Positions 1-64,000 of a stretch of 64,000 nucleotides of DNA are shown here, piece by piece. The notes under the pieces were generated by a model that did no database searches, was not told the DNA's origin, and saw nothing but the letters and a program-made list of their open reading frames with translations. Numbering within the stretch: the first letter of the stretch is position 1; every line of letters starts with the position of its first letter. The stretch comes from a bacterium (lineage in GTDB: Bacteria; Sumerlaeota; Sumerlaeia; SLMS01; JAHLLQ01), in assembly GCA_020444065.1 (NCBI GenBank), contig JAHLLQ010000007.1, positions 186,001 to 250,000 of the forward strand, written 5' to 3'. Made by a program: the position numbers and the translations under genes.

Positions 1-526
1 AGATGTCGCAGACGAATCCCGCGAAAGAATGCGGCGGAGACTCCAGCGCGTACTCGAAGACATCGCTCACGATCAGCAGATCTTCTTCCGGAGCGGACAT
101 CACTCGCTCGACCAATGGGGCGATGACCTCTTCAGGGACTTCCGAGGCTGGAATGCCTTTCTCGCGATAGTCCTTGAAGAAGGAAGACTGTTTGTTGGCC
201 TGCATCGCTTCCGCCTTGGGGGTTACGCGCACCGCGCGTCCGGATTTCTTTTCGACCAAAGTGAGACCCCACTTCCCGTAGTGGAGCCTCTGAATGTTGC
301 CTTTGCCGAAGGTGCAACCCGTGATCATTTGAACGCCGTCTGCGAAGCAGGTTGCGCAGTGGTTCTCTCCGATTTCTACCAGGGCGACGAGCTGTCCGTC
401 TTTTGATCTCTCGACGCCTAACATGTTCATGGCGGCTGCCCCGACCCGCAGACCCATGGGCATTGCGGGGCACTTGTGGCCGTGCAATTGAAGGCCGGCT
501 TCGTAGTAAGTTCTCGCGTCAATCAT
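1..526 (-). CDS. FmdE/FwdE-family protein, truncated by the window edge
   Basis: Only the N-terminal 175 residues are in the window; the C-terminus lies beyond the left edge. The visible part carries the family signature: HGHKCPAMPMG near residue 16, then NHCATC and a GCTFGKGN motif. In this family these Cys/His residues bind zinc or another metal. The start is ATG at 526, preceded by AAGGAAGG at good spacing. The family was named for formylmethanofuran dehydrogenase subunit E, but most bacterial members are not in methanogenic pathways and have no settled function. It lies 26 nt after the permease gene and is probably co-transcribed with it and the ArsR regulator. A role in metal or metalloid handling is inferred from those neighbours only. 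Confidence 0.85.
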   Translation of the reverse strand, partial: MIDARTYYEAGLQLHGHKCPAMPMGLRVGAAAMNMLGVERSKDGQLVALVEIGENHCATCFADGVQMITGCTFGKGNIQRLHYGKWGLTLVEKKSGRAVRVTPKAEAMQANKQSSFFKDYREKGIPASEVPEEVIAPLVERVMSAPEEDLLIVSDVFEYALESPPHSFAGFVCDI

Positions 527-552
527 GGTACTGCCTTCCTTTCAGAAATTCT

Positions 553-1950
553 TTAGTGGAACAGGTTGCCGTAAAGCAAACCACTGAGCGTTGCCAACAC
601 GACCACGAGACCGACGAAGATGAGGGTCTTCTTCGTGCCCATCACGCTGCGGATAACGATCATATTGGGAAGGGAAAGCGCCGGTCCGGCGAGCAGCAGC
701 GCCAGGGCCGGGCCTTCGCCCATGCCGGCGCCCAGCAGACCTTGGAGGATCGGCACTTCGGTGAGTGTTGCGAAGTACATGAATGCCCCGGCGATCGAGG
801 CGAATGCGTTTGCTCCGAAGGAGTTGCCGCCGAGTGCGTTCTCCACCCAGGCCGAAGGGATCAGGCCTTCGTGGCCGGGACGTCCTAGCAGCAGGCCGGC
901 AATGACAACGCCGGCGAGCAGAAGCGGCAGGATCTTCTTTGCGAAGTCCCATGTTTGGCCGAGCCAGTCGGCGAGCTCTTCGTTGCCGTTGGTTGCCATC
1001 ATGGCCAGTGCGATGACTCCGGCAACAAATGGGATGAGTGGGTAAGAGGGGAACAGGAAGGCTAACGCGCCGGCGGCGATAACGGAGACGACGACCTCGA
1101 TAAGTCGGACCGCATAGAAGAGATGCAGTCCGGCTGCGAGGATGAGCGCGAACCCCGACGTGACGATCCAGCGCCAGGACCAGATTGCGTACCACACGCC
1201 CGATTGCTCCTCTGGATGCCCCCAGTTGGCGAACACCAGGATGCCCGTCATCGCGGCCAGCATCGTGGCCGTTTGCCAGAGCGGGCGGCTTTCCGGTATC
1301 GGAGGTTGCTTCGCGGCTTCGGCCGCTTTCTCGGCCTCTTCCTTTGCGAAGAGCAGCGCCATGACCAGGCCGATGACGACGCTGAAGACGATCGCGAAGA
1401 TCGCTCGCGCGAGGCCGAGTTCAATCCCAAGAACGCGCGCCGTCAGGACAACTGCCAGGATGTTGATGGCGGGGCCGCTGTAGAGGAATGCGGCCGCTGG
1501 ACCAAGCCCGGCGCCGCGCTTCCAGATGCCAGCGAATAGCGGCAGCACCGTGCAGGAACAGACGGCGAGCAATGTTCCGCTGGTCGCTGCCACGCTGTAG
1601 GCCACCAGCTTGTTTGCTTTTGCGCCGAGGTACTTCATCACGGCGGTTTGGCTGACGAAGGCACCGATTGCTCCGGCAATGAAGAACGCCGGGATCAGGC
1701 AGAGCAGCACGTGCTCCTGGGCGTACCACTTGGTCAGCGCCAGCGATTCGTGAACGGCGTTGTTGAAGCGCGCCTGGTCGATGGGAAGGAAGTACGCCAC
1801 GCCGAATACGGCGATCAACGCGAGGAGGATCTTGCCTTCCGTGCCGACGAGCGGCCCGAGGCGCTCGCGCCAGGGTGGGCTTGGCTTTTGGTTGTTTGGC
1901 GTATTCGCCAAGTCCTTGCTCAAAAAAGGGGCGGAGGCTTTCGTGCTCAT
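553..1950 (-). CDS. ArsP/YraQ-type permease (DUF318 family)
   Basis: A 465-residue polytopic inner-membrane protein of the permease family that includes organoarsenical exporter ArsP. The first half has CSCTVLPLFAGI (Cys131, Cys133) followed by a GPAINILAVV segment; the second half has a matching LTEVPILQGLLGAG/AGPALSLPN segment, so the two halves look like an inverted or tandem repeat with a charged loop between them (about residues 215-240). The start is ATG at 1950, which overlaps the arsR stop in ATGA and so is translationally coupled. A longer reading upstream runs inside arsR and was rejected. The substrate cannot be read from the sequence; arsenic or another thiophilic species is suggested by the paired Cys and by the regulator. 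Confidence 0.85.
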   Translation of the reverse strand: MSTKASAPFLSKDLANTPNNQKPSPPWRERLGPLVGTEGKILLALIAVFGVAYFLPIDQARFNNAVHESLALTKWYAQEHVLLCLIPAFFIAGAIGAFVSQTAVMKYLGAKANKLVAYSVAATSGTLLAVCSCTVLPLFAGIWKRGAGLGPAAAFLYSGPAINILAVVLTARVLGIELGLARAIFAIVFSVVIGLVMALLFAKEEAEKAAEAAKQPPIPESRPLWQTATMLAAMTGILVFANWGHPEEQSGVWYAIWSWRWIVTSGFALILAAGLHLFYAVRLIEVVVSVIAAGALAFLFPSYPLIPFVAGVIALAMMATNGNEELADWLGQTWDFAKKILPLLLAGVVIAGLLLGRPGHEGLIPSAWVENALGGNSFGANAFASIAGAFMYFATLTEVPILQGLLGAGMGEGPALALLLAGPALSLPNMIVIRSVMGTKKTLIFVGLVVVLATLSGLLYGNLFH

Positions 1951-2264
1951 TTGACCAGTTCCATGTGCTTCCGGGCGTTGGTCTGCACGACGGCGTCGAT
2001 GCAATCGACGAACTTGAGGATGCATGGGGTCGTGAGGCTGTAGAAGACCTGGGGGCCACGCTTGTCCATCTCGACCAGGCCGGCGTTGCGCAGAACGGAG
2101 AGGTGCTTCGACACGGTCGAAAGGTCGCTTCCGACCATTTCGCGCAATTCGCAGACGCAGCGTTCGCCCTTGGCGAGCTCCTCCATCATGAAGAGGCGGG
2201 CGGGATGGGCCATGGCCTTGAGGATCCCGGCGCGGGCTTCGGTTTTGCGGGTGATGTCGGACAT
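1947..2264 (-). CDS. ArsR/SmtB-family metal-responsive repressor
   Basis: A 105-residue winged-helix regulator. It has the ArsR fold order: N-terminal helix (ILKAMAHPARLFMMEEL), recognition region (DLSTVSKHLSVLRNAGLVE) and wing (RGPQVFYSL). The ERCVCELREMV segment places a Cys-x-Cys pair where arsenic- and antimony-sensing ArsR proteins carry theirs, and a third Cys lies near residue 82 (PCILKFVDC). It starts at ATG 2264 behind GAAGGAGA and is first in an operon with the permease and the FmdE-like gene. Autoregulation is expected for the family; I could not pick out an operator with confidence. Confidence 0.9.
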   Translation of the reverse strand: MSDITRKTEARAGILKAMAHPARLFMMEELAKGERCVCELREMVGSDLSTVSKHLSVLRNAGLVEMDKRGPQVFYSLTTPCILKFVDCIDAVVQTNARKHMELVK

Positions 2265-2334
2265 GCGGGGTCTCCTTCGTTCCGGACGCTTGATTGCATA
2301 CTTGGCCAAACCGCCAAGTGGTGTCAAGGGGGAT

Positions 2335-2745
2335 GTGGCAGGGCGGGGGAGCGGGGAGAGAGCAGCGCGCAGAGAGGCAAAGACGCAGAGAGCGGGGCTG
2401 GGTCGCCGCCGTATGCTTGAGGTGGCTTGGCCATCCCTGGCCAAGAGCCAGGCGTGTTGGATCTTCGGCGCTGGATGGGTCGCGCCTTCCGCCTTCGCCA
2501 AGGTTTCGGCGGACAAGTCAGCGCTTAGTGGGCGGGCGTGACAATCCCAGGGCGTTGCCCCTTTGGAATGCGGAAGGATCGAGTACGAGTACGAGTGCGA
2601 GGGGCGTGGTATGCGCACTCGTACTCGTTCTCGATAGCTGATTACGCGCAGGAGCACGGGCTGCGATCAAGAAACGGTTTGAGGTGGCTTGGCCATCCCT
2701 GGCCAAGAGCGAAACCGTTGATCCTCGTTTGGCGTTGAATCCGAT
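2335..2745. repeat. Mosaic of interspersed palindromic repeats
   Basis: The 636-bp gap between arsR and the next gene (2265-2900) holds no credible gene. It contains, in order: module G at 2366-2392; an A hairpin at 2419-2448; a B hairpin at 2489-2517; module E at 2546-2566; an F hairpin at 2580-2637 with both arms present (GAGTACGAG... paired with ...CTCGTACTC); and a second A hairpin at 2680-2711. That second A copy is bracketed by CGGTTT and AAACCG, which lengthens the palindrome. Confidence 0.9.
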
Positions 2746-2900
2746 GCTCGTAGCTCCGTGGAGTCCCCCGTATCACTGGGGCTTGAGCAAGGATTCTCAA
2801 GTCAGTACGAATTGGTAGCGGCTGATAGCGCGGGTGGTCTTGCCGGCTGGAAGCCGGCGGTCCCAGGGCTCTTCCGCTCTCCCATTCGCAGAGTCGGCAC

Positions 2901-4277
2901 CTACTTCTCGGCGAGGGCCTGGCGGACGGCGGCGCGGAGTTCGTTGCCGCGGAGGTTTTCGGCGCAGATGCGGCCTTTTTTGTCGAGAAGATAGGAATGT
3001 GGGACTCTGCCGACATCGACGATTCTGACGTGGCGCGAGTTCCAGCCCTGGCCGTCGCAGATTTGCCGCCAGTCCATTCCGAATTCTTTCTCTTTGGCGC
3101 GAATGGACGGGATGGATTTGTCGAGGCTGATGCCGAGGAGATCGAATCCTTCTGCGCGGAAGGCGTTTCGAAGTGCAACGCGTTCGGGGATGGACTCGAC
3201 GCTTTTGTCGCTCCACGTTGCCCAGTAATCGATCAGCAGCACTTTGCCACGGTAGTCGGTCAGGTCGACAATCCGACCATCGAGATCGCGTCCATTGACG
3301 ATGGGTGGGAAGTAAGCGCGTTTGTCTTCGGCAATCAGCGGGCCGGAATCCTCGGCGTTCGGATCTTGCACTCCGAGCCTTGCGCGCATTTCCTTCAGTC
3401 GCTCTGCGAGCAGGTTGGACTGGGGCGGGGCATCGGTCGGGTCCGGCGTTGGAACATCGGTGGCGGTTGCCGCGGCTGTGGGACCTTCCGTGCCGGAGAG
3501 GCGTTCCATGGCGGCCTCGATCGGGGAGACGGGCGTTGCATCTGGTGTTGCTTCGGGAGTGGGTTCCGGCGTCGGAATCGGCGTCGGCGTTTCCGTCGGC
3601 GGCGGGGGAGGAAGGATCTTGGCTTTGCGCGCCCAATCGATGAGCGACAGGGCGGAAAAGACGCGACCGCCGGATGTGCGATTCACCTCCGTCGTGCCCA
3701 TCAGCAGGATGAATCCTTCGCCCCAATGGCGCGAGACGGCGACGGGTCTGGTGCCATCGACGCCCATGTAGTGCCACGCCCATTCGGAGTCGGTCTGGGT
3801 GAGAATGCGGTAACCGCTTTCGCAAAGCCAGACATCGCCGCCCATCGGTCCTTGGCCGACGCGCGCCGGGAGGATTTCGCCCGGGGTCGTGTTCTCGGCA
3901 AAGCGATATCCGAATCGTTTGCCGAGGTAGTTCATGTTTTCGAGCGTCATCGCGTTGGCGTCCGCGCCACAGAGCAGAATCAGGACGCCGCCCTTCTTGA
4001 CCATGCGGTCGAAGGCATCCATGTCGTCGCGAAAGAGTTCGGCGGTGTCGGGGAACTGATCGACGTAGAGAATCCCCGCCTCATAGACCTGACGGCGGTC
4101 GACGGGCGTGCCGGCTGCCTGGATCATGTAACGAGTTTCACCAACGTCGATCCGGTGGGGCTGGCTGGAGGGGACTTCCTCGAGGAATCCGCGAACGATG
4201 TCGACGCGCTCACCGGCGGCGTTCGCTGCAATCGGCAGCAAACCCAGGCAAACCAAGAGGAGAAGCGCTCGGACCAT
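2901..4277 (-). CDS. Secreted protein with a C-terminal thioredoxin-like domain lacking the CxxC
   Basis: About 458 residues. A signal peptide (MVRALLLLVCLGLLPIAANA) is followed by a domain of about 200 residues with a Rossmann-like feel (GGVLILLCGADAN), a low-complexity Pro/Thr linker (TETPTPIPTPEPTPEA), and a C-terminal redoxin/TlpA domain from about residue 325. The redoxin core is clear (DLDGRIVDLTDYRGKVLLIDYW), but the site normally WCxxC reads WSDKS (Trp355-Ser359), so it cannot do dithiol chemistry there. ATG at 4277 is chosen because the signal peptide begins there after CGGGAG; in-frame starts at 4322 (ATG) and 4343 (TTG) would add a charged extension. It lies 103 nt after the kinase gene. 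Confidence 0.75.
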   Translation of the reverse strand: MVRALLLLVCLGLLPIAANAAGERVDIVRGFLEEVPSSQPHRIDVGETRYMIQAAGTPVDRRQVYEAGILYVDQFPDTAELFRDDMDAFDRMVKKGGVLILLCGADANAMTLENMNYLGKRFGYRFAENTTPGEILPARVGQGPMGGDVWLCESGYRILTQTDSEWAWHYMGVDGTRPVAVSRHWGEGFILLMGTTEVNRTSGGRVFSALSLIDWARKAKILPPPPPTETPTPIPTPEPTPEATPDATPVSPIEAAMERLSGTEGPTAAATATDVPTPDPTDAPPQSNLLAERLKEMRARLGVQDPNAEDSGPLIAEDKRAYFPPIVNGRDLDGRIVDLTDYRGKVLLIDYWATWSDKSVESIPERVALRNAFRAEGFDLLGISLDKSIPSIRAKEKEFGMDWRQICDGQGWNSRHVRIVDVGRVPHSYLLDKKGRICAENLRGNELRAAVRQALAEK

Positions 4278-4380
4278 GCGGATGGGCTCCCGGCGGGTCC
4301 ATGAACGGGACCACGGTTTCATGCTATTGGACTGAGAGTTCAACGTGGCAGTTTGGAACCGGGCAGTTTTCGTCGGGGCG

Positions 4381-5580
4381 TCAGCTCTTCAGCCAGAGCC
4401 CGACCGCCACTCCCACGATGAGGAAGGCGATCCCAACGAGAACGCTGATCAGTATCGTCATCTTGGTGGACATGCCGGCGCCGGCGGGGGCGGGAGCCGA
4501 TACGTCCTGATCGCCCATGGGTCGTGTCGTTGCGGCGGCGTCCGCCGGCGACAGGCCCGGCTTGGGCGTTGGTGCCCGCGATGCCGGCTTGTCGTCCGGA
4601 GATTGCGGGCGGGGGATCTTCATTTCGGGAATGTGTCCGGAAACTTCGCGGTGATCGAGCCATTCCTGCAGGCCGTCGGCCACATCCTTTGCCCGGCCGA
4701 TGCGATCGTCGGGGTGCTTAGCCAGCATCGAGAAGACGAGGCGTTCGATGGGCTCCGGCAGCGACGGATCGATGTCGCGCAACGGGATTGGCTGGTTGTG
4801 GACGATGTTACGCATCGTCTTCAAATCGTCAGCGCCGAGGAACGGGTGCTTGGCGGAGAGCATTTCGTAGAAAACGGTGCCGAGCGAGAAGAGGTCGGCG
4901 CGCCCATCGGGTCGAACGCCGAACTGATCGGAGATTTGCTCCGGCGCCATGTAGGCGGGCGTTCCGACGGCGAAGCCGCTGGCGGTCAGCGTCTCGTCCT
5001 TCCGGCCCTTGGCGAGGCCGAAGTCGGTCAGCACAACGCGGTTCGTGCGGCGTTCGATCAGGATATTGCCCGGCTTGATATCGCGGTGCAAAATGCCTTT
5101 GCTGTGCGTGTAGTCGAGGGCTTCGGAAACCGTCTGGATGATGCGAGAGGCTTCTTCGGGTGCCCACTTCTTTCCGCGGCGACGTTCGCTTTCCAGATCG
5201 AAGCCATCGATGTATTCGAGCGCGAGGTACTGCAGCGGGCCTTCGTCTTCGAACTTGTACAACGTCGCAATGTGCGGATGACGAATCTGTGCGAATGTGC
5301 GTGCTTCGCGTTCGAAGCGGCGCAGACTGTTTTCGCGGCTGGCGCGTTCGGGCGAGAGCGTCTTGAGGGCGACCTTGCGACCGAGCTTTGTGTCGCGTGC
5401 CAGGTAGACGATGCCCATGCCGCCGCGACCCAATTCGCCGAGCAGTTCGAAGTGATGGCGCGCAAACAGCGCAGCGACGCGCTCCTGTCCGGGGGAACGG
5501 GGGCTCATCGGCTGGATTTTTTGAGTATCTTCGTAGTCCATATCGTTTTCCAGGATGATGTCTGAATCGCCCGCGGGCAT
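4381..5580 (-). CDS. Membrane-anchored Ser/Thr protein kinase (PknB type)
   Basis: 399 residues with a complete Hanks-type kinase domain (about 44-308): glycine loop GRGGMGIV at 51-58, catalytic lysine Lys73 (VALKTL), HRDIKPGN at 165-172, DFG at 186-188 and APE at 212-214. All catalytic residues are present, so it should be active. A Pro/Ala-rich linker leads to one C-terminal transmembrane helix (about 374-397) that ends within two residues of the C-terminus. It therefore has no extracytoplasmic sensor, unlike classical PknB. It follows the FHA-GAF gene by 7 nt, and an FHA domain is a phosphothreonine reader, so the pair probably works together. ATG at 5580 is used; ATG at 5541 is an alternative. 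Confidence 0.93.
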   Translation of the reverse strand: MPAGDSDIILENDMDYEDTQKIQPMSPRSPGQERVAALFARHHFELLGELGRGGMGIVYLARDTKLGRKVALKTLSPERASRENSLRRFEREARTFAQIRHPHIATLYKFEDEGPLQYLALEYIDGFDLESERRRGKKWAPEEASRIIQTVSEALDYTHSKGILHRDIKPGNILIERRTNRVVLTDFGLAKGRKDETLTASGFAVGTPAYMAPEQISDQFGVRPDGRADLFSLGTVFYEMLSAKHPFLGADDLKTMRNIVHNQPIPLRDIDPSLPEPIERLVFSMLAKHPDDRIGRAKDVADGLQEWLDHREVSGHIPEMKIPRPQSPDDKPASRAPTPKPGLSPADAAATTRPMGDQDVSAPAPAGAGMSTKMTILISVLVGIAFLIVGVAVGLWLKS

Positions 5581-5587
5581 TCAGATC

Positions 5588-6685
5588 CTAATCTTTGTTC
5601 GGATACATGATCGTCGTTTCCGACTCGCCACTCATGCGCTGTGTTTCGCGCTTGTCACGTCCTTCTATTTGGTCCCGGGCGGCATCGCCAGTCAAGTGAT
5701 CCGCCAGGATTTTCAGGCAACCTTCCGCGACGTGGGACGCGCGTCCCTCCAGTCGCTGGGGACGCAGCGGATTATCGAAGTACGCCGCTCCCAATACCTT
5801 TCCCCGGCTCGAAGCGATTGGCGCAACCAGGATTGAACGATGATCGCCGGTTCCGGTCCGGCCGCTATCGCTCTTGACGCGGGAATCGCGGTACATGGTC
5901 GGGATGTAGGTGGTCTTGCCTTCGGACATGACCTGCTCGATCAGGCGGTGGAATTTCTCGGGGATCTGGCCGGGCCAGCCGGAGACGCTGAGTCCGATCG
6001 TCGCCTCGACGACGAGAGAGTTATCGGAGTCGCTCGCGTCGCTCTTGAGCACCAATGCGCCGTTCTCAGCCTCGACGGCGGAGACGACGAAGCGCAGCGA
6101 TTCGAGGAAGAGCTCTTTCAGGCCCAGATTCTTGTGGAAGATCTCGTGGAAGTGATTCGTGCCGGTCAGGGTGCGCGTGTGGATCTCGACGTCCTTCAGG
6201 CTCTCGACGATCGTGTCCATCTGCTTGGCGACGGTTTCGCGATCGCCGTCGTTCATGGGGCCGCTGCGTACGACGGCGCTAAGGCGATTGAGTTCTCCGA
6301 TCAGGTCGCGCAGACGTTGAATCTGGGTCTTCAACAACGGCTGGCTGAGGCGGGGGCTGAGAATCGCCGTCGAGGAGAGGTTGGCTGGATCGAGTTTCCG
6401 AACGTACTGCAGATGCGTATGACCGATGCGGATACGATCGCCGATTCGTAGGGTTGAATTGCGGACCTTCTGGCCATTGACCCAGGTGCCGTTGCGGCTT
6501 TCCAGGTCGGTCAGAACCAGGCCGTTATCCTCGAACATCAGGCGGGAGTGGTAGGAGGAGACGCGTTGGTCTTTGATGACGACGTCGTTGTCGCCGGCTC
6601 GACCAATTCGGTAGGTAGTCCCTTTTTCCAGCTCGATGCTATAGGCCCAGTTGGCCTCTCCGCTAATCACCAGGTAGTGACTCAT
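5588..6685 (-). CDS. FHA-GAF signalling protein
   Basis: 365 residues. The N-terminal FHA domain (about 5-95) keeps the phosphothreonine-binding pattern: IGRAGDNDVVI, VSSYHSRL and LESRNGTWVNG. A helical linker (about 105-165) precedes a GAF-type domain (about 170-330) with ILVAPIASSRGKVLGAAYF typical of the fold. The C-terminal tail is charged and has no enzymatic output domain, so this is probably an adaptor or sensor. ATG at 6685. It lies directly upstream of the kinase gene and downstream of a membrane protein gene on the same strand, consistent with a kinase-reader operon. Confidence 0.9.
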   Translation of the reverse strand: MSHYLVISGEANWAYSIELEKGTTYRIGRAGDNDVVIKDQRVSSYHSRLMFEDNGLVLTDLESRNGTWVNGQKVRNSTLRIGDRIRIGHTHLQYVRKLDPANLSSTAILSPRLSQPLLKTQIQRLRDLIGELNRLSAVVRSGPMNDGDRETVAKQMDTIVESLKDVEIHTRTLTGTNHFHEIFHKNLGLKELFLESLRFVVSAVEAENGALVLKSDASDSDNSLVVEATIGLSVSGWPGQIPEKFHRLIEQVMSEGKTTYIPTMYRDSRVKSDSGRTGTGDHRSILVAPIASSRGKVLGAAYFDNPLRPQRLEGRASHVAEGCLKILADHLTGDAARDQIEGRDKRETQRMSGESETTIMYPNKD

Positions 6686-6745
6686 TGCGCGTCCAATCAG
6701 AGAGATTGTCGGTCGTGCCCTTCTGTTCCGCCGCCCCTCTCCATC

Positions 6746-7951
6746 CTACCGCCTCGGGTCCATTCTCCGGGGAATATGGGATTGTCCAGGAAATCCGCCG
6801 CGCCGCAAATCCAAATACTTGCGACGTTCGGCAATTGGCTTCCAGGGGGTAAAGAGCCCTCGCTCCTGATAGCCCGATTCCCTCGCTTCCTTTCCCGTCC
6901 GGACCCACCACTCGCCTGGGTGATGGTGCACCCAATCCATGGCATCTGTGCCGAGGGATCGGGTAATCAAAATCATAAAGCCGCCGAGTCCCAGGATGAT
7001 CAGAAGTGAGATCAGGAACCCGAAGGCCATCACCAGCAGCGAACCGCCCGACAACGCGACGATAAATGCAATAAAACCAAACAACAGGGCCGTGCCGATC
7101 GCAAGCAAAAGGGGCATAAAAATCATATCCAGTAACATGCGCAGGGTCGCGACGAGACTGGACTCGATGCACATGTGGGCCCGCATGGCGTAGGCGCCGC
7201 CGCTTTCAACCGCGATGGAGGCCAGATACCAGCGCAGCGGCACCAGGACGAATGCCCAGACGTACATGGAGGGCTCGCCGAGATCGCCGAGGACGGCGCC
7301 TGCAAATGCGCCGAGTGCGAGGTTCGCGATCGAGTAGTAGACGAGCCCGGCCGATTGGACGGCGATGGGGCGGATCGAGAGGCCCTGGATAATGTCGACG
7401 GGCTTCAGGCGCGTGAGTAGGAGTTCCTCGAGCGGCAGGTTGGCGACGTTGCGGCGCATATGGACCGCGGTCATCGAGGCACCAACAACGGCCGCTAGGA
7501 AGGGGACGGCCGCGCATTCCAGCAAGGTGATCTTGGCAATGTCGCCAAAGGACCCGCTGAGCGAGAACATGAAAACGGCTTCGAGTATCAGAACGACAAC
7601 CCAGGGAAGAAGTCCCGTCATGTCCTCCACGACGCGGCCTCGCCGCCGCCCGGAGTAGTAGACCATCACGGGGTTGGTTGCGGCCTCGCGCGGCCACAGG
7701 TCGCGGCTGAGTAGCCAGGCGCCCAACCATCGCCAACCGCGCAGCGGGTTGTCCTCCGGCGGGACGATGGCGTCGGCGCGAATGCGCTTGTGGGGGGCGT
7801 AGCGCCGCGGGATTGCCGGCCCCGGATCGGGAGCGGCACGCGGCTGCGAGTAGTCCGGCATCCTTGGTCCGGTGCGCTGGCGACGCTTCCGCACTTCCGG
7901 ATCGAACGGATCGTATTCCTCGTTGCGAACTTCCGGATCCTGGTCGGACAT
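6746..7951 (-). CDS. Polytopic membrane protein of unknown function
   Basis: 401 residues. A charged, Pro-rich N-terminal region of about 110 residues contains TNPVMVYYSGRRRGRVV. About seven hydrophobic segments follow, and the soluble tail is basic. I do not recognise the family; the arrangement recalls ABC-2-like permease subunits without an ATPase, which are common near FHA/kinase genes, but this is weak. It probably begins the operon that continues with the FHA-GAF protein 60 nt downstream. ATG at 7951. Confidence 0.7.
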   Translation of the reverse strand: MSDQDPEVRNEEYDPFDPEVRKRRQRTGPRMPDYSQPRAAPDPGPAIPRRYAPHKRIRADAIVPPEDNPLRGWRWLGAWLLSRDLWPREAATNPVMVYYSGRRRGRVVEDMTGLLPWVVVLILEAVFMFSLSGSFGDIAKITLLECAAVPFLAAVVGASMTAVHMRRNVANLPLEELLLTRLKPVDIIQGLSIRPIAVQSAGLVYYSIANLALGAFAGAVLGDLGEPSMYVWAFVLVPLRWYLASIAVESGGAYAMRAHMCIESSLVATLRMLLDMIFMPLLLAIGTALLFGFIAFIVALSGGSLLVMAFGFLISLLIILGLGGFMILITRSLGTDAMDWVHHHPGEWWVRTGKEARESGYQERGLFTPWKPIAERRKYLDLRRGGFPGQSHIPRRMDPRR

Positions 7952-7993
7952 GGGATGCTTTCGATAGGGCGTTTGAACCTGGCAGACAGGCTG

Positions 7994-9037
7994 TCAGTTT
8001 CCGGCAGCCTCCTTCAGGCCCTTTTTGAACGGGCGACGAATTACGCCTTTCTCGGTCACTATAGCCGAAATCAATCGGGCTGGCACAACGTCAAAAGCGG
8101 GGTTGAACGTCATCGTGCCGGCGGGAGCGGTCCGGACACTGCCCCAATTGGTGATTTCATCGTCCTTGCGCTCCTCGATGGGGATTTCCTCGCCGGATTT
8201 GATTGAGTAATCCACGGTCGAGAGCGGGGCGACGATGTAGAAGGGAACCTTGAAGTAATTCGCGCAAATCGCGAGCGGCATGGTGCCAATCTTGTTGGCG
8301 GAATCCCCGTTGGCGGCGATTCGGTCGGCGCCGGTGACGACGGCCTGGACGCGGCCGGCCTTCATGGCGCTGGCGGCCATGGAGTCCGTAATCAGGCGAT
8401 AGTCAACGCCGGCGTTCTTGAGTTCCCAGGCGGTCAGGCGAGCGCCCTGGAGCAGGGGGCGGGTTTCGTCGGCATAGACCGTAAAGTTGTTCGTTTTGGC
8501 GGCCTCGATGATGACGCCAAGGGCGGTTCCGACACCGGCGGTCGCTAGGGCTCCGGCGTTGCAGTGGGTGAGAACGCCCTTGAGGCCCTTAAGTAGGGGC
8601 GCGCCGTGGCGGGCGAGGGCTGCGCAGCGATCGGCGTCGTCCTGATGGATCTCCAGGGCCTTGGCCAGCAGGAGGTCGAGCCCATCCCGGGCGGAGGCGG
8701 TGTCCGGCAGCGCATCGACGGCGTCGGTGCACTCCTTAAGAGCCCAGAACAGGTTCACAGCGGTCGGGCGGGAAGAGGCGAGGTACTTCGCGACGCTGGC
8801 AGTGGCGCGACGCAGTTCTTTGAGGGTCTTTGGCTTACGCCGTGCCACACCGAGGTAGAGCCCGTAGGCGGCGGCCACGCCAATGGCCGGTGCGCCGCGG
8901 ATTCGAAGGACCTTGATGGCCTCCCACATTTCCTGCTCGGTGCGGATGGTGAGGTATTTGACCTTCTGGGGGAGGAGGGTCTGGTCGATAATCCGGGCGG
9001 CGCGCCCGGTCCATTCGATGGTCTTTGCTGTTTTCAT
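7994..9037 (-). CDS. mtnA: S-methyl-5-thioribose-1-phosphate isomerase
   Basis: 347 residues, the normal family length. It converts 5-methylthioribose-1-phosphate to 5-methylthioribulose-1-phosphate in the methionine salvage pathway. The catalytic cysteine lies in GVLTHCNAGALAT (Cys159) and the catalytic aspartate in VVTGADRIAANGD (Asp237 or 238); RGAPAIG near residue 47 is also characteristic. ATG at 9037 (MKTAKTIEW) matches the family N-terminus and follows AGGAT; a TTG at 9064 would overlap the NYN gene stop. No other methionine-salvage gene is in the window. Confidence 0.95.
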   Translation of the reverse strand: MKTAKTIEWTGRAARIIDQTLLPQKVKYLTIRTEQEMWEAIKVLRIRGAPAIGVAAAYGLYLGVARRKPKTLKELRRATASVAKYLASSRPTAVNLFWALKECTDAVDALPDTASARDGLDLLLAKALEIHQDDADRCAALARHGAPLLKGLKGVLTHCNAGALATAGVGTALGVIIEAAKTNNFTVYADETRPLLQGARLTAWELKNAGVDYRLITDSMAASAMKAGRVQAVVTGADRIAANGDSANKIGTMPLAICANYFKVPFYIVAPLSTVDYSIKSGEEIPIEERKDDEITNWGSVRTAPAGTMTFNPAFDVVPARLISAIVTEKGVIRRPFKKGLKEAAGN

Positions 9038-9064
9038 GGGGATCCTGTCTGGTTTGGGTTTCAA

Positions 9065-9706
9065 TTAGCTCCAATGGGTCGGCTTGTTGATTGCATAGCC
9101 GCTCGGCGTCAGAACTGGGTCTGGGAGCTGGCTTGATTTCAGGTGTCGTTCTTTGACGTGCAGTAATCCGGATGAGATGGACTTGAGTTTGTTCGAGTGC
9201 CTGCCTGGCGGAAAGGCGACGATTACGCGCTTCTGCGGATGAGTTCGACGGACGGACTCGATCGCCGGCGCAAGATCGCTGTCGGGCGTGATCAAGATCT
9301 CCGTATCGAACAAATTCGCCGCCGCATCTTCCAGCAGTGCGACAGCAATGTTCACATCGGTCTGCTTCTCTTCATTCTTGGGAAACACGGTGCCACAGTT
9401 CTTGCACTTGATCGTCTTTGCAAGATAGACACCGTAGATGATTTGCACGCCTCCATGGGCCGCCAAGGCATCGAGATATTCGCTCTGTCGAAGGTGTTTC
9501 TTTGGGTTCGACGGGGTTGGAGAGATACGAGCCGTGAAGTACTTGACACTGGCCACGTTCTGCCCGCGACGCAGCAAACGGTTGCAGAGGAGGGCCAGAT
9601 CGAGCCAATAGTGCTTCCGAAAGCCCTTGGCCTTCATCCCGAAGTACAGATTGAAGCCATCGATATAGAAGGAAACACGAGCGGGCACTTGACTCGGCGG
9701 GGGCAT
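9065..9706 (-). CDS. NYN-domain (PIN-like) putative ribonuclease, LabA type
   Basis: 213 residues. The NYN fold is shown by an N-terminal FYIDGFNLY (first catalytic Asp), KQTDVNIAVALLEDA (central Asp) and ILITPDSDLAPAIESVR (paired acidic residues). A CKNCGTVFP insert near residue 118 looks like half a zinc knuckle. Family members are metal-dependent RNases or RNA-processing factors; the RNA target cannot be read here. ATG at 9706 follows AAAAGGAG. The gene lies 27 nt upstream of mtnA and may be co-transcribed, although the two have no obvious functional link. Confidence 0.85.
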   Translation of the reverse strand: MPPPSQVPARVSFYIDGFNLYFGMKAKGFRKHYWLDLALLCNRLLRRGQNVASVKYFTARISPTPSNPKKHLRQSEYLDALAAHGGVQIIYGVYLAKTIKCKNCGTVFPKNEEKQTDVNIAVALLEDAAANLFDTEILITPDSDLAPAIESVRRTHPQKRVIVAFPPGRHSNKLKSISSGLLHVKERHLKSSQLPDPVLTPSGYAINKPTHWS

Positions 9707-10013
9707 TGTGATTTACTCCTTTTAAGATAACCCCCCCAGGGAGAGTATCCCTGGGCCGCCGCCCTGGGTCACCGGGGCGGTTCTTTATTGGGCCGTGCGA
9801 ATCGCTTTCGATGCGGAAATGGGTGGCGCGCCGAATGCGGGCGACTTCTGAAACAGGCTTGAATTGCCAACCCCTTTGGTGTCAACCTTCGCGGGTGGAA
9901 ATGAGCGGCTGGCGAGGCCGGGAGTATCCACTGACGAAAAAATCGTCCGCCCCGTGAAGGGGAAAGCTAGTTCAACGTAGAAAAACCAGCGTCAGGACCG
10001 AGAAGGGGACTTG
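9707..10013. other. Divergent intergenic region
   Basis: 307 bp between the leftward NYN gene and the rightward sigma-factor gene. At 9737-9757 the arms CCCAGGGA/TCCCTGGG form a hairpin, followed by a second CCGCCC/GGGCGG hairpin and a T-rich tract near 9782. These resemble the C-type module but without GCTGGTAT. Promoters for both genes must lie here; I could not fix -35/-10 boxes with confidence. Confidence 0.5.
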
Positions 10014-10643
10014 ATGTTGGCGGAAGTTTCGGAAAGGCCGCCTTTGAAAGCGACCGACAAGGAACTGATGGCCCGGGTCGTCGATGGCGACGGGGCCGCC
10101 TTCGAGGAGCTGATGCTGAGGCACCAGAAGCCGTTGGTGCGTTGGATCTGGTCCATGCTCGGCGATGCCGAAGAAGCCCAGGATGTGGCGCAAGACGCTT
10201 TCCTGCAAGCTTACAGCAATGCCGAGAAGTTCAATCCGCGCTACAACTTCAAAACCTGGTTGTATACGATCGCCAGGAACCGTGCCATCAGCATCATGCG
10301 CCGCCGCAAGCATCAGGTCGCTGAGATCGGGACCGCCGCTCGAGGAGAAGAACGAACCGCCCCGGAAGCGGACGACAGTTGGGCCTCCCTGGCCGTCGAT
10401 GAGAATCCGGATCCGCGCGAGGTTCTGTCCTCGAAGGAAGAAGCCGAATGGCTGCTCCGGGCAATGGATCGCCTGGATGAAGGACACCGGGAAGTGCTGC
10501 GGTTGAAGTACTTCGCCGGAATGAAGAGCCGGGAAATCGCCGAAGTGATGGAACTTGAGGTAGGCACTGTGTGGTCTCGGGTCCATCATGGATTGAAGAA
10601 GCTTCGAGCGCTGGCAGAGGAAGTTGGCAATGGAATCGAATGA
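10014..10643 (+). CDS. ECF-type RNA polymerase sigma factor
   Basis: 209 residues. Sigma region 2 is present (AFEELMLRHQKPLVRWIWSM, DAEEAQDVAQDAFLQAY, FKTWLYTIARNRAI) and region 4 (LRLKYFAGMKSREIAEVMELEVGTVWSRVHHGLKKLR), joined by an acidic linker. This is the RpoE/SigW-like layout that redirects RNA polymerase to a small regulon, often including its own promoter. ATG at 10014 follows GAAGGGG; a TTG lies one codon upstream. Its end overlaps the next gene by 14 nt, the usual coupling between an ECF sigma factor and its anti-sigma partner. Confidence 0.95.
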   Translation: MLAEVSERPPLKATDKELMARVVDGDGAAFEELMLRHQKPLVRWIWSMLGDAEEAQDVAQDAFLQAYSNAEKFNPRYNFKTWLYTIARNRAISIMRRRKHQVAEIGTAARGEERTAPEADDSWASLAVDENPDPREVLSSKEEAEWLLRAMDRLDEGHREVLRLKYFAGMKSREIAEVMELEVGTVWSRVHHGLKKLRALAEEVGNGIE

Positions 10644-13600
10644 CCGCCAAATGTGGCTGATCGCTTATCTCGAGGATGACCTCGAGGCGGAGCAGCGCGC
10701 CCAGTTTGAGGCATGGCTCGAGGAAGATCCCGAGCTGGCCGCGGAGTATCGCGAAATGGCGATGCTGGATGCGAAGTTCTCTCGCATTGGGCAGCAGGCC
10801 TGGGAAGATACGGGCCTGGATCGGATTGCGCTCTACACGCCGAGCCAGATGCGTGAAATGCCCGCGGCGGTCGAGCCGATCGCCCCGGCAGTTGTCGCCG
10901 CGAAGACTGACGACAGCGACCTGGCGCTGCATCGCGAAGCGACGGCCCAGGGTGACTATCGCGTCCTCGAAGTGGCGGAAGCTCCGAAGCCCCGCCGCGG
11001 TGTGTTCGCCCGACTGCTGCAGACGTCCCATGGTTGGGGTCTGGCGGCGGCGGTGTTCGTGCTGGGCGGCGTAGCGGCAATGTCCTGGTTCATCGGTCAG
11101 CAGGGTTTCGATCGGAACGATGCGGGATCTTCGAATGAGCGCGTCGCGCATGTTCTGAAGAGCACCGATCCGGCGGTGCCGGAGAATAAGGTGCTGAGCG
11201 CCGCGGAGCCGATGAATGTGGCGGATGGTCGCCGCGTTCAGGTGCAGACGTTGAACGATGTGACGGCCGAAGCGGTTGTGGCCACTGCCGACGGCGGCAC
11301 GCATCTACAGTTCGAGACGAAGACCGGCGCCATTCAGCAGGGCGGGCGGGTCTTCTACGACATCCCGAGCGAAGGAACTCTCTCGGTGCAGGTCGGGAAT
11401 CGGATCGTGAAGGCGACCGGCGCTCAGTTTGAGATCGACGGTTCGCGCGTGGCGGTTCGTCGCGGCACGGTGGAGATCACGGGCCCGGCAGGCACGACGA
11501 CGCTGGAAGCCGGCCAGGCGCTGCAGATGGATGCGGACTCTGCGGAGATTGAGACGATTGAAGCGCCCGATGTGGGCATTTGGACAGGCCAGTTCGTTCA
11601 GGCGAATCCACCGCCGCTCGAACGACCATCCGACATACAGCACTCGCAGAACACGGCCTCGCCCCAAAGCGAGGTCGACTTTTTTGGAGATTCGGAATCC
11701 GGGACGTCGAGAGATCAGATGAGCATTGTGCGTCGGGCCAAGGCACGGAAGCGTGCGCTGAGCCAGGCGGACATCGAGCGGATGAGCGCGCTGCTGCCGG
11801 CGGATACGACTGGCTGGATGGTCATCCAGAATAGCGGCGAGTTCCTACGTTTCCTGATGCGAGAGGTCGATCTGTCGCCGCAACGGTTCGATGTGTCGGT
11901 GGATGCAGGCCAGGCGCGAATCCAGAGCCGCGAGTTGAGCAAGGCGCTCGAGTTGGTGCCGGATCAATTCTTCTCAACCGTCCTGCAGCCTTTCACTCCA
12001 CGCGTGTCGGGGCCGATGGTGATTGCGATGAACAATCGCCGCCAATCGATCACACTGGTCGCGAACCTGATGGACCCCAAAGGACTGATGGAGAGCGTCG
12101 CATCGACTTTGGGATTCGAGGTGCATTGGTATCCCCAGTACCAGCAGGATTATCGGCTGGGCACAACTCAGTTGATCCGTCACCAGGCATTCGGGGGGCC
12201 GCGGCCGTACTTCCGGAACCTGTGGATTGCCGCGAGCCGTGACTTGCTGCTGGTCAGCAATCAGGATGAGAACCCGCGCCGTCTGATCGGAAGTGTTGCG
12301 GGGGAGGGGCGATTCCTGGGACCGACGACTTCGGCGGAGGAGAACTTCACGGAGACGGAGTTCTACAAGGAGGCAAGCGCCGAGCGCACGACCAGCAGTG
12401 AAATCTTCTATGCGCTCGACCTTGAGCCGGGGATTGAGGCTCTGCGCGCCCACTCGGAAGTTGCCGAAACTGCCGTCAATGAGTTGGGCATCGCACACTG
12501 GAAGAACCTGTTCGGTACGGCGCGCCTTGAATCGAGCTTCGTGGAAATCAACGCCGAGTTCGAGCCGGATGAGGAAGCGGAAGTGCCCGCGTTGAATCTG
12601 TTCTGCGAAACGAGTTCCCATCCCTTCCTGGCTCGCGTGCCTGCGGAGTCTGTTGCGCTGGCAACGATGCGGTTCACTTCGCTGGAAGATGTTTACAATA
12701 CCTGGCGCGACGTTCTGCGGGAGTTGTACTTCGATCGCGATACGCTTGCATTGGAGCGTGCCGAAGATGAGCTGACGACGCAGCTTGGTTATGATCCGCG
12801 CTCTTCATTGTTGCCATTGCTTGGTCCGCACGTGGCCGTGGCCGTCCTGCCCGCAGAGGACAAGACGATGGACTGGGTTGTTCTGTGCGAGACCGACGAT
12901 CCGAGCGTGGTGGAGGAGATTCTACGTTTCACGGTGGAGCGCCTCAACCTGCAGACGCGCGAGTTGTGGCACCAGGGGGTGCGCTTTCAGGCGGTTGTGC
13001 CGGACCACACGAATTTGCCGACGCTGATGTGGCGGACGACGAATGATTCGCTATGTCTCGGTTGGGGTCATGCGCGGAGTTTCGAGCAGCAGATCGATGC
13101 GGAGCTTGGTCGCGCGGAGACGTTGGAACAAACAAGTGCGTTCGCCGACTGGCGACGCGAGACGGATTCGGAAGAGACCGCCGCGATCGTGTACGGCGAT
13201 TTCTCCAAGCTCTATCCGAAGTTCTTGGAGACGATGCTCTCGGTCCTCGAGCCCGGCAGAACCTCATCGGTGAACGCGAGCAATAGTCGCATTCCGATGT
13301 TCATTGCTTTGCGCCCCAATGGGGGACGGCTGGCGATGAACGGGGTATTCCTGATGGCGCCGGACAGCTTTCTCTCGGCGGCGCAGTTCTGGCGCGTGCC
13401 ACTGCTGGTCGAGGAAGAGCTGAAGAAGCGCATTCGTTTGACGGAGAACAACCTCAAGACGGTAAGCGATTGGGTGATCGAGTACTATCGCCAGCGCGGG
13501 CAACTGCCCGAGTCGCTCGACGAGTTGCGGCGCTATGGAATCGGGTATCCGCTGAACGATCCGTTCTCGCCCGGCAAGACAGAGCCGTTTCGCTATTCGA

Positions 13601-13773
13601 AGGATTCGGATTCGACGTGGAGGGTCTGGAGTCTTGGGCCGGACGGGCTCGATAACGATGGGGTTCTTGTTTACGATGAAGATCGCGGGCTGCAATCGGC
13701 CGGCGATATTGTTATCCGCGCCGGCCTGCAGAGCGCCCCGCCACGCGACGATATAGAGCCTCGTGCTCTGTGA
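10630..13773 (+). CDS. Giant anti-sigma/FecR-type membrane protein with a long periplasmic part
   Basis: 1047 residues. The cytosolic N-terminus (about 1-55, WLIAYLEDDLEAEQRAQFEAWL) is typical of an anti-sigma domain but without zinc-binding His/Cys. After an Ala/Pro linker there is one transmembrane helix (about 135-157), then a FecR-like domain (about 220-300, ending GTTTLEAGQALQMD). The long remainder has two DUF3352-like stretches (DTTGWMVIQNSGEFLRF; LGYDPRSSLLPLLGPHVAVAV). The last 90 residues (RGQLPESLDELRRYG, then WRVWSLGPDGLDNDG) look like the C-terminus of a type II secretion pseudopilin. ATG at 10630 overlaps the sigma gene. The 3-prime end overlaps the convergent glycosyltransferase gene by 62 bp. 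It presumably holds the sigma factor until a periplasmic cue; that role is inferred from position and layout. Confidence 0.8.
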   Translation: MESNDRQMWLIAYLEDDLEAEQRAQFEAWLEEDPELAAEYREMAMLDAKFSRIGQQAWEDTGLDRIALYTPSQMREMPAAVEPIAPAVVAAKTDDSDLALHREATAQGDYRVLEVAEAPKPRRGVFARLLQTSHGWGLAAAVFVLGGVAAMSWFIGQQGFDRNDAGSSNERVAHVLKSTDPAVPENKVLSAAEPMNVADGRRVQVQTLNDVTAEAVVATADGGTHLQFETKTGAIQQGGRVFYDIPSEGTLSVQVGNRIVKATGAQFEIDGSRVAVRRGTVEITGPAGTTTLEAGQALQMDADSAEIETIEAPDVGIWTGQFVQANPPPLERPSDIQHSQNTASPQSEVDFFGDSESGTSRDQMSIVRRAKARKRALSQADIERMSALLPADTTGWMVIQNSGEFLRFLMREVDLSPQRFDVSVDAGQARIQSRELSKALELVPDQFFSTVLQPFTPRVSGPMVIAMNNRRQSITLVANLMDPKGLMESVASTLGFEVHWYPQYQQDYRLGTTQLIRHQAFGGPRPYFRNLWIAASRDLLLVSNQDENPRRLIGSVAGEGRFLGPTTSAEENFTETEFYKEASAERTTSSEIFYALDLEPGIEALRAHSEVAETAVNELGIAHWKNLFGTARLESSFVEINAEFEPDEEAEVPALNLFCETSSHPFLARVPAESVALATMRFTSLEDVYNTWRDVLRELYFDRDTLALERAEDELTTQLGYDPRSSLLPLLGPHVAVAVLPAEDKTMDWVVLCETDDPSVVEEILRFTVERLNLQTRELWHQGVRFQAVVPDHTNLPTLMWRTTNDSLCLGWGHARSFEQQIDAELGRAETLEQTSAFADWRRETDSEETAAIVYGDFSKLYPKFLETMLSVLEPGRTSSVNASNSRIPMFIALRPNGGRLAMNGVFLMAPDSFLSAAQFWRVPLLVEEELKKRIRLTENNLKTVSDWVIEYYRQRGQLPESLDELRRYGIGYPLNDPFSPGKTEPFRYSKDSDSTWRVWSLGPDGLDNDGVLVYDEDRGLQSAGDIVIRAGLQSAPPRDDIEPRAL

Positions 13774-14887
13774 CGAAGGGCTCGTGCGTGAATTTCTCCC
13801 GCACGCGCGCATAGCCTGCTTTCCCGAATTGCTCACGAAGTTCTGCGCTCTTTGCCAGTCGTGCGATGGCGCCGGCGAGGGCCTGCGGATTGCGCGGCGG
13901 GACGATCAAACCGGTGCGCTCGTTTTCTACGGCCTCGGCGTTGCCGCCGACGTCAGTTGCCACGATGGGCAGGCCCGCGGCCATTCCTTCGAGCAATACG
14001 CCTGAGAAACCTTCTTCGTGCGACGCGAGGACGAGCGCATCGGCGGCCTTGAGCACATTCGGAATGTCCGCGCGCGGTCCGATGATGTGGACATGGCCGA
14101 AGAGTTTCAGGTCGGCGACGCGTTGGCTCATTTCTTCGCCGATCTCATCGTCGCGTCCAACGCAAAGAAGGTGTGCGCCGGGATGGTCTTTCGCGATGGA
14201 ATGCCACGCTTCGATCAGATCCAAATAGCCTTTATATCGAAAGTAATTCGCGACGGATACGAAGACACAATCGGCCTGCTCAAGAGGTGGAAACTCCGTC
14301 TTCAAGTTTGCCGGCAGTGCGCGATCAAAGCGGTCCACGTCCACGCCGCCGTAGACGATCGCGACACGGTTGGAATCGAGATTCTTCTCCCGCTTCATGA
14401 CGTCGCGCGCCACCGCCTGGCTGTTTGCAATGACGAGTTCCGTGCGCTTGTTGTACCAGTTCTGGACACGTTGCTTCCACGGCGCGGCGTCTTTGTAATG
14501 GCCAAGATTCTGGCGGCTTGTCACGAACGCGCCGGGCGCCCCCATGCGTTTGGCGAGGCCTCCCCACGCTTCGGCTTCGAAGAGCCACGCGTGGAAGATG
14601 TGGGGGTTGAACTGCTTCAGGTAGTCGCGGGTGCGCTTCAGCGCGCGCCATGCTTCGGCCTTCGACGACGGCGAGAGCACGGGGCGGAGCTTCGGGAGGT
14701 TTATAGGGAAGACCTCGAAGCCCTCGTCGAGCAGTCCTTGGAGGCGAACGCCCTCATAGTGCAACAGCATCAGCCGCACATCGTGGCCGCGGGTGCGCAG
14801 GCCTCGCATCAGTCCGACGAGATAGCCCTCTGCGCCGCCTTCGCGCATCGAGCCGATCAGGAATGCGATGCGCAACGGTTTGGTCAC
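13712..14887 (-). CDS. Glycosyltransferase, GT4 family
   Basis: 391 residues with a GT-B fold. The N-terminal donor-independent half begins LRIAFLIGSMREGGAEGYLVGL; the C-terminal nucleotide-sugar half has the E-x7-E motif in SHEEGFSGVLLEGMAAG followed by PIVATDVGGNAE. It probably transfers a sugar onto a surface polysaccharide or lipid carrier at the inner face of the membrane. The start is GTG at 14887, overlapping the stop of the upstream glycosyltransferase in GTGA. Its 3-prime end runs 62 bp into the convergent anti-sigma-like gene. Confidence 0.92.
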   Translation of the reverse strand: MTKPLRIAFLIGSMREGGAEGYLVGLMRGLRTRGHDVRLMLLHYEGVRLQGLLDEGFEVFPINLPKLRPVLSPSSKAEAWRALKRTRDYLKQFNPHIFHAWLFEAEAWGGLAKRMGAPGAFVTSRQNLGHYKDAAPWKQRVQNWYNKRTELVIANSQAVARDVMKREKNLDSNRVAIVYGGVDVDRFDRALPANLKTEFPPLEQADCVFVSVANYFRYKGYLDLIEAWHSIAKDHPGAHLLCVGRDDEIGEEMSQRVADLKLFGHVHIIGPRADIPNVLKAADALVLASHEEGFSGVLLEGMAAGLPIVATDVGGNAEAVENERTGLIVPPRNPQALAGAIARLAKSAELREQFGKAGYARVREKFTHEPFVTEHEALYRRVAGRSAGRRG

Positions 14888-16110
14888 GACTGGCCATCCT
14901 CTGCAGTCAGGATGGGCGGGTTCTGCATGGGGGGGAGCTTGCCGGTTTCGAGAAGCGCTTCGTACATTCGCACGTGCGCCTTCACCATGGCGTCGACGGA
15001 GAAACGGGCCTCAACGCGTCTGCGTCCCTCTTTTCCCATGCGGTTTGCGAGAGCGGGGTCTTTGGCCAATTGGACGAGCTTCGCGGCCATCTTCACGGGC
15101 TTCTGCGGTGGAACGATGTAGCCGGTTTCGCCGTCGGAAACGGATTCTTTGTTTCCACCAACGTCTGTGGCGACGATTGGGCGGCCGGCGGCCATGGCTT
15201 CCAGCAGAACGTTTGCGAAACCTTCCGAATGGGCAGGATGGGCGAGGATGTCGAATGCGAAGTAGTACGGCCAGACTTGCTTCCGGCCGCCTGCGAACAC
15301 GACGGCGCCCTCGAGGCCGAGGGAGCGGACTTGTTGTTCGAGTTCTTCGCGGAGGTTCTCGTTATCGAAGCCAAGGACGACCAGTTTGAGCTTTGGCACT
15401 TCGCGCCGGGCCATCGCGACGGCTTCGAGCAAGTCGGGGTAGCCCTTGATGCGTTTGAGATTTCCGACTGCTCCGACGAGCGGTTCAGCGTCGGAGAGTT
15501 CGGGGAATTCCGTGCGCAGGTTTGCGTGTTCGACGGCATCGAAGCCTTCGATGTCGACGCCGTTGTAAATCACCGCCATGCGTTTGCGATCGATCTTTTC
15601 GCGCCCGAGTGCGTCGTCGTACAGGCCAAGCGAATTCACCGTGGCGGCATCGATCCAGTGATTCGTCAGGTTTTCGATGGCTTGGTAGCCGAACCGGCCT
15701 TCCTTGAAGATGCCGCGGCTGCGCCGGCTTGTGATCAGCACCTTGTTGCGGGAGAACGGCGATGCCAGCGCGGCGAAGATGTATGCCCAGTAGAGGAAGG
15801 CGTGGATGATGTCGACACGTTCGGCATTGAATGCCTGGCGCATGCGCCAGGCGGTGCGCGCGAAGTGATACGTAAAGCGCGGGTCGTACTTGCGATAGGT
15901 CATCACGGAGTGCGTGCAATGCAGCGGCATGCCCATGTCGCGTACCGTTTCGAGGTACGGTCCGCGTTCTTCCATGATGACGAGGATCGGACGGAAGCCG
16001 TATTCGGGCAGGCGCTCGGCGAGTCGGATCACCTGGCCTTCCGCGCCGCCGACCCCAAGCGTCCCGAGCACGAAGCCGACGGTGATGGGCTTCTTGCTCG
16101 ACGGCGTCAC
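14884..16110 (-). CDS. Glycosyltransferase, GT4 family
   Basis: 408 residues, a second GT-B enzyme and a likely paralogue of the neighbouring one. It has VGFVLGTLGVGGAEGQVIRLAERL at the N-terminus (one GGAEG sugar-binding loop) and SEGFANVLLEAMAAG with PIVATDVGGNKE in the donor domain. GTG at 16110 is chosen because it follows CCGGAGGAAC and overlaps the ribD stop as GTGA; the longer reading upstream lies inside ribD. Sugar donor and acceptor are unknown, but the WecA-like and Wzy-like genes 4 kb away could supply the same polysaccharide pathway. Confidence 0.93.
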   Translation of the reverse strand: MTPSSKKPITVGFVLGTLGVGGAEGQVIRLAERLPEYGFRPILVIMEERGPYLETVRDMGMPLHCTHSVMTYRKYDPRFTYHFARTAWRMRQAFNAERVDIIHAFLYWAYIFAALASPFSRNKVLITSRRSRGIFKEGRFGYQAIENLTNHWIDAATVNSLGLYDDALGREKIDRKRMAVIYNGVDIEGFDAVEHANLRTEFPELSDAEPLVGAVGNLKRIKGYPDLLEAVAMARREVPKLKLVVLGFDNENLREELEQQVRSLGLEGAVVFAGGRKQVWPYYFAFDILAHPAHSEGFANVLLEAMAAGRPIVATDVGGNKESVSDGETGYIVPPQKPVKMAAKLVQLAKDPALANRMGKEGRRRVEARFSVDAMVKAHVRMYEALLETGKLPPMQNPPILTAEDGQS

Positions 16111-17243
16111 GGCTGTTCCTCCGGGAACAGGTGACGGGTGACCCAGCCTTCGAGAAGCACGTCGTCGCCGAACGCTTCGGTGCGAACGTGGTGCAGGCGA
16201 ATGGCCTGTTCCATCGAGTCCGGCGCCTGCGGCATGACAAGCGCGTTGAGTGGGCTCTGCGCAGCGCCGATCAGAACGGGCGCCATGAAGGCGGCGACAC
16301 GATCGACGAAACCGTTTGCCACGAATGCACCCGCAACGTGACGGCCTCCTTCGACAAAGACGGACTGCACGCCCTCTTCGCGGAACCGCGCCATCAAGGC
16401 AGGCAAGGAAACGTGGCCATTGTTGTCGCTTTCGAGACGCCAGACTTCGGCGCCGGCATTCGCGAGTGCTTCTTCGCGATCCGCGGGGGCGTCCTCTGAA
16501 CACACGACGGTTGCGATGCCCTGTGTTTCGGTAACGAGCGGATGATCGACCGGCACTTGGAGGCGGCTGTCGAGCACCATGCGGCGTCGCGGGGGGCCGG
16601 GTGGAATCTCGATGCCGCGAATTGAGAGACGCGCCTTGTCGCGCAGCGCAGTTTCCACCCCGACGAGCGTCGCGTCATGCAGCGCACGCATCTCGTGCAC
16701 GTGGCGTCGGGCGGATTCGCCTGTGATCCAAAAGGAGTGTCCGGATTCGCAGGAGGTGCAACCGTCCGCGCTGACAGCCCACTTCATGGTCACGAACGGA
16801 CGGCCAAGCATGTGGAACGTGTTGAAGGCCGGGTTCATCTGCATCGAGAGACCTTCTTCGACGCCGGTGATGACTTCGACTCCCGCCGCGCGGAGACGTT
16901 CGATCCCGCCGCCGGACACGACGTTGGGATCGAGCTGCGCGATGACGAGACGCGAGATACCCGCGCGCAGGACGGCTTCGCTGCAGGGACCTGTGCGTCC
17001 GGTGTGATTGCAGGGTTCGAGCGTAACGACCATGGTGGCGCCGCGCGGATCGACGCTGCAGGAACGGAGGGCTTCGACTTCGGCGTGGGCCTGACCGGCC
17101 TGGTGGTGCCAGCCTTCGCCGACGATCTCACCATTCTTGATGATCAGCGCACCGACGTTTGGATTCGGTCGGGTGCGCCCGAAGGAACGGCGCGCCAACT
17201 CAATGGCGCGCCGCATGTATTCAGAGTATTCGTGTTCTGCCAT
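16107..17243 (-). CDS. ribD: Bifunctional riboflavin biosynthesis deaminase/reductase
   Basis: 378 residues. The N-terminal deaminase has the zinc site HAEVEA (His53, Glu55) and PCNHTGRTGPC (Cys78, Cys87). The C-terminal reductase begins near residue 150 (RPFVTMKWAVSADG) and includes VFVEGGRHVAGAF. Together they carry out the second and third steps from the GTP branch to 5-amino-6-ribitylaminouracil phosphate. ATG at 17243. The usual partners ribE, ribA and ribH are not adjacent. Instead the gene is fused by a GTGA overlap to two glycosyltransferase genes, and no FMN riboswitch is visible in the 57 nt upstream. Confidence 0.95.
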   Translation of the reverse strand: MAEHEYSEYMRRAIELARRSFGRTRPNPNVGALIIKNGEIVGEGWHHQAGQAHAEVEALRSCSVDPRGATMVVTLEPCNHTGRTGPCSEAVLRAGISRLVIAQLDPNVVSGGGIERLRAAGVEVITGVEEGLSMQMNPAFNTFHMLGRPFVTMKWAVSADGCTSCESGHSFWITGESARRHVHEMRALHDATLVGVETALRDKARLSIRGIEIPPGPPRRRMVLDSRLQVPVDHPLVTETQGIATVVCSEDAPADREEALANAGAEVWRLESDNNGHVSLPALMARFREEGVQSVFVEGGRHVAGAFVANGFVDRVAAFMAPVLIGAAQSPLNALVMPQAPDSMEQAIRLHHVRTEAFGDDVLLEGWVTRHLFPEEQP

Positions 17244-17300
17244 CGGATTGCTGTGCTGCTTTGGGTTGGTGTGGAACGCGCGGAGGGGCGAGGCCGGCTC

Positions 17301-18080
17301 TTACATTCCGTGCGCCAGTCGCTCGGCGAGTTCCCTGGGCAGTCCCGCTTCGAGGATCGCGCGCTGTGCGCCCTCGATGTCGTACTCCAGCCGCTTGATT
17401 TCCAGGCGACGGTTCTCGACATCGTAGATGACGTAGCAGGCGTCCGGGTTGTGGTCACGGGGCTGTCCGACGGAGCCGACGTTGATCAGATAGCGGCGGT
17501 TGTCGCGAATCTCGATCTCGGGCTTGGAGGGACAGGCCAGGTTGCCGTTTTCATTTTCGATGATGAAGGGCTGGTGGCTGTGACCGATGAAACAGATCTG
17601 CTCCGTGAAATAATTGAAGTTCGTGCGCGCTTCGCCCATCGTCAGGATGTAGTTCCACTCGCCGGGATCTTTCGGCGACGCGTGGACGTAGCAGATCTTG
17701 TTCTTCTCGTCCTTGATGGTCAGCGGCATCTGGCGCAGGAACGAGACGTTCGATTCGGTCAGAACCTGCTTCGTCCAGATGACGGCGGCTTTTGCGATTT
17801 CGTTGAAATTGGAAATGTCCGTCAGCAGCAGACACGCGTGATCGTGGTTGCCGGCAATGACGGGTGCATTGATCGCACGTATCCGATCGACGCATTCGTT
17901 CGGACGCGCGCCGTAGCCCACGATGTCTCCGCAGCAAACGAGGAGGTCCGCCTCTTCCTCTTCAATCGCGGCCAGGACCGCTTCCAGGGCGTGATAATTC
18001 CCGTGGATATCCGAGAAGATCGCGATTCGCCGTGCGGGGCGATTCAGGACGCTGCTACTCGGGTTGGGATTCCCATTCAT
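17301..18080 (-). CDS. Metallophosphoesterase, YfcE/MJ0936-like
   Basis: 259 residues with the calcineurin-like metal motifs in order: SDIHGNYHAL (D-x-H), CGDIVGYG (GD), AGNHDHA (GNHD), YVHASP, and GHSHQPF (GHxH), ending in VGSVGQPRD. All metal ligands are intact. The family hydrolyses phosphodiesters; whether the substrate is a small molecule or, given the upstream FHA gene, a phosphoprotein cannot be told. ATG at 18080 overlaps the 3-prime end of the FHA gene by 26 bp, so the two are probably co-expressed. Confidence 0.92.
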   Translation of the reverse strand: MNGNPNPSSSVLNRPARRIAIFSDIHGNYHALEAVLAAIEEEEADLLVCCGDIVGYGARPNECVDRIRAINAPVIAGNHDHACLLLTDISNFNEIAKAAVIWTKQVLTESNVSFLRQMPLTIKDEKNKICYVHASPKDPGEWNYILTMGEARTNFNYFTEQICFIGHSHQPFIIENENGNLACPSKPEIEIRDNRRYLINVGSVGQPRDHNPDACYVIYDVENRRLEIKRLEYDIEGAQRAILEAGLPRELAERLAHGM

Positions 18081-19539
18081 AGTCGATTCCGGTCAAGTCT
18101 TTCAATTTCCGGGAGGCTTCCCTACGGATCACCTTGCTCCGGTTATGCAGGCCGCGCGCCCAGCGCCGCACAACGTCCGGCTCCACTCCTTCGGGCACGG
18201 GATACTCTTTCCCCTTCACTTCGATCGTCTCTCCCGTCAGGACAGGAGCAGGACGTTCTTCTTCGTCTTCAAAGGACTCATCTGCCGATTCAGTTGCGGC
18301 AGGTTCCTCTGCGGGAGCTTCTTCCGCCGCCTCTTCTTCATCGCCGATATCAACGGCCAGCGAATCGGGTTCTTCTTCGGCTTCTTCTGCGGGTTCGATC
18401 TTTGAGGGTTCGCGGTCGCCCAGCAGCTCTTCTGCTTCGGCTTCCTGCTGATCCTCTTCCTCGAACAGCGCCTTGCGGCGCGACTCCATGCCGCCGCCTT
18501 CTTCGAGCATGCGTTCGGCTTCGATTTGCTCGAATTCGGCGCGGGCGATCATGTCTTCGTCCTGCTGGCCGAGTTCTTCGTCGACCTGGCGCTCGAGGTC
18601 TTCGAGTTCCTCGTCGGTCATCGGGGCGAACTCATCGTCTTCGACACCGAGGCTGACGGAATCGTCTTCGACCGGCGCGCCTGGCGGAGGCGGCGTCTCA
18701 TGAACCTTCTCGACTTCCTCGACCGTATCCGGGCCACCATCGTCGAGCGTGATGCGCTCGGGCTCTTGCTCTCCAGCTTCCACAACGACGCCGGACGGCT
18801 CGTCTTCCCACTGCTCGGGAGGTTCGGGCTCGGACGGCGCGGAGACGGGTTCGGGTTCGAAGCCCGGAATGTCGCGCGGGGTGCCCGCCATGATGTTGAA
18901 GCGCAGCAGAGTCGTGCCGAACAGAAGCTCGTCGCCGTCCTTCAGCTCGGCTTCGCGGACCTGGTTGCTGTTTACCGTTGTGCCGCGCCAGGAGCCCAGA
19001 TCCTTGATCTTGTAGCGGGTGCCTTCGCGCACGATGACGGCGTGCTTCTTCGAGACGAACCAGTCGTGCAGGCGAATCTCGTTTTCATTCGCGCGACCGA
19101 TGCTGGTTTCGACTTTTGTGAGGTTGAATTCCTGGTTGAGCTGCTTGCCGCGGGTCACGGTGAGCACGCCGCGGGGCGAGCTGGATGTGATCTCGTCGGG
19201 AGAGCCGAGTGCGGGCGCCGGGGGCGCTTCTTCTTCGGCGACTTCCTTGACCGGCTTGTTGATGAAGTGGAGCTTGTGCTTGCCGATGGAGATGATGTCT
19301 TCGTCGACCAGCTCCGTCTTGGTGATCTTGACGCCGTTGACGAAGCTGCCGTTGGCGGAGTTGAGATCCGTCAGGATGTACTTTCCATCCTGCTGACGGA
19401 TACGCGCGTGGTTACGTGAGACAGAGAGGTTTTCGACGACAATGTCATTGTCTCGTGCCCGTCCAATGGAGGCCACATCCTTGTCCATCTGGTAACGTTG
19501 GACAACCTGATCGCCCAGTTTGACAATGATTTCCGGCAT
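18055..19539 (-). CDS. Tandem-FHA-domain protein with long acidic tail
   Basis: 494 residues. FHA domain 1 (about 5-90) has IGRARDNDIVV, VSRNHARI and LNSANGSFVNG; FHA domain 2 (about 120-210) has IGRANENEIRL, VSKKHAVI and DLGSWRGTTVN. The region from about 225 to 425 is extremely rich in Glu, Asp and Pro. A short conserved-looking tail follows (VLTGETIEVKGKEYPVPEGV, then ARGLHNRSKVIRREA). ATG at 19539 is the first codon of FHA1 and is preferred over an upstream in-frame start. With two phosphothreonine readers it may be a scaffold for the membrane kinase 13 kb away; that link is inference. Confidence 0.9.
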   Translation of the reverse strand: MPEIIVKLGDQVVQRYQMDKDVASIGRARDNDIVVENLSVSRNHARIRQQDGKYILTDLNSANGSFVNGVKITKTELVDEDIISIGKHKLHFINKPVKEVAEEEAPPAPALGSPDEITSSSPRGVLTVTRGKQLNQEFNLTKVETSIGRANENEIRLHDWFVSKKHAVIVREGTRYKIKDLGSWRGTTVNSNQVREAELKDGDELLFGTTLLRFNIMAGTPRDIPGFEPEPVSAPSEPEPPEQWEDEPSGVVVEAGEQEPERITLDDGGPDTVEEVEKVHETPPPPGAPVEDDSVSLGVEDDEFAPMTDEELEDLERQVDEELGQQDEDMIARAEFEQIEAERMLEEGGGMESRRKALFEEEDQQEAEAEELLGDREPSKIEPAEEAEEEPDSLAVDIGDEEEAAEEAPAEEPAATESADESFEDEEERPAPVLTGETIEVKGKEYPVPEGVEPDVVRRWARGLHNRSKVIRREASRKLKDLTGIDYEWESQPE

Positions 19540-20060
19540 GGACTCACTCTCTGTTCCGGTTGTTGAAACCTCTGGTGGAGCTGACTGTCCCACCACCGAT
19601 TGGCTGCGGCACCGGTCTCAATCGTAGGGAGCATTCCATAACCCCCGCAGGGGTGCAACTGCTAACCGCCGCTCCCGACGCTTCCCACGAACCCCCGGAT
19701 AAACACCCGGTTTCGCTTCCCAAGCAGAACAATATCAATCCCTGGCAGGATAGAAATTCCCTTAAGAGCGGAGGGCACCACGGCGGGCAAGGGTTTTCTT
19801 GGTGTTTGGGGTGAAGTGGGGGCGTTGCGGGGTTGTTTGAAGGGGGGATTTGGCGTACTCGTACTCAGCGGAGCGGCACTCGAACTCGTACTCGATTGGT
19901 GGGGGGCTGGCGCGATTACGAGCACGAGCATGAGCACGATGAGCGTGATGGGAACTGGTGTTGTGCCGGCGGTCCCGGGGCGGGTTGGCGGACTGCCGTT
20001 GACCCTCTCGGCGGGGGATCGACACGATGATCGTCGCTTCATTGCCGGAGAGGCTTTCTT
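19540..20060. repeat. Intergenic region with an F hairpin repeat
   Basis: 521 bp between divergent genes with no credible gene. Module F lies at 19855-19896: CTCGTACTC arms around AGCGGAGCGG. A related ACGAGCACGAGCATGAGCAC run lies at 19918-19937. The segment 19630-19800 shows no structure I can name. Confidence 0.75.
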
Positions 20061-21191
20061 ATGAATATCATCCTGATGATTCTGCCGCCGCTGCTGTTTG
20101 GGTTTGCTGCGTATGGTTTGTCGCTTTTCCTGACGCAGCGCTCGATCGAGCTGGCGCACAAAGGTGGGCTGCTGGCGCATCCGAATGAGCGATCGAGCCA
20201 CACGGTACCGACACCGCGTGTCGGCGGCATCGGGATGATCGGCTCGTTCCTGGTGCTCGTAATTGCTTACCAGGTTCTGGCAGGCCCGATTCAGCGGCTG
20301 CAGGGATTTGTGGATGTCGATACGACCCCGTGGCTGCCGTTTGCGGGGTTCGCGATCTCTGTCGCGTTGGCGTTCGGGTTGGGTTTGTGGGACGACCAGG
20401 GTGACCCACCTGCGCTGGTGAAGCTGGCCGGGCAGTTCATCATTGCGGCGATTCCGCCGGCGATGGGGTTGCTTGTTCGCCAGGTCGCGATTCCTTTCGT
20501 GGGTGTGTTCGATTTGCCGGCCCCGGTCGGAGCGATCATAGGATTCCTCTGGATCGTGGGGCTGATGAACGCGGTGAATTTCATGGACGGCATCAATGGC
20601 CTGGCAGGGAGGTTTGCGCAGGTCATCGCGGTGCTCTTCATTGCGGTCGGGCTGAATCGTTCGTGGTGTACCGAGTTCGCGATTTTCGGCGCGGTGCTGT
20701 ACGGCGCGGCGGAGGGTTTTTTGCGCTGGAACCTGCCGAAGGCGAAGACGTTCCTCGGCGACTGCGGCAGCCAGCCCCTCGGGGCGCTGGTGGCCGGCGG
20801 TGTGTTGCTGCTGGTAAACAACGATCTGCGGTTCACGCCGCCGCGCTTCGATCCGTTCCTGGGTGGCGTGATTCTGGTCTCTCCGTTCCTGTTCGACGTG
20901 GCCTACACGTTGGTGCACCGGACGATTCGCGGGAAGAATATCCTGCACGCTCATCGCGAGCACTTATACCAGCGTTTCCTGATCGCTCGCGGTGAGGACC
21001 ATGTGGCGACATTGCGTTACGTCAGCTTCTTCATGTGGGGAGCGGCCATCGTGGCGTTGCTCTACATTCGCTTTTCGGTGGCGGAGAATGAGGTCTTCCG
21101 AGCGCTTCTGTTGGCGGCGGCGGGGGTGCTGCTGGTCGCTTATGCCGCGCGGGCGATTCTTGCCGAGCGTCGGGCGGGGGGCGCCCCATGA
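20061..21191 (+). CDS. WecA/MraY-like glycosyl-1-phosphate transferase
   Basis: 376 residues, about ten transmembrane segments. Family motifs: HPNERSSHTVPTPRVGG near the N-terminus, GLWDD, NAVNFMDGINGLAG with the Asp cluster, FLGDCGSQPLG, and HAHREHLYQR. It moves a sugar-1-phosphate from a UDP-sugar to undecaprenyl phosphate and so starts a lipid-linked polysaccharide. NFMDGINGL and the HREHLYQR loop fit the WecA/TagO group rather than MraY. ATG at 20061. It overlaps the next gene in ATGA. Confidence 0.92.
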   Translation: MNIILMILPPLLFGFAAYGLSLFLTQRSIELAHKGGLLAHPNERSSHTVPTPRVGGIGMIGSFLVLVIAYQVLAGPIQRLQGFVDVDTTPWLPFAGFAISVALAFGLGLWDDQGDPPALVKLAGQFIIAAIPPAMGLLVRQVAIPFVGVFDLPAPVGAIIGFLWIVGLMNAVNFMDGINGLAGRFAQVIAVLFIAVGLNRSWCTEFAIFGAVLYGAAEGFLRWNLPKAKTFLGDCGSQPLGALVAGGVLLLVNNDLRFTPPRFDPFLGGVILVSPFLFDVAYTLVHRTIRGKNILHAHREHLYQRFLIARGEDHVATLRYVSFFMWGAAIVALLYIRFSVAENEVFRALLLAAAGVLLVAYAARAILAERRAGGAP

Positions 21192-23116
21192 CCCGCAGTA
21201 GGGCGCGATCCCCACGAGTCGAGCAGCCAGCCCCCGTCTATTACCACTATCCGGCTGTTTGTCTGTTCTTTCTGTTCATTCTTCTGTCGATTTCCCACCT
21301 GTACCCCCAGGCCGCCTATCCGCTCCACGGTGTAGCGATCGGGGCGGGGCTGGTGTTGGTGTTTGCGGCGACCGGTTTTCACCATGCGGCGCGGCGCTGG
21401 CGCGGCCAGGGCCGTCCGCTGTTGATTGCGGCGGCGGTTGCGAGCATTGCCTGGGTGGGATGGTGGGCGTTGCGTCAGTTGGATTCGCCGTTGCCAGCGC
21501 AGGCGCGGATTCAGTTGGCCCAGATGTTCCAAGGGACGTTGGTTTTCCTGACCGCGATGAGCGCCATTGTCACCTGGCCGCGGCGAGACTTTCGGCCGAT
21601 CGGCGAGGAACACCATACGCTGCCGCCGCATCAGTTGGCGGCGATGTGGCTGGGTGGGTTGACGGCGTTCCTGGCACTGTTTGCGATCTACCAGGTGATC
21701 GGACCGCCGTCGCTGCCGTTCACGTACCGGGCTCAGGAGCAAACCGTTGCGGCGAATCCGCAGGCATTCGATCCGGCATCCTACGAGGGCATTCTGCATG
21801 CACTGCGCGAGCGTCGCGCGGCCAGCCGATTGGGATCGCCGAATGTCTTCGCGGGCCTGATTGCGATCGCGATGCCGCTGATCGTTGCGCTGGCTTTTGG
21901 GCCGGGCAAGGCGCGGGCGCGGTGGTTCTGGCGAGCGGCGGGGTTGTGGACGCTTTGGGCGCTGGTCCTGAGCGGCAGCCGCGGGGGAGTGCTGGGAACG
22001 TTCGCGGGACTTGTTCTGATGGGAGCGCTGGTCTTGTTGCGTCGTGGGTCGAAAGCGCCGCTCGCGGCTGTCGGGTTGCTCGCATCGGGTTGGCTTCTGA
22101 CCGCGGCGGCGGGGCCGGCACCGTTGTCGGGTAGTCGCTGGTTCGGGATCACGACGGTGCAGCAGCGCGTTTCGTACTGGACGAGCGGTGTTCAGATTTG
22201 GTCGGAGAACTGGTTGCTGGGTGCGGGGCCGGGGAGCTTTGCGGCCTACTACCCGCAGCATCGTCTGCCTGGGGCCAACGAGACGGCCTTTGCACACAAC
22301 TGGATCGTCCAGTGGGGGACCGAGGTTGGGATCTTGGGACTCGCGGTTCTCCTGGTCTGGTTGGTTGCCGTGCTGGCGCTCGGGATTCGCTGGTGGAGGG
22401 CGGCCGGGCGGGAGAGTTTGCTGCCGGCAGCGTTCGTGGCGGCCGGCGGAGCGGCGCTCGCGCATGGCTTGATCGAGTTCACACTTTCGACGCGCGAGAT
22501 TTACTTGGATACGGCGTTGGTCCTGGGGGTTCTGGTGGGGATGGGGGCGCGGCTTCCGCTGCTTTCGGCAAAGTCTGGGCGGCGGGCGCTGCAGTTGGCG
22601 TTCGTGGGGATCGTTGTCGTGGCCGGGGCGGCATCGTGGTGGATGTGCGAGTTGCGTCCCGCAGGGGCGGATTTCTATCGCACGATTGCGGAGGAGCGAG
22701 CCGAGGATCCGGACGATCGTGTGGCGGCTTATACGGAGGCGCTGGGTTGGCAGCCGGACGATCCGCGGCTCTACGAGTCGCGTGCGTTCGCGCGCCGCGC
22801 GGCCGGGGACCCGCGGGCGATCGACGATCTGCGGCGGGCGCTGAAGCTGGCGCCGTTCTCCGCGCGGCTGCACCAGTCACTGGCGTTGTTTGAGGTTGCC
22901 GCTGGAAATCTCGACGAGGCGATTCGTCTGCAGCGCGAGGCCGTGCGGCTGCATCCGTTGGACGCGACGCATCGCCTTGTGCTGGCGGAGTTTCTGTGGC
23001 AGGCGGGCGAGAAGGATGAGGCCCGCGAACTCGTCGCGAGCACTTCGGATTTGAACAAGAGCAAACTGGAAGACGCTCACCGCGAGCGCCTGGTGAGGGA
23101 GTACGGGGTGCGGTAA
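21188..23116 (+). CDS. O-antigen ligase/Wzy-like polymerase with C-terminal TPRs
   Basis: 642 residues. About eleven transmembrane segments span residues 20-500. The Wzy_C signature includes LSGSRGGVLGT and, in the large loop, RVSYWTSGVQIWSENWLLGAGPGSF followed by FAHNWIVQWGTEVGILG. Residues 510-640 are soluble and contain three to four TPR-like helical pairs (EDPDDRVAAYTEALGWQPDDP; AIRLQREAVRLHP). The protein probably polymerises or ligates the lipid-linked glycan begun by the upstream enzyme, on the periplasmic side. Coupled through an ATGA overlap at 21188. Confidence 0.9.
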   Translation: MTRSRARSPRVEQPAPVYYHYPAVCLFFLFILLSISHLYPQAAYPLHGVAIGAGLVLVFAATGFHHAARRWRGQGRPLLIAAAVASIAWVGWWALRQLDSPLPAQARIQLAQMFQGTLVFLTAMSAIVTWPRRDFRPIGEEHHTLPPHQLAAMWLGGLTAFLALFAIYQVIGPPSLPFTYRAQEQTVAANPQAFDPASYEGILHALRERRAASRLGSPNVFAGLIAIAMPLIVALAFGPGKARARWFWRAAGLWTLWALVLSGSRGGVLGTFAGLVLMGALVLLRRGSKAPLAAVGLLASGWLLTAAAGPAPLSGSRWFGITTVQQRVSYWTSGVQIWSENWLLGAGPGSFAAYYPQHRLPGANETAFAHNWIVQWGTEVGILGLAVLLVWLVAVLALGIRWWRAAGRESLLPAAFVAAGGAALAHGLIEFTLSTREIYLDTALVLGVLVGMGARLPLLSAKSGRRALQLAFVGIVVVAGAASWWMCELRPAGADFYRTIAEERAEDPDDRVAAYTEALGWQPDDPRLYESRAFARRAAGDPRAIDDLRRALKLAPFSARLHQSLALFEVAAGNLDEAIRLQREAVRLHPLDATHRLVLAEFLWQAGEKDEARELVASTSDLNKSKLEDAHRERLVREYGVR

Positions 23117-23170
23117 AAACGAACCGTGGCGCGGAGCCTTGCCCGTAGGCCGGCGTCCGCGCCACGTTCC
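23117..23170. terminator. Hairpin between convergent genes
   Basis: An 11-bp perfect stem pairs 23125-23135 with 23156-23166 (CGTGGCGCGGA/TCCGCGCCACG) around a 20-nt loop that has its own GGC/GCC pairing. Read leftward it is followed after four bases by a run of five T, so it fits an intrinsic terminator for the glutamate dehydrogenase gene, and it sits at the end of the polymerase gene as well. Confidence 0.7.
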
Positions 23171-23188
23171 ACCGAAGGAGACTGTGTA

Positions 23189-24517
23189 TCAGCCCTTCCG
23201 CATGAAGTACTTCTTGGTTCCCTGTGCCTCGATGGCTTCGGCAATGCGCCGCACGCCATGGATGTAGGCGGCCATGCGCATGTGGACATTCATTTCCTTG
23301 GCCACGGTGCAGACATCGTGGTAGGCCTTTACCATGATGGGCTTCAGGCGATCTTCGATCTGATCTTCGCGCCAGTAGAAGCCGTTCATGTTCTGGACCC
23401 ACTCGAAGTAGCTGACCGTGACGCCGCCGGCGTTCGCCAGCACGTCCGGGACGATGAAGACGCCCTTTTCGCTCAGGTACTCGGTGGCCTCATCCGTCAA
23501 CGGGCCGTTGGCCAGCTCGAGGATGTTGCGGGCCTTGATGTTTTCCATGTTGTCGCCGGTGATGGCGTTTTCGAGCGCCGCCGGAACAAGGATGTCAACG
23601 TCCAGTTCGAGGAGTTTCTCGTTGGAAATCGAGGTGCAGCGGCCGCCGTTCATGCTGCAGACGGAGGCGCGAGTGTAGACGGAGTCGCGCACGTCGGCGG
23701 ACTCTTCCTTGACCTTGATGACTTCCGGAATGTTCAGGCCGTCCTCGGCGTACACGGCGCCGTGGGAGTCGCTGACTGCGAGAATCTTGTAGCCGTCCTC
23801 GAAGAGCATCCGTGCGATGTGCATGCCGGCGTTGCCGAAGCCCTGCACGGCGACGGTGGTGTTCTGGGGGGACCACTTGTTTTCGGCTTCCATTTCCTTG
23901 ATGCAGAAGTAGCCGCCACGAGCGGTCGCGGTGTCGCGGCCCAGGCTGCCACCGAGGGAAATGGGCTTGCCGGTGATGATGCCGGGCACCTTGTGGCGCA
24001 CGATCATTGAATATTCGTCAGCCATCCATCCCATGATGGTCGAGTTTGTGTAGACGTCCGGGGCGGGAATATCGACTTCCGGCCCGATGAAGTCGGCGAT
24101 CGCGTCGATGTAGCCGCGCGAGAGGCGCTCGAGCTCCATCTTTGACAGGTCCTTCGGGTGGACGTTGATGCCGCCTTTGCCTCCGCCGAACGGAATGCCG
24201 ACGACGGCGGTCTTGATGGTCATCCAGAAAGCTAGCGACGTGACTTCGTCGAGGTTCACGTTTGGGTGATAGCGAATGCCGCCTTTTGTGGGTCCACGAG
24301 ACTCGTTGTAACGAACGCGGAATCCGCCGAACACGCGCAGGGAGCCGTCGTCCATGCGCACGGGGATGGAAACTGCCAACGACGACTTGGGCGTCAGGAG
24401 TTTCATCAGGGCGTCTTCGCTGATATTGGCATGCTTTGCTGCGCGCAGCAGGACTTGTTTGGCCCCCTCGAACAGGCTTGTGGCCTCTTTTTTGGGTGCT
24501 TCTACCACGGTAGTCAT
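23189..24517 (-). CDS. Glutamate dehydrogenase (Glu/Leu/Phe/Val dehydrogenase family)
   Basis: 442 residues, cytosolic, usually hexameric. It interconverts glutamate and 2-oxoglutarate plus ammonia using NAD(P). Signatures: [13 protein letters not shown] and [12 protein letters not shown] with the catalytic lysine, PAPDVYTN, and a Rossmann [10 protein letters not shown] loop. The length and motifs fit the archaeal/Firmicute-like hexameric class rather than the large NAD enzymes. ATG at 24517 behind GAGAGGAC; an upstream in-frame ATG at 24535 lacks as good a site. Confidence 0.95.
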
Positions 24518-24910
24518 AGGGATCGTCCTCTCCATACGGTGGTGTAGGGTGGTGTAATGCTTGAATTATCGTTCAATATACCGGAGGGGCCTGGCGCAGG
24601 GTCAACTCTTTTATGACACGAGGAGGGTAAAAAGTCCCATCCACCTGTGTGCATGTCATGTCTGCAGGATGCGATTATTGAGATGTTGGGTTGGAACCAC
24701 GAATTGCGCGGAGGACACGGATAGGGGGAGGGCGTACTCATTCTCAGCGGTGCGGAACTCGAACTCGTACTCGATATGAACTGGTTGTGCCGGCGAGACG
24801 TCGGCGGTCCCAGCGATCCCTGGAGTTTCTTTTCGCTTTCTTTTTGCCCTTGACCTTCGCCCAAACTTCGCCCGAAGATCGCTGTAGAATCCGCCTCGGG
24901 AGAACAGACG
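24518..24910. repeat. Divergent intergenic region with an F repeat
   Basis: 393 bp between gdh and lexA. Module F lies at 24733-24774 (CGTACTCATTCTC ... CTCGTACTCGA). Close to lexA, CTTCGCCC is repeated at 24855-24862 and 24866-24873, a possible operator. No gene seen. Confidence 0.7.
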
Positions 24911-25552
24911 ATGTATCTGACACGGCGCCAGCGGGAAGTTTTTGAGTTCATTCGCGGCTTTATCGACGAGAACGGCTATTCGCCTTCGCTCGAGGAAGTG
25001 GCCAAGGGGCTCGATCTTTCGTCCCTCGCGACGGTACACAAGCACCTGACAAATCTGTCGGAGAAGGGCATGATCCGGCGGCATTGGAATCGTGGCCGCG
25101 GGATCGAGATCTGCTCGGATCTGGGCCAGCCCAGCATGGTGTCGATGGAGCTGGAGGCGTGCTACGCCATTCCGATTCGAGGCACGGTGGCCGCCGGCGA
25201 ACCGTTGGATGTCGAGGAGGACCTGACGGAGCGGCTGAGTGTGCCAAGCGACCTGGTGCGCAACGCAGAGCAGACGTTTGTGCTGCGCGTGCGGGGCGAT
25301 TCGATGATCGACGAGGGCATTTGCGAGGGCGACTTCATTATTTGCGAGCGGCGCAGCGAAGCGCGCAACGGGCAGGTGGTGGTGGCGCTGGTGGGCGGCC
25401 ACGAGACGACGGTGAAGAAGTTCTATCGCGAGAGCCCGAGCGAGGTGCGTTTGCAGCCCGCCAACCCGTACATGGCACCGATTTATGTGAAGGCCGCGGA
25501 TGTCGCGATCCAGGGCGTTGTGATCGGCCTGGTGCGGCGCTACGACGCTTGA
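24911..25552 (+). CDS. lexA: LexA repressor, SOS response
   Basis: 213 residues. The N-terminal winged helix (RQREVFEFIRGFIDENGYSPS, then SSLATVHKHLTNL) binds SOS operators. The C-terminal S24 peptidase-like part has the Ala95-Gly96 cleavage site (GTVAAGEPL), catalytic Ser131 (RGDSMIDEGI) and catalytic Lys169 (ETTVKK). RecA filaments on damaged DNA trigger self-cleavage and derepression. The gene stands alone. A CTTCGCCC direct repeat 38-56 nt upstream could be its operator, since LexA sites vary widely between phyla. Confidence 0.96.
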   Translation: MYLTRRQREVFEFIRGFIDENGYSPSLEEVAKGLDLSSLATVHKHLTNLSEKGMIRRHWNRGRGIEICSDLGQPSMVSMELEACYAIPIRGTVAAGEPLDVEEDLTERLSVPSDLVRNAEQTFVLRVRGDSMIDEGICEGDFIICERRSEARNGQVVVALVGGHETTVKKFYRESPSEVRLQPANPYMAPIYVKAADVAIQGVVIGLVRRYDA

Positions 25553-25686
25553 GATTTCCACGCCGGGAAGCACAGGGAGCACCTCACTGGAACAGGCGGG
25601 CGAGTCGGACCGTAGAAACGTGTCCGACTCGTCCGACCCGTGATTTCGGCATATTTCTGGCCTGATCAGGCGGCGGAGGCTCCCTC

Positions 25687-26874
25687 ATGACGATCCGCCG
25701 GCCGGTTTACTTCGACAGTCACGCGACGACGCCCGTGGACCCTCGGGTTCTGGAGGCGATGCTGCCGTTTTTCACGGAGCATTTCGGCAATGCGAGTTCG
25801 ACGGCGCATGAGTTTGGTCTTGCAGCGGCGGATGCAGTGGATGGCGTGCGGCGTGGCGTGGCGGAGGGGCTGGGCGCGGAGCCGCGAGAGATCGTCTTTA
25901 CGAGCGGCGCGACGGAATCGAACAACCTGGCGCTGCGTGGGGTGGCGGAGGCGCTGAAGAAGCGCGGCAACCATATCGTGACGTGCGCGACGGAGCACCA
26001 TGCGGTGCTGGATCCCTTGGTTCGCCTGGACCGGCACGGGTTCGATGTGACGGTGCTGCCTGTGGAGCCGGATGGTCGCCTGGATTCGGAGCGGCTACGC
26101 GAGGCGATTCGCGACGAGACGATTCTGGTTTCTGTGATGTTTGCGAACAATGAGATCGGGGTGCTGCACGATGTGGCGGCGATCGGGGCGGTTTGCGCGG
26201 AGCGCGGCATCCTGTTTCACACGGACGCGACGCAGGCAGTCGGGAAGGTGCCGATCGATGTGCGGGCGTTGGGGATTCATTTGTTGAGCCTGTCGGCGCA
26301 CAAGCTCTACGGTCCGAAGGGCGTCGGGGCGTTGTATGTGCGGCGGAGCGAACCGCGCGTGCGTCTGATTCCGCAGATCGAGGGCGGGGGCCAGGAGCGG
26401 GGCATTCGTAGCGGGACGCTGAACGTGCCGGGGATCGTCGGGCTGGGCAAGGCGCTGGAGGTGGCGTTGGAAGATTTGCCGGAAGAATCGGTCCGGCTGG
26501 CGGGTCTGCGCGATCGGCTGCGAGAGCGGTTGCTGGCCGAGCTGGACGAGGTGGTGGAGAACGGAAGCGTCGAGCATCGGCTGCCGCATTCGTTGAGCTT
26601 GTCGTTCGGGTACGTGGAAGGCGGTGCGCTGGTGAATGCGCTTCGGGAGGACCTGGCGATTTCGACGGGGTCGGCGTGCAGCTCGGAGGATCCGGAGCCA
26701 AGCCACGTACTGACGGCGCTGGGGCGCTCGCGGGAGCTGGCACGCGCAACATTGCGCTTTGGTTTGACGCGATTTACAACGATCGAAGAAGTCGATTTTG
26801 CGGCCCAGCGCGTGGTTGATGCGGTGCGGCGGCTGCGTTCCCATTCGCCCCTTTACGAGATGCGCGAGCGGTAG
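25687..26874 (+). CDS. Cysteine desulfurase, NifS/IscS-like
   Basis: 395 residues, a PLP-dependent enzyme that removes sulfur from cysteine for Fe-S clusters or other thio-cofactors. It begins VYFDSHATTPVDPRVLEAM; the PLP lysine is in SLSAHKLYGPKG; FTSGATESNN and TEHHAV bind cofactor; the sulfur-carrying cysteine is in STGSACSS. The short active-site loop fits the NifS/IscS group. No IscU, IscA or ThiI gene is adjacent, so the acceptor is unknown. ATG at 25687; the 134-nt gap from lexA shows no shared start signal. Confidence 0.94.
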   Translation: MTIRRPVYFDSHATTPVDPRVLEAMLPFFTEHFGNASSTAHEFGLAAADAVDGVRRGVAEGLGAEPREIVFTSGATESNNLALRGVAEALKKRGNHIVTCATEHHAVLDPLVRLDRHGFDVTVLPVEPDGRLDSERLREAIRDETILVSVMFANNEIGVLHDVAAIGAVCAERGILFHTDATQAVGKVPIDVRALGIHLLSLSAHKLYGPKGVGALYVRRSEPRVRLIPQIEGGGQERGIRSGTLNVPGIVGLGKALEVALEDLPEESVRLAGLRDRLRERLLAELDEVVENGSVEHRLPHSLSLSFGYVEGGALVNALREDLAISTGSACSSEDPEPSHVLTALGRSRELARATLRFGLTRFTTIEEVDFAAQRVVDAVRRLRSHSPLYEMRER

Positions 26875-27069
26875 CTTGCCGAATCCTGGCCGCGCGTGTC
26901 GGCGGCCGTTTCTCTCCTCAATCGGGACCGGTCCAGTCCCCTATTGCGAAAGGGGTTGCGAACGCGGCCCGGGTTGTGAAATCTAGCCGCCCCTTGGAGG
27001 CTCCCGGGCCGGGCTGCGGCCCCCGAGCAAGTGTGCGGGCCAACCAATGTCATTGAGGAGTGAGAACCC

Positions 27070-29160
27070 TTGGAACGCTATACCACCGAACAGATTCGCA
27101 ACGTCGCCCTGACCGGGCACTCCGGCTCCGGCAAGACGATCCTTGTCGAAGCGCTGCTCCACACCTCCGGCATGATCGACCGGATGGGTGCCATCGAGAG
27201 CGGCTCCACCGTCTCGGACTATGATGCCGAGGAACAGAAACGCCAAGTTTCGCTGAACTCGTCGTTGGCGCCGATCACGCTGAAGGACGTGAAGATCAAC
27301 CTGCTGGATTGCCCCGGCTTCCGTGACTTCGTGGGCGAGATCAAGCAGGCCGTCCGCGTGGCGGAAATGGCGCTGATCGTCGTCGACGCGACGACCGGCG
27401 TGGAAGTCGGTACTGAGTTCGCGGTCTCTTTCGCGGACGAGTACCAGATCCCGAAGGCCTTCTTCGTCAACAAGATGGATAAGGAACGGGCAAACTTTGA
27501 CAGCGCGATCAGCAGCATCGAGCAGTCTTTCCCGGACGTGCACTGTGTTCCGCTGACGCTTCCGATTGGCTCCGAAGCGGACTTCAAGGGCGTGATCGAT
27601 TTGCTGACCATGAAGGCGATTTACGACGAGGGCGGCAAGCGCGAGGTGAAGGACATTCCTGCGGAGCTGCAGGACGCCGCCGAGGAGGCGCGCAAGCGCC
27701 TGGTCGAAGCCGCCGCGGAAGGCGACGACGATCTGACCGAGAAGTTCCTGATGGAAGAGACGCTGACGGATGATGAGATCAAGCGCGGACTGCGCGAGGA
27801 TCTCGAGGAAGGTCGTTTCGCGCCGGTGCTTTGTGGCTCTGCGGCGAAGGAAATCGGCCTGACGGTTCTTCAGAACTTCTTCATTCACGAATGCCCGCCG
27901 CCGACCGAGCGCAAAGGCTTCCAGGCTTTGAAGAGCAAGGACAGCGACGAGATCGAGATGAAGAAGATCGATCCGTCGGCGCCGTTCAGCGCGCTGGTTT
28001 ATAAGACGGTCAACGACGAGTTCGTCGGCCGCCTTTCGTTCTTCAAGTGCATCACCGGTGAAGCGAAGGGCGATGGCACGATCAAGAACGCGCGCACGGA
28101 TCAGACCGAGCGCGTCGGCCATGTCTTTTCGATGCGCGGCAAGCAGCAGTTGAGTGTCTCCGGCATCTGTGCCGGCGACATCGGCACGTTCGCGAAGCTG
28201 GACACGGTCCACACGGGCGATACGCTGCTCGAGGTGAAGGGCATCGATGTTGTGTACGCTCCGACGCGGATGCCGAAGCCAACGGTGCACATGGCGATCG
28301 AGGCGAAGAGCAAGAGCGATGAAGATCGCCTCGGCATGGGCATGCACAAGATGCTCGAGACCGATCCGACGCTGAAGGTGGAGCGCGATTCGTTGCTGCA
28401 CCAGACGGTGATCTCCGGCATGGGCGACACGCACCTGGATGTGACGGCTGCGCGGCTCGAGTCGTTGAACAAGGTCGAGGTCGTGATGAAGGCCCCGCGC
28501 GTTCAGTATCGCGAGACGCTGAGCAAGAAGGGCGAAGGCCAGGGCCGTTACAAGAAGCAGACGGGCGGCCGCGGCCAGTTCGGCGATTGCTGGATTCGCC
28601 TTGCTCCGCGCCAGCGCGGCGAGGGCTTCAACTTCGAGTGGAAGGTTGTCGGCGGTAACATCCCGACGAACTTCACGAGCTCGGTTGAGAAGGGCCTGCG
28701 CGACTCGCTGACTCGCGGCATCATTGCGGGCTACCCGATGGTCGACGTGCACGCCGAGTGCTTCGACGGTTCGTATCACTCGGTGGACTCGAGCGATATG
28801 GCCTTCCAGGTCGCCGCGTCGTTGGCGTTCAAGAATGTGGCGCCGAAGTGCGCTCCGCAGCTTCTTGAGCCGATCAACAAGGTGATCGTCGAAGTGCCCG
28901 ACAGCTACATGGGCGACATCATGGGTTACGTATCGGGCAAGCGCGGCCGCATCGCCGGCAGCGACCAGATGGGCACTCGCGTTCGCGTGAACGCGGAGGT
29001 CCCCGCGGCGGAGATGGCAACCTTCAGCCGCGACCTGCGTTCGATGACGCAGGGTCGCGCGATCTTCGAGAGCGAGTTCGATCACTACGAGCCGGTTCCG
29101 CCGGGAATCGTGGACAAGGTGATCGAGGAAGTCCGCATCGACCACCACGAAGCGGAATAA
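27070..29160 (+). CDS. Elongation factor G-like translational GTPase
   Basis: 696 residues with all EF-G domains: GTPase domain with P-loop GHSGSGKT (residues 16-23), LLDCPGFRDF (switch II) and NKMD; beta-barrel domain II; and domains III-V ending YVSGKRGRIAGSDQMG. Housekeeping EF-G has GHIDAGKT-like P-loops and DTPGH; here they read GHSGSGKT and DCPGF, which marks the EF-G-like second class (EF-G2-type). Such paralogues bind ribosomes but their role is unsettled. Start TTG at 27070 after GAGGAGTGAG. No rpsL, rpsG or tuf neighbours, which also argues against the main EF-G. Confidence 0.93.
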   Translation: MERYTTEQIRNVALTGHSGSGKTILVEALLHTSGMIDRMGAIESGSTVSDYDAEEQKRQVSLNSSLAPITLKDVKINLLDCPGFRDFVGEIKQAVRVAEMALIVVDATTGVEVGTEFAVSFADEYQIPKAFFVNKMDKERANFDSAISSIEQSFPDVHCVPLTLPIGSEADFKGVIDLLTMKAIYDEGGKREVKDIPAELQDAAEEARKRLVEAAAEGDDDLTEKFLMEETLTDDEIKRGLREDLEEGRFAPVLCGSAAKEIGLTVLQNFFIHECPPPTERKGFQALKSKDSDEIEMKKIDPSAPFSALVYKTVNDEFVGRLSFFKCITGEAKGDGTIKNARTDQTERVGHVFSMRGKQQLSVSGICAGDIGTFAKLDTVHTGDTLLEVKGIDVVYAPTRMPKPTVHMAIEAKSKSDEDRLGMGMHKMLETDPTLKVERDSLLHQTVISGMGDTHLDVTAARLESLNKVEVVMKAPRVQYRETLSKKGEGQGRYKKQTGGRGQFGDCWIRLAPRQRGEGFNFEWKVVGGNIPTNFTSSVEKGLRDSLTRGIIAGYPMVDVHAECFDGSYHSVDSSDMAFQVAASLAFKNVAPKCAPQLLEPINKVIVEVPDSYMGDIMGYVSGKRGRIAGSDQMGTRVRVNAEVPAAEMATFSRDLRSMTQGRAIFESEFDHYEPVPPGIVDKVIEEVRIDHHEAE

Positions 29161-29196
29161 TCGCTCGTTCCGCACACACGCAGTCTCCAAGAAAAC

Positions 29197-29224
29197 CCGC
29201 CCGCCTCGAAGTCGAGGCGGGCGG
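29197..29224. terminator. Bidirectional hairpin terminator
   Basis: CCGCCCGCCTCGA at 29197-29209 pairs with TCGAGGCGGGCGG at 29212-29224, so the effective stem is about 11 bp. It lies between the convergent EF-G-like and phosphatase-like genes. On the minus strand it is followed by GTTTTC; on the plus strand there is no T run. Confidence 0.65.
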
Positions 29225-29233
29225 AGTGCTTAA

Positions 29234-29270
29234 GAGTGGCTAGTGAAGAGTGGCTAGTGGCTAGTGGCGA
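29234..29270. repeat. AGTGGCTAGTG short tandem repeat
   Basis: Imperfect repeats of (A)GTGGCTAGTG follow the hairpin. The same kind of array occurs at 36711-36752, where it begins inside the stop codon of ilvN. Confidence 0.7.
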
Positions 29271-29283
29271 ATGATGGATGGCT

Positions 29284-29700
29284 TTAGCCGTGGACTGAGG
29301 TTGTGGAGCGCTTCTTGAGTTCTTTGGCGTGGGCGTTGAGTATTTCCGAATCGGGCTTGGGAACGCCTTCGGTGGAGATCAGTTGGAGGGCCTGGGCGTC
29401 GGAGAAGCCCATCTCGGAGAGGTAGGCGGCGACGATGGTGGCTCCTGTGGGGCCGACGGCGAGGACTCGGCGGCCGGCGCGAAGGCTTTCGTGCAGGAAT
29501 TCGATGCCGTCGCGGAGTTCATTGTTCTCAAGGTGGCCATCGCCGGATTCGACCGGGCGGTGGTAGAGCTTGTATTCCTGCGAGAACATGCCGCCATCGC
29601 CGAAGTACAGGATGGCCTGCACGCGGTGGTGCTCGAGGAAGAATGGATCATTGGCCTCGCTGAGCGAGGAGAGCATGAGTCTGTCGAGTACCTGTTGCAT
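29284..29700 (-). CDS. Dual-specificity-phosphatase-like protein without catalytic residues
   Basis: 138 residues. The fold order matches dual-specificity phosphatases: LMLSSLSEANDPFFL (start strand), VQAILYFGDG, LYHRPVESGDGHL (general-acid loop position), IEFLHESLRAGRRVLAVGPTG (beta strand to P-loop), and AYLSEMGFSDAQALQLI. In active enzymes the P-loop reads HCxxGxxR; here it reads VGPTGATI, so the catalytic Cys and the phosphate-binding Arg are both missing. It could bind a phosphoprotein without hydrolysing it. ATG at 29700 follows GAGGAC. The assignment is by eye from the pattern, not a search. Confidence 0.6.
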   Translation of the reverse strand: MQQVLDRLMLSSLSEANDPFFLEHHRVQAILYFGDGGMFSQEYKLYHRPVESGDGHLENNELRDGIEFLHESLRAGRRVLAVGPTGATIVAAYLSEMGFSDAQALQLISTEGVPKPDSEILNAHAKELKKRSTTSVHG

Positions 29701-29798
29701 GGCGCACGTCCTCTACGGGTTTTCGAGCTTCGCAACACTCAGGTGGCGCGTGGGGCGCTAACACCGTCAAGAAAAACTAAGTGCTGTTTTCAGGCGTT

Positions 29799-30680
29799 CT
29801 ATTCGGACCCGTCATAGACGGTCGGCTTGTAATCGGGATAGTTCTGCTCGAGCAACTGGCGGACCTCTCTTTCCATTCCCGGCCTGGGCAGAACCCCGGG
29901 GATGAACTCGCGCAAGCGCTCGGTGAGTTTGCCGATGGCTTCTTCGACGGCGTACTTGAGGCAGTAGGGGGCATCGAAGACCTGGGGGTTGAAGAACCCG
30001 TTTGGATATCCGCCGTGGGATTCGCGGATGGCAAACTCGGCCAGGACGGTTTCGTCTTCGACGCCTTCGTAGATGCGGCCTTCGAGTTGGATCACCGTGG
30101 CGCCGGCACCGTAGCCGATGACATAGCGCCAGAAGCCTTGCCCGTCCTCTACATCGGTGACGTAGGTCCGAACGGTCAGAACGCGATGGTCGGTGAGCAT
30201 CGGATCGTCGAGGGGCATGGCGTAGCGGACCCGCACCGGATGCGGGTAGGCGCGCAGCAGGTAGCGATACATGCGCTCGCGGACAGTGAAGAGGATCTCG
30301 TCGCGGTCGGTGTCGTCGAATTCATCATAGGGCGTTGCCCAGATTGGCTCGGGGACGATGAAGAGTGTGGGCTGAATCTTCTCTTCGGTCAGGCCGAAGG
30401 ACTCGGGGATGGGAATGGCTCGGCCGTCATCGTGGTATTCGCGGATCTGCGCACGGGTCAGATAGAGTGGGTCGACGGTGTAGTCCTGCCAGCCTCCGAC
30501 GCGGAGTTTCACGTCGGGTTCATTGATGCAGTTGAATGCGGCGTAGTCATCGAGGACGCCGATGGGTTCAACGGTGCGTGTGCATCCGGTCAGGGCAACG
30601 GCGGTCAGGAGGAGCAGCAGGAGGAGCGGGGCGTGGGTGCGCAAGTCACCTCGATTGATTCTAGGGGGGCTGGGCTGCAT
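29799..30680 (-). CDS. Lipoprotein of unknown function
   Basis: 293 residues. An N-terminal signal with lipobox (LLLLLLLTAVALTGC) predicts a membrane-attached lipoprotein. The mature part has no recognised domain; GYGAGATVIQLEGRIYEG followed by ETVLAEFAIRESHGG recalls the DUF3313/DUF4410 lipoproteins, where a Gly-rich loop precedes a beta sheet. ATG at 30680 follows AAAAGGAC. It lies 120 nt after the OmpA-like lipoprotein gene and could share its transcript. Confidence 0.75.
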   Translation of the reverse strand: MQPSPPRINRGDLRTHAPLLLLLLLTAVALTGCTRTVEPIGVLDDYAAFNCINEPDVKLRVGGWQDYTVDPLYLTRAQIREYHDDGRAIPIPESFGLTEEKIQPTLFIVPEPIWATPYDEFDDTDRDEILFTVRERMYRYLLRAYPHPVRVRYAMPLDDPMLTDHRVLTVRTYVTDVEDGQGFWRYVIGYGAGATVIQLEGRIYEGVEDETVLAEFAIRESHGGYPNGFFNPQVFDAPYCLKYAVEEAIGKLTERLREFIPGVLPRPGMEREVRQLLEQNYPDYKPTVYDGSE

Positions 30681-30800
30681 GCTGGTGTCCTTTTCTCCAT
30701 CCCGCGGTTGCCCGGAAAAGGAATGGCCGGGACCGGCGCGCCCTTTCGAGCGATTCGATCCCGGCCAGCCCGCTCCGAGGTAAAGTCTCGGTGGTGGTCG

Positions 30801-31862
30801 TTACAGCGACGCGAGTGTGGTGCGCTGCAGCGGCATTTTCTCGGGCAGGATGACGATGACCGAGCGACGATTCTGGGCGCGGCCGTCGGGGGTCGCGTTC
30901 GGAGCGATCGGACGGTACTCGCCGTAGCTTGTGGCGGAGAGGCGCGAGGGATCGAAGCCTTGGCCCTCAACCAGTTCGTGCACGACGGTCAGCGCGCGAG
31001 CGGCGCCAAGTTCCCAGTTCGACTTCCAACTGGAGTACTGGATGGGCTCGTTGTCCGTGTGCCCTTCGACCAGCAGTTCGCGGTTGGGGAAGTTGGTCTG
31101 GATGATCTCAGCGATCTGGCTCATGAGCTCGATACCTTCGTCGCTCAGTTCGGCTTTGCCGGGCTTGTAGAGGAGCTCGTTGACGATGGTCATAGTCAGG
31201 CCGCGGTTGGTCTCGTCGAGCTGGACGTTGAGGTCCTTGAGCTGGGCGCGCAGTTGATTGAGGCCCTGCTCTTTCTCGCGAAGGGAAGCCTGGATGGTCT
31301 GGACCTGGTTTCGGGCCATGGCGAGCTGGTCTTCGACTTCGCGCAACTGCGTCTGCATGGCGGTGGCGCGGGAGTTGGCCTGATCGCGGGCCTCGGCCAT
31401 CTGGTCGATCTGGTTGTTCATCTGCTCGACTTCGGCAGTGCGCTGATCCAGGGAGGTGCGGGCGTTTTCGAGATCGCTGATGGTGCGATCGAGTTCGCCG
31501 CGCAGCATATCCATTTCCGCGAGTGTATCGGCGGTGGCGCCGGCATCGCGAAGTTCTGCCAGTTCCTGGTTCTTGGAATCGAGTTCGGCCCGGAGATTCT
31601 GCAGTTCGCGCTCCACGTCGTCTTCGGTCATCTGGCGATATGCATCGCCGGCCAGGCCGCCGGTCGCGGCGCCTGCGGCACCACCCATGGCGATGCCCTG
31701 GCCAACGGCCATGGAGGTGTAGTTGTGGGCGACGACTCCACCAACGGCGGCGCCGAGGGCTCCACCCGCGGCTGCGCCTTTCTGGATCGAGTTACACCCT
31801 GTCGTCATAACCAACGCGAAAACCAATGCGCCGGCGGTTGCGAAAATTCTGGTCCACTTCAT
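30801..31862 (-). CDS. OmpA-family peptidoglycan-binding lipoprotein with glycine zipper and coiled coil
   Basis: 353 residues. Signal with lipobox (FALVMTTGC); a glycine-zipper stretch (KGAAAGGALGAAVGG ... GGAAGAATGGLAG, about 25-72); a long heptad-rich coiled coil (about 78-230); and a C-terminal OmpA domain (ELLYKPGKAELSDEG, LLVEGHTDNEPI, NWELGAARAL, NRRSVIVI). The last domain holds meso-diaminopimelate in peptidoglycan, so the protein probably ties the outer membrane to the wall. ATG at 31862 follows AAAGGAG; an in-frame ATG 18 nt upstream has no such site. Confidence 0.9.
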   Translation of the reverse strand: MKWTRIFATAGALVFALVMTTGCNSIQKGAAAGGALGAAVGGVVAHNYTSMAVGQGIAMGGAAGAATGGLAGDAYRQMTEDDVERELQNLRAELDSKNQELAELRDAGATADTLAEMDMLRGELDRTISDLENARTSLDQRTAEVEQMNNQIDQMAEARDQANSRATAMQTQLREVEDQLAMARNQVQTIQASLREKEQGLNQLRAQLKDLNVQLDETNRGLTMTIVNELLYKPGKAELSDEGIELMSQIAEIIQTNFPNRELLVEGHTDNEPIQYSSWKSNWELGAARALTVVHELVEGQGFDPSRLSATSYGEYRPIAPNATPDGRAQNRRSVIVILPEKMPLQRTTLASL

Positions 31863-32392
31863 CGGTCGAACTCCTTTCATCCCGTGCGGATCTGCCTGGT
31901 CAGCTGGAACTGGAACCTGACCATCCCCGCTCCCGGCGCGCCCGTGTGGAGTTTCGGCGCCTTTCGAGGACGATCCCTTCCGACGTGCCTGCACGGAGGG
32001 AACAATGACAAGTAAAAAGCGCGAAGGCGGGAATGTCTTTTTAAGAGGATTAGGACAATCGGCGATGTACCGCGCTTTCAGCGCTTGATGGTGGGGGTGA
32101 CGAGGTATCCAGGGCTCTCGCCCTGGGCTGGTATTCGGCGGGGCGTTGCCCCTATGGGAAGCGGTAGGTTCGAGTACGAGTACGAGTACGAGTGCGCGGG
32201 GGATTGTGCGGACTCGGACGCGATGGTCGAGTATCGGGGGGTGAGGTGACTTGGGCATGCTTGCCCAGGCATCAGCGGTATTGGGCCTCTTGAGAAGGTT
32301 ATCGACTGAGGACGCACTGTCAGACGTCGGCGAACAGGGAGGCTCTTGGCCAGGGATGGCCAAGTCACCTCAGAGGGGGGCGGTCCAGGAAA
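31863..32392. repeat. Intergenic composite repeat D-C-E-F-A plus extra A
   Basis: 530 bp without a gene. In order: D 32072-32086; C 32109-32134; E 32137-32158; F 32169-32198; A 32243-32270 (stem CTTGGGCA with TGCCCAGG); then an inverted A copy at 32343-32371 (CTTGGCCA/TGGCCAAG). The same D-C-E-F-A order recurs at 39750-39957. Confidence 0.9.
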
Positions 32393-33697
32393 TTAGGGGG
32401 CCAGATTCACCGTGGCGCCGGGGGAGAGTTCGTTGGGTTGGCCGGAGGCGTCGCGGAGCCAGACAGGGATTTCGGCGGCGTTGGTGACTTGCGAGCCGTT
32501 GAATTCGAGTTGGCTGAGTGCGTGGATATAATCGGCGGCTTCGATGTAGGTGGGATTCCAGATGTCGGCAGCGTGGCCTTCGAGCAGCGTGCAGAAGTCG
32601 TCCATGGAGGACCAACTGTTCGGCGCGCCGTCGGGATGGCCGTCGAGTTCCCAGGCGTGGCCCCAGACGACGAGAAGGCGAAGGCGGCCGTCGTTTGCGT
32701 CGATCAGGCGGCGGGCCTGCGGGACGGCGTCGCTCTGGTGCGAGCCCCCAGGCCAGACGAGTGGATCGTAGGGGAGGGCCATCTCCGGATTCGGAGCAAC
32801 GGTGCGTGCGTACGCGACGCTAAGTTCGTGCAGGACGTCGAGGGTTTCCTGGTCGAGCGCGCCGAATGGATAGGAGAGGCCGCGGATTTCGTAGCCGGCG
32901 GCTTCGGTCAGGGCTTCGAGGTCGTCGCCGACTTCGGCTTTGATTTCTTCGCGCGACAGTGTGGTAAGCCACGGATGTGTGACGGTGTGGCCGGAGACTT
33001 CGTGGCCGGCGTAGAGGGTTTTGACTTCGTCGTGTCCGATGTAATCATCTTGCACGAGTCGGCTGGAGTTCAGGTGAAACGTGCCGTGCAGGCCGTGTTC
33101 GTTGAGTAGCGCGACGAAGCGACGATCCTGTTGCGGGCAGTCGTCCATGCTGATGACGACAGCTTTGCTGCGCCCGTCGGGAAACAGGAATGTCTCGTAG
33201 AACTTCGGGTACTTTGCGATCCAGATATCGGGCGCATCGGCAGTGGCTTTGATGAGTCCATCGGGATCGGCGTCGCGGCTGGCTCCGGAACCGAATGAGT
33301 ACGCGCGATGCTGCACGGTCGTGGGTTCGTTTGCTTCGAGTGAGAAGTTGCCGGAGATGTAACCGTTCTCGTCCTGCAGTTCCTGCTGCCATGTGCCGAG
33401 TGTGAACTTGTATTCGATCGATGTGCCGATGGAAACATCGGCAACGTATTGGCGCGTGGTGCCAGTGCCTTTCATTTCTGCGATGGCGGGATCCCACGGG
33501 CCCCATTGCGGCAGCGTGCCAGTGATGAAGACGGGATCATCGAGGTCTTCCGGAACGGTGAGTTCGAATGTGATGCGCACGGTGCCGGGCATTGGGGGTT
33601 CTCCTTCCAACTCCGCCGCGTGGCTTCCGCATGCGACAACAAACAGCAGCGATGCGATCCAGAGGATGATCCAGAGAGCGGAGCGCTTGCGTTGCAT
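32393..33697 (-). CDS. Lipoprotein with CBM20-like and NodB polysaccharide deacetylase domains
   Basis: 434 residues. A lipobox-like end to the signal (LLFVVACGS) leads into a CBM20/starch-binding-like beta domain (about 35-135; VRITFELTVPEDLDDPVFITG, EYKFTLGTW). The NodB domain (about 170-330) has AVVISMDDC at motif 1 (usual TFDDG), HTVTHP at motif 2 and SYPFG at motif 3. Metal His residues are intact, but the Asp motif has Cys instead of Gly. It probably deacetylates or binds a glycan at the cell surface. ATG at 33697 after GAGGT; the longer in-frame reading adds a poor N-terminus. Confidence 0.8.
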   Translation of the reverse strand: MQRKRSALWIILWIASLLFVVACGSHAAELEGEPPMPGTVRITFELTVPEDLDDPVFITGTLPQWGPWDPAIAEMKGTGTTRQYVADVSIGTSIEYKFTLGTWQQELQDENGYISGNFSLEANEPTTVQHRAYSFGSGASRDADPDGLIKATADAPDIWIAKYPKFYETFLFPDGRSKAVVISMDDCPQQDRRFVALLNEHGLHGTFHLNSSRLVQDDYIGHDEVKTLYAGHEVSGHTVTHPWLTTLSREEIKAEVGDDLEALTEAAGYEIRGLSYPFGALDQETLDVLHELSVAYARTVAPNPEMALPYDPLVWPGGSHQSDAVPQARRLIDANDGRLRLLVVWGHAWELDGHPDGAPNSWSSMDDFCTLLEGHAADIWNPTYIEAADYIHALSQLEFNGSQVTNAAEIPVWLRDASGQPNELSPGATVNLAP

Positions 33698-34020
33698 GGC
33701 GAGACCTCGCGAGAAGACGTGTGCGGCGGTGTGTTTCCGTCGGAATACGGTCTTCTCGCGATGCGCGGGGAGCAATGCGAAACGCTGGGGCGCGTTGATG
33801 CGTCGCGCCTTCAGCGCTTCGCGACGGGGCGTGGGTTCCCCAGGGCTTGCGCCCTGGGCTGGTATACGCGGGGCGTTGCCCCTTTGCGGGGTGGTGCGAG
33901 CACGATTACGAGCACGATGACGGGGGGTGTTTGTGTCATTGGGGGTTTGTGCTTGACGGGAATGCCCGCGGGCCGGTTTCGATAGGTCTGCAGTTTGGGA
34001 ATGAACTCTCGAAGGTTTTC
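33698..34020. repeat. Intergenic D-C-E-F repeat composite
   Basis: 323 bp between the deacetylase and ilv leader. Contains D 33805-33819 (GCGCCTTCAGCGCTT), C 33838-33865, E 33867-33886 and a degenerate F 33896-33920 (CGAGCACGATTACGAGC). The ilv promoter must lie to the right of it; TTGACG at 33953-33958 is a candidate -35 but I see no -10 at correct spacing. Confidence 0.8.
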
Positions 34021-34146
34021 ATGATGAAGCAGCGCCTGACGATGACTGAATCTCTTGCCGGCCCGGTTCTTTCGGGTGCGGTGGCGCTGATTAATGTCCT
34101 GCTTCTCGTACTGGTACGCCGGCCCTGGGGTGCGGCGACCGTCTGA
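34021..34146 (+). CDS. ilv leader peptide rich in Leu, Val and Ile
   Basis: 41 codons. ATG at 34021 follows GAAGG. Residues 21-32 read VALINVLLLVLV, with ten of twelve residues branched-chain, then RRPWGAATV and TGA. An mRNA hairpin and an intrinsic terminator follow before ilvB. This is the layout of ribosome-mediated attenuation: slow decoding of Leu/Val/Ile codons when charged tRNA is scarce would prevent the terminator and allow ilvBN expression. The ORF is too short for normal gene calling but is well supported by its context. Confidence 0.85.
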   Translation: MMKQRLTMTESLAGPVLSGAVALINVLLLVLVRRPWGAATV

Positions 34147-34206
34147 ATGGTCTCCCTACACACTCCAGGGCCGAATAACCGACCGCTGTTCGAGGCGGTC
34201 TTTTTT
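34120..34206 (+). promoter_or_regulatory. ilvBN transcription attenuator
   Basis: CGGCCCTGGGGTG at 34120-34132 (inside the last leader codons) pairs with CACTCCAGGGCCG at 34161-34173, one G-U pair. The terminator stem GACCGC/GCGGTC at 34181-34186 and 34195-34200 is followed by six T. A possible alternative pairing is GGCCG (34169-34173) with CGGTC (34196-34200), which would disrupt the terminator if the ribosome stalled over 34120-34132; this is short and unproven. Confidence 0.8.
34181..34206 (+). terminator. Intrinsic terminator inside the ilv leader
   Basis: 6-bp GC-rich stem (GACCGC/GCGGTC), 8-nt loop, then TTTTTT at 34201-34206, 46 nt before the ilvB start codon. Confidence 0.85.
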
Positions 34207-34251
34207 GCGTGAATCGATCACCGAAGGGTTTGAATACATAAGGAGCGAGCA

Positions 34252-36099
34252 ATGACTGCCGAGCATATCGAACAGAAAACGACTTCCTCGCCGATTGGCC
34301 AGAAGATGAACGGCGCGGATATGATCATCCAGGTGCTGGCGGACGAGGGCGTCGATACGGTCTTTGGTTACAGCGGCGGCGCGATTCTGCCGACTTACGA
34401 CGCGGTGTTCCGTCACAACGCGCAGCAGGAGAAGGATCCGAAGAATCAGATTCGTCTGGTTGTTCCGGCAAACGAGCAGGGCGCGGGCTTTATGGCGGCG
34501 GGCTATGCGCGATCGACGGGGCGCGTCGGGGTTTTTCTTGTGACGTCGGGTCCGGGCGCGACGAATTGCGTGACGCCGATCCGCGACAGTATGGCGGACT
34601 CCGTCCCCGTGGTGATGATCAGTGGCCAGGTTCCGCGCGCGGCAATCGGCAGTGATGCGTTCCAGGAAGCGCCGGTTTTCAATATCATGAGCTCGTGCGC
34701 GAAGCATGCGTTCCTGGTGGAGGATCCGGAAGAGCTGGAAGCAACGATTCGCACGGCGTTCGAGATTGCTCGCAGCGGCCGACCGGGTCCGGTGGTGATC
34801 GATGTCCCGAAGGATGTGCAGAATTGGATCGGAACGTATAAGGGCGAAGGAACCCTGTCTTTTCGCGGTTACCAGAAGCGCGTCGAGTCGTTGATGAATT
34901 CGCGTGTGCCGAAGCGGCGCGCGGAGCAGTTTTTCGAGATGTTGGGCGAGTCGAAGCGTCCGCTGATTTATGCAGGCGGCGGCGTGATCAACAGCGGCTC
35001 CGCAGAGACGTTGCGGAAGTTCTCCGAGCATTTCGGCATCCCGGTTGTGACGACGCTGATGGGAATTGGCTCGATGGATACGCAGAGCGACCTGTGCATG
35101 AACATGCTCGGAATGCACGGCGCGGCGCACGCGAACTATGCGGTGGAAGATTGCGATTTCCTGATCGCGGTGGGTTCGCGTTTCGATGATCGCGTGGCGG
35201 GCAAGGTGAAAGAGTTTGCGCCGTTGGCGAAGAACTTCGCGCACATCGATATCGATGCGGCGGAAATCGGGAAGGTGAAGATCGTCGATTGGTCGCACGT
35301 CGGGGATGCAGGGCGTGCGCTGGAGGATCTGATGGACTTCGGCAAGGAGTTCAAGCGCGACTTCTCGCAGTGGGGGGCGTACTGCAAGGAACTGAAGACA
35401 AAGTACCCGATGGACTACGATCGGAACAGCAAGTTGATTCAGCCGTATTTTGTGCTGGAAACATTGAACGATCTGACAAAGGGCGATGCGATCGTCGTGA
35501 CCGGCGTCGGGCAGCATCAGATGTGGGCGGCGCAGTATTGCGCGGTCAGTAAGCCGCGCTCGTTCCTGACGAGCGGCAGCATGGGCACGATGGGATTCGG
35601 CTTGCCGGCGGCAATCGGCGCGCAGGCGGCGAATCCGGATCGGCTTGTTGTGGATGTGGATGGCGACGGTAGCTTGCGCATGAACCTGGGCGAGCTGGAA
35701 ACGGCGACGACGTACGATCTGCCCGTGAAGGTCTTGCTGTTCAACAACCTGGGCGATGGGATGGTGCGTCAGTGGCAGAAGATGTTCTTCGGCGAACGTT
35801 TCTCGGGCAGTGACAAGTCGCTGCACGCGAAGGACTTTGTGAAGGCGGCCGAGGCGGATGGCTACAAGTTCGCCGAGCGGCTGACCGACAAGGCGAAGGT
35901 GCGCGAGGTTCTTGAGCGGTTCATCACGTTCGAGGGGCCTGCGTTCCTGGAGGTGATGATCGATCCGGACGCCGGCGTGTATCCGATGGTCGGTCCGGGA
36001 ATGGGCTACAAGCAGATGATCACCGGCGAGCACATCAAGCGCCGCGACCAGGGGCCGATTGAGAAGGTCGATCCCGAGTCGACGCCGGACTTGTTCTAA
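34252..36099 (+). CDS. ilvB: Acetolactate synthase, large subunit
   Basis: 615 residues. It makes acetolactate or acetohydroxybutyrate, the first common step to valine, leucine and isoleucine, using TPP, Mg and FAD. Glu75 of the TPP site is present (VPANEQGAGFMAAGYAR), although the usual His two residues before it is Asn. The TPP-Mg motif GDGS with NN about 26 residues on is intact (VDGDGSLRMN ... LLFNN), as are VGQHQMWAAQ and MVRQWQKMFF. ATG at 34252 after AAGGAG. It is followed by ilvN after 32 nt and controlled by the upstream attenuator. Confidence 0.95.
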   Translation: MTAEHIEQKTTSSPIGQKMNGADMIIQVLADEGVDTVFGYSGGAILPTYDAVFRHNAQQEKDPKNQIRLVVPANEQGAGFMAAGYARSTGRVGVFLVTSGPGATNCVTPIRDSMADSVPVVMISGQVPRAAIGSDAFQEAPVFNIMSSCAKHAFLVEDPEELEATIRTAFEIARSGRPGPVVIDVPKDVQNWIGTYKGEGTLSFRGYQKRVESLMNSRVPKRRAEQFFEMLGESKRPLIYAGGGVINSGSAETLRKFSEHFGIPVVTTLMGIGSMDTQSDLCMNMLGMHGAAHANYAVEDCDFLIAVGSRFDDRVAGKVKEFAPLAKNFAHIDIDAAEIGKVKIVDWSHVGDAGRALEDLMDFGKEFKRDFSQWGAYCKELKTKYPMDYDRNSKLIQPYFVLETLNDLTKGDAIVVTGVGQHQMWAAQYCAVSKPRSFLTSGSMGTMGFGLPAAIGAQAANPDRLVVDVDGDGSLRMNLGELETATTYDLPVKVLLFNNLGDGMVRQWQKMFFGERFSGSDKSLHAKDFVKAAEADGYKFAERLTDKAKVREVLERFITFEGPAFLEVMIDPDAGVYPMVGPGMGYKQMITGEHIKRRDQGPIEKVDPESTPDLF

Positions 36100-36131
36100 T
36101 CCAACAACCGAATCTGAATGGAGCGAATGCT

Positions 36132-36716
36132 ATGAGTAACAATGGAAGCCATACAGAAGGTCAGGAGTTCGTGATTTCGGTGCTGGTGGAGAACCGGTTC
36201 GGTGTGTTGGCGCGAATCGCGAGTCTGTTCGCCGCACGAGGTTTCAATATCGAGTCGCTGGCTGTCGGCACGACGCACGATCCGACGGCGAGCCGCATGA
36301 CATTGGTTGTTCGAGGCGACTCCACGATCATCGAGCAAATTCAAAAGCAACTGAACAAGCTGATCGAAGTCATCAAGGTGCAGAATCTGACAGAGCTCGG
36401 CAGCTACATCGATCGCGAACTGGTGCTGATCAAGGTCACGGTTCCGCCGGGACGACGCACGGATGTGATCGAACTGGTGAAGATCTTCAAGGCGAAGCCG
36501 ATCGACATTACACCGGATACGATGTCGCTGGAAATCACGGGTCATCAGCCGAAGATCGAAACGTTCCTGGAGATGCTGGCGCCGTACGGTCTGCTGGAGG
36601 TTGCACGCACGGGTCGCGTTGCGCTGACGCGCGGTCCGGGCGGTTTGCACTCGTCGTTCACGCGCACGTACGCAGCGGGACAGAGCACGAAGCACGCGAC
36701 GCCGTTGAAGAGCTAG
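36132..36716 (+). CDS. ilvN: Acetolactate synthase, small regulatory subunit
   Basis: 194 residues. The N-terminal ACT domain (EFVISVLVENRFGVLARIASLFAARGFNIESLAVG) binds valine and gives feedback inhibition; the second half (RELVLIKVTVPPGRRTDVIELVKIFKAKPID) matches the IlvH C-terminal domain. The length suits the long bacterial form. ATG at 36132 follows ATGGAGCG. Its stop codon lies within an AGTGGCTAGTG-type array, and an intrinsic terminator follows 83 nt later. Confidence 0.95.
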   Translation: MSNNGSHTEGQEFVISVLVENRFGVLARIASLFAARGFNIESLAVGTTHDPTASRMTLVVRGDSTIIEQIQKQLNKLIEVIKVQNLTELGSYIDRELVLIKVTVPPGRRTDVIELVKIFKAKPIDITPDTMSLEITGHQPKIETFLEMLAPYGLLEVARTGRVALTRGPGGLHSSFTRTYAAGQSTKHATPLKS

Positions 36717-36799
36717 TGGCTAGTGATTAGTGGCGAGTGACGAGTGGCTAGAAAGTAGAATGAGAACTTGGTTCCTGGCTCACGAGGCTTGGGATCAGA

Positions 36800-36827
36800 G
36801 AAGGCGGCCCACCGGCCGCCTTCTTTT
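36800..36827 (+). terminator. Intrinsic terminator after ilvBN
   Basis: GAAGGCGGCC at 36800-36809 pairs perfectly with GGCCGCCTTC at 36814-36823 around a 4-nt loop, followed by TTTTC. Confidence 0.9.
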
Positions 36828-36885
36828 CATTTGCATGCGGCCAGGCAGAGAAGTGTTGGGACGTGAACCTCTCTGGATTTTGAAT

Positions 36886-37016
36886 ATCTCTGGGGCTTGG
36901 GCAAGATGCCCAAGTCACCTCGGTGAAGCAGGATTTTGATGAGGACTGTGGGGGTACGAGGAGAGATTGGGCGCACTCGTACTCAGCGAAGCGGTGCTCG
37001 AACTCGTACTCGGTCT
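36886..37016. repeat. A and F hairpin repeats
   Basis: In the 319-bp gap 36717-37035. An A copy at 36893-36921 has stem CTTGGGCA/TGCCCAAG and flank TCACCTC; F lies at 36971-37012 (CACTCGTACTC, AGCGAAGCGG, CTCGAACTCGTACTCGG). The stretch 36830-36890 shows nothing I recognise. Confidence 0.85.
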
Positions 37017-37035
37017 TTTGGTCGGGTGAGGGGGC

Positions 37036-37602
37036 TTACCAGTCTTCTTTGCCGTCTTCGGCGTTCTGGAGGCTTTTTTCGAGATAGTGAATGACGGACT
37101 GGAAGCGGAGCTCGTTTTCGTCGTCGACTCGGACGAGGGTTTTGTGGGCCTCGAGGGTGTGGAGGATCTGATCGAGACGGCTGATGGGGCCGGTGTCGGG
37201 GGTTTCGAGGTGGTCTTCGGCCTTGGAGATGGCCCGCTCGGCGTGGTCGCCATCGTGGATGGAAAGCAGGTGGGTGAGGCCAAGGGTCTTGAGGAGGCGG
37301 CGGACGTGTTCGTTGGCGTTGGCAACGAGGAGTCGGTCGCGGCCGCTCTTGGTCTGGGCGATGCTGATGGAAGCCAGGACCCCCATGAAGGTGGAGTCCA
37401 TGGTTTCGCACTGGGCGAGGTCGACGAGGAACTTGCCAGGGTGGCCCTGGGCCTGGAGGTGGTCGGCGAATCGCTTGAAGGGGACGCTGTTCAGGAAGGA
37501 GCCGCGCCCGATCACGCGGACGACGGCGATATCATCGTTTTCCAGGACCGCGCACCGGATATCCGACTCGGGATTGCGGGGTTGCGTCGAGGAGTTGCTC
37601 AT
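37036..37602 (-). CDS. STAS-domain anti-sigma-factor antagonist-like protein
   Basis: 188 residues. The STAS part (about 15-115) has the fold markers VVRVIGRGSF, GKFLVDLAQCETMDSTFMGVLASI and LLVANANEHVRRLLKTLGL. The position equivalent to the phosphorylatable serine of SpoIIAA falls in ETMDSTFMG (Ser70). The C-terminal 70 residues are charged and helical with no known domain. No anti-sigma kinase or PP2C gene is adjacent. ATG at 37602 is preferred because GGAGAG sits at good spacing; ATG at 37611 is possible. Confidence 0.88.
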   Translation of the reverse strand: MSNSSTQPRNPESDIRCAVLENDDIAVVRVIGRGSFLNSVPFKRFADHLQAQGHPGKFLVDLAQCETMDSTFMGVLASISIAQTKSGRDRLLVANANEHVRRLLKTLGLTHLLSIHDGDHAERAISKAEDHLETPDTGPISRLDQILHTLEAHKTLVRVDDENELRFQSVIHYLEKSLQNAEDGKEDW

Positions 37603-37820
37603 CGGCGTCATTCTCTCCGGATTCGCCCGTCCCGCAGGAAGCGCGAGCCGAACACCTCTTGAAACATGCCCATGACGCGTCGTCAAGGCATCCCGGGACA
37701 GTTGTCCCAAGACTCCCCCGTCGCGCCGGAGGGAGTCCCAGCGCGCGAGGCCTTCGCTATTCAGAATGCGCGCTTTCCCGCCAAAGTCAAAAGGATTCTC
37801 GGGGGCTCGCGCGTCGGCAA

Positions 37821-37856
37821 TCGAGTTCGAGTACGCGTACGAGTGCGAGTACGCGA
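37821..37856. repeat. F repeat
   Basis: CGAGTTCGAGTACGCGTACG then AGTGCGAGTACGCG, a degenerate 6-base-period array upstream of the STAS gene. The rest of the 273-bp gap 37603-37875 contains short GGGACAG/CTGTCCC-type palindromes near 37695. Confidence 0.75.
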
Positions 37857-37875
37857 TCCAGACCACGGGGAGTTG

Positions 37876-38943
37876 TCAGGCCCAGGTCTGGGTGCCCATG
37901 ACGTCGGCGAGGGAGCGGGCGGTGACGAGCGTCTGGATGATGCGGCCGGCTTCGCGGGGAGAGTGGTTCTGTGCGCGGATGCCGAGGACGTTGGGGGGCA
38001 GGTCGCGCGCGGCAATGTCGGAGGCGTTCTTGCCGCGGAGCGACTCGACAGCGTCGATGCCGGGCAGGCCATTGTCCGGGACGAGGTGCTCGGAGTTGGG
38101 GAGCGGAAGGGCGGCAAAGGCGGCTTTGCGATGGCCGGACAGGCGCCACCAGTTGGTCCAGTCGAACCGGCCGGCGAAGCCGAGGATTTCGGGGGATCCG
38201 GCGGGCGAGGTGCACATGGCGATGGCGATGCGGGCGGCAGGGTTCTCCTGGATGCGGGCTTCCATCATCTCGGCGTCGGCCGCGAGGGCGCCTTCGAGGA
38301 TGTCGGCGGGTGTGCCACCAACGCAGGCGAGCGGGAACAGGCCGAGGGCGCTGAGCGGCGCAAGGTCGACGGGGATGCCGGGGTCGAGCGTCAGGGACGG
38401 GAGCTGGTTGCTGTCGGCGTACTCGCGAAGGGGGCCGCGCTCGCTGTCGCAGATGAGAATCAGATGATCGCGGACGCGGTCATCGCCGAGTTCGCGCCGA
38501 ATGCGGCTGTCGACGATTGTCAGGGCGGAGAGGGTGCTGTCGGAGACGCGGGCGCCGCCGATGGCGCAGAACAGTGTCTCGCCCAGGGGCGGCATGGCGC
38601 CGTGAGAGACGTCGTGGAGCGTGAAGATCGAAAGGGTCATGGCCTCGGCGCCCTTGCCTTTGCCGCGGCGGCCGTTTCGCGGGACTCCGAGCCCGAGCAT
38701 GGAGGCGGTGAGGGAGGCGGCTGCGGCCGGGGCGGGGTCGCCGATCAGGACAAGGTGTTGAAGGCGGCGGCGGTATTTGCGGGCGAGCTGCTCGGCGGCC
38801 ACGGGGATGAGGTCGTCCTGCGGCAGGTTGATCGCGGGCAGGTCGACGTCGCGGCGCTCCATCAGTTCGCCCCAGGAGCGTTCAGCGGCGCGCCATTGAG
38901 CGGATGATACGGCCTCGGTGTTGTGACCGACGATGAGTTCCAT
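37876..38943 (-). CDS. Degenerate phosphoglucose-isomerase-like protein
   Basis: 355 residues. The order of motifs matches PGI: HLVLIGDPAPAAAAS (usual VLIGIGGSSLG), DHLILICDSERGPLREYAD (usual TDPxxG-LR-A), LPSLTLDPGIPVDLAPLSALGLFPLACVGG (usual VGGRFSVLSPVGLLP), then ENPAARIAIAM, and an end at MGTQTWA where PGI continues to NPFDQP. The GGS and GGRFS substrate loops are both lost, so glucose-6-phosphate isomerisation is unlikely. ATG at 38943 follows GAAAGG; GTG at 38967 would give a GTGA overlap with the yigZ-like stop. Assignment by eye; a SIS-fold protein of other function is possible. Confidence 0.6.
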   Translation of the reverse strand: MELIVGHNTEAVSSAQWRAAERSWGELMERRDVDLPAINLPQDDLIPVAAEQLARKYRRRLQHLVLIGDPAPAAAASLTASMLGLGVPRNGRRGKGKGAEAMTLSIFTLHDVSHGAMPPLGETLFCAIGGARVSDSTLSALTIVDSRIRRELGDDRVRDHLILICDSERGPLREYADSNQLPSLTLDPGIPVDLAPLSALGLFPLACVGGTPADILEGALAADAEMMEARIQENPAARIAIAMCTSPAGSPEILGFAGRFDWTNWWRLSGHRKAAFAALPLPNSEHLVPDNGLPGIDAVESLRGKNASDIAARDLPPNVLGIRAQNHSPREAGRIIQTLVTARSLADVMGTQTWA

Positions 38944-38963
38944 GAGAGACCTTTCGTGTGGGC

Positions 38964-39569
38964 TCACTCGTCCATCCGCGGCTCGACTTGGCCGCCGGTG
39001 GCGTCGCGAACGTGCGTGCAGAACGACTTCAAGCTGGCATCGGGGATGAGCAAACGCAAGGCCACGTCGACGGCAAATTGCTCGTGTTCGACAATGGCGC
39101 CGGCATCTTCGGCGATGCGGCGCACGCGATCGTGGTGTGCGTACGGAACGTGGAGTTCGATGGCGGTGCGGGCGATCTTCTCGCGGGTCTCGGCGGCTTC
39201 GATGGCCAGGCGGGCGGCGTCGCCGTATGCAGAAACGAGTCCGCCGGTGCCGAGTTTCGTTCCGCCGAAGTAGCGTGTGATGACCAGCACGACGTCGCCC
39301 AGGCCGGATCCGCGCAAGACGGCGAGAGCGGGCGGTCCGGAGGTGCCGGAGGGTTCGCCGTCGTCGCTCATGCCTTCGGTAACGCTGTTTCCGTGGCCGA
39401 TGGCGAAGGCGTACACGTGATGCGTGGCGTCGGGCATTTCTTCACGAATGGAGGCGATGACAGCGCGGGCTTCGTCGACGGATACGGCCGGGCGCAATGT
39501 GGCGATGAACCGCGAGTTGGAAACGCGGTGCTCGATGCGAACGGGGCGAGTGAGGATGAGGGCGGCCAT
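38964..39569 (-). CDS. YigZ/IMPACT-family protein
   Basis: 201 residues. The N-terminal UPF0029 domain has SNSRFIATLRP, THHVYAF, DDGEPSGTSGPPALAVL and VVLVITRYFGGTKLGTGGLVSAYGDA, all hallmarks of the family. The C-terminal domain (about 130-200) is the ferredoxin-like EF-G-IV-like region. Function in bacteria is unsettled; eukaryotic IMPACT modulates the GCN2 kinase. ATG at 39569 is chosen because family proteins begin near there; a longer reading to 39644 has a poor N-terminus. Confidence 0.92.
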   Translation of the reverse strand: MAALILTRPVRIEHRVSNSRFIATLRPAVSVDEARAVIASIREEMPDATHHVYAFAIGHGNSVTEGMSDDGEPSGTSGPPALAVLRGSGLGDVVLVITRYFGGTKLGTGGLVSAYGDAARLAIEAAETREKIARTAIELHVPYAHHDRVRRIAEDAGAIVEHEQFAVDVALRLLIPDASLKSFCTHVRDATGGQVEPRMDE

Positions 39570-40097
39570 GCGCGACGAGGGCTCCGGGGGACGTCGAGCC
39601 AGTCGGGCAGGGGGGCGCAGCGTGGGCAACAAGAATGCCCTCACCGGGGTGGGGAGAGATTCTCGTGCTCAGTGAAGCGGTGCTCGTACTCGTTCTCGGT
39701 GGCCGACTGTGAGTACGAGCACGGGGATCGGCGGTTTCAGGGATAGGTCGCGCTTTCAGCGCTTGGCGGAGGGCGACGAGAACCCTGGGCTTGCGCCCTG
39801 GGCTGGTATTGAGCGGGGCGTTGCCCCTTGGGAACGATCGAGTTCGAGTACGTGTACGAGTGCGAGGAGGATACGCGTGCTCGCTCTCGGCTCATCGCGA
39901 ACAGGCGGGATTTGGGTGTCCAGGTGTGAGGTGACTTGAGCATCTTGCTCAAGCCCCAGCGACGCAGGCCCAACCGATCAACTGGCCGAGGCCGTTCTAT
40001 GCCAGCCACCATCTCCCTGACCGCTCTTGGCCAGGGATGGCCAAGTCACCTCGAAAGCAGGAACGAGCACGAATCCATCGGCGGTCCCCAGGCTCGA
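39570..40097. repeat. Intergenic composite repeat D-C-E-F-A plus extra copies
   Basis: 528 bp without a gene. F at 39660-39724 (CTC... arm then GAGTACGAGC arm); D 39750-39764; C 39783-39809; E 39812-39832; F 39838-39869; A 39929-39957 (stem CTTGAGCA/TGCTCAAG); inverted A 40024-40052 (CTTGGCCA/TGGCCAAG). The D to A distance is close to that in the 32.1 kb composite. Confidence 0.9.
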
Positions 40098-40901
40098 TCA
40101 GATCGAGTAGTTGATGGGTTTGTCCTGGGTGTGGATTCCGCACTCGTTCTTCTTGCCTGCCCAGCGGCCGGCGCGTTCGTCTTCGCCTTCGCCGACGGGG
40201 CGGGTGCAGGGGGCGCAGCCGATGGATTTGTAGCCCTGGAGGAAGAGATCGTGGACGGGGATCTTGTGTTTGTGGATGTAGTCCCACATGTCCTTCTTTG
40301 TCCAGTTGGCAAGCGGGTTGATTTTGACAAGGGGCTCGGTGCGGTTGGCGGGCTGGTAGTATTCGAGGATCTGGGTGCGTTTGCGGATTTCGGTGCCGCC
40401 GTCGCGGCGCAGGGAAGTGAAGTATGCGTAGCGGTTCCGCAGGGCTCGCTGGAGGGGTTCGACTTTGTTGATCCAGCAGCAGAGATCGGCGCCGGTGGAG
40501 ACCTTGCCTTGTGCGGCCTCAGGGAGTGCGAGGCCGTCGACGTCGGGACGTTCGTAGAGGTCGGTGCCGTACTGGCGCTTGAAGCCGGGGCGGCCGCCGC
40601 GGGCTTCCCAGTTTTCCACGACCAGGCCGAAGCGATCGGCGATGTCATCGCGCAGGCGCAGGGTCTCCTCGAAGTGATAGTGTGTCTGCAGGAAGACGAC
40701 AGGCACAGAGTTATCGATGCGGCCGATCATGTGGAGGATGGCGCCGGAGGAAGCTCCGAAGGAGGAGGTGACAACGATGCGCGGGAAGTATGTTTCGATT
40801 CCCCAACGGATGATCTCATGGGCCGGGGCCCGCTCGAATTCGGCGTTCAGGCGTTGGATTTCCTGAAGGTCGGGGAACGAGGTCTGTTGGATGGCCACCA
40901 T
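40098..40901 (-). CDS. cysH: APS/PAPS reductase, Fe-S cluster type (CysH family)
   Basis: 267 residues. It reduces adenylyl sulfate (or its 3-prime phosphate form) to sulfite in assimilatory sulfate reduction. PP-loop core TSSFGASSGAILH; the four cluster cysteines are the pair Cys141-Cys142 and Cys229-x2-Cys232 (GCAPCTRPV); the catalytic cysteine is Cys254 in ECGIH. The four-Cys set fits the APS-preferring group. ATG at 40901 follows AGGAGGAG. No cysN, cysD or sir genes are adjacent. An 8-bp perfect inverted repeat lies about 90 nt upstream (40991-41012). Confidence 0.93.
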   Translation of the reverse strand: MVAIQQTSFPDLQEIQRLNAEFERAPAHEIIRWGIETYFPRIVVTSSFGASSGAILHMIGRIDNSVPVVFLQTHYHFEETLRLRDDIADRFGLVVENWEARGGRPGFKRQYGTDLYERPDVDGLALPEAAQGKVSTGADLCCWINKVEPLQRALRNRYAYFTSLRRDGGTEIRKRTQILEYYQPANRTEPLVKINPLANWTKKDMWDYIHKHKIPVHDLFLQGYKSIGCAPCTRPVGEGEDERAGRWAGKKNECGIHTQDKPINYSI

Positions 40902-41308
40902 GGGGGCTCCTCCTGGTGCATTGGCGTAATTCATACTTCCGCAGTAGGAGTTAGGCAAAAGGGATGCCTTTTCAATGAAAGAATGGGAATATGACGCTGG
41001 TGGGAGCGTCATACCGGGTGGCGATGGGCCGGGCCTCCCGCCTTCGCTCTGCGAGCTACGACGGACAAGTTGGGGTCCCAGGGCTGCGCCCCGGGCTGGT
41101 ATGGGGCGCGCCGTTGGCGATTCGGCTGCGGGGTAGAGAGCGTTGTTTTGGGGTGACTTAGGCGATTTTCCGGCGCGGGCGCTGGCAGGATTGGCGGGGA
41201 TTACGGGACTTGAGCAAGGATGCTCAAGTCACCCCAAGAGCATGGAGGGAACTTCGAGGTGACTCGGCCATCCTTGGCCGAGAGCAGGCAGGCGGGGCTT
41301 CTTGGGCA
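40902..41308. repeat. Intergenic mosaic: palindrome, B, C and two A hairpins
   Basis: 407 bp. ATGACGCT/AGCGTCAT perfect palindrome at 40991-41012; B at 41036-41069; C at 41077-41102; A copies at 41205-41235 (CTTGAGCA/TGCTCAAG) and 41255-41284 (CTCGGCCA/TGGCCGAG). Confidence 0.9.
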
Positions 41309-41554
41309 TCACCCTCCGCTGACGGGGGGCATGAGGGCGAGGTGGTCGCCGTTCGTGAGTTCCTGGCTGCGGGGAGCCCACTCTTCGTTGACGGCGGGCA
41401 TAAGGCTGCCCTGCCAGGGGGCAAGGGCCTCGTGGCGGGCGACGGCAGCCTGAATGGCGGTCGCGACCGTCGCGCCGTCGGGAAGGTCGACGGTTTCGCG
41501 GTCGGTGCCGACGGTGGTGCGGAGGAGCTGGAAGTAGAGGATTTCGATCTTCAT
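41309..41554 (-). CDS. MoaD/ThiS-like small sulfur-carrier protein
   Basis: 81 residues with a ubiquitin-like beta-grasp pattern: KIEILYFQLLRTTVGTD, DLPDGATVATAIQAAV, NGDHLALMPPVSGG. It ends exactly in Gly-Gly, the site of thiocarboxylate formation. The PPVSGG tail is typical of MoaD (molybdopterin synthase small subunit). No moaE, moeB or other molybdenum-cofactor gene is next to it, so the acceptor could differ. ATG at 41554; it follows the AhpD-like gene by 12 nt and may be co-transcribed. Confidence 0.9.
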   Translation of the reverse strand: MKIEILYFQLLRTTVGTDRETVDLPDGATVATAIQAAVARHEALAPWQGSLMPAVNEEWAPRSQELTNGDHLALMPPVSGG

Positions 41555-41566
41555 GGTGCCGCGGGG

Positions 41567-42124
41567 TCAGTACTCGTACCCGGCCGCCTCCTCGTCGGTC
41601 ATCTGGACGCCGAGGCCCTGGGCGATGCGGTTGACGAAGTTGAAGTAGCCGACGATGAGGACGATGTCGAGGATCTCGCGGTCGGTGTAGCCGGCGTCGC
41701 GGAGGGCTTCGGTGTCGGTCTCGGCCATCTGCTGGGGGAGGTTGGTGAGTTTGACGCCGTAAGCGACGAGGGTGCGCTGTTTGGGCGACAAGCGCGCGTT
41801 CCGAAAGTCGATGGCGAGCTGTTCGACGCGTTCGTCGCTCTTCCAGTAGTGCTTGAGGGCTTCGGCGTGGTGGCGTGTGCAGTATCCGCATCCGTTGCGA
41901 GCAGAGACGACGGTGGCGAGGAGTTCGGCGTCTTCGCGCGAGAGCGAGCAGTCCGCAAAGAGAATTGCCATGTACAGATCGAGGTGTGCCTGGAGCGCTT
42001 CGGGGTTCAGGCTGCCGGCTTTCCAGATGTTGGCGATCTTGCCGCGCTGCTTGTTGATGCGCGTGTAGATTTCAGCCCGCGGCCCTTCGGCGCCGTCGTC
42101 ATCGATTGTTTCAATCCAGGCCAT
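41567..42124 (-). CDS. AhpD-like/carboxymuconolactone-decarboxylase-fold protein
   Basis: 185 residues, all-helical. The peroxidase-type motif CGYCTRHHAEAL carries the Cys-x-x-Cys and His needed for AhpD-like thiol redox activity; LSREDAELLATVVSARNG and DREILDIVLIVGYFNFVNRIA complete the family. It may act as a thiol-dependent peroxidase or reductase partner. ATG at 42124 follows GAGGAG and overlaps the UDG-like gene by 14 bp. Confidence 0.9.
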   Translation of the reverse strand: MAWIETIDDDGAEGPRAEIYTRINKQRGKIANIWKAGSLNPEALQAHLDLYMAILFADCSLSREDAELLATVVSARNGCGYCTRHHAEALKHYWKSDERVEQLAIDFRNARLSPKQRTLVAYGVKLTNLPQQMAETDTEALRDAGYTDREILDIVLIVGYFNFVNRIAQGLGVQMTDEEAAGYEY

Positions 42125-42815
42125 CGGGGTGCTCCTCGTCGATTTCTTGAAGCCACTGGGTGAATTGCCGGCGGAATTCGTTTGCGCCGCCATTGGCCGG
42201 ATGGCGGGCGACTCCGGTCTGGATGCCGATCTCGCCGAGCACGCGTTCTGCATTGCGACCGATGGCGAGGACGTTGTCGACGCCGAGCTGAGTCATCAGT
42301 TCGCGCAGAACGACTTCGCCATGCGGCAGTTCGCTCTTCGCCGGTGGGCGGTTAGAAAGCAATCCCTTGTTTTTGTGATAGGGGTGCCAGGGATAGGCGT
42401 TCCACAGCACAAACTCGCGCGGATCGTGGCCGGAATTCAGGATCGCTCCCCAGACAATGGTGCCGGTCGGTTCGATGAATCCGTTTTTCTTCAGTTCGGG
42501 CCGGCTGGTGCGTTGTGGCATGGGGGATGGGAAAATGACGGTCGGCTCGACGGCCTGGTGGCCAAGCAGCATGCGTTCGGAAGTCATGGGGATGCCGCTG
42601 AAGTGTCCGCCCTGGTAACCGAGTGCTTCGGCGACGAGGAGATATTTCGCGCGGCCGGCGCGGTGCTGCAGGTACGCGCGCAGATGGGTGCGTCGAATTG
42701 CGGCGGTGTCGAAATCGGGAATGTCGTGGTCTGGATCGCAATGCCACCAAGGATTGTAAAGGTCGTCGCGCTCGGGCGAGTCGGCGAGGAGTTCTTCGAA
42801 GCGTTTGAGGTTCAT
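42111..42815 (-). CDS. Uracil-DNA-glycosylase superfamily protein
   Basis: 234 residues. UDG-fold markers: KYLLVAEALGYQGGHFSGIPMTSERML (motif 1 region), FVLWNAYPWHP (usual DLVKCRP-like strand; here NAYP), VLAIGRNAERVLGEIG, and VARHPANGG (motif 2, usual HPS). Active-site Asp/Asn identity cannot be fixed by eye, so glycosylase activity is probable but unproven. ATG at 42815. Overlaps the AhpD-like gene downstream and lies 28 nt after the synthase-like gene upstream. Confidence 0.8.
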   Translation of the reverse strand: MNLKRFEELLADSPERDDLYNPWWHCDPDHDIPDFDTAAIRRTHLRAYLQHRAGRAKYLLVAEALGYQGGHFSGIPMTSERMLLGHQAVEPTVIFPSPMPQRTSRPELKKNGFIEPTGTIVWGAILNSGHDPREFVLWNAYPWHPYHKNKGLLSNRPPAKSELPHGEVVLRELMTQLGVDNVLAIGRNAERVLGEIGIQTGVARHPANGGANEFRRQFTQWLQEIDEEHPDGLD

Positions 42816-42843
42816 GGATTGACTACGTCCCTACTTTTTGTTC

Positions 42844-43677
42844 TCACGATTTCTTTCCTCCCGTGAAAGCCATTCGTATCGAATCCCAGGTGCCGAGGGC
42901 AATGCTGTCCTGGAAGAGATTGTAATCGGCAGCTTCGATGCGATCGAGGAGCGATGTCTGCCAGGCCAGAATCACGCGAACGAAGTGGCGACATCCGTCA
43001 TCGGGGAATTCATCGAGGGCTTCGTGTGGTTCGGAGAGGAGGCGACGCAGGCGTTCGACCTGGTGTTCGACCAATCGGCGGAAAGCCGGCGTGAAGTCGC
43101 GCGTGGCCAGGGTGTTGGGATCGACTTCGAAATCGTGCATGTCGATGACGGGAAACGGGACGCGCCCGTCGTCGAGTGCCGCAGTGATATCGAGCAACAT
43201 GTCGGAGTAGCGGATGGCTTTGCCGAGGTTCTGTGCGGCGATACGGGCGGGGTCGGAGGTCGCCCCCAGAACGCGTGCGATCATCGCGGCGGGAGTGGCT
43301 GCGGATTGATGCAAGGCGGCTTCGAGCTGGTGCCAGTCGGAGAAATCGCGCTGGAGGATGGCCTGGTTGCAACCGTCAATGATCGCGGAGAAGTCGCGCT
43401 TGGGAAGTTCGTGTCGGTCGATGACTTCGCGCAGCGGGTGGAGCGCGGGGTCTTTGGGGTGTCCCTCGGCGAATAGATCGGTGAGTTCACGGAGTTGGGC
43501 CTGCATGGCGTTGCGGAACTCGATGCCACCGCGGGCGAAGGCGGCCTTCATGCGACCGTCGACGCGGAGGCAGTGGTCGTGGATTTCGGCGGCCTGACGG
43601 CGTTTGTCGGCAGGCAGGGCCGTGGAGGCGAGCCGGACGGCCCAGGGCAGCCGGCGTTTGTTCCGCAGAAGGTCCAT
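42844..43677 (-). CDS. Squalene/phytoene-synthase-fold protein with altered Asp motifs
   Basis: 277 residues. The helical body matches the family (LREVIDRHELPKRDFSAIIDGCNQAIL; LEAALHQSAATPAAMIARVLGA). The first Asp-rich motif, usually DDxxD, is reduced to DHCLRVDG, and the second reads SDMLLDITAALDDGRVPFP instead of NILRDVxEDxxxGRxYLP. One Asp of each may survive. Prenyl condensation is therefore doubtful; an altered substrate or non-catalytic role is possible. No carotenoid or hopanoid genes are near. ATG at 43677 with a weak ribosome site. Confidence 0.7.
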   Translation of the reverse strand: MDLLRNKRRLPWAVRLASTALPADKRRQAAEIHDHCLRVDGRMKAAFARGGIEFRNAMQAQLRELTDLFAEGHPKDPALHPLREVIDRHELPKRDFSAIIDGCNQAILQRDFSDWHQLEAALHQSAATPAAMIARVLGATSDPARIAAQNLGKAIRYSDMLLDITAALDDGRVPFPVIDMHDFEVDPNTLATRDFTPAFRRLVEHQVERLRRLLSEPHEALDEFPDDGCRHFVRVILAWQTSLLDRIEAADYNLFQDSIALGTWDSIRMAFTGGKKS

Positions 43678-43803
43678 GGCCGTTTTCCATGCAATTTCTT
43701 TGCCCCGGTGGGCGAGGATGTTCTGGCCAGTCGGGGTGATTCAACGGTTGCCAGCGAGGGCGGTTTGTCTACCATCGCGGGCACTTCCATCGGGGCAGCC
43801 GCG

Positions 43804-44403
43804 ATGTCGACGAGGCACTTCATTATCGGATACGGGAGCTTGATCAATCCGCACAGTCGTGCGGTGACGGCGGGCTCCGGAGTGGCTGTGCCCGTTGAGG
43901 TGCGGGGATTCGAGCGGGGTTGGACGATCGCGGTGCGCGGGATGTGTGTGCTGGGGGCGGAGCCGGCTGCGGGGGCCTCGCTAAATGCCGTGGCGGTGGA
44001 GGTGGATGATCAGCAGTTGGCCGCTTTCGATCGGCGTGAGGGGGAGGGTGCTCTGTATCGACGCGTTGCGGTTCCCGCCGAAGATGTCGCGGTGGGGGAG
44101 GAATTGCGGGGGAATGGTGCGAAGTTCTGGCTCTATACCGTGATTGCGCGGGATGTGCGGCCGACGGCGCATGCGCCGATCGTGCAGTCCTATGTGGACA
44201 CGGTGTTGGCGGGCTGCCTGAGGTACGGGGAGGAGTATGCGCGGCGGTTTGTGGAGTCGACGCGGCATTGGGAGCACGCGTGGGTGGATGATCGGGCGGA
44301 GCCGCGGTATGCGCGGCGCGGAAAGGCGGCGCTGGAGGCGGAGGAATTGGCGGCGATTGACGAGGTGTTGGCGGGTGTGCGCGGGCACCGGGTTGTGGGG
44401 TAG
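43804..44403 (+). CDS. Gamma-glutamylcyclotransferase-like protein
   Basis: 199 residues. It has the GGCT signature IIGYGSLINPHSR (the YGSxxxP loop) and the AIDEVLAG tail; AAFDRREGEGALYRRVAV contains the catalytic-acid region. These enzymes release 5-oxoproline from gamma-glutamyl peptides or trim peptide amines; the substrate here is unknown. ATG at 43804, 126 bp from the divergent synthase-like gene, so the promoters face away from each other. Confidence 0.85.
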   Translation: MSTRHFIIGYGSLINPHSRAVTAGSGVAVPVEVRGFERGWTIAVRGMCVLGAEPAAGASLNAVAVEVDDQQLAAFDRREGEGALYRRVAVPAEDVAVGEELRGNGAKFWLYTVIARDVRPTAHAPIVQSYVDTVLAGCLRYGEEYARRFVESTRHWEHAWVDDRAEPRYARRGKAALEAEELAAIDEVLAGVRGHRVVG

Positions 44404-44743
44404 GAGAGCGGGGATTTGCCTGGCTGTGGTTCTTGGGGGAGCTCTTGGGCAAGGATGCCCAAGTCACCTCGAGTGGTTTGTGAGGTAGATTGAGCATCTT
44501 TGCTCAAGCCCCGGGGGTGTTGGGGGCTCCGTCGGGTTCTGGGCGGTGGTTTTTGGGTGGGCTTCCGCCTTCGTTCTGCGAGCTACGGCGGACAAGCCGG
44601 CCTGGCAACTGCCCCAGTCACCTCGAGTGGGCGATTGCGAGCACGAGCACGGATTGGAGGGGGTGCACTCTCCACTAGCATTTGGGTGGGTGGGGCAATT
44701 AGGGTGCTCGGGAAGTTGAACGGGGCCGGGATGCGGCTCGCAG
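44404..44743. repeat. Intergenic A and B hairpin cluster
   Basis: 340 bp. A copies at 44441-44471 (CTTGGGCA/TGCCCAAG) and 44482-44515 (TTGAGCA/TGCTCAA); B at 44563-44594 (CCGCCTTCG, CGGCGGACAAG); then a half A (CTGGCAACTGCCCCAG, flank TCACCTC) at 44601-44624. Confidence 0.85.
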
Positions 44744-46051
44744 ATGAAGAAGGAAGACCTCTTGAACGAAGAAATTCTGGCCGAACGCGGCTATTACGAA
44801 AAAGCCTATCTTGTGGGCATCCGATTTGCCGGGATGTCGCGCGAAGAAACCGAAGAACATCTGGATGAGTTGGAGAGTCTGACCGGGACGCTCGGCGCGG
44901 AGGTTGCCGGGCGCGAGTTGGTTTCTCTGGCGAAGCCCTCGTCGCGTTATCTGGTGGGCGATGGAACGGCGGATCGAATCGCGACGCTGTGTGAGGAGTT
45001 GGAGGTCGATGTTCTGATCTTCGACGACGATCTGACGCCGGCGCAGCAACGTCTTTGGGAAAAGAAGACGAGCATCGCGGTGATCGATCGGCGAAAGGTG
45101 ATTCTCGATATCTTTGCGGCGCGGGCGCAGACGAAAGAAGCGCAGTTGCAGATTGAACTGGCGCGGCTGCAGTACATGCTGCCGCGGCTGAAGCGCGCGT
45201 GGACGCACTTGGAGCGTCAGCGCGGTGGCGGCGGGTTCATCGGCGGCGCGGGTGAAGCGCAGATCGAGGTAGACCGTCGACTGGTCCGCGATCGGATTGC
45301 GTCGGTGCGGCGGGAACTGGCGTCGGTGCGCAAACATCGCGACGTCATGCGGGCTCGGCGCGAGCGCAAGCCGGTGCCGACGGCGGCGCTGGTCGGGTAC
45401 ACGAACTCGGGCAAGTCGTCGCTGCTGAATACGCTGACGGAAGCGCATGTGCTGGAAGAGAACAAGCTGTTCGCGACGTTGGATGCGACGACGCGGCGGA
45501 TCGAGTTGCCGAACAACCAGGAGATGTTGCTGACCGATACGGTTGGGTTTATTCGGAAGCTGCCGCACAGTTTGATCGAGGCGTTCCGGTCGACGTTGGA
45601 GGAAGCGACGGCAGCGGATTTTCTGCTGCATGTCGTGGATGCCAGTCACACGCAGGCGTTGGAGCATGTTGAGGTCACGCAGCAGGTGTTGGAGGAGTTG
45701 GGCGCGTCGGATCGGCCGATGATTCTTGTGTTGAACAAGGCGGATCTGGTGGAGGATCGCGAGCTGTTTGCCCGTTTTGAAAACTTGGGCGTGGAGACGG
45801 TGATTACATCGACGTTGACGCGGCGCGGTATCGATGAGCTGTGCAATCGCATCGCGAGTCTGCTGAACGATAAGCTGGCGGATCTGCACCTGCGCATTCC
45901 GGCGTCGCGGTTCGATATCGTTTCGGCGCTGCATCGCGATGGCGAAGTGCTCGAAGAGAAGTACGGCGAGGACAACGACGTGCTGATGCACGTCTTGTAT
46001 CCGCGGCGATTCGCGTCGAAGGTGGAGCAGTGGGTTGTGGTGCAGCGCTAG
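44744..46051 (+). CDS. hflX: HflX GTPase
   Basis: 435 residues. The N-terminal HflX domain (KAYLVGIRFAGMSREE; GAEVAGRELVSLAKPS; FDDDLTPAQQRLW) is followed by the helical QRGGGGFIGGAGEAQIEVDRR segment and a G domain with GYTNSGKSS (G1), DTVGFIRKLP (G3) and NKAD (G4). In bacteria it binds the 50S subunit and splits or rescues stalled ribosomes under stress. ATG at 44744. The ABC-F gene follows 27 nt later, and both are ribosome-associated factors. Confidence 0.95.
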   Translation: MKKEDLLNEEILAERGYYEKAYLVGIRFAGMSREETEEHLDELESLTGTLGAEVAGRELVSLAKPSSRYLVGDGTADRIATLCEELEVDVLIFDDDLTPAQQRLWEKKTSIAVIDRRKVILDIFAARAQTKEAQLQIELARLQYMLPRLKRAWTHLERQRGGGGFIGGAGEAQIEVDRRLVRDRIASVRRELASVRKHRDVMRARRERKPVPTAALVGYTNSGKSSLLNTLTEAHVLEENKLFATLDATTRRIELPNNQEMLLTDTVGFIRKLPHSLIEAFRSTLEEATAADFLLHVVDASHTQALEHVEVTQQVLEELGASDRPMILVLNKADLVEDRELFARFENLGVETVITSTLTRRGIDELCNRIASLLNDKLADLHLRIPASRFDIVSALHRDGEVLEEKYGEDNDVLMHVLYPRRFASKVEQWVVVQR

Positions 46052-46078
46052 CTGCAATCATTGATTGGCTTTTTTCTT

Positions 46079-48079
46079 ATGTTTGATGTTCAAAATGTGA
46101 ATTTGCACTTTGGCGCGCGGCATGTGCTGCGCGATGCGACGTTTAAGGTCGATGACGGGGAGCGGGCGGCGATCATTGGGCCGAATGGCGCCGGGAAGTC
46201 GACGCTGCTGAAGATCATCGCCGGGTTGCTGTCGCCGGAAACGGGCAGCGTTGCGACTCCGAAGAATACCGACATTGGTTATCTGCCTCAGGAAGTCGTG
46301 ATCGAATCGCCGATGACGGTGGAGGAAGAATGCCGGACGGTGTTCAAGGAAGTGCTCGAGCATGAGCAGGAGATGCGCGAGATCGAGCACAAGATGGCAG
46401 ACGAAACGGATCACGAGTCGGACGGGTTTCTTCGGCTGGCGGACAGGTATGATTTCCTTCTGCACGAAACGATGCGGCGCGACATCTATACGATGGACGC
46501 GACGATCGGCAAGGTGATGGGAGGGCTGGGGTTCAAGCCATCGGATTTGAAGCGGCCTTGCAGCGAGTTCTCCGGCGGCTGGCAGATGCGCATTGCGCTG
46601 GGGAAGATTCTTCTCAGCAATCCGGACATTCTGTTGCTCGACGAGCCGACGAACCACCTCGACATCGAGACGATCGAGTGGCTGTCGAGTTGGCTGCAGA
46701 ATCATGAAGGTTCGATTCTGATGGTCAGTCACGAGCGCGCGTTCATGGATCGCCTGGTGAACAAGGTGATCGAGATCGATCGTGCGAATGTGATCGTGTA
46801 TCGCGGCAATTACACGGAGTCGCTGGAGAAGCGTCACGAGCGGCGCGAGCAGCAGCGGCGCGCTTACGAGAATCAGCAGATCGAGCTCGCACAGGTTCAG
46901 AAGTTCATCGATCGGTTCCGTTACCAGGCGAGCAAGGCCGCCCTCGTCCAGTCGCGCGTCAAGCAACTGGAGCGGATGGAGATTGTCGAGAAGCCGACGG
47001 AGGACCAGGGGACAATTCACTTCAATTTTCCGTCGGCGCCGCGTTCCGGCAAGGAAGTTTTGAAGGGCGAGGGAGTCGCGCGACGGTTCGGCGAGAAGGA
47101 AGTTTTCCGCAACGCGGATCTGACGGTCTATCGCGGCGAGAAGGTTGCGCTGGTCGGTGTGAACGGCGCGGGCAAGTCGACGATGATGAAGATCCTGGCG
47201 GAGAAGCTGGAGCCCAGCGACGGCAAGGTGACCGTCGGGCCGAGCGTGGAGATGTCGTACTTCGCACAGTATGAGTACGAGGATCTGCATCCAGCGAACA
47301 CGGTGCTGGGCGAGTTTCTTTCGAGCGCGCCGCTGGCGGTTTCGGACAAGGCACGCAGCATTTTGGGCGCGTTCCTGTTCACGGGCGACGACGTGGAGAA
47401 GAAGGTGGCGGTGCTCTCCGGCGGAGAGAAGACGCGCCTGCGCCTTGCGAAGATGTTGTGCGGTTCATCGAATGTGTTGCTGATGGACGAGCCGACGAAC
47501 CACTTGGACATCGGCAGCCGCCTGACGCTGGAGTACGCGCTGCGGCAGTTCGACGGCGCGGTGGTGCTCGTTTCGCACGACCGGTATTTCCTCGATAACG
47601 TTGTGACGCGCGTGATCGAGATCGAGGAAGGGCACGTGCGGTCGTACCCGGGGAATTACGAAGATTACCTGATGTTGAAGGGCCGGCAGGAGGAGGCGCT
47701 GGCCGCGCGGGCTTCGGCTGCCGCGGTGGCCGAGGAGGAGCCGGAATCGAAGAACGAGGGCAAGCCGGCGCGGGTGTTGGATCGCGAGGAGCGCAAGCGG
47801 CTGCAGGCGGAGCGCAACCGCCTGTCGAAGGAGTTGGGACGGCGGCAGAAGTCGCTGCAGCAGTTAGAGGATCGTGTCCAGGATCTGGATGCGGCCTGTC
47901 GCGAGGTGGAAAACCAGATGGCGGATCCGACCAATGGGTCGGACGCGGAGAAGCTGGCGGCGCTGAACGAGCAGTTGGAGGAGTTGCGCGAGCGGCTGAC
48001 CGCGACCGAGGAGGAGTGGACGGGAGCGCAGATTTCTGTCGAGGAAATGGAGGCGGAATTGGAGGAAATCGACGGCTGA
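46079..48079 (+). CDS. ABC-F family ribosome-associated ATPase
   Basis: 666 residues with two ATP-binding cassettes and no membrane segments. Cassette 1: GPNGAGKST, SGGWQMRIALGKIL, LLDEPTNHLD; cassette 2: GVNGAGKST, SGGEKTRLRLAKML, LMDEPTNHLD. The linker (about 240-300) is the helical P-site tRNA-interacting motif. A C-terminal coiled coil (about 560-666, RKRLQAERNRLSKELGRRQ) suits the Uup/YkpA-like branch. ATG at 46079; there is no clear Shine-Dalgarno in the T-rich leader, so coupling with hflX is likely. Confidence 0.93.
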   Translation: MFDVQNVNLHFGARHVLRDATFKVDDGERAAIIGPNGAGKSTLLKIIAGLLSPETGSVATPKNTDIGYLPQEVVIESPMTVEEECRTVFKEVLEHEQEMREIEHKMADETDHESDGFLRLADRYDFLLHETMRRDIYTMDATIGKVMGGLGFKPSDLKRPCSEFSGGWQMRIALGKILLSNPDILLLDEPTNHLDIETIEWLSSWLQNHEGSILMVSHERAFMDRLVNKVIEIDRANVIVYRGNYTESLEKRHERREQQRRAYENQQIELAQVQKFIDRFRYQASKAALVQSRVKQLERMEIVEKPTEDQGTIHFNFPSAPRSGKEVLKGEGVARRFGEKEVFRNADLTVYRGEKVALVGVNGAGKSTMMKILAEKLEPSDGKVTVGPSVEMSYFAQYEYEDLHPANTVLGEFLSSAPLAVSDKARSILGAFLFTGDDVEKKVAVLSGGEKTRLRLAKMLCGSSNVLLMDEPTNHLDIGSRLTLEYALRQFDGAVVLVSHDRYFLDNVVTRVIEIEEGHVRSYPGNYEDYLMLKGRQEEALAARASAAAVAEEEPESKNEGKPARVLDREERKRLQAERNRLSKELGRRQKSLQQLEDRVQDLDAACREVENQMADPTNGSDAEKLAALNEQLEELRERLTATEEEWTGAQISVEEMEAELEEIDG

Positions 48080-48155
48080 GTCTTCGGACCGCAACTTGCA
48101 ACATCCGGCGCCAATGACTTCTCAGATGGCATTCCCCCGGGATTCGGTGCTGGAT

Positions 48156-48857
48156 ATGCAGAAAGCGCTTCGTATGACGACTCGTCGAGGATTTACACTC
48201 ATTGAACTGCTGATCGTTGTGGCGATCATTGCAATCCTGGCCGCGATCGCGGTTCCCAACTTCCTCGAAGCCCAGACACGCAGCAAGGTTTCGCGCGCCA
48301 AGGCGGACTTGCGGACGCTGGCGACGGGGCTCGAATCCTATCGTGTCGATAACAACAACTACCCCTATTGCGAGAATATCGGGAACACGCCGTGGCTGCC
48401 GCCGGGGGGAACTCCGCGGTCCAGCACGACGGAGAAGCCCGGCGGCCTGACGTCGCCGATCGCGTATCTGACCTCGCTGCCGAACGACGTTTTCAAGCAC
48501 CAGATCGATGGCGGTCCGTCGGTGTCGGCACCGTTGTATTACGAGCGCCCCGGGTTCGGTTACGTCGCAGGCAACAACAACCACCAGACGCTGCCCGTGT
48601 GGGTTCCGTGGGAGCTGTGGGAGTTCCCGGGGCCGTTGCTGGACGATTCGCCGGATTACTACACCATGGACGTGAGCCGGACGCCGACGCGCTGGGTGCT
48701 GTACAGCTTCGGCCCGGATCTCGATGACGATGTCGTCGTCAATGGGACTGTCGTGACGCGGTCGCGTTGGAATGTGAACAACCTTTACGATCCCACCAAC
48801 GGTACGATTACGCCGGGCAACATCGTGCGTTTCCCGGGTGGCATCAATTATCCCTAA
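48156..48857 (+). CDS. Type IV-style pseudopilin
   Basis: 233 residues. The prepilin-peptidase site and N-terminal helix are plain: RRGFTLIELLIVVAIIAIL, with Glu5 of the mature form. After NFLEAQTRSKVSRAKADLRTL the C-terminal part is a beta domain (WVLYSFGPDLDDDVVVNG). This form is common in secretion or pilus systems of uncultured phyla. Starts at 48156 (MQKAL) or 48174 (MTTRR) are possible; upstream ATG codons give an unlikely leader. It stands alone, without pil or gsp genes, and overlaps the convergent phosphoesterase gene by 14 bp. Confidence 0.85.
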   Translation: MQKALRMTTRRGFTLIELLIVVAIIAILAAIAVPNFLEAQTRSKVSRAKADLRTLATGLESYRVDNNNYPYCENIGNTPWLPPGGTPRSSTTEKPGGLTSPIAYLTSLPNDVFKHQIDGGPSVSAPLYYERPGFGYVAGNNNHQTLPVWVPWELWEFPGPLLDDSPDYYTMDVSRTPTRWVLYSFGPDLDDDVVVNGTVVTRSRWNVNNLYDPTNGTITPGNIVRFPGGINYP

Positions 48858-49935
48858 GCTTTGCCGCAGAACGAACGGCCAGTTCCCACCCGCCGATGCC
48901 ATCGGGCAGAAGTTCGGCATAGGTAAGTGGCTGCGTCATGACGACGGGGCTGTTGTCTTCGATCAAAGCAAACGGTCTCCACGTGCCTGGGTTGAAACGT
49001 TCGATATTGCCGCGGGATTGCGCACGCATTGCCTGGTGCGTGTGGCCGCTGGCGAAGAAGCGACAGTTCGCGGGCAGCGGCCCGGTGGTTCCTTCGGGGC
49101 GCGGCGCCAGGGCGCGGTCGATGCCACGGTTCATTGCGGCGAGTTCGCGACGCGCGAGAGCCTGCCAGTCGGCCTCGCGGCGGCGCTTCTTCCAGGGATG
49201 CAGAAGTCGGGCGAGCAACGACGTGTGACGTACGGCGGGCGCAAGCGCGCGGAAGGCCTCGTCCAGTAGATCCGGATCCAGAACAGATTGTGCGATGCGA
49301 ATGACGTCGGCGACGCCGGCGCCTTTGTCGATCCAGGGCACGATGTGCTCGACGCGATTGACGAGGCGGCGAACGACTTCGCGTCCGATGCACGACGCAT
49401 CCGGATTATCGAGTCGCCGGATGCGATTGTGCGGATCCCAGCGATGGCCGTGTTCGGCGTAGAGGCCAATGGCTTCGTCGGCGAAGTAGTGCGTGGGCTT
49501 GCCGCCGATCCGACGATTGAGGCTCGGAAGAATCTCCGACAACAAGTTCCAGGCGTCCGGGTGCACGATGGGCTGGTCGTGGTTGCCGACGACGAGGTGG
49601 ATTTCGCCACCGGTGCGGATCCATTCGCGCATGCCGACCACCCAGTCGGTGTGGAAGGTGAGGATGCGCTCGAGGGCATCGCGCGGCGATTCGCGCGGTT
49701 CCTGGACTTGCCAGAGATCGAATGTGTCGCCGAGCAGAAGCAGCGTCGGGACGAGTCCGGCGGCGCCGGCGTGGGCCATCTTGAGTCGCAGGAATTCGGC
49801 AAAGAGGCGGTCGAGCCGCGCCGTGGCGGCGGCACGCGCGCGGAGCTTTGGGCCTTGGGGGCGATCGCCCCAGAGCAGGAAGTCTTCGCGTTCGTCGCCG
49901 CACCCAAGGTGAAGATCCGAAACAATCAGCAGCAT
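48844..49935 (-). CDS. Metallophosphoesterase, LpxH-like
   Basis: 363 residues with the metal motifs in order: VSDLHLG, LLLGDTFDLW, LVVGNHDQP, AEHGHRWD and SGHTHQAMR. The DLHLG/GDTFDLW pair and GNHD match UDP-2,3-diacylglucosamine hydrolase LpxH more than the YfcE group, but it is 120 residues longer. If LpxH-like, it would serve lipid A synthesis on the cytosolic membrane face. ATG at 49935. No lpx genes adjoin it. Confidence 0.85.
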   Translation of the reverse strand: MLLIVSDLHLGCGDEREDFLLWGDRPQGPKLRARAAATARLDRLFAEFLRLKMAHAGAAGLVPTLLLLGDTFDLWQVQEPRESPRDALERILTFHTDWVVGMREWIRTGGEIHLVVGNHDQPIVHPDAWNLLSEILPSLNRRIGGKPTHYFADEAIGLYAEHGHRWDPHNRIRRLDNPDASCIGREVVRRLVNRVEHIVPWIDKGAGVADVIRIAQSVLDPDLLDEAFRALAPAVRHTSLLARLLHPWKKRRREADWQALARRELAAMNRGIDRALAPRPEGTTGPLPANCRFFASGHTHQAMRAQSRGNIERFNPGTWRPFALIEDNSPVVMTQPLTYAELLPDGIGGWELAVRSAAKLRDN

Positions 49936-50064
49936 GGTGTGGTTTCCTCAGTGGTGAAGTCGCGCCGCAGTGGGCACGTTCACGGTGGGGGGAAACGAAA
50001 CGGAAGTCCGCTGCCGGGAGTTTGCATTTTCGTTGTGTTTATGTTGCGGGGCTGCCGGCGAGAC

Positions 50065-50961
50065 CTAATCCAGCACATCGCGAGCATATGGAAACTCGTA
50101 CTCCCAATCGATGCGGGCGTGGAAGAACGCTGCTCCCATTATCAAGACCGTGAGCCCAGATCCCAGGAGTCTGGAACCCGTAGACGATAGTCCGAAGATC
50201 CCCAGAATTCCCTCTGTGTTGAGTCCCTGCAAACTTACGACAGGCAGCATCCAGATCGCAAAGCCTCCCAACAGAAACAGCCATAGCGCAACGCTCAATA
50301 CCCCAACGGGACCGGGACCTTTTTGATCAAAGCCAATCCCCGTGGGTCTTTCCTTTTGAGACAGATTGCCGAATGCGCGAACAACGAACGTACATAGATA
50401 GAGGGCATAAACGGCCATATAGGCGAGGTGGTGAAGCAAGGTGATCGCCATTCGTACGGCAACTTCTGGGGCAGAGGAACTTTCTACGATTGCCCTGTAA
50501 CAAACAATCAATGGTCCGAAGAGCAAGCCTGGAAGGAAGAGTAGAGATGCCATCAGCATCAGTGGAATAGCCACGCCAAGGATATCTTCATCGGCGCTGA
50601 GGGGCGTCGCCAGGATTTGAGATTCGCTTCCATAGAAGTTCTCGCGGGCCCATGCCGTGTAACGAAATGGAAGGTAAATGAAAACGGCAAGAGTCGTGAT
50701 TCCCAGGAGAAACAGGAATCCAAGGGTACCGCCCAAACCGATTCCGGTTTCGATAATATCGAAGAACCAGATCGAAGTAACAGCGCAAATCGTGCAATAG
50801 ATGGTCCCGTAGAGCATCAAACTAAGGGCCACGGGGCGGACCCTGCGCCAAAGGTAAAGGCAAAGCGGATTCTCTCTCCAGTTGCGATGGATCTCGTGTA
50901 TGAAGCTGATCGGCCAAACGAGAGGGAAGCGCCCCTTTGGGATCGGTGTTTCGGGGTTCAT
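50065..50961 (-). CDS. Membrane protein, member 6 of a paralogous array
   Basis: 298 residues, about seven transmembrane segments. The N-terminus (FPLVWPISFIHEIHRNWRENPLCLYLWRRVRP) shares the shape FP-x-PI-F-x-W-x-ENP-LW-RRVRP with the protein at 54708-55724. The tail keeps HARIDWEYEF in place of the usual YFWRRDF. No enzymatic motif is visible. It starts at ATG 50961, directly abutting the stop of the preceding gene, and is last in the leftward run. Confidence 0.75.
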   Translation of the reverse strand: MNPETPIPKGRFPLVWPISFIHEIHRNWRENPLCLYLWRRVRPVALSLMLYGTIYCTICAVTSIWFFDIIETGIGLGGTLGFLFLLGITTLAVFIYLPFRYTAWARENFYGSESQILATPLSADEDILGVAIPLMLMASLLFLPGLLFGPLIVCYRAIVESSSAPEVAVRMAITLLHHLAYMAVYALYLCTFVVRAFGNLSQKERPTGIGFDQKGPGPVGVLSVALWLFLLGGFAIWMLPVVSLQGLNTEGILGIFGLSSTGSRLLGSGLTVLIMGAAFFHARIDWEYEFPYARDVLD

Positions 50962-51855
50962 CTATCCCTCCTCCCGCGGGCCGAATGTGTGGTTTGCGAC
51001 GATGGGGAAATCGCGGCGCCAGAAGTAGCGGGCGATGTAGAAGTATATCAGTGCCATCAAGAGCGAGATCATCGAGAAAGCGAGGGAGTAGATGGCGTCG
51101 GTGCTTCCGGGGCGGAGGATGTTGAATAGCCAAATCGTAGCGTACTGAGCGGCGGTCTGGATTGCGCCGGCCGGAATCAGGAATGCAAGGCATGGCAGCA
51201 CGAGGCCCTTCCAGTTGCGGCCGGTTCCGGCAAACCGATGAAATGTCAGGTAGCGGACTGCGATTGCTGCGAAGACGAACATGTGACCCAACAAGGGGAT
51301 CATCTGGACAACGAGATAGAAGAGAAACTGTCTCGCCCGTGCCTCCCATGTCATGGCGGGGGTTGGAGGCGGAGCATTGACCATGAAATGTGCCCAGAAT
51401 GCGATTCCAACGCTGTCGTAGATCAAAGTGGCCAGGATGACTGGAAGAAGGAAGGCGAAGAGGATCTGGCCGGGAGTGAATCGACAAAGACGAAGCGAAA
51501 CGTCGCGGCCCAGGCTGTTTCTCCAGACAACGAGAATGGCGGCCATCGGCAGCACCAGGAACTGGAGTCCCGAGTTGAGAAGGCTGGAAAGAATCGAGGA
51601 GATCGTGAGCCATGCCGGGAGCGGACCTCCGAGCGGGCGATTCTTCATCCAGTAGCTTACGGCTGCTCCTTGGGTAGCCCAGATCCCATATGTCGCAAGC
51701 GCGAATGCTACCGGGAGCAAGAAGTACAATTTTATGCGACGAAGGATGAGGCGCGCGAGGGGGTCATTGCGAGTTTCCCACAGAGCCTGGAAGAAGGCGA
51801 TGGGGCCGATGTCGGGAAAGCGCTCGACGTGTGAGGAGGTTGTTTCTGTGGTCAT
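50962..51855 (-). CDS. Membrane protein, member 5 of a paralogous array
   Basis: 297 residues, six to seven transmembrane segments. It begins MTTETTSSHVERFPDIGPIA, nearly identical to the next gene upstream for about 40 residues, then diverges. The C-terminus ARYFWRRDFPIVANHTFGP is the conserved tail of this family. ATG at 51855 is shared in context with that neighbour. Probable product of recent duplication. Function unknown; the ABC-2-like shape is only a suggestion. Confidence 0.78.
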   Translation of the reverse strand: MTTETTSSHVERFPDIGPIAFFQALWETRNDPLARLILRRIKLYFLLPVAFALATYGIWATQGAAVSYWMKNRPLGGPLPAWLTISSILSSLLNSGLQFLVLPMAAILVVWRNSLGRDVSLRLCRFTPGQILFAFLLPVILATLIYDSVGIAFWAHFMVNAPPPTPAMTWEARARQFLFYLVVQMIPLLGHMFVFAAIAVRYLTFHRFAGTGRNWKGLVLPCLAFLIPAGAIQTAAQYATIWLFNILRPGSTDAIYSLAFSMISLLMALIYFYIARYFWRRDFPIVANHTFGPREEG

Positions 51856-51874
51856 GATGTGGCGTATTCCTCGG

Positions 51875-51945
51875 AAGTGCCATGAGAGCGTTTCGCGCTG
51901 AGGCGCAAAGACGCAGAGGGAGTGTGGTGGCGGTGGGACATCAGG
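51875..51945. repeat. Module G repeat between paralogues (also near 52830 and 53770)
   Basis: GTTTCGCGCTGAGGCGCAAA then GACGCAGAGGG. The same sequence separates members 4/3 (about 52830-52865) and 3/2 (about 53762-53800), and related copies lie at 2366-2392 and in each 320-bp unit near 60.1-61.0 kb. Confidence 0.85.
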
Positions 51946-52801
51946 CGGCTTCCTGCGCGGCGAAGGTGTGGGTGGTGAGAATTCGGAAGTCGCGTTTCCA
52001 GAAGTAGCGAGCGGCTGCGTAGTTGGCGAGCGTGAGGTAGACGTAGAGGATCGTGTCGGGGATTTCAGGCGGCAGCGGTGAGCGGTACATGTATGGCTCG
52101 GCGTACTTGAATCCCATTCCGATCACGAAGAATACGATAATGGGCACGGAAAGCTCGAACAGGTAATGTCCTCTGCCGGTTGCGGTGAGTCGGCGCATGG
52201 TCAGCGCGCGAACGGCGAATGCGCTCGCAGCGAACCCGAGTCCGGCGACGTAGATCGTGTCGATGACGCCCTTGAAGAGAAATCTCCGAATGTGATTGGC
52301 CATCGTTGCATCGTAGGCGTGATATCGACGGATCTCATCGACGTTTAAGACGATCAGTATTGCCAGCCAGAACAGATAGAAGAGCACGATCGGCAGGATA
52401 AAGTTGAACGTGTAGCGGGACGGGGAAAAGGGAAGGGCTCGGAGGGATTCGTCGCGCTTGATGGTTTTTCGCCACGCCAGGAATGGAAGAAGGATCGGAA
52501 TGATGTATTGGAGTAGAATGTCCCGGGAGGTGGTGCAGTAGAGTGCCGTGTAGAGCACGAAAGATGGGGCTCTCCTGATTCCGCCTGGCGAGAGGAGGTC
52601 CCAGCCGCAGAGTGCGTAGATCTGGACAAGATAGGTAAGTGCAAGTAGAAAAAGGATCAGGAGGATTCCGTAGATTCGGAGTCTCTTGATGATGAGGCGC
52701 GCAAGGGGATCGTCGCGGGTTTCCCACAAGGCCCGGAAGAAGGCGATGGGTCCGATGTTGGGGAATCGTTCGACGTGTGAGGAGGTTGTTTCTGTGGTCA
52801 T
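51941..52801 (-). CDS. Membrane protein, member 4 of a paralogous array
   Basis: 286 residues, about seven transmembrane segments. Starts MTTETTSSHVERFPNIGPIA, with only a handful of changes from the neighbour over the first 40 residues (ETRDDPLARLIIKRLR). The core includes FLAWRKTIKRDESLRALPFSP and the tail AARYFWKRDFRILTTHTF. ATG at 52801. The preceding 36 nt are identical to those before the start of member 5. Function unknown. Confidence 0.78.
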   Translation of the reverse strand: MTTETTSSHVERFPNIGPIAFFRALWETRDDPLARLIIKRLRIYGILLILFLLALTYLVQIYALCGWDLLSPGGIRRAPSFVLYTALYCTTSRDILLQYIIPILLPFLAWRKTIKRDESLRALPFSPSRYTFNFILPIVLFYLFWLAILIVLNVDEIRRYHAYDATMANHIRRFLFKGVIDTIYVAGLGFAASAFAVRALTMRRLTATGRGHYLFELSVPIIVFFVIGMGFKYAEPYMYRSPLPPEIPDTILYVYLTLANYAAARYFWKRDFRILTTHTFAAQEAA

Positions 52802-52886
52802 GATGTAGCGCATTCCATCGGAGTGTTCGAGGAGAGTTTCGCGCAGAGGCGCAAAGACGCAGAGGGGGCGCATGGGCGGCGGGACA

Positions 52887-53732
52887 TCAGGCGGCCTCCC
52901 GGGCGGCGAAGGTGTGGAACTCAAGGATCTCGAAATCGCGGCACCAGAAGAGATACGAAATGGAATAAAGCAACAGCGCCTGAGCGATCGTGTGGACAAT
53001 CCCATAAACCGAGAGCGGACCGCGGGGTAGAATGGTCATCAGGAGACTGATGAGAAGCTCGAAGATAACGACCACCAGGATGAGAACGATGAGCATCTTG
53101 ACGATGGAGAACCAGCCTCGTCCTTCCGTCGATCCGGCGAATCGGCGCAGACTGAGTACGCGGAGAATAAAGGCGCTGATGATTGCGATTACTCCGATCA
53201 ATCCGACGACTTGCTCAAACAGCGTCATCAGCAGGCTGGCGAGTCCATCTGCCTCTCGGGCAAACGAATCCAACTGGGCGAAGAGGGCGCTGAGCATGCC
53301 GATTGCACTCAGGATGACGATTGATGCGGCTGCAGGTGCGAGAAAGGCATAGACGTATTCCGAAGGAGTCTGCGGGACGAGGCGCAGTGTGATGTCGGCA
53401 CCGAGTGTCCGCTTCCAGGCTGCAATGGGATAGATGATCGGAATCAACACACAGTAGATGAGAATGCTGAGTGCGGAAACCGTGTAGGCCAGGAGGATCA
53501 CCAGGCGGGGGAATCCCCCCGGGCCGAATGGGACATTTCTGATGGATCGGACGATCAAGTACAACCCAAGCATCAGCAAGAAATAGAACACGAAGAGAAT
53601 GACGGCGTGAATCCGCAATCGTCGGACAATCAGCCAGGTCAGGGGGGAGCGGCGTGCTTGCCATAAGCCGAGAAAAAAGGCGATCGGATTGACGTAGGGG
53701 AATTGTTCGATGGCACGGGGCTTTGTTGTCAT
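52887..53732 (-). CDS. Membrane protein, member 3 of a paralogous array
   Basis: 281 residues, six to seven transmembrane segments. N-terminus MTTKPRAIEQFPYVNPIAFFLGLWQARRSPLTWLIVRRLR, core AAWKRTLGADITLRLVPQTPSEY, tail SYLFWCRDFEILEFHTFAAREAA: the same three landmarks as its neighbours, with lower identity. ATG at 53732. Module G lies just upstream between this gene and member 2. Confidence 0.78.
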   Translation of the reverse strand: MTTKPRAIEQFPYVNPIAFFLGLWQARRSPLTWLIVRRLRIHAVILFVFYFLLMLGLYLIVRSIRNVPFGPGGFPRLVILLAYTVSALSILIYCVLIPIIYPIAAWKRTLGADITLRLVPQTPSEYVYAFLAPAAASIVILSAIGMLSALFAQLDSFAREADGLASLLMTLFEQVVGLIGVIAIISAFILRVLSLRRFAGSTEGRGWFSIVKMLIVLILVVVIFELLISLLMTILPRGPLSVYGIVHTIAQALLLYSISYLFWCRDFEILEFHTFAAREAA

Positions 53733-53817
53733 GATGTTGCCCCTGTTGCTAGAGAACTTGGGGAGCGTTTCGCGCAGAGGCGCAAAGACGCAGAGGGTGT
53801 GTGGTGGCGGTGGGGCA

Positions 53818-54708
53818 TTATGTTTCTCCCCGGTTGGTTGAATAGGCTTTCTCGAAGAGGGGGAAGTCTGTTCTCCAGAAGAACCGCGCAACGAGGAAGG
53901 CGGCGAGGGTCTGGAGCGCGATGGAGATGAGAGCGACAAACTCGTCGCTAAATGTGACGACGGTCAGTTCGTTTGTCGAAGGCAGTGCGAGTGGCAGGGA
54001 TGCCGCAAAGGCGACAGCAGCTCCGATTGCCAGGTAGGGGAGGATGACTCCGGTTGCGGGCCGGTTGTTTTTGATTCCGGTAACTTTGTCGGAAACGAGG
54101 AACCGGAGGATGATGGCGCTGCCTGAAAGGAGCTCCAGTGGAACTCCGAGGGCGAGATTCAGGACCTCTGCAATGGAGCGAATCGATATGAGTCCGATGG
54201 ATTCCGTGTTCAAAGGTCCCGCAGGAACCATGTGGGCCAGGAAGGGGACGCTCGGGACAAACGCGATCTTCACCTCGACGAGAAGAACGACATAAGGGAT
54301 GAGCGTTGCGAAGAATGTGCAGGAGGGATCTTCGCCGATGAGTGTGATCGCGCCTCGCTTCATGGCGCGATGAATTCCGACTGCAAAGAAGACGGGAAGA
54401 AGTGTATAGGCGGCGGCACAGGCAAGGTGAATTGCCAGAAGTGCAAAGCCGAGGATGATCGATGGGCCGGCCTCGTTTTCGGGCAATGCGATTGTTTTGT
54501 CGATCTGCCAGTTCGAAAAGACAATGACTGCACTCCAAAGCAGTGCCAGGATGAGAACAGGTGCAATCCAGCGGGCGAATTTCTTTGAGAGCACGGAGGC
54601 CAAGGAGGCCTTCCGTGCTTGCCACAGCAGACGGAAGAAGCGGATGGGCTCGACGTCAGGAAACGTATCCGATGCGAATTGATTCGTCTCGTTTTCGAAT
54701 TCCGACAT
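53818..54708 (-). CDS. Membrane protein, member 2 of a paralogous array
   Basis: 296 residues, about seven transmembrane segments. N-terminus FPDVEPIRFFRLLWQARKASLASVLSKKF, core RAMKRGAITLIGEDPSCTF, tail ARFFWRTDFPLFEKAYS. The start ATG at 54708 overlaps the stop of member 1 by one base (TGATG) behind GGAGGACG, so translation is coupled. Function unknown. Confidence 0.78.
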   Translation of the reverse strand: MSEFENETNQFASDTFPDVEPIRFFRLLWQARKASLASVLSKKFARWIAPVLILALLWSAVIVFSNWQIDKTIALPENEAGPSIILGFALLAIHLACAAAYTLLPVFFAVGIHRAMKRGAITLIGEDPSCTFFATLIPYVVLLVEVKIAFVPSVPFLAHMVPAGPLNTESIGLISIRSIAEVLNLALGVPLELLSGSAIILRFLVSDKVTGIKNNRPATGVILPYLAIGAAVAFAASLPLALPSTNELTVVTFSDEFVALISIALQTLAAFLVARFFWRTDFPLFEKAYSTNRGET

Positions 54709-55724
54709 CAAGCGTCCTCCGGGGGGGTGAAGGTGTAGTGGAGGACGTAGAGCGTGTCGTTCGTCCAGAAGAGACGGGCGATGTAGAAGAAGATGATGCA
54801 GCCGACGCCATAGGCGAGGACGGAGAGTCCTTGCGTGATCAGATAGGGGCCGGTTGCTGAGACTGATCCGGGTGTGAAGTTGCCTCCCGATGCGGCGATG
54901 CCGATTATGAGGATCAGAAACATCGGAAGCGACATTACGCAACTGAGCGCGATGAAGAGAAGGATGTACGCACCGTAGACGAGAACGATTTTCCCCCAGG
55001 ATCGTTTGTATGCCATGCCGGTTTGTTTGTCGAGCGAGAGTGTGCGGACGACAATTGTCGTGAAGAGCGTGATGTAAAGGAATGCCATGACTCCGCGAGT
55101 CAGCATTGCGCAGGCGACGCAGAAGATTGTTGCCCAGAGCGGCAGCGATTCTCCGCCGAGCGTGGATGTCATGACTTCGAATCCCTGGATCGTCATGATG
55201 GGCGCGATGAAGACGGATGGGATGTAGAAGACAATAACTCCGAGAATGCCGGGAACGAGTATTCCGAAGAGACGATCCATGGAGGAGAGCGGCGCGGCGC
55301 GGAGGGGTTCGTCCTGGAGGTATGTTTTTTTGAAGGCCCAGAGAGTATAAACGATCGGTGCCGCGACCACGACAACCACGTTTGCAAGCATCAGCAGGTA
55401 CATGATCCCCATCAGTGTGGCGAGGACGGCGGTGCTGGTGGTTGATCCACCCAACTGGGAGAGCTGCACCATCGCGTTGGATGCATAGAACGCGGTGGAG
55501 AAAAGCGCGAGGGCGAGAGCGTAAGGCCGGACGCGCCGCCAGAGATAGCGGCAGATGGGGTTCTCTTTCCAGTTCTCTACCAGCAACGAAATGAATCGAG
55601 CAATTCCGACGCTGGGGAAGACGCCATCTTCCGGGGCATAACTGGGTTGATAGACTGGCGGTGCTTCGGTTACCGGCGTTGGTTCGGCGAGAGCTTCGCG
55701 GTGCTCACGTTTTGTGGATTTCAT
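54708..55724 (-). CDS. Membrane protein, member 1 of a paralogous array
   Basis: 338 residues, about seven transmembrane segments with a longer polar N-terminus. GVFPSVGIARFISLLVENWKENPICRYLWRRVRPYALALALF aligns by eye with member 6, as does the tail YIARLFWTNDTLYVLHYTF. ATG at 55724 lies 3 nt after the stop of the upstream TPR membrane gene. Function unknown. Confidence 0.78.
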   Translation of the reverse strand: MKSTKREHREALAEPTPVTEAPPVYQPSYAPEDGVFPSVGIARFISLLVENWKENPICRYLWRRVRPYALALALFSTAFYASNAMVQLSQLGGSTTSTAVLATLMGIMYLLMLANVVVVVAAPIVYTLWAFKKTYLQDEPLRAAPLSSMDRLFGILVPGILGVIVFYIPSVFIAPIMTIQGFEVMTSTLGGESLPLWATIFCVACAMLTRGVMAFLYITLFTTIVVRTLSLDKQTGMAYKRSWGKIVLVYGAYILLFIALSCVMSLPMFLILIIGIAASGGNFTPGSVSATGPYLITQGLSVLAYGVGCIIFFYIARLFWTNDTLYVLHYTFTPPEDA

Positions 55725-55727
55725 GGG

Positions 55728-57338
55728 TCACGCCTGAGGCGGATCCTCCTTCCCCAACAGATCGCGAGGGCTGAGTCCGTGCCCTATATTCTGTACGGAC
55801 CTGGCCTTCGCAGATTCAAAACGTTCTCCGCCTTCCTGCCACAGCCCCTCTTCCCACTCGCGATAAAGCTTCTTAGCCTCTTCGTTCTCGGGATCCATAC
55901 GGAGCCAGCGATCGAGGCGATCGCGCGCCATCATGCGATTACCCAGGTACAACATGCCGAGGGCTTCGCCGCGGACGGCGACGAGTGTGTCGGGGTGCGC
56001 GCGCAGGTACATCTGGAAGGTGTTGACGGCGTCGAGGTAGCGGCCTTCACGAAGGTGCTCGAAGCCCTTTTTCACGGTGGGCGGCATCTCGGAGAGTTCT
56101 TCGGCTTCCTCGGCCATGTAGTTGGCTTCGCGGAGGGTCCGTTCGCGCAAGAGGAGGCTGATCAGCGGATCGAGGTCGTCGAGCGCGCCGATCAGCAATG
56201 CCATCGCGGCTGGGATTCCAACGATGGTCAGCGCGAGCAGCGCGGCGACGGCTCCGATGGTGAAGGCGCGGGTGCGTTCGATGCCGACGAGGCGGGTGCT
56301 GGCTTCGATGGCGCGCATCCAGCCACAGTCGTGCTTTGTCATCATCGGCAGCACCCACTGGGTGGGGAAGAAGACGAGCAACCAGAGGAGGGCGAGGGCT
56401 CCGCCGCCGCCAAGCAGGAAGGCGGGGAGTTGGGCGAGGCCCTGTTGCGTCTGGAGGGCATCGGCGAAGTAGTAGCCGCTGAAGCCAGCGAGCAGCGTAA
56501 AGAGGAAGAGCCAGATGCTGGTCATGAAAGTCGGAATGATCCCGATGGTGCCGAGGGCCTTGTCGGCGTGGTGCCAGACGTCGCCGCTTGGCATTCGTCC
56601 GCGGACGCGCCCGACGGCGACGAATCGCATCCAGGTCAGGATCAGCGCAGCGACGATCAGGACCGTGGTGCCGAATCCGCCGATGATGCCGATCTTCGCG
56701 ACGAAGGGAATGCGCTCCCAGGTGGACCAATCGGGGTTCTCGGTCATCAGGTTGCCAAGGAAGACAAGGCCCCCGGCGATCCCGACCACGATGGCCAGGG
56801 CCAGGGCGGCGGCCAGGCCGGTCTTGATGAATGCCCCGAGGAGGCGCGGGGCGACGGTGCGTTCGAAGGTTAGGGCCTCGGCAACCTGACGCCGGACGGA
56901 GATAAGCGGAAGGCGGCGCCGGAGACGGATGAACTCGTTGTCGGCGGCGGCCATCGTGCGGATGACGGCTGTCAGGACGAAGACGCCGACGGAGATGGCT
57001 CCACGGGCGAGGACGGTGGCGCGCAGGTCGGATTCCGGGAGCTTGGCCCAGACGAGGCCCATGTAGGCGGCGGTGAGGGCGGCGGCGGAGAGGAGAAGGG
57101 CGCCTGAGCGCTCGGCGAGGAACGTGAGGAGATTGACCGCGCGACCGACGCTGTTCTTCAGCCACCAGCCCAGGAGGGCGTCCGCGGCGAACAGGAAGAG
57201 GCACGCGGCTCCGAAGCCGGCGGTGGCCAGGACGATCCAGGCCGGGTCCGGCGGCAGAAAGACAGCGGTTCCCACGGCGGCCAGTGCCAGTAGCACCAGG
57301 ACCGCTCGTCCGGGGGAAATGGGCCGAGCTTTCTTCAC
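55728..57338 (-). CDS. Polytopic membrane protein with C-terminal TPR-like region
   Basis: 536 residues; about nine transmembrane segments over residues 10-390, then a soluble tail with TPR-like helices (KKGFEHLREGRYLDAVNTFQMYLRAHPDTL; DRWLRMDPENEEAKKLYREW). No catalytic motif was found. GTG at 57338 follows CAGGAG; longer in-frame readings upstream cross the divergent radical-SAM gene and were rejected. As first gene of the leftward run it may act with the six paralogues that follow. Confidence 0.78.
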   Translation of the reverse strand: MKKARPISPGRAVLVLLALAAVGTAVFLPPDPAWIVLATAGFGAACLFLFAADALLGWWLKNSVGRAVNLLTFLAERSGALLLSAAALTAAYMGLVWAKLPESDLRATVLARGAISVGVFVLTAVIRTMAAADNEFIRLRRRLPLISVRRQVAEALTFERTVAPRLLGAFIKTGLAAALALAIVVGIAGGLVFLGNLMTENPDWSTWERIPFVAKIGIIGGFGTTVLIVAALILTWMRFVAVGRVRGRMPSGDVWHHADKALGTIGIIPTFMTSIWLFLFTLLAGFSGYYFADALQTQQGLAQLPAFLLGGGGALALLWLLVFFPTQWVLPMMTKHDCGWMRAIEASTRLVGIERTRAFTIGAVAALLALTIVGIPAAMALLIGALDDLDPLISLLLRERTLREANYMAEEAEELSEMPPTVKKGFEHLREGRYLDAVNTFQMYLRAHPDTLVAVRGEALGMLYLGNRMMARDRLDRWLRMDPENEEAKKLYREWEEGLWQEGGERFESAKARSVQNIGHGLSPRDLLGKEDPPQA

Positions 57339-57512
57339 GAGGAACGCTCCTGCGAGAAATCGGAAAGTGAAATCGCCGGGGGTAAAATGCCGGAGAGGCG
57401 CAGGGAGGGCAATCCGAACCTCGCGCGGTTCGGGCGGGTTGTGGCTGGCCGGATTTGTGCTGACAGACAGGCAGGGCGATGAAACCGTCCTCCCCCTTGA
57501 TAGGACGTGGCG

Positions 57513-58580
57513 ATGAAGCGGCAAATCAAAGGAACAGCAACGCAACTGCAGCGAAAACTGATCGCTGCGCGCGGACGGCTGCGCGGCGACCGGTTCCTGA
57601 AGATCGTTCTGGATTCGGTGAATACGTGCAACCTGCGATGCCGGATGTGTTTCTTCGGCGCCTTTCCCCAGTTGCCGAAGCGCGAGGTCTGGACGCTGGA
57701 GCAGTACAGCAAGTTGGCGCGCGAGGCATTCCCGCGGACGCAGACGTTGACGCTGTCCTGCGCGACGGAGCCGCTGCTGAATCCGAAGATTGCGGAGTTC
57801 GTGCAGATCGCGAAGGACCACGGCGTGCCGCAAATCAGTATGGTCACGAACGGCCAGATGTTGAACGAGGCGCGTATCGAGGCGTTGGTGCGCGGCGGGC
57901 TGACGACGCTGATGGTCTCGATGGACGGTGCGAAGCCGGAGACCTATGAGGCGATCCGCGTGGGCGGCAACTACAAGCGACTCGTCGAGAATCTGAGGAC
58001 GCTGGCGAAGGTGAAGGAGCGGCTGGGGTCCAGTACGCCCAATGTCACCTTCAACTACGTGCTGATGCGCAGTAACCTGGATGAGGTGGAGGAGTTCATC
58101 GATCTGGCGGTAGACCTGGGCGGCGTGGCGGTGGACTTCCGCCATATCGTGCCCTACGACGAGGCCGACATCGCCGACGAGATGCTGGACGAGACGATGT
58201 GGACGTCGGAGAGGGTGGAGGCGACGCGGGCGGCGTGCGAGCGCGCGGGCCTGCACATCGTTCGCCTGCCGGTGAAGCCCGACGACTACGTCGATACGGT
58301 CGATGAGTGCGGGCTGCCTTTCGAGATGGCGGTGATCCGGCACACCGGCGACGTGACGCCGTGCGGGCACTGGACCGACGAGACGATGGGCAACATCTTC
58401 GAGGACGGTTTCTGGTCCGTGTGGCGCGGAAAGCGATATCGGTACGTCCGCAGCCATGTGAATTCGACGTGTCCGCCGGACGCCTGCCGCGAGTGCCTGT
58501 TGCGCTCGTTCACGCAGTTGGAGAGCGGGCGGTCGATCTCGCTGCTGACCACGGCCAAGGTCAACCGCGGCGAGAAGTAG
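57513..58580 (+). CDS. Radical SAM/SPASM-domain protein
   Basis: 355 residues. The radical SAM cluster site is CNLRCRMC (Cys39, Cys43, Cys46), followed by SMDGAKPETYEAIRVGGNY, typical of peptide-modifying or anaerobic-maturase-like members. The C-terminal SPASM-like region has cysteines at DECGLPF, TPCGHW and CPPDACRECLL for auxiliary clusters. The substrate is unknown and no precursor-peptide gene was seen next to it. ATG at 57513 follows AGGACG. Confidence 0.9.
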   Translation: MKRQIKGTATQLQRKLIAARGRLRGDRFLKIVLDSVNTCNLRCRMCFFGAFPQLPKREVWTLEQYSKLAREAFPRTQTLTLSCATEPLLNPKIAEFVQIAKDHGVPQISMVTNGQMLNEARIEALVRGGLTTLMVSMDGAKPETYEAIRVGGNYKRLVENLRTLAKVKERLGSSTPNVTFNYVLMRSNLDEVEEFIDLAVDLGGVAVDFRHIVPYDEADIADEMLDETMWTSERVEATRAACERAGLHIVRLPVKPDDYVDTVDECGLPFEMAVIRHTGDVTPCGHWTDETMGNIFEDGFWSVWRGKRYRYVRSHVNSTCPPDACRECLLRSFTQLESGRSISLLTTAKVNRGEK

Positions 58581-58632
58581 GGTTTCCTTCTGACATGACT
58601 GGGTGGCGGCTGTTGCTGGCTGGGCTTGATTC

Positions 58633-58649
58633 CGGCACAGGGCGTGCAT
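58633..58649 (+). promoter_or_regulatory. Candidate sigma-54 promoter
   Basis: CGGCACAGGGCGTGCAT: GG at 58634-58635 and GC at 58646-58647 have the 12-base spacing of -24/-12 elements (consensus TGGCAC-N5-TTGC). It lies 76 nt before an NtrC-type activator gene. By eye only. Confidence 0.4.
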
Positions 58650-58724
58650 TATGGTGGGCTGTTATGCGCCATTGCGTGGAGGTGGTGACGAAAAGCTGCC
58701 CGCGCGCCCAGGAGATGCGTCGTT

Positions 58725-60092
58725 ATGCCACACAAGATTTTGATCGTCGATGATGAGAAGAACACCCGCGAGGGGCTGAAGTGGGCCCTGGAGCCGCAGG
58801 TGGGCGAGGTGCTGCTGGCCGGAGACGGCGAGCAGGCGTTGCTGATGCTCGGCGACAACCCGGTGGATCTGGTGATTTCCGACCTTCGGATGCCGAAGGT
58901 GGACGGCATGGAGTTGCTCCAGCACGTCCGCGAGGAGTTCCCGGAGACGGAGTTTGTGATCTTGACCGGGCACGGGACGGTGGAGACGGCGGTGGACGCG
59001 ATGAAGTCGGGCGCGTTCGACTACATGATCAAGCCTGTGAACCTGGACGAGCTGAAGCTGCTGATCGAACGCGTGTTCGAACGGCGCGAGCTGAAGCGCG
59101 AGAATGAGCGCCTGCGCCGCGAGGTGAACGAGCGGTACGGGTTCGAGAACATTGTGGGCAATTCGCAGCCGATGCAGCGGATCTTCCAGATCATCCGCCA
59201 GGTAGCGCCGACGAAGGCGAACGTGCTGGTCCAGGGCGACACGGGAACGGGCAAGGAATTGGTGGCGCGGGCGATTCACTACAACAGCCCGCGGCGGACG
59301 AAGCCTTTCGTGGCGGTGAACTGCGGAGCGCTGAGCCAGTCGCTGCTGGAGAGCGAGCTGTTCGGGCACGAGAAGGGTGCGTTCACGGGCGCGGTGAAGA
59401 CGCGCGCCGGGCGCTTCGAGGCGGCGGACAAGGGAACGATTTTTCTCGACGAAATCAGCGAGACGACGCCGGAGTTCCAGGTGAAGTTGCTGCGCGTTCT
59501 GCAGGAGCATGAGTTCGAGCGTGTCGGCGGCGGCAAACCGATCAAGGTGGACGTGCGTGTGATTGCGGCGACGAACCGCGACCTGCGCGAGGAGGTGGAG
59601 AAGGGGAATTTCCGTGAGGATCTGTTCTATCGTTTGAATGTGATCAAGATCGATATCCCGGCGCTGCGCGAGCGTTCGGAGGACATTCCGCTGCTCGTGC
59701 ATCACTTCCTGAACGAGTTCGGGAAGGAGAACGGACGGCAGCTTTCGATTTCGCCCAAGGCGATGCAGATGCTGCAGAATTATTCGTGGCCGGGCAATGT
59801 GCGTCGGCTGCGGACGATGATCGAAAGCGTTTCGATCCTGACGCCGGGCAAGGAGATTACTCCGAAGGACTTGCCGGAGGAGGTGCGGGAAGATACGGCG
59901 GCGGGCCATCAGTTGAAGCTGACGGTGGGCATGACCTTGCGCGATGCGGAACGCGAGCTGATCCGGGCGACGCTGGCGGACCTGGGAGGGAACAAGGCGA
60001 AGGTCGCGCGGACGCTCGGGATCGGGCGGAAGACGCTGTATCGCAAGATGGATGAGTACGAGATCGATCTGGATCAGGGGAAGGACGAGTAG
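58725..60092 (+). CDS. NtrC-family sigma-54-dependent response regulator
   Basis: 455 residues. Receiver domain with phospho-acceptor Asp53 (VISDLRMP) and Lys103 (MIKPVN); AAA+ domain with Walker A GDTGTGKE (171-178), GAFTGA (218-223) that contacts sigma-54, Walker B TIFLDE; and a C-terminal Fis-type helix-turn-helix (NKAKVARTLGIGRKTLYRKM). All parts needed to activate sigma-54 promoters are intact. WPGNVRRLRT differs slightly from the usual WPGNVRELRN. ATG at 58725 follows CAGGAG. No sensor kinase is adjacent, so it is an orphan regulator here. Confidence 0.95.
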   Translation: MPHKILIVDDEKNTREGLKWALEPQVGEVLLAGDGEQALLMLGDNPVDLVISDLRMPKVDGMELLQHVREEFPETEFVILTGHGTVETAVDAMKSGAFDYMIKPVNLDELKLLIERVFERRELKRENERLRREVNERYGFENIVGNSQPMQRIFQIIRQVAPTKANVLVQGDTGTGKELVARAIHYNSPRRTKPFVAVNCGALSQSLLESELFGHEKGAFTGAVKTRAGRFEAADKGTIFLDEISETTPEFQVKLLRVLQEHEFERVGGGKPIKVDVRVIAATNRDLREEVEKGNFREDLFYRLNVIKIDIPALRERSEDIPLLVHHFLNEFGKENGRQLSISPKAMQMLQNYSWPGNVRRLRTMIESVSILTPGKEITPKDLPEEVREDTAAGHQLKLTVGMTLRDAERELIRATLADLGGNKAKVARTLGIGRKTLYRKMDEYEIDLDQGKDE

Positions 60093-60100
60093 CTGCGGGG

Positions 60101-61056
60101 GTATCCGACGCGTACTCGAACTCGTACTGAGCGGAGCGGTACTCGTACTCGGTTTTGAGCTTTGGGATTTCGAGTGCGAGTGCGAGTACGTGTACGAGTA
60201 GGAGTACGAGGGGAGAGCCGATCGCGCAGAGGGGCAAAGACGCAGAGGGGGCGCTAGGTGGCTTGGCCATCCCTGGCCAAGAGCAGGCCTTTCGCCTGAG
60301 GCGAGGACGCGGAGTGTCAGTTTGTGAACCCAGCAGGAAGTTCTGAAGCCTCTGGAGCTTCGGCAAGATCAGCCTTCGCGCAAGGCTCCGGCCCGACAAG
60401 TGCACAAGTCACCTCAGGGGGCATCCGACGCGTACTCGAACTCGTACTGAGCGGAGCGGTACTCGTACTCGGTTTTGAGCTTTGGGATTTCGAGTGCGAG
60501 TGCGAGTACGTGTACGAGTAGGAGTACGAGGGGAGAGCCGATCGCGCAGAGGGGCAAAGACGCAGAGGGGGCGCTAGGTGGCTTGGCCATCCCTGGCCAA
60601 GAGCAGGCCTTTCGCCTGAGGCGAGGACGCGGAGTGTCAGTTTGTGAACCCAGCAGGAAGTTCTGAAGCCTCTGGAGCTTCGGCAAGATCAGCCTTCGCG
60701 CAAGGCTCCGGCCCGACAAGTGCACAAGTCACCTCAGGGGGCATCCGACGCGTACTCGAACTCGTACTGAGCGGAGCGGTACTCGTACTCGGTTTTGAGC
60801 TTTGGGATTTCGAGTGCGAGTGCGAGTACGTGTACGAGTAGGAGTACGAGGGGAGAGCCGATCGCGCAGAGGGGCAAAGACGCAGAGGGGGCGCTAGGTG
60901 GCTTGGCCATCCCTGGCCAAGAGCAGGCCTTTCGCCTGAGGCGAGGAAGCGGAGCGTCAGTTTGTGAACCCAGCAGGATCTTCTGAAGCCTCTGGAGCTT
61001 CAGCAAGATCAGCCTTCACGCCAGGCTTCGGACTGACAGGTCCGCGAGTCACATCC
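60101..61056. repeat. Three tandem copies of a 320-bp unit made of repeat modules
   Basis: Copies at 60101-60420, 60421-60740 and 60741-61056. Copies 1 and 2 look almost identical (one difference near the start); copy 3 matches until about 60947 and then carries scattered changes. Each unit holds, in order, an F hairpin (both arms), G, A (CTTGGCCA/TGGCCAAG), a TCGCCTGAGGCGA palindrome, and an A-with-B composite ending GCACAAGTCACCTC. Open frames within it are repeat-driven and not considered genes. Confidence 0.95.
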
Positions 61057-61162
61057 CCATGCCCGGCTCCTCCCAGCGCCGAAACATTGCCCTTGCCTGG
61101 ATGGGTTCCGGCGCCGTTTGGTTTCTTTCAATGCGAAATCCGTTTCGGTTCGAAGGAAACTT

Positions 61163-63301
61163 ATGCGACTGTTTGTTCTCTTTGCGCTCGTGGCGCTTGC
61201 TGGGCTGCGCCCGGCGTTTTCTCAGGTTCTCATCACGGAAGTGTTGCCCGGTGTCGTGACTTCGGCGGACAGCGGGGATACGGTGGAACTGTTCAACGCC
61301 GGGGTGGCCCCGGTGGATCTGACCAATTGGGTGCTGACGGATTTGGACCCCGCATCGGTGGAATCGAGCCCGCCGAGCGAGGGGACGTTTGCTCCACCCG
61401 CGTTGGCCTTGCCGGTACTCGCGCCGGGGGATTTCGCGGTCGTGCAGTTTGTCGACAGCGATGTCGTGCTGAACGCATCCTTCCTCGTCACCAACTACGG
61501 TCTGCGGATTCGGACGCCCCTGGCGACTGCCGCGTCCAGTTTTCTTGGCAACACGGACGAGCAGCTTCTTCTGCTCGATGCGGTGGGCGATCCGCGCGAT
61601 TTCGTGGCGTGGTACGACACGGGCGACGCGATCAGTTCGGATTCGCGCGAGGACATCGCCGCAGTGACATTGCCAACGGCGGCGTACGGGTTGGACTTGA
61701 GCCTGTTTTCCGCGGCGGGCACGGACGCGATCGCGAACGATGCGGAGTACCATGCGGCTGCGATTGACTTCACCGGGTTGTCGAGCGTCTCGACGTACGG
61801 CGGGGGAGCGCTGCGGCGGCGCTCGACGAACGGCGTGTTCCAGGTGACGAACCCGACCTCGCCGGCGGACTGGGAAGCGATTCCGCGCGACGAGGTTCGG
61901 CTCGGGAATCCATCCGATCGTGTGCCGACCGCGTCCGGTTTCCGACCGATTCGCATCACGGATAGCATGCCCGCGTGGTTCGCAGAACTGGAATCGACGC
62001 TGTTTCCGGATCGGCGGATTGCGCGTTTTGCGGACCAAATGCCGTCGGATTTCCTGCCGCCTTCGCCGGGCGATCAGGCGGCGTTCCAGGGCTTGGTCGA
62101 TCGCATGCTGGCGGGACAGTTCGAGGAGGCTTTCGCCGACGCGGTTCCGTTGGGGTACGAGGTTGTCGAGTTCCTGGACGAGGGCTCTGGCGAGACGTTC
62201 ATGTTGTTGCGCGAGCAGGTCGCCGCGGGGCGGCCAGGGTTCCGCGGCCAGGGCACGTTCGTTGTCGGGTTCGGCCCGGACACGCGGCCGGATTTGTGTC
62301 TGCAGGCGCCGCACCCGGTTTACGACAGCCTCACACTGGACGAGCTTGGGCTGGCGATTCCGCAACTGCAACCGCGCTGGGCGATGGTGGCCGGCACGCA
62401 CCGCAACAATGCGACGACGGATACGCTCTGCGACGGGCAACTGACCAGCGGCGTGCCTTACCGCGTCAGCGATGTCGCCCACGCGACGGACAGTTTCTTC
62501 CACGCTGCGCATCGGCGCCTGGAGGCCGTGCAGCCGACGATGACGCACGTGCAGCTTCATGGGTTCTGCTGTCCCGGCGATGCGAATCATCCGACGTTGA
62601 CGGACGACGTTGTCGCTTCCAACGGGATCGATGCGGTGCCCGCGCCGGGGTCGCTCGTGCAAGTCTTCGCCCAGCGGCTCGATGCGCAGAACTACATGGC
62701 GAACGGCGACCTGACGACGACCGGCGTCTTCGGCGACACGGCGGATGAACTCGGTGCGACAAACAACATCCAGGGACGCATCACGAACGGCGTGGCGGCT
62801 CTCGACGCGTGCGACACGGCGGCGATCACGGCGTCCGATCGCTTCCTGCACATCGAGCAAGACCCCGACGTGCGTGACGATCCGCAACACGTCATCACGG
62901 CGCTGGCAGAGGCGCTCGATCTGACGGGCATCGTGTTGCTCGTCGACCTGTCAAGCTTCGACGCCGTCTGGAACGGCCCGGACCAGGGGCCTCGTGTGCG
63001 CTGGTCTACGAGCGCGGAAATCGACAGCCTCGGGTTCGTGGTCTATCGAGCGGAAGCGATCGGGCCCGCGTGGCGCCGAGGGGCGGCGCTGAACGATGCG
63101 CTGATCCCAGCGATCGGAAATCCCGGCGCCGACTATTGGTTCGACGATCCGAAGCCGCTCTCCGGCGCGAGCGACGCGCGCGCGTATTTTCTAGAGGAAC
63201 TGGACGGCTCAGGGCGGCGAATGACGTTCGGCCCGGCGGTCTACGGCGGGGGAGTGACCACGAGCGCCATCGATGCGTGGGGATTGTACGAAGGGCGGTA
63301 G
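61163..63301 (+). CDS. Secreted protein with N-terminal lamin-tail domain
   Basis: 712 residues. Signal peptide (MRLFVLFALVALAGLRPAFS) then a lamin-tail domain (VLITEVLPGV, DTVELFNAGVAPVDLTNWVL). The long middle has RFADQMPSDFLPPSPGDQAAF, MVAGTHRNNATTDTLCDGQL and ATDSFFHAAHRRLEAVQP, which I do not recognise as a known enzyme; MTHVQLHGFC and HRR residues could form a metal or catalytic site. The C-terminus resembles a FN3/secretion tail (STSAEIDSLGFVVYRAE). ATG at 61163 follows GAAGGAA. It stands alone beside the tandem repeats. Confidence 0.75.
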   Translation: MRLFVLFALVALAGLRPAFSQVLITEVLPGVVTSADSGDTVELFNAGVAPVDLTNWVLTDLDPASVESSPPSEGTFAPPALALPVLAPGDFAVVQFVDSDVVLNASFLVTNYGLRIRTPLATAASSFLGNTDEQLLLLDAVGDPRDFVAWYDTGDAISSDSREDIAAVTLPTAAYGLDLSLFSAAGTDAIANDAEYHAAAIDFTGLSSVSTYGGGALRRRSTNGVFQVTNPTSPADWEAIPRDEVRLGNPSDRVPTASGFRPIRITDSMPAWFAELESTLFPDRRIARFADQMPSDFLPPSPGDQAAFQGLVDRMLAGQFEEAFADAVPLGYEVVEFLDEGSGETFMLLREQVAAGRPGFRGQGTFVVGFGPDTRPDLCLQAPHPVYDSLTLDELGLAIPQLQPRWAMVAGTHRNNATTDTLCDGQLTSGVPYRVSDVAHATDSFFHAAHRRLEAVQPTMTHVQLHGFCCPGDANHPTLTDDVVASNGIDAVPAPGSLVQVFAQRLDAQNYMANGDLTTTGVFGDTADELGATNNIQGRITNGVAALDACDTAAITASDRFLHIEQDPDVRDDPQHVITALAEALDLTGIVLLVDLSSFDAVWNGPDQGPRVRWSTSAEIDSLGFVVYRAEAIGPAWRRGAALNDALIPAIGNPGADYWFDDPKPLSGASDARAYFLEELDGSGRRMTFGPAVYGGGVTTSAIDAWGLYEGR

Positions 63302-63634
63302 GTGTTGTGTTGAACCCCGGTGGGGTTCGATTGGGTGGCGCGCGAAACCCAGGGTGGCGCCTGCGGCTTACCCTGGGCTGGGTTGTGTAAGCCCTTCGGG
63401 CTAGGGTCGGGGCTCGAGCGCGCGTGTGTGGGGCGAGGGTTTGGCGGGGCTTGGGCAGGATCAGCCTTCGCGCGAGTCTTCGGCCTGACAAGTGCCCGAG
63501 TCACTTCGGGTTGTGAGTGATGCGTCGGGATTGCGATTGTTCCCCTAGGTGGGTGTTGGTCAGATGGAGAGGATGTTTGAAGGTCTATCCACTTGGGTCC
63601 CTAATGACCTGCGATCTTCTTGGAGGCAAGGAAC
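63302..63634. repeat. Intergenic repeats with a nested A/B composite
   Basis: 333 bp. A C-like CCCAGGGTGGCG...CCCTGGGCTGG element lies near 63350-63385. At 63448-63510 an A stem (CTTGGGCA/TGCCCGAG, flank TCACTTC) encloses a B-like hairpin (TCAGCC...GGCCTGACAAG). The rest up to 63620 shows nothing recognised. Confidence 0.8.
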
Positions 63635-64000
63635 ATGGCGTGTGCGTTGTTGAACAAGGTCTCCCCCGCGCTTGTTGATTTTGTCGAGGAGCAAGGAATG
63701 CGCGTTATCAGTGAGCGCTTCGATGAGATGAATTTCGGCAATATACTCGTTGTTGCAAGTTCCCCGAGGTTTCACCTTCGAGTGAGCCGCGATCGAGGAG
63801 TTGCCAGCATTGAGATCCGTCCCTCTGGCGGGACTGATTGGCATTTTCTGGAGCCAGTCTTGGCGTTTTTGGATGCAGGTATGGATACACTTGAGGCCGA
63901 AATCGATGAACTTGCCAAAGGTCTGCTAGAAAAGCAGAAGGAAGTGGCCGCTCTCATGGGAAGCGATTTGGTTGAAATTGGCTTCGCTAAGTTCGAAAAG
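63635..64000 (+). CDS. Unrecognised gene, truncated by the right edge
   Basis: 122 codons are open from ATG at 63635 (after TTGGAGG) to the window end. Predicted segments MACALLNKVSPALVDFVEEQ, MNFGNILVVASSPRFHLRVS, then GTDWHFLEPVLAF and a Glu/Lys-rich helix. I do not recognise the family; the compact alpha/beta look recalls some immunity-type proteins, which is weak. The base composition is visibly less GC-rich than the neighbouring genes, so transfer is possible. Confidence 0.6.
   Translation, partial: MACALLNKVSPALVDFVEEQGMRVISERFDEMNFGNILVVASSPRFHLRVSRDRGVASIEIRPSGGTDWHFLEPVLAFLDAGMDTLEAEIDELAKGLLEKQKEVAALMGSDLVEIGFAKFEK

Follow-up and report, generated by a model that had tools for sequence, protein, structure and literature searches.

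The ilvBN genes in the window, the 64-kb stretch of DNA analyzed here, are preceded by a leader peptide reading frame with branched-chain amino acid (BCAA) codons close to its end, by a hairpin (P) and by an intrinsic terminator, and all three are conserved within the family. We consider it probable (about 0.85) that these elements serve a BCAA-responsive, ribosome-mediated attenuation of some kind. That such an attenuation of ilvBN would run as outlined below, with P, a hairpin formed around the leader stop codon, as the favoured sensing element, we regard as an even call. The order given in the original prediction, namely a 41-codon leader, a 13-bp hairpin beginning in its last codons, a GC stem followed by six T and then ilvB, can be read directly from the sequence:

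33953–33958, forward strand: candidate −35 element TTGACG, a weak assignment from sequence reading
34011–34015, forward strand: candidate ribosome-binding site of the leader, GAAGG, from sequence reading, 5 nt 5′ of the ATG
34021–34146, forward strand: leader peptide ORF, MMKQRLTMTESLAGPVLSGAVALINVLLLVLVRRPWGAATV, 41 codons, ATG at 34021 and stop TGA at 34144–34146; related leaders in all four other family genomes
34105–34116, forward strand: control codons CTC GTA CTG GTA (Leu-Val-Leu-Val); CTC GTA NTN GTA is invariant in five genomes
34120–34132, forward strand: 5′ strand of hairpin P, CGGCCCTGGGGTG, with TGG at 34126–34128 where four relatives have a TGA stop
34161–34173, forward strand: 3′ strand of hairpin P, CACTCCAGGGCCG, from folding, with compensatory pairs in five sequences
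34181–34206, forward strand: intrinsic terminator, a 7-bp stem (34181–34200) and T6 (34201–34206), at the equivalent place in 5/5 family genomes
34252–36099, forward strand: ilvB, acetolactate synthase large subunit (TIGR00118, 664 bits, cut-off 538)
36132–36716, forward strand: ilvN (ilvH type), acetolactate synthase small subunit (TIGR00119, 194 bits, cut-off 56.9; NF008864 also above cut-off)

As both downstream genes are confirmed by curated models, the leader precedes a genuine ilvBN pair. The putative −35 element was not picked up by a consensus scan, and no good −10 element was found; by eye, TTGAC[GT] is also found 5′ of the leaders in four further genomes (G001–G004). Codons 21–32 of the leader, VALINVLLLVLV, form a run of BCAA control codons near the end of the ORF, and the terminator (GACCGCT-GTTCGA-GGCGGTC, then T6) lies between the leader and the first structural gene. 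The segment 34100–34215 folds with −55.2 kcal/mol (z = −5.3), a value equaled by none of 200 shuffled sequences. Within this fold, hairpin P comprises 13 pairs (34120–34132 with 34161–34173) and has no bases in common with the terminator, P ending at 34173 and the terminator stem starting at 34181.

Two further candidates in this region were examined and set aside. A second ORF running from the UGAAUG overlap (from 34147) through the terminator lacked conservation by eye, and a pairing between the P loop and the 3′ arm of the terminator (GACCGUC:GGCGGUC, 7 bp), which looks good by eye in the window, was not found in the four relatives.

Conservation was analyzed in a phylum sample of 40 genomes, 39 of them from one class, which contains the window genome (5.2 Mb in 14 contigs) and, including it, five genomes of its family from three genera. 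Leader, P and terminator occur in one copy each in 5/5 family genomes, and the loss of leader or terminator from a retained ilvBN, or a free drift of the codons, was not seen inside the family. Besides the invariant CTC GTA NTN GTA, the codon content of the leaders stays BCAA-preserving. In the four relatives the peptides end in VVVRRP, VLVRRP, VVVRLP and VVVRLP, with the hairpin at the equivalent place, and the gap from P to the terminator is 7–9 nt throughout the family. In one genome (G002) the leader is 671 nt 5′ of the ilvB match, the two being separated by an ORF insertion (L124, G002:C216; ∼160–180 aa, about 90–640 nt before ilvB) that the other four family genomes lack. In the sister family an ilvB leader is present in only two of seven genomes (G008 and G010), and no leader was seen in the ilvB upstream regions of the other five.

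A covariance model built on the control codons and hairpin P (R2) gave exactly one match per family genome, with E values from 1e-14 to 2e-18, and, at E ≤ 0.001, nothing in the other 381 of the 386 genomes searched. In the alignment of the five sequences, 95.4% of the cells in P are paired and three pairs are changed on both sides, while sliding the partner strand by one to three columns reduces pairing to 29–55%. Covariation as predicted for this hairpin is thus present, and the compensatory pairs support P, though not overwhelmingly, since the sequences are few and the shuffle control leaves their relatedness in.

One of the three compensatory pairs involves the leader stop codon itself. In the four relatives a UGA stop, preceded by Pro, lies within the 5′ strand of P; in the window, UGG takes its place at 34126–34128 and the opposite base is changed as well, such that the A-U pair of the relatives at the third codon base becomes G-C here. 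Because UGA is replaced by UGG, the window leader is six codons longer (WGAATV) and no longer ends in Pro. A Pro codon directly precedes the stop in 9 of the 12 leaders surveyed across the phylum (see below), the window leader not being among these. Pro before a stop codon slows release, which would keep the hairpin open.

To place these leaders, we surveyed 45 ilvB upstream regions of the phylum for a leader whose BCAA run lies near the stop codon, followed by a terminator within 130 nt. This layout was found in 12 regions, the window's included, and in 0 of 450 shuffled regions. A second model (R3), representing an ivbL-like form and including E. coli ivbL among its sequences, matched nine phylum genomes at ilvB (G024, G036, G029, G012, G016, G037, G015, G025 and G030; loci L164–L169, L171, L172 and L176), four of which (G015, G025, G030 and G037, with matches adjoining ilvB) were additions to the survey set, bringing the genomes with ilvB leaders to 16 of 40. 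The R3-matched leaders closely resemble E. coli ivbL in sequence and mostly precede a second, more distant type of ilvB. R3 also matched outside the phylum (L173–L175, L170, L177 and L178), for example 16 nt before the ilvB match of G053, and, at E ≤ 1e-4, had no match in any of the family's five genomes. A weak R3 match (E 5e-5) was recorded at L179 (G006:C256:4301-4377), on a contig other than the one carrying ilvB of that genome. The view that such a layout would be notable in an uncultured lineage is weakened by these counts, which indicate that attenuation in the lineage is probably common rather than exceptional.

We also analyzed valine codon usage in the leaders. Over the last 20 codons of the 12 phylum leaders, GTA accounts for 34 of 56 Val codons, compared to 9 of 502 in the ilvB genes of these genomes; among the counted genes of the window it makes up 3 of 127. 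The binomial p value of this enrichment is tiny, with related leaders counted as independent. Of all findings, this enrichment points most strongly to a leader that is likely to be translated and to codons that may matter.

From the sequence we infer a course of regulation in which leader translation, ribosome stalling, the assignment of P to the starved state and the action of P on the terminator are each putative steps. When BCAA-charged tRNAs are short, the ribosome translating the leader would stall at the Leu-Val-x-Val codons with their rare GTA, just before P, and P would fold; the 5′ strand of P begins 12 nt past the first GTA of CTC-GTA-NTN-GTA, roughly where a ribosome stalling at this point would have its leading edge. 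When they are ample, the ribosome would reach the stop codon, on the 5′ strand of P in the relatives or in the loop of P in the window, and thereby hold P open, such that the terminator could form and transcription would end. Scarcity of charged Val, Leu or Ile tRNA would in this way lead to ilvBN expression. P is read as an ON-state element because it is placed like an ivbL-type antiterminator, as its start falls within the last codons and its 5′ strand includes, in the relatives, the stop codon; we hold this assignment only tentatively, at somewhat under even odds. P may hinder the terminator by interference at the RNA exit channel of the polymerase, a guess prompted by the conserved 7–9-nt spacing.

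Several points count against this mechanism. With a ribosome at the second GTA, half of the 5′ strand of P would be hidden beneath it. Since P can refold after release at the stop codon, the off state would need a lingering ribosome, and the window leader does not end in Pro. Moreover, P and the terminator share no bases and folding predicts the terminator to be highly probable at nearly every ribosome position, so that a switch made purely of secondary structure is not visible.

In a classical attenuator, stalling of the ribosome at the control codons exposes an RNA segment, which then sequesters the terminator 5′ arm. To look for such a pairing, we moved the leading edge of the ribosome (A site + 12 nt) through each leader and calculated the gain from upstream pairing of the terminator 5′ arm before its 3′ arm is made, all energies being equilibrium values. 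For the E. coli trpL and ivbL benchmarks the scan returned −10.5 and −17.4 kcal/mol, respectively, with the ribosome at the appropriate codons, and close to 0 with it at the stop. Stalls in six phylum leaders (G010, G012, G016, G024, G029 and G036) yielded −12 to −27, compared to 0 to −7 at their stops; the value for G008 (−9) is less certain, given its shuffle p of 0.17. For the five family leaders, the best gains reached only about −3.8 to −5.7 kcal/mol. At the stalls compared to shuffled sequence, their gains (−2.5 to −5.4) lay within the shuffled range (p 0.20–0.86), and for the window they ran in the wrong direction, with −6.0 at the stop versus −3.8 at the best stall. In none of the five family members did the scan find an antiterminator exclusive with the terminator and freed by a stalled ribosome. 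The original prediction of a complete classical attenuator therefore stands for the control codons for BCAA and the terminator that follows them, and is not confirmed as to completeness, as a scan that works on trpL, ivbL and six phylum leaders detects no antiterminator.

The alternative that survives best is nonetheless a classical four-segment attenuator with a weak antiterminator, which we consider possible but clearly less probable than not. Here, P would be the 1:2 hairpin; with its 5′ strand masked by the ribosome, CAGGG in its 3′ strand would pair with the terminator 5′ arm (CC-G-CUG, with a single G bulged out). This pairing can be drawn in 5/5 family genomes if G-U replacements are allowed, and the consensus fold shows it once the 5′ strand and loop of P are removed; in addition, CCGCUG is invariant in the family, although in the window its last G falls outside the terminator stem. 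Against this, the consensus energy of the pairing is just −2 to −2.5, the family gains at the tested stalls (−2.5 to −5.4 kcal/mol) lie within the range of shuffled sequences and well short of the benchmark values, and the window gain is larger at the stop than at the stalls. We keep this reading because a weak antiterminator, with a calculated −6.8 kcal/mol, is functional in Corynebacterium glutamicum ilvBNC (PMC11857589).

The scan result is also compatible with a decayed or constitutive attenuator, in which leader and terminator persist without switching and the terminator sets a basal level only. The five of seven sister-family genomes without an ilvB leader indicate that the system is dispensable and speak for such decay. 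However, the elements are kept in 5/5 genomes of three genera, and compensatory changes in P together with conserved rare GTA codons are unexpected in a relic; we rate this explanation as improbable.

A related hairpin is found at a second BCAA locus of the family, leuA. In four family genomes, the window's included, leuA is preceded by a T-box (RF00230, 48–86 bits and thus under the curated score of 93, E 5e-8 to 7e-18) with its own terminator and, by eye, an apparent CUG (Leu) specifier:

72200–76021 of contig C7 of the window genome (G000; L147), reverse strand: leuA locus, T-box at locus positions 2554–2800; the loci in the other family genomes are L182, L183 and L185

On the 3′ side of this T-box and its terminator follows a second leader, Leu-rich (e.g. 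MMRESTLNLLHLLLGGLRLGRP) and ending in Pro-UGA, so that T-box and leader peptide stand in tandem. A hairpin (z −2.1 to −4.1) includes the UGA in its 5′ strand, no intrinsic terminator was found behind this hairpin in the four family genomes, and a stretch of 61–92 nt with 31–47% C and 16–23% G leads to the leuA start. The recurrence of the stop-codon hairpin at leuA without a terminator argues for a role of its own. That a hairpin around the Pro-UGA of the leader might be the sensor at both BCAA operons and control elongation with no antiterminator overlapping the terminator seems to us doubtful, at roughly one chance in four.

The same leuA arrangement, a Leu-rich peptide with its Pro-UGA in a hairpin, no intrinsic terminator and then a C-rich stretch, would fit a different explanation, in which P works via Rho or translation instead of the intrinsic terminator, as may hold at leuA of the family. 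We give this slightly less weight than decay, given that every family ilvB copy has an intrinsic terminator, that the stretch 3′ of the terminator in the window is not C-rich and that the rut reading at leuA is one of composition only. Finally, an ORF arisen by chance before an ordinary terminator, or some unrelated structured RNA such as a riboswitch or T-box, has nothing in its favour beyond the GC-rich context. Rfam (release 15) gave no match at the curated gathering score in the 64-kb window, and in 33900–34300 weak and unrelated matches only (E 0.18 or worse). This explanation is already refuted by conservation and covariation in the five genomes and by the failure of any of the 450 shuffles to reproduce the layout.

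The family leaders can be compared to several known systems. Akin to E. coli ivbL, they combine a BCAA-rich leader before ilvBN, a stop codon at the start of a hairpin strand and a terminator with T tract before ilvB. In contrast, ivbL and ivbL-like leaders have a strong antiterminator formed by the last codons (GCGCC..GGG) and the terminator 5′ arm, which the family lacks, P pairing instead with a separate 3′ strand; as to the ivbL-like pairing of a GCGCC-stop-GGGG strand in the last codons with a CCCC-GCCGGCGC terminator arm, R3 gave no match in 5/5 family genomes at E ≤ 1e-4. E. coli trpL likewise shares the leader, the hairpin over the leader end and the terminator, but its 2:3 antiterminator shows up clearly once the ribosome is correctly placed (−10.5 kcal/mol), and none does so in the window.

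Corynebacterium ilvBNC and the ilvB-II motif, for which a consensus sequence and a two-stem structure have been described (PMC10272879), also show a short leader with a Val run, a hairpin over the leader end and a terminator before ilvB (PMC11857589, PMC10272879). The Corynebacterium peptide end VVVTARRLP resembles VVVRRP and VVVRLP of the family, a likeness to ilvB-II that is by look of the peptide end only. The antiterminator described for ilvBNC joins the hairpin region and the terminator, whereas the family yielded no comparably strong pairing of this kind. Candidate BCAA leaders with a terminator are likewise present before ilvB in Streptomyces and Mycobacterium; their mode of regulation is unclear, and substitution of the candidate codons in S. 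coelicolor left regulation unaffected (PMC1262725). Our literature search, which covered largely open-access papers, found no paper on this leader or on ilvB attenuation in this lineage.

Taken together, these results add probable attenuation by ilvB leaders in an uncultured phylum, with two comparable architectures, one ivbL-like and shared with E. coli, the other family-specific and without a visible antiterminator. If the family-specific form is regulated, the choice between two overlapping hairpins by stall codons would not be the sole design of such a switch. The Pro-UGA within a hairpin at both ilvBN and leuA offers a concrete, mutable element for tests.
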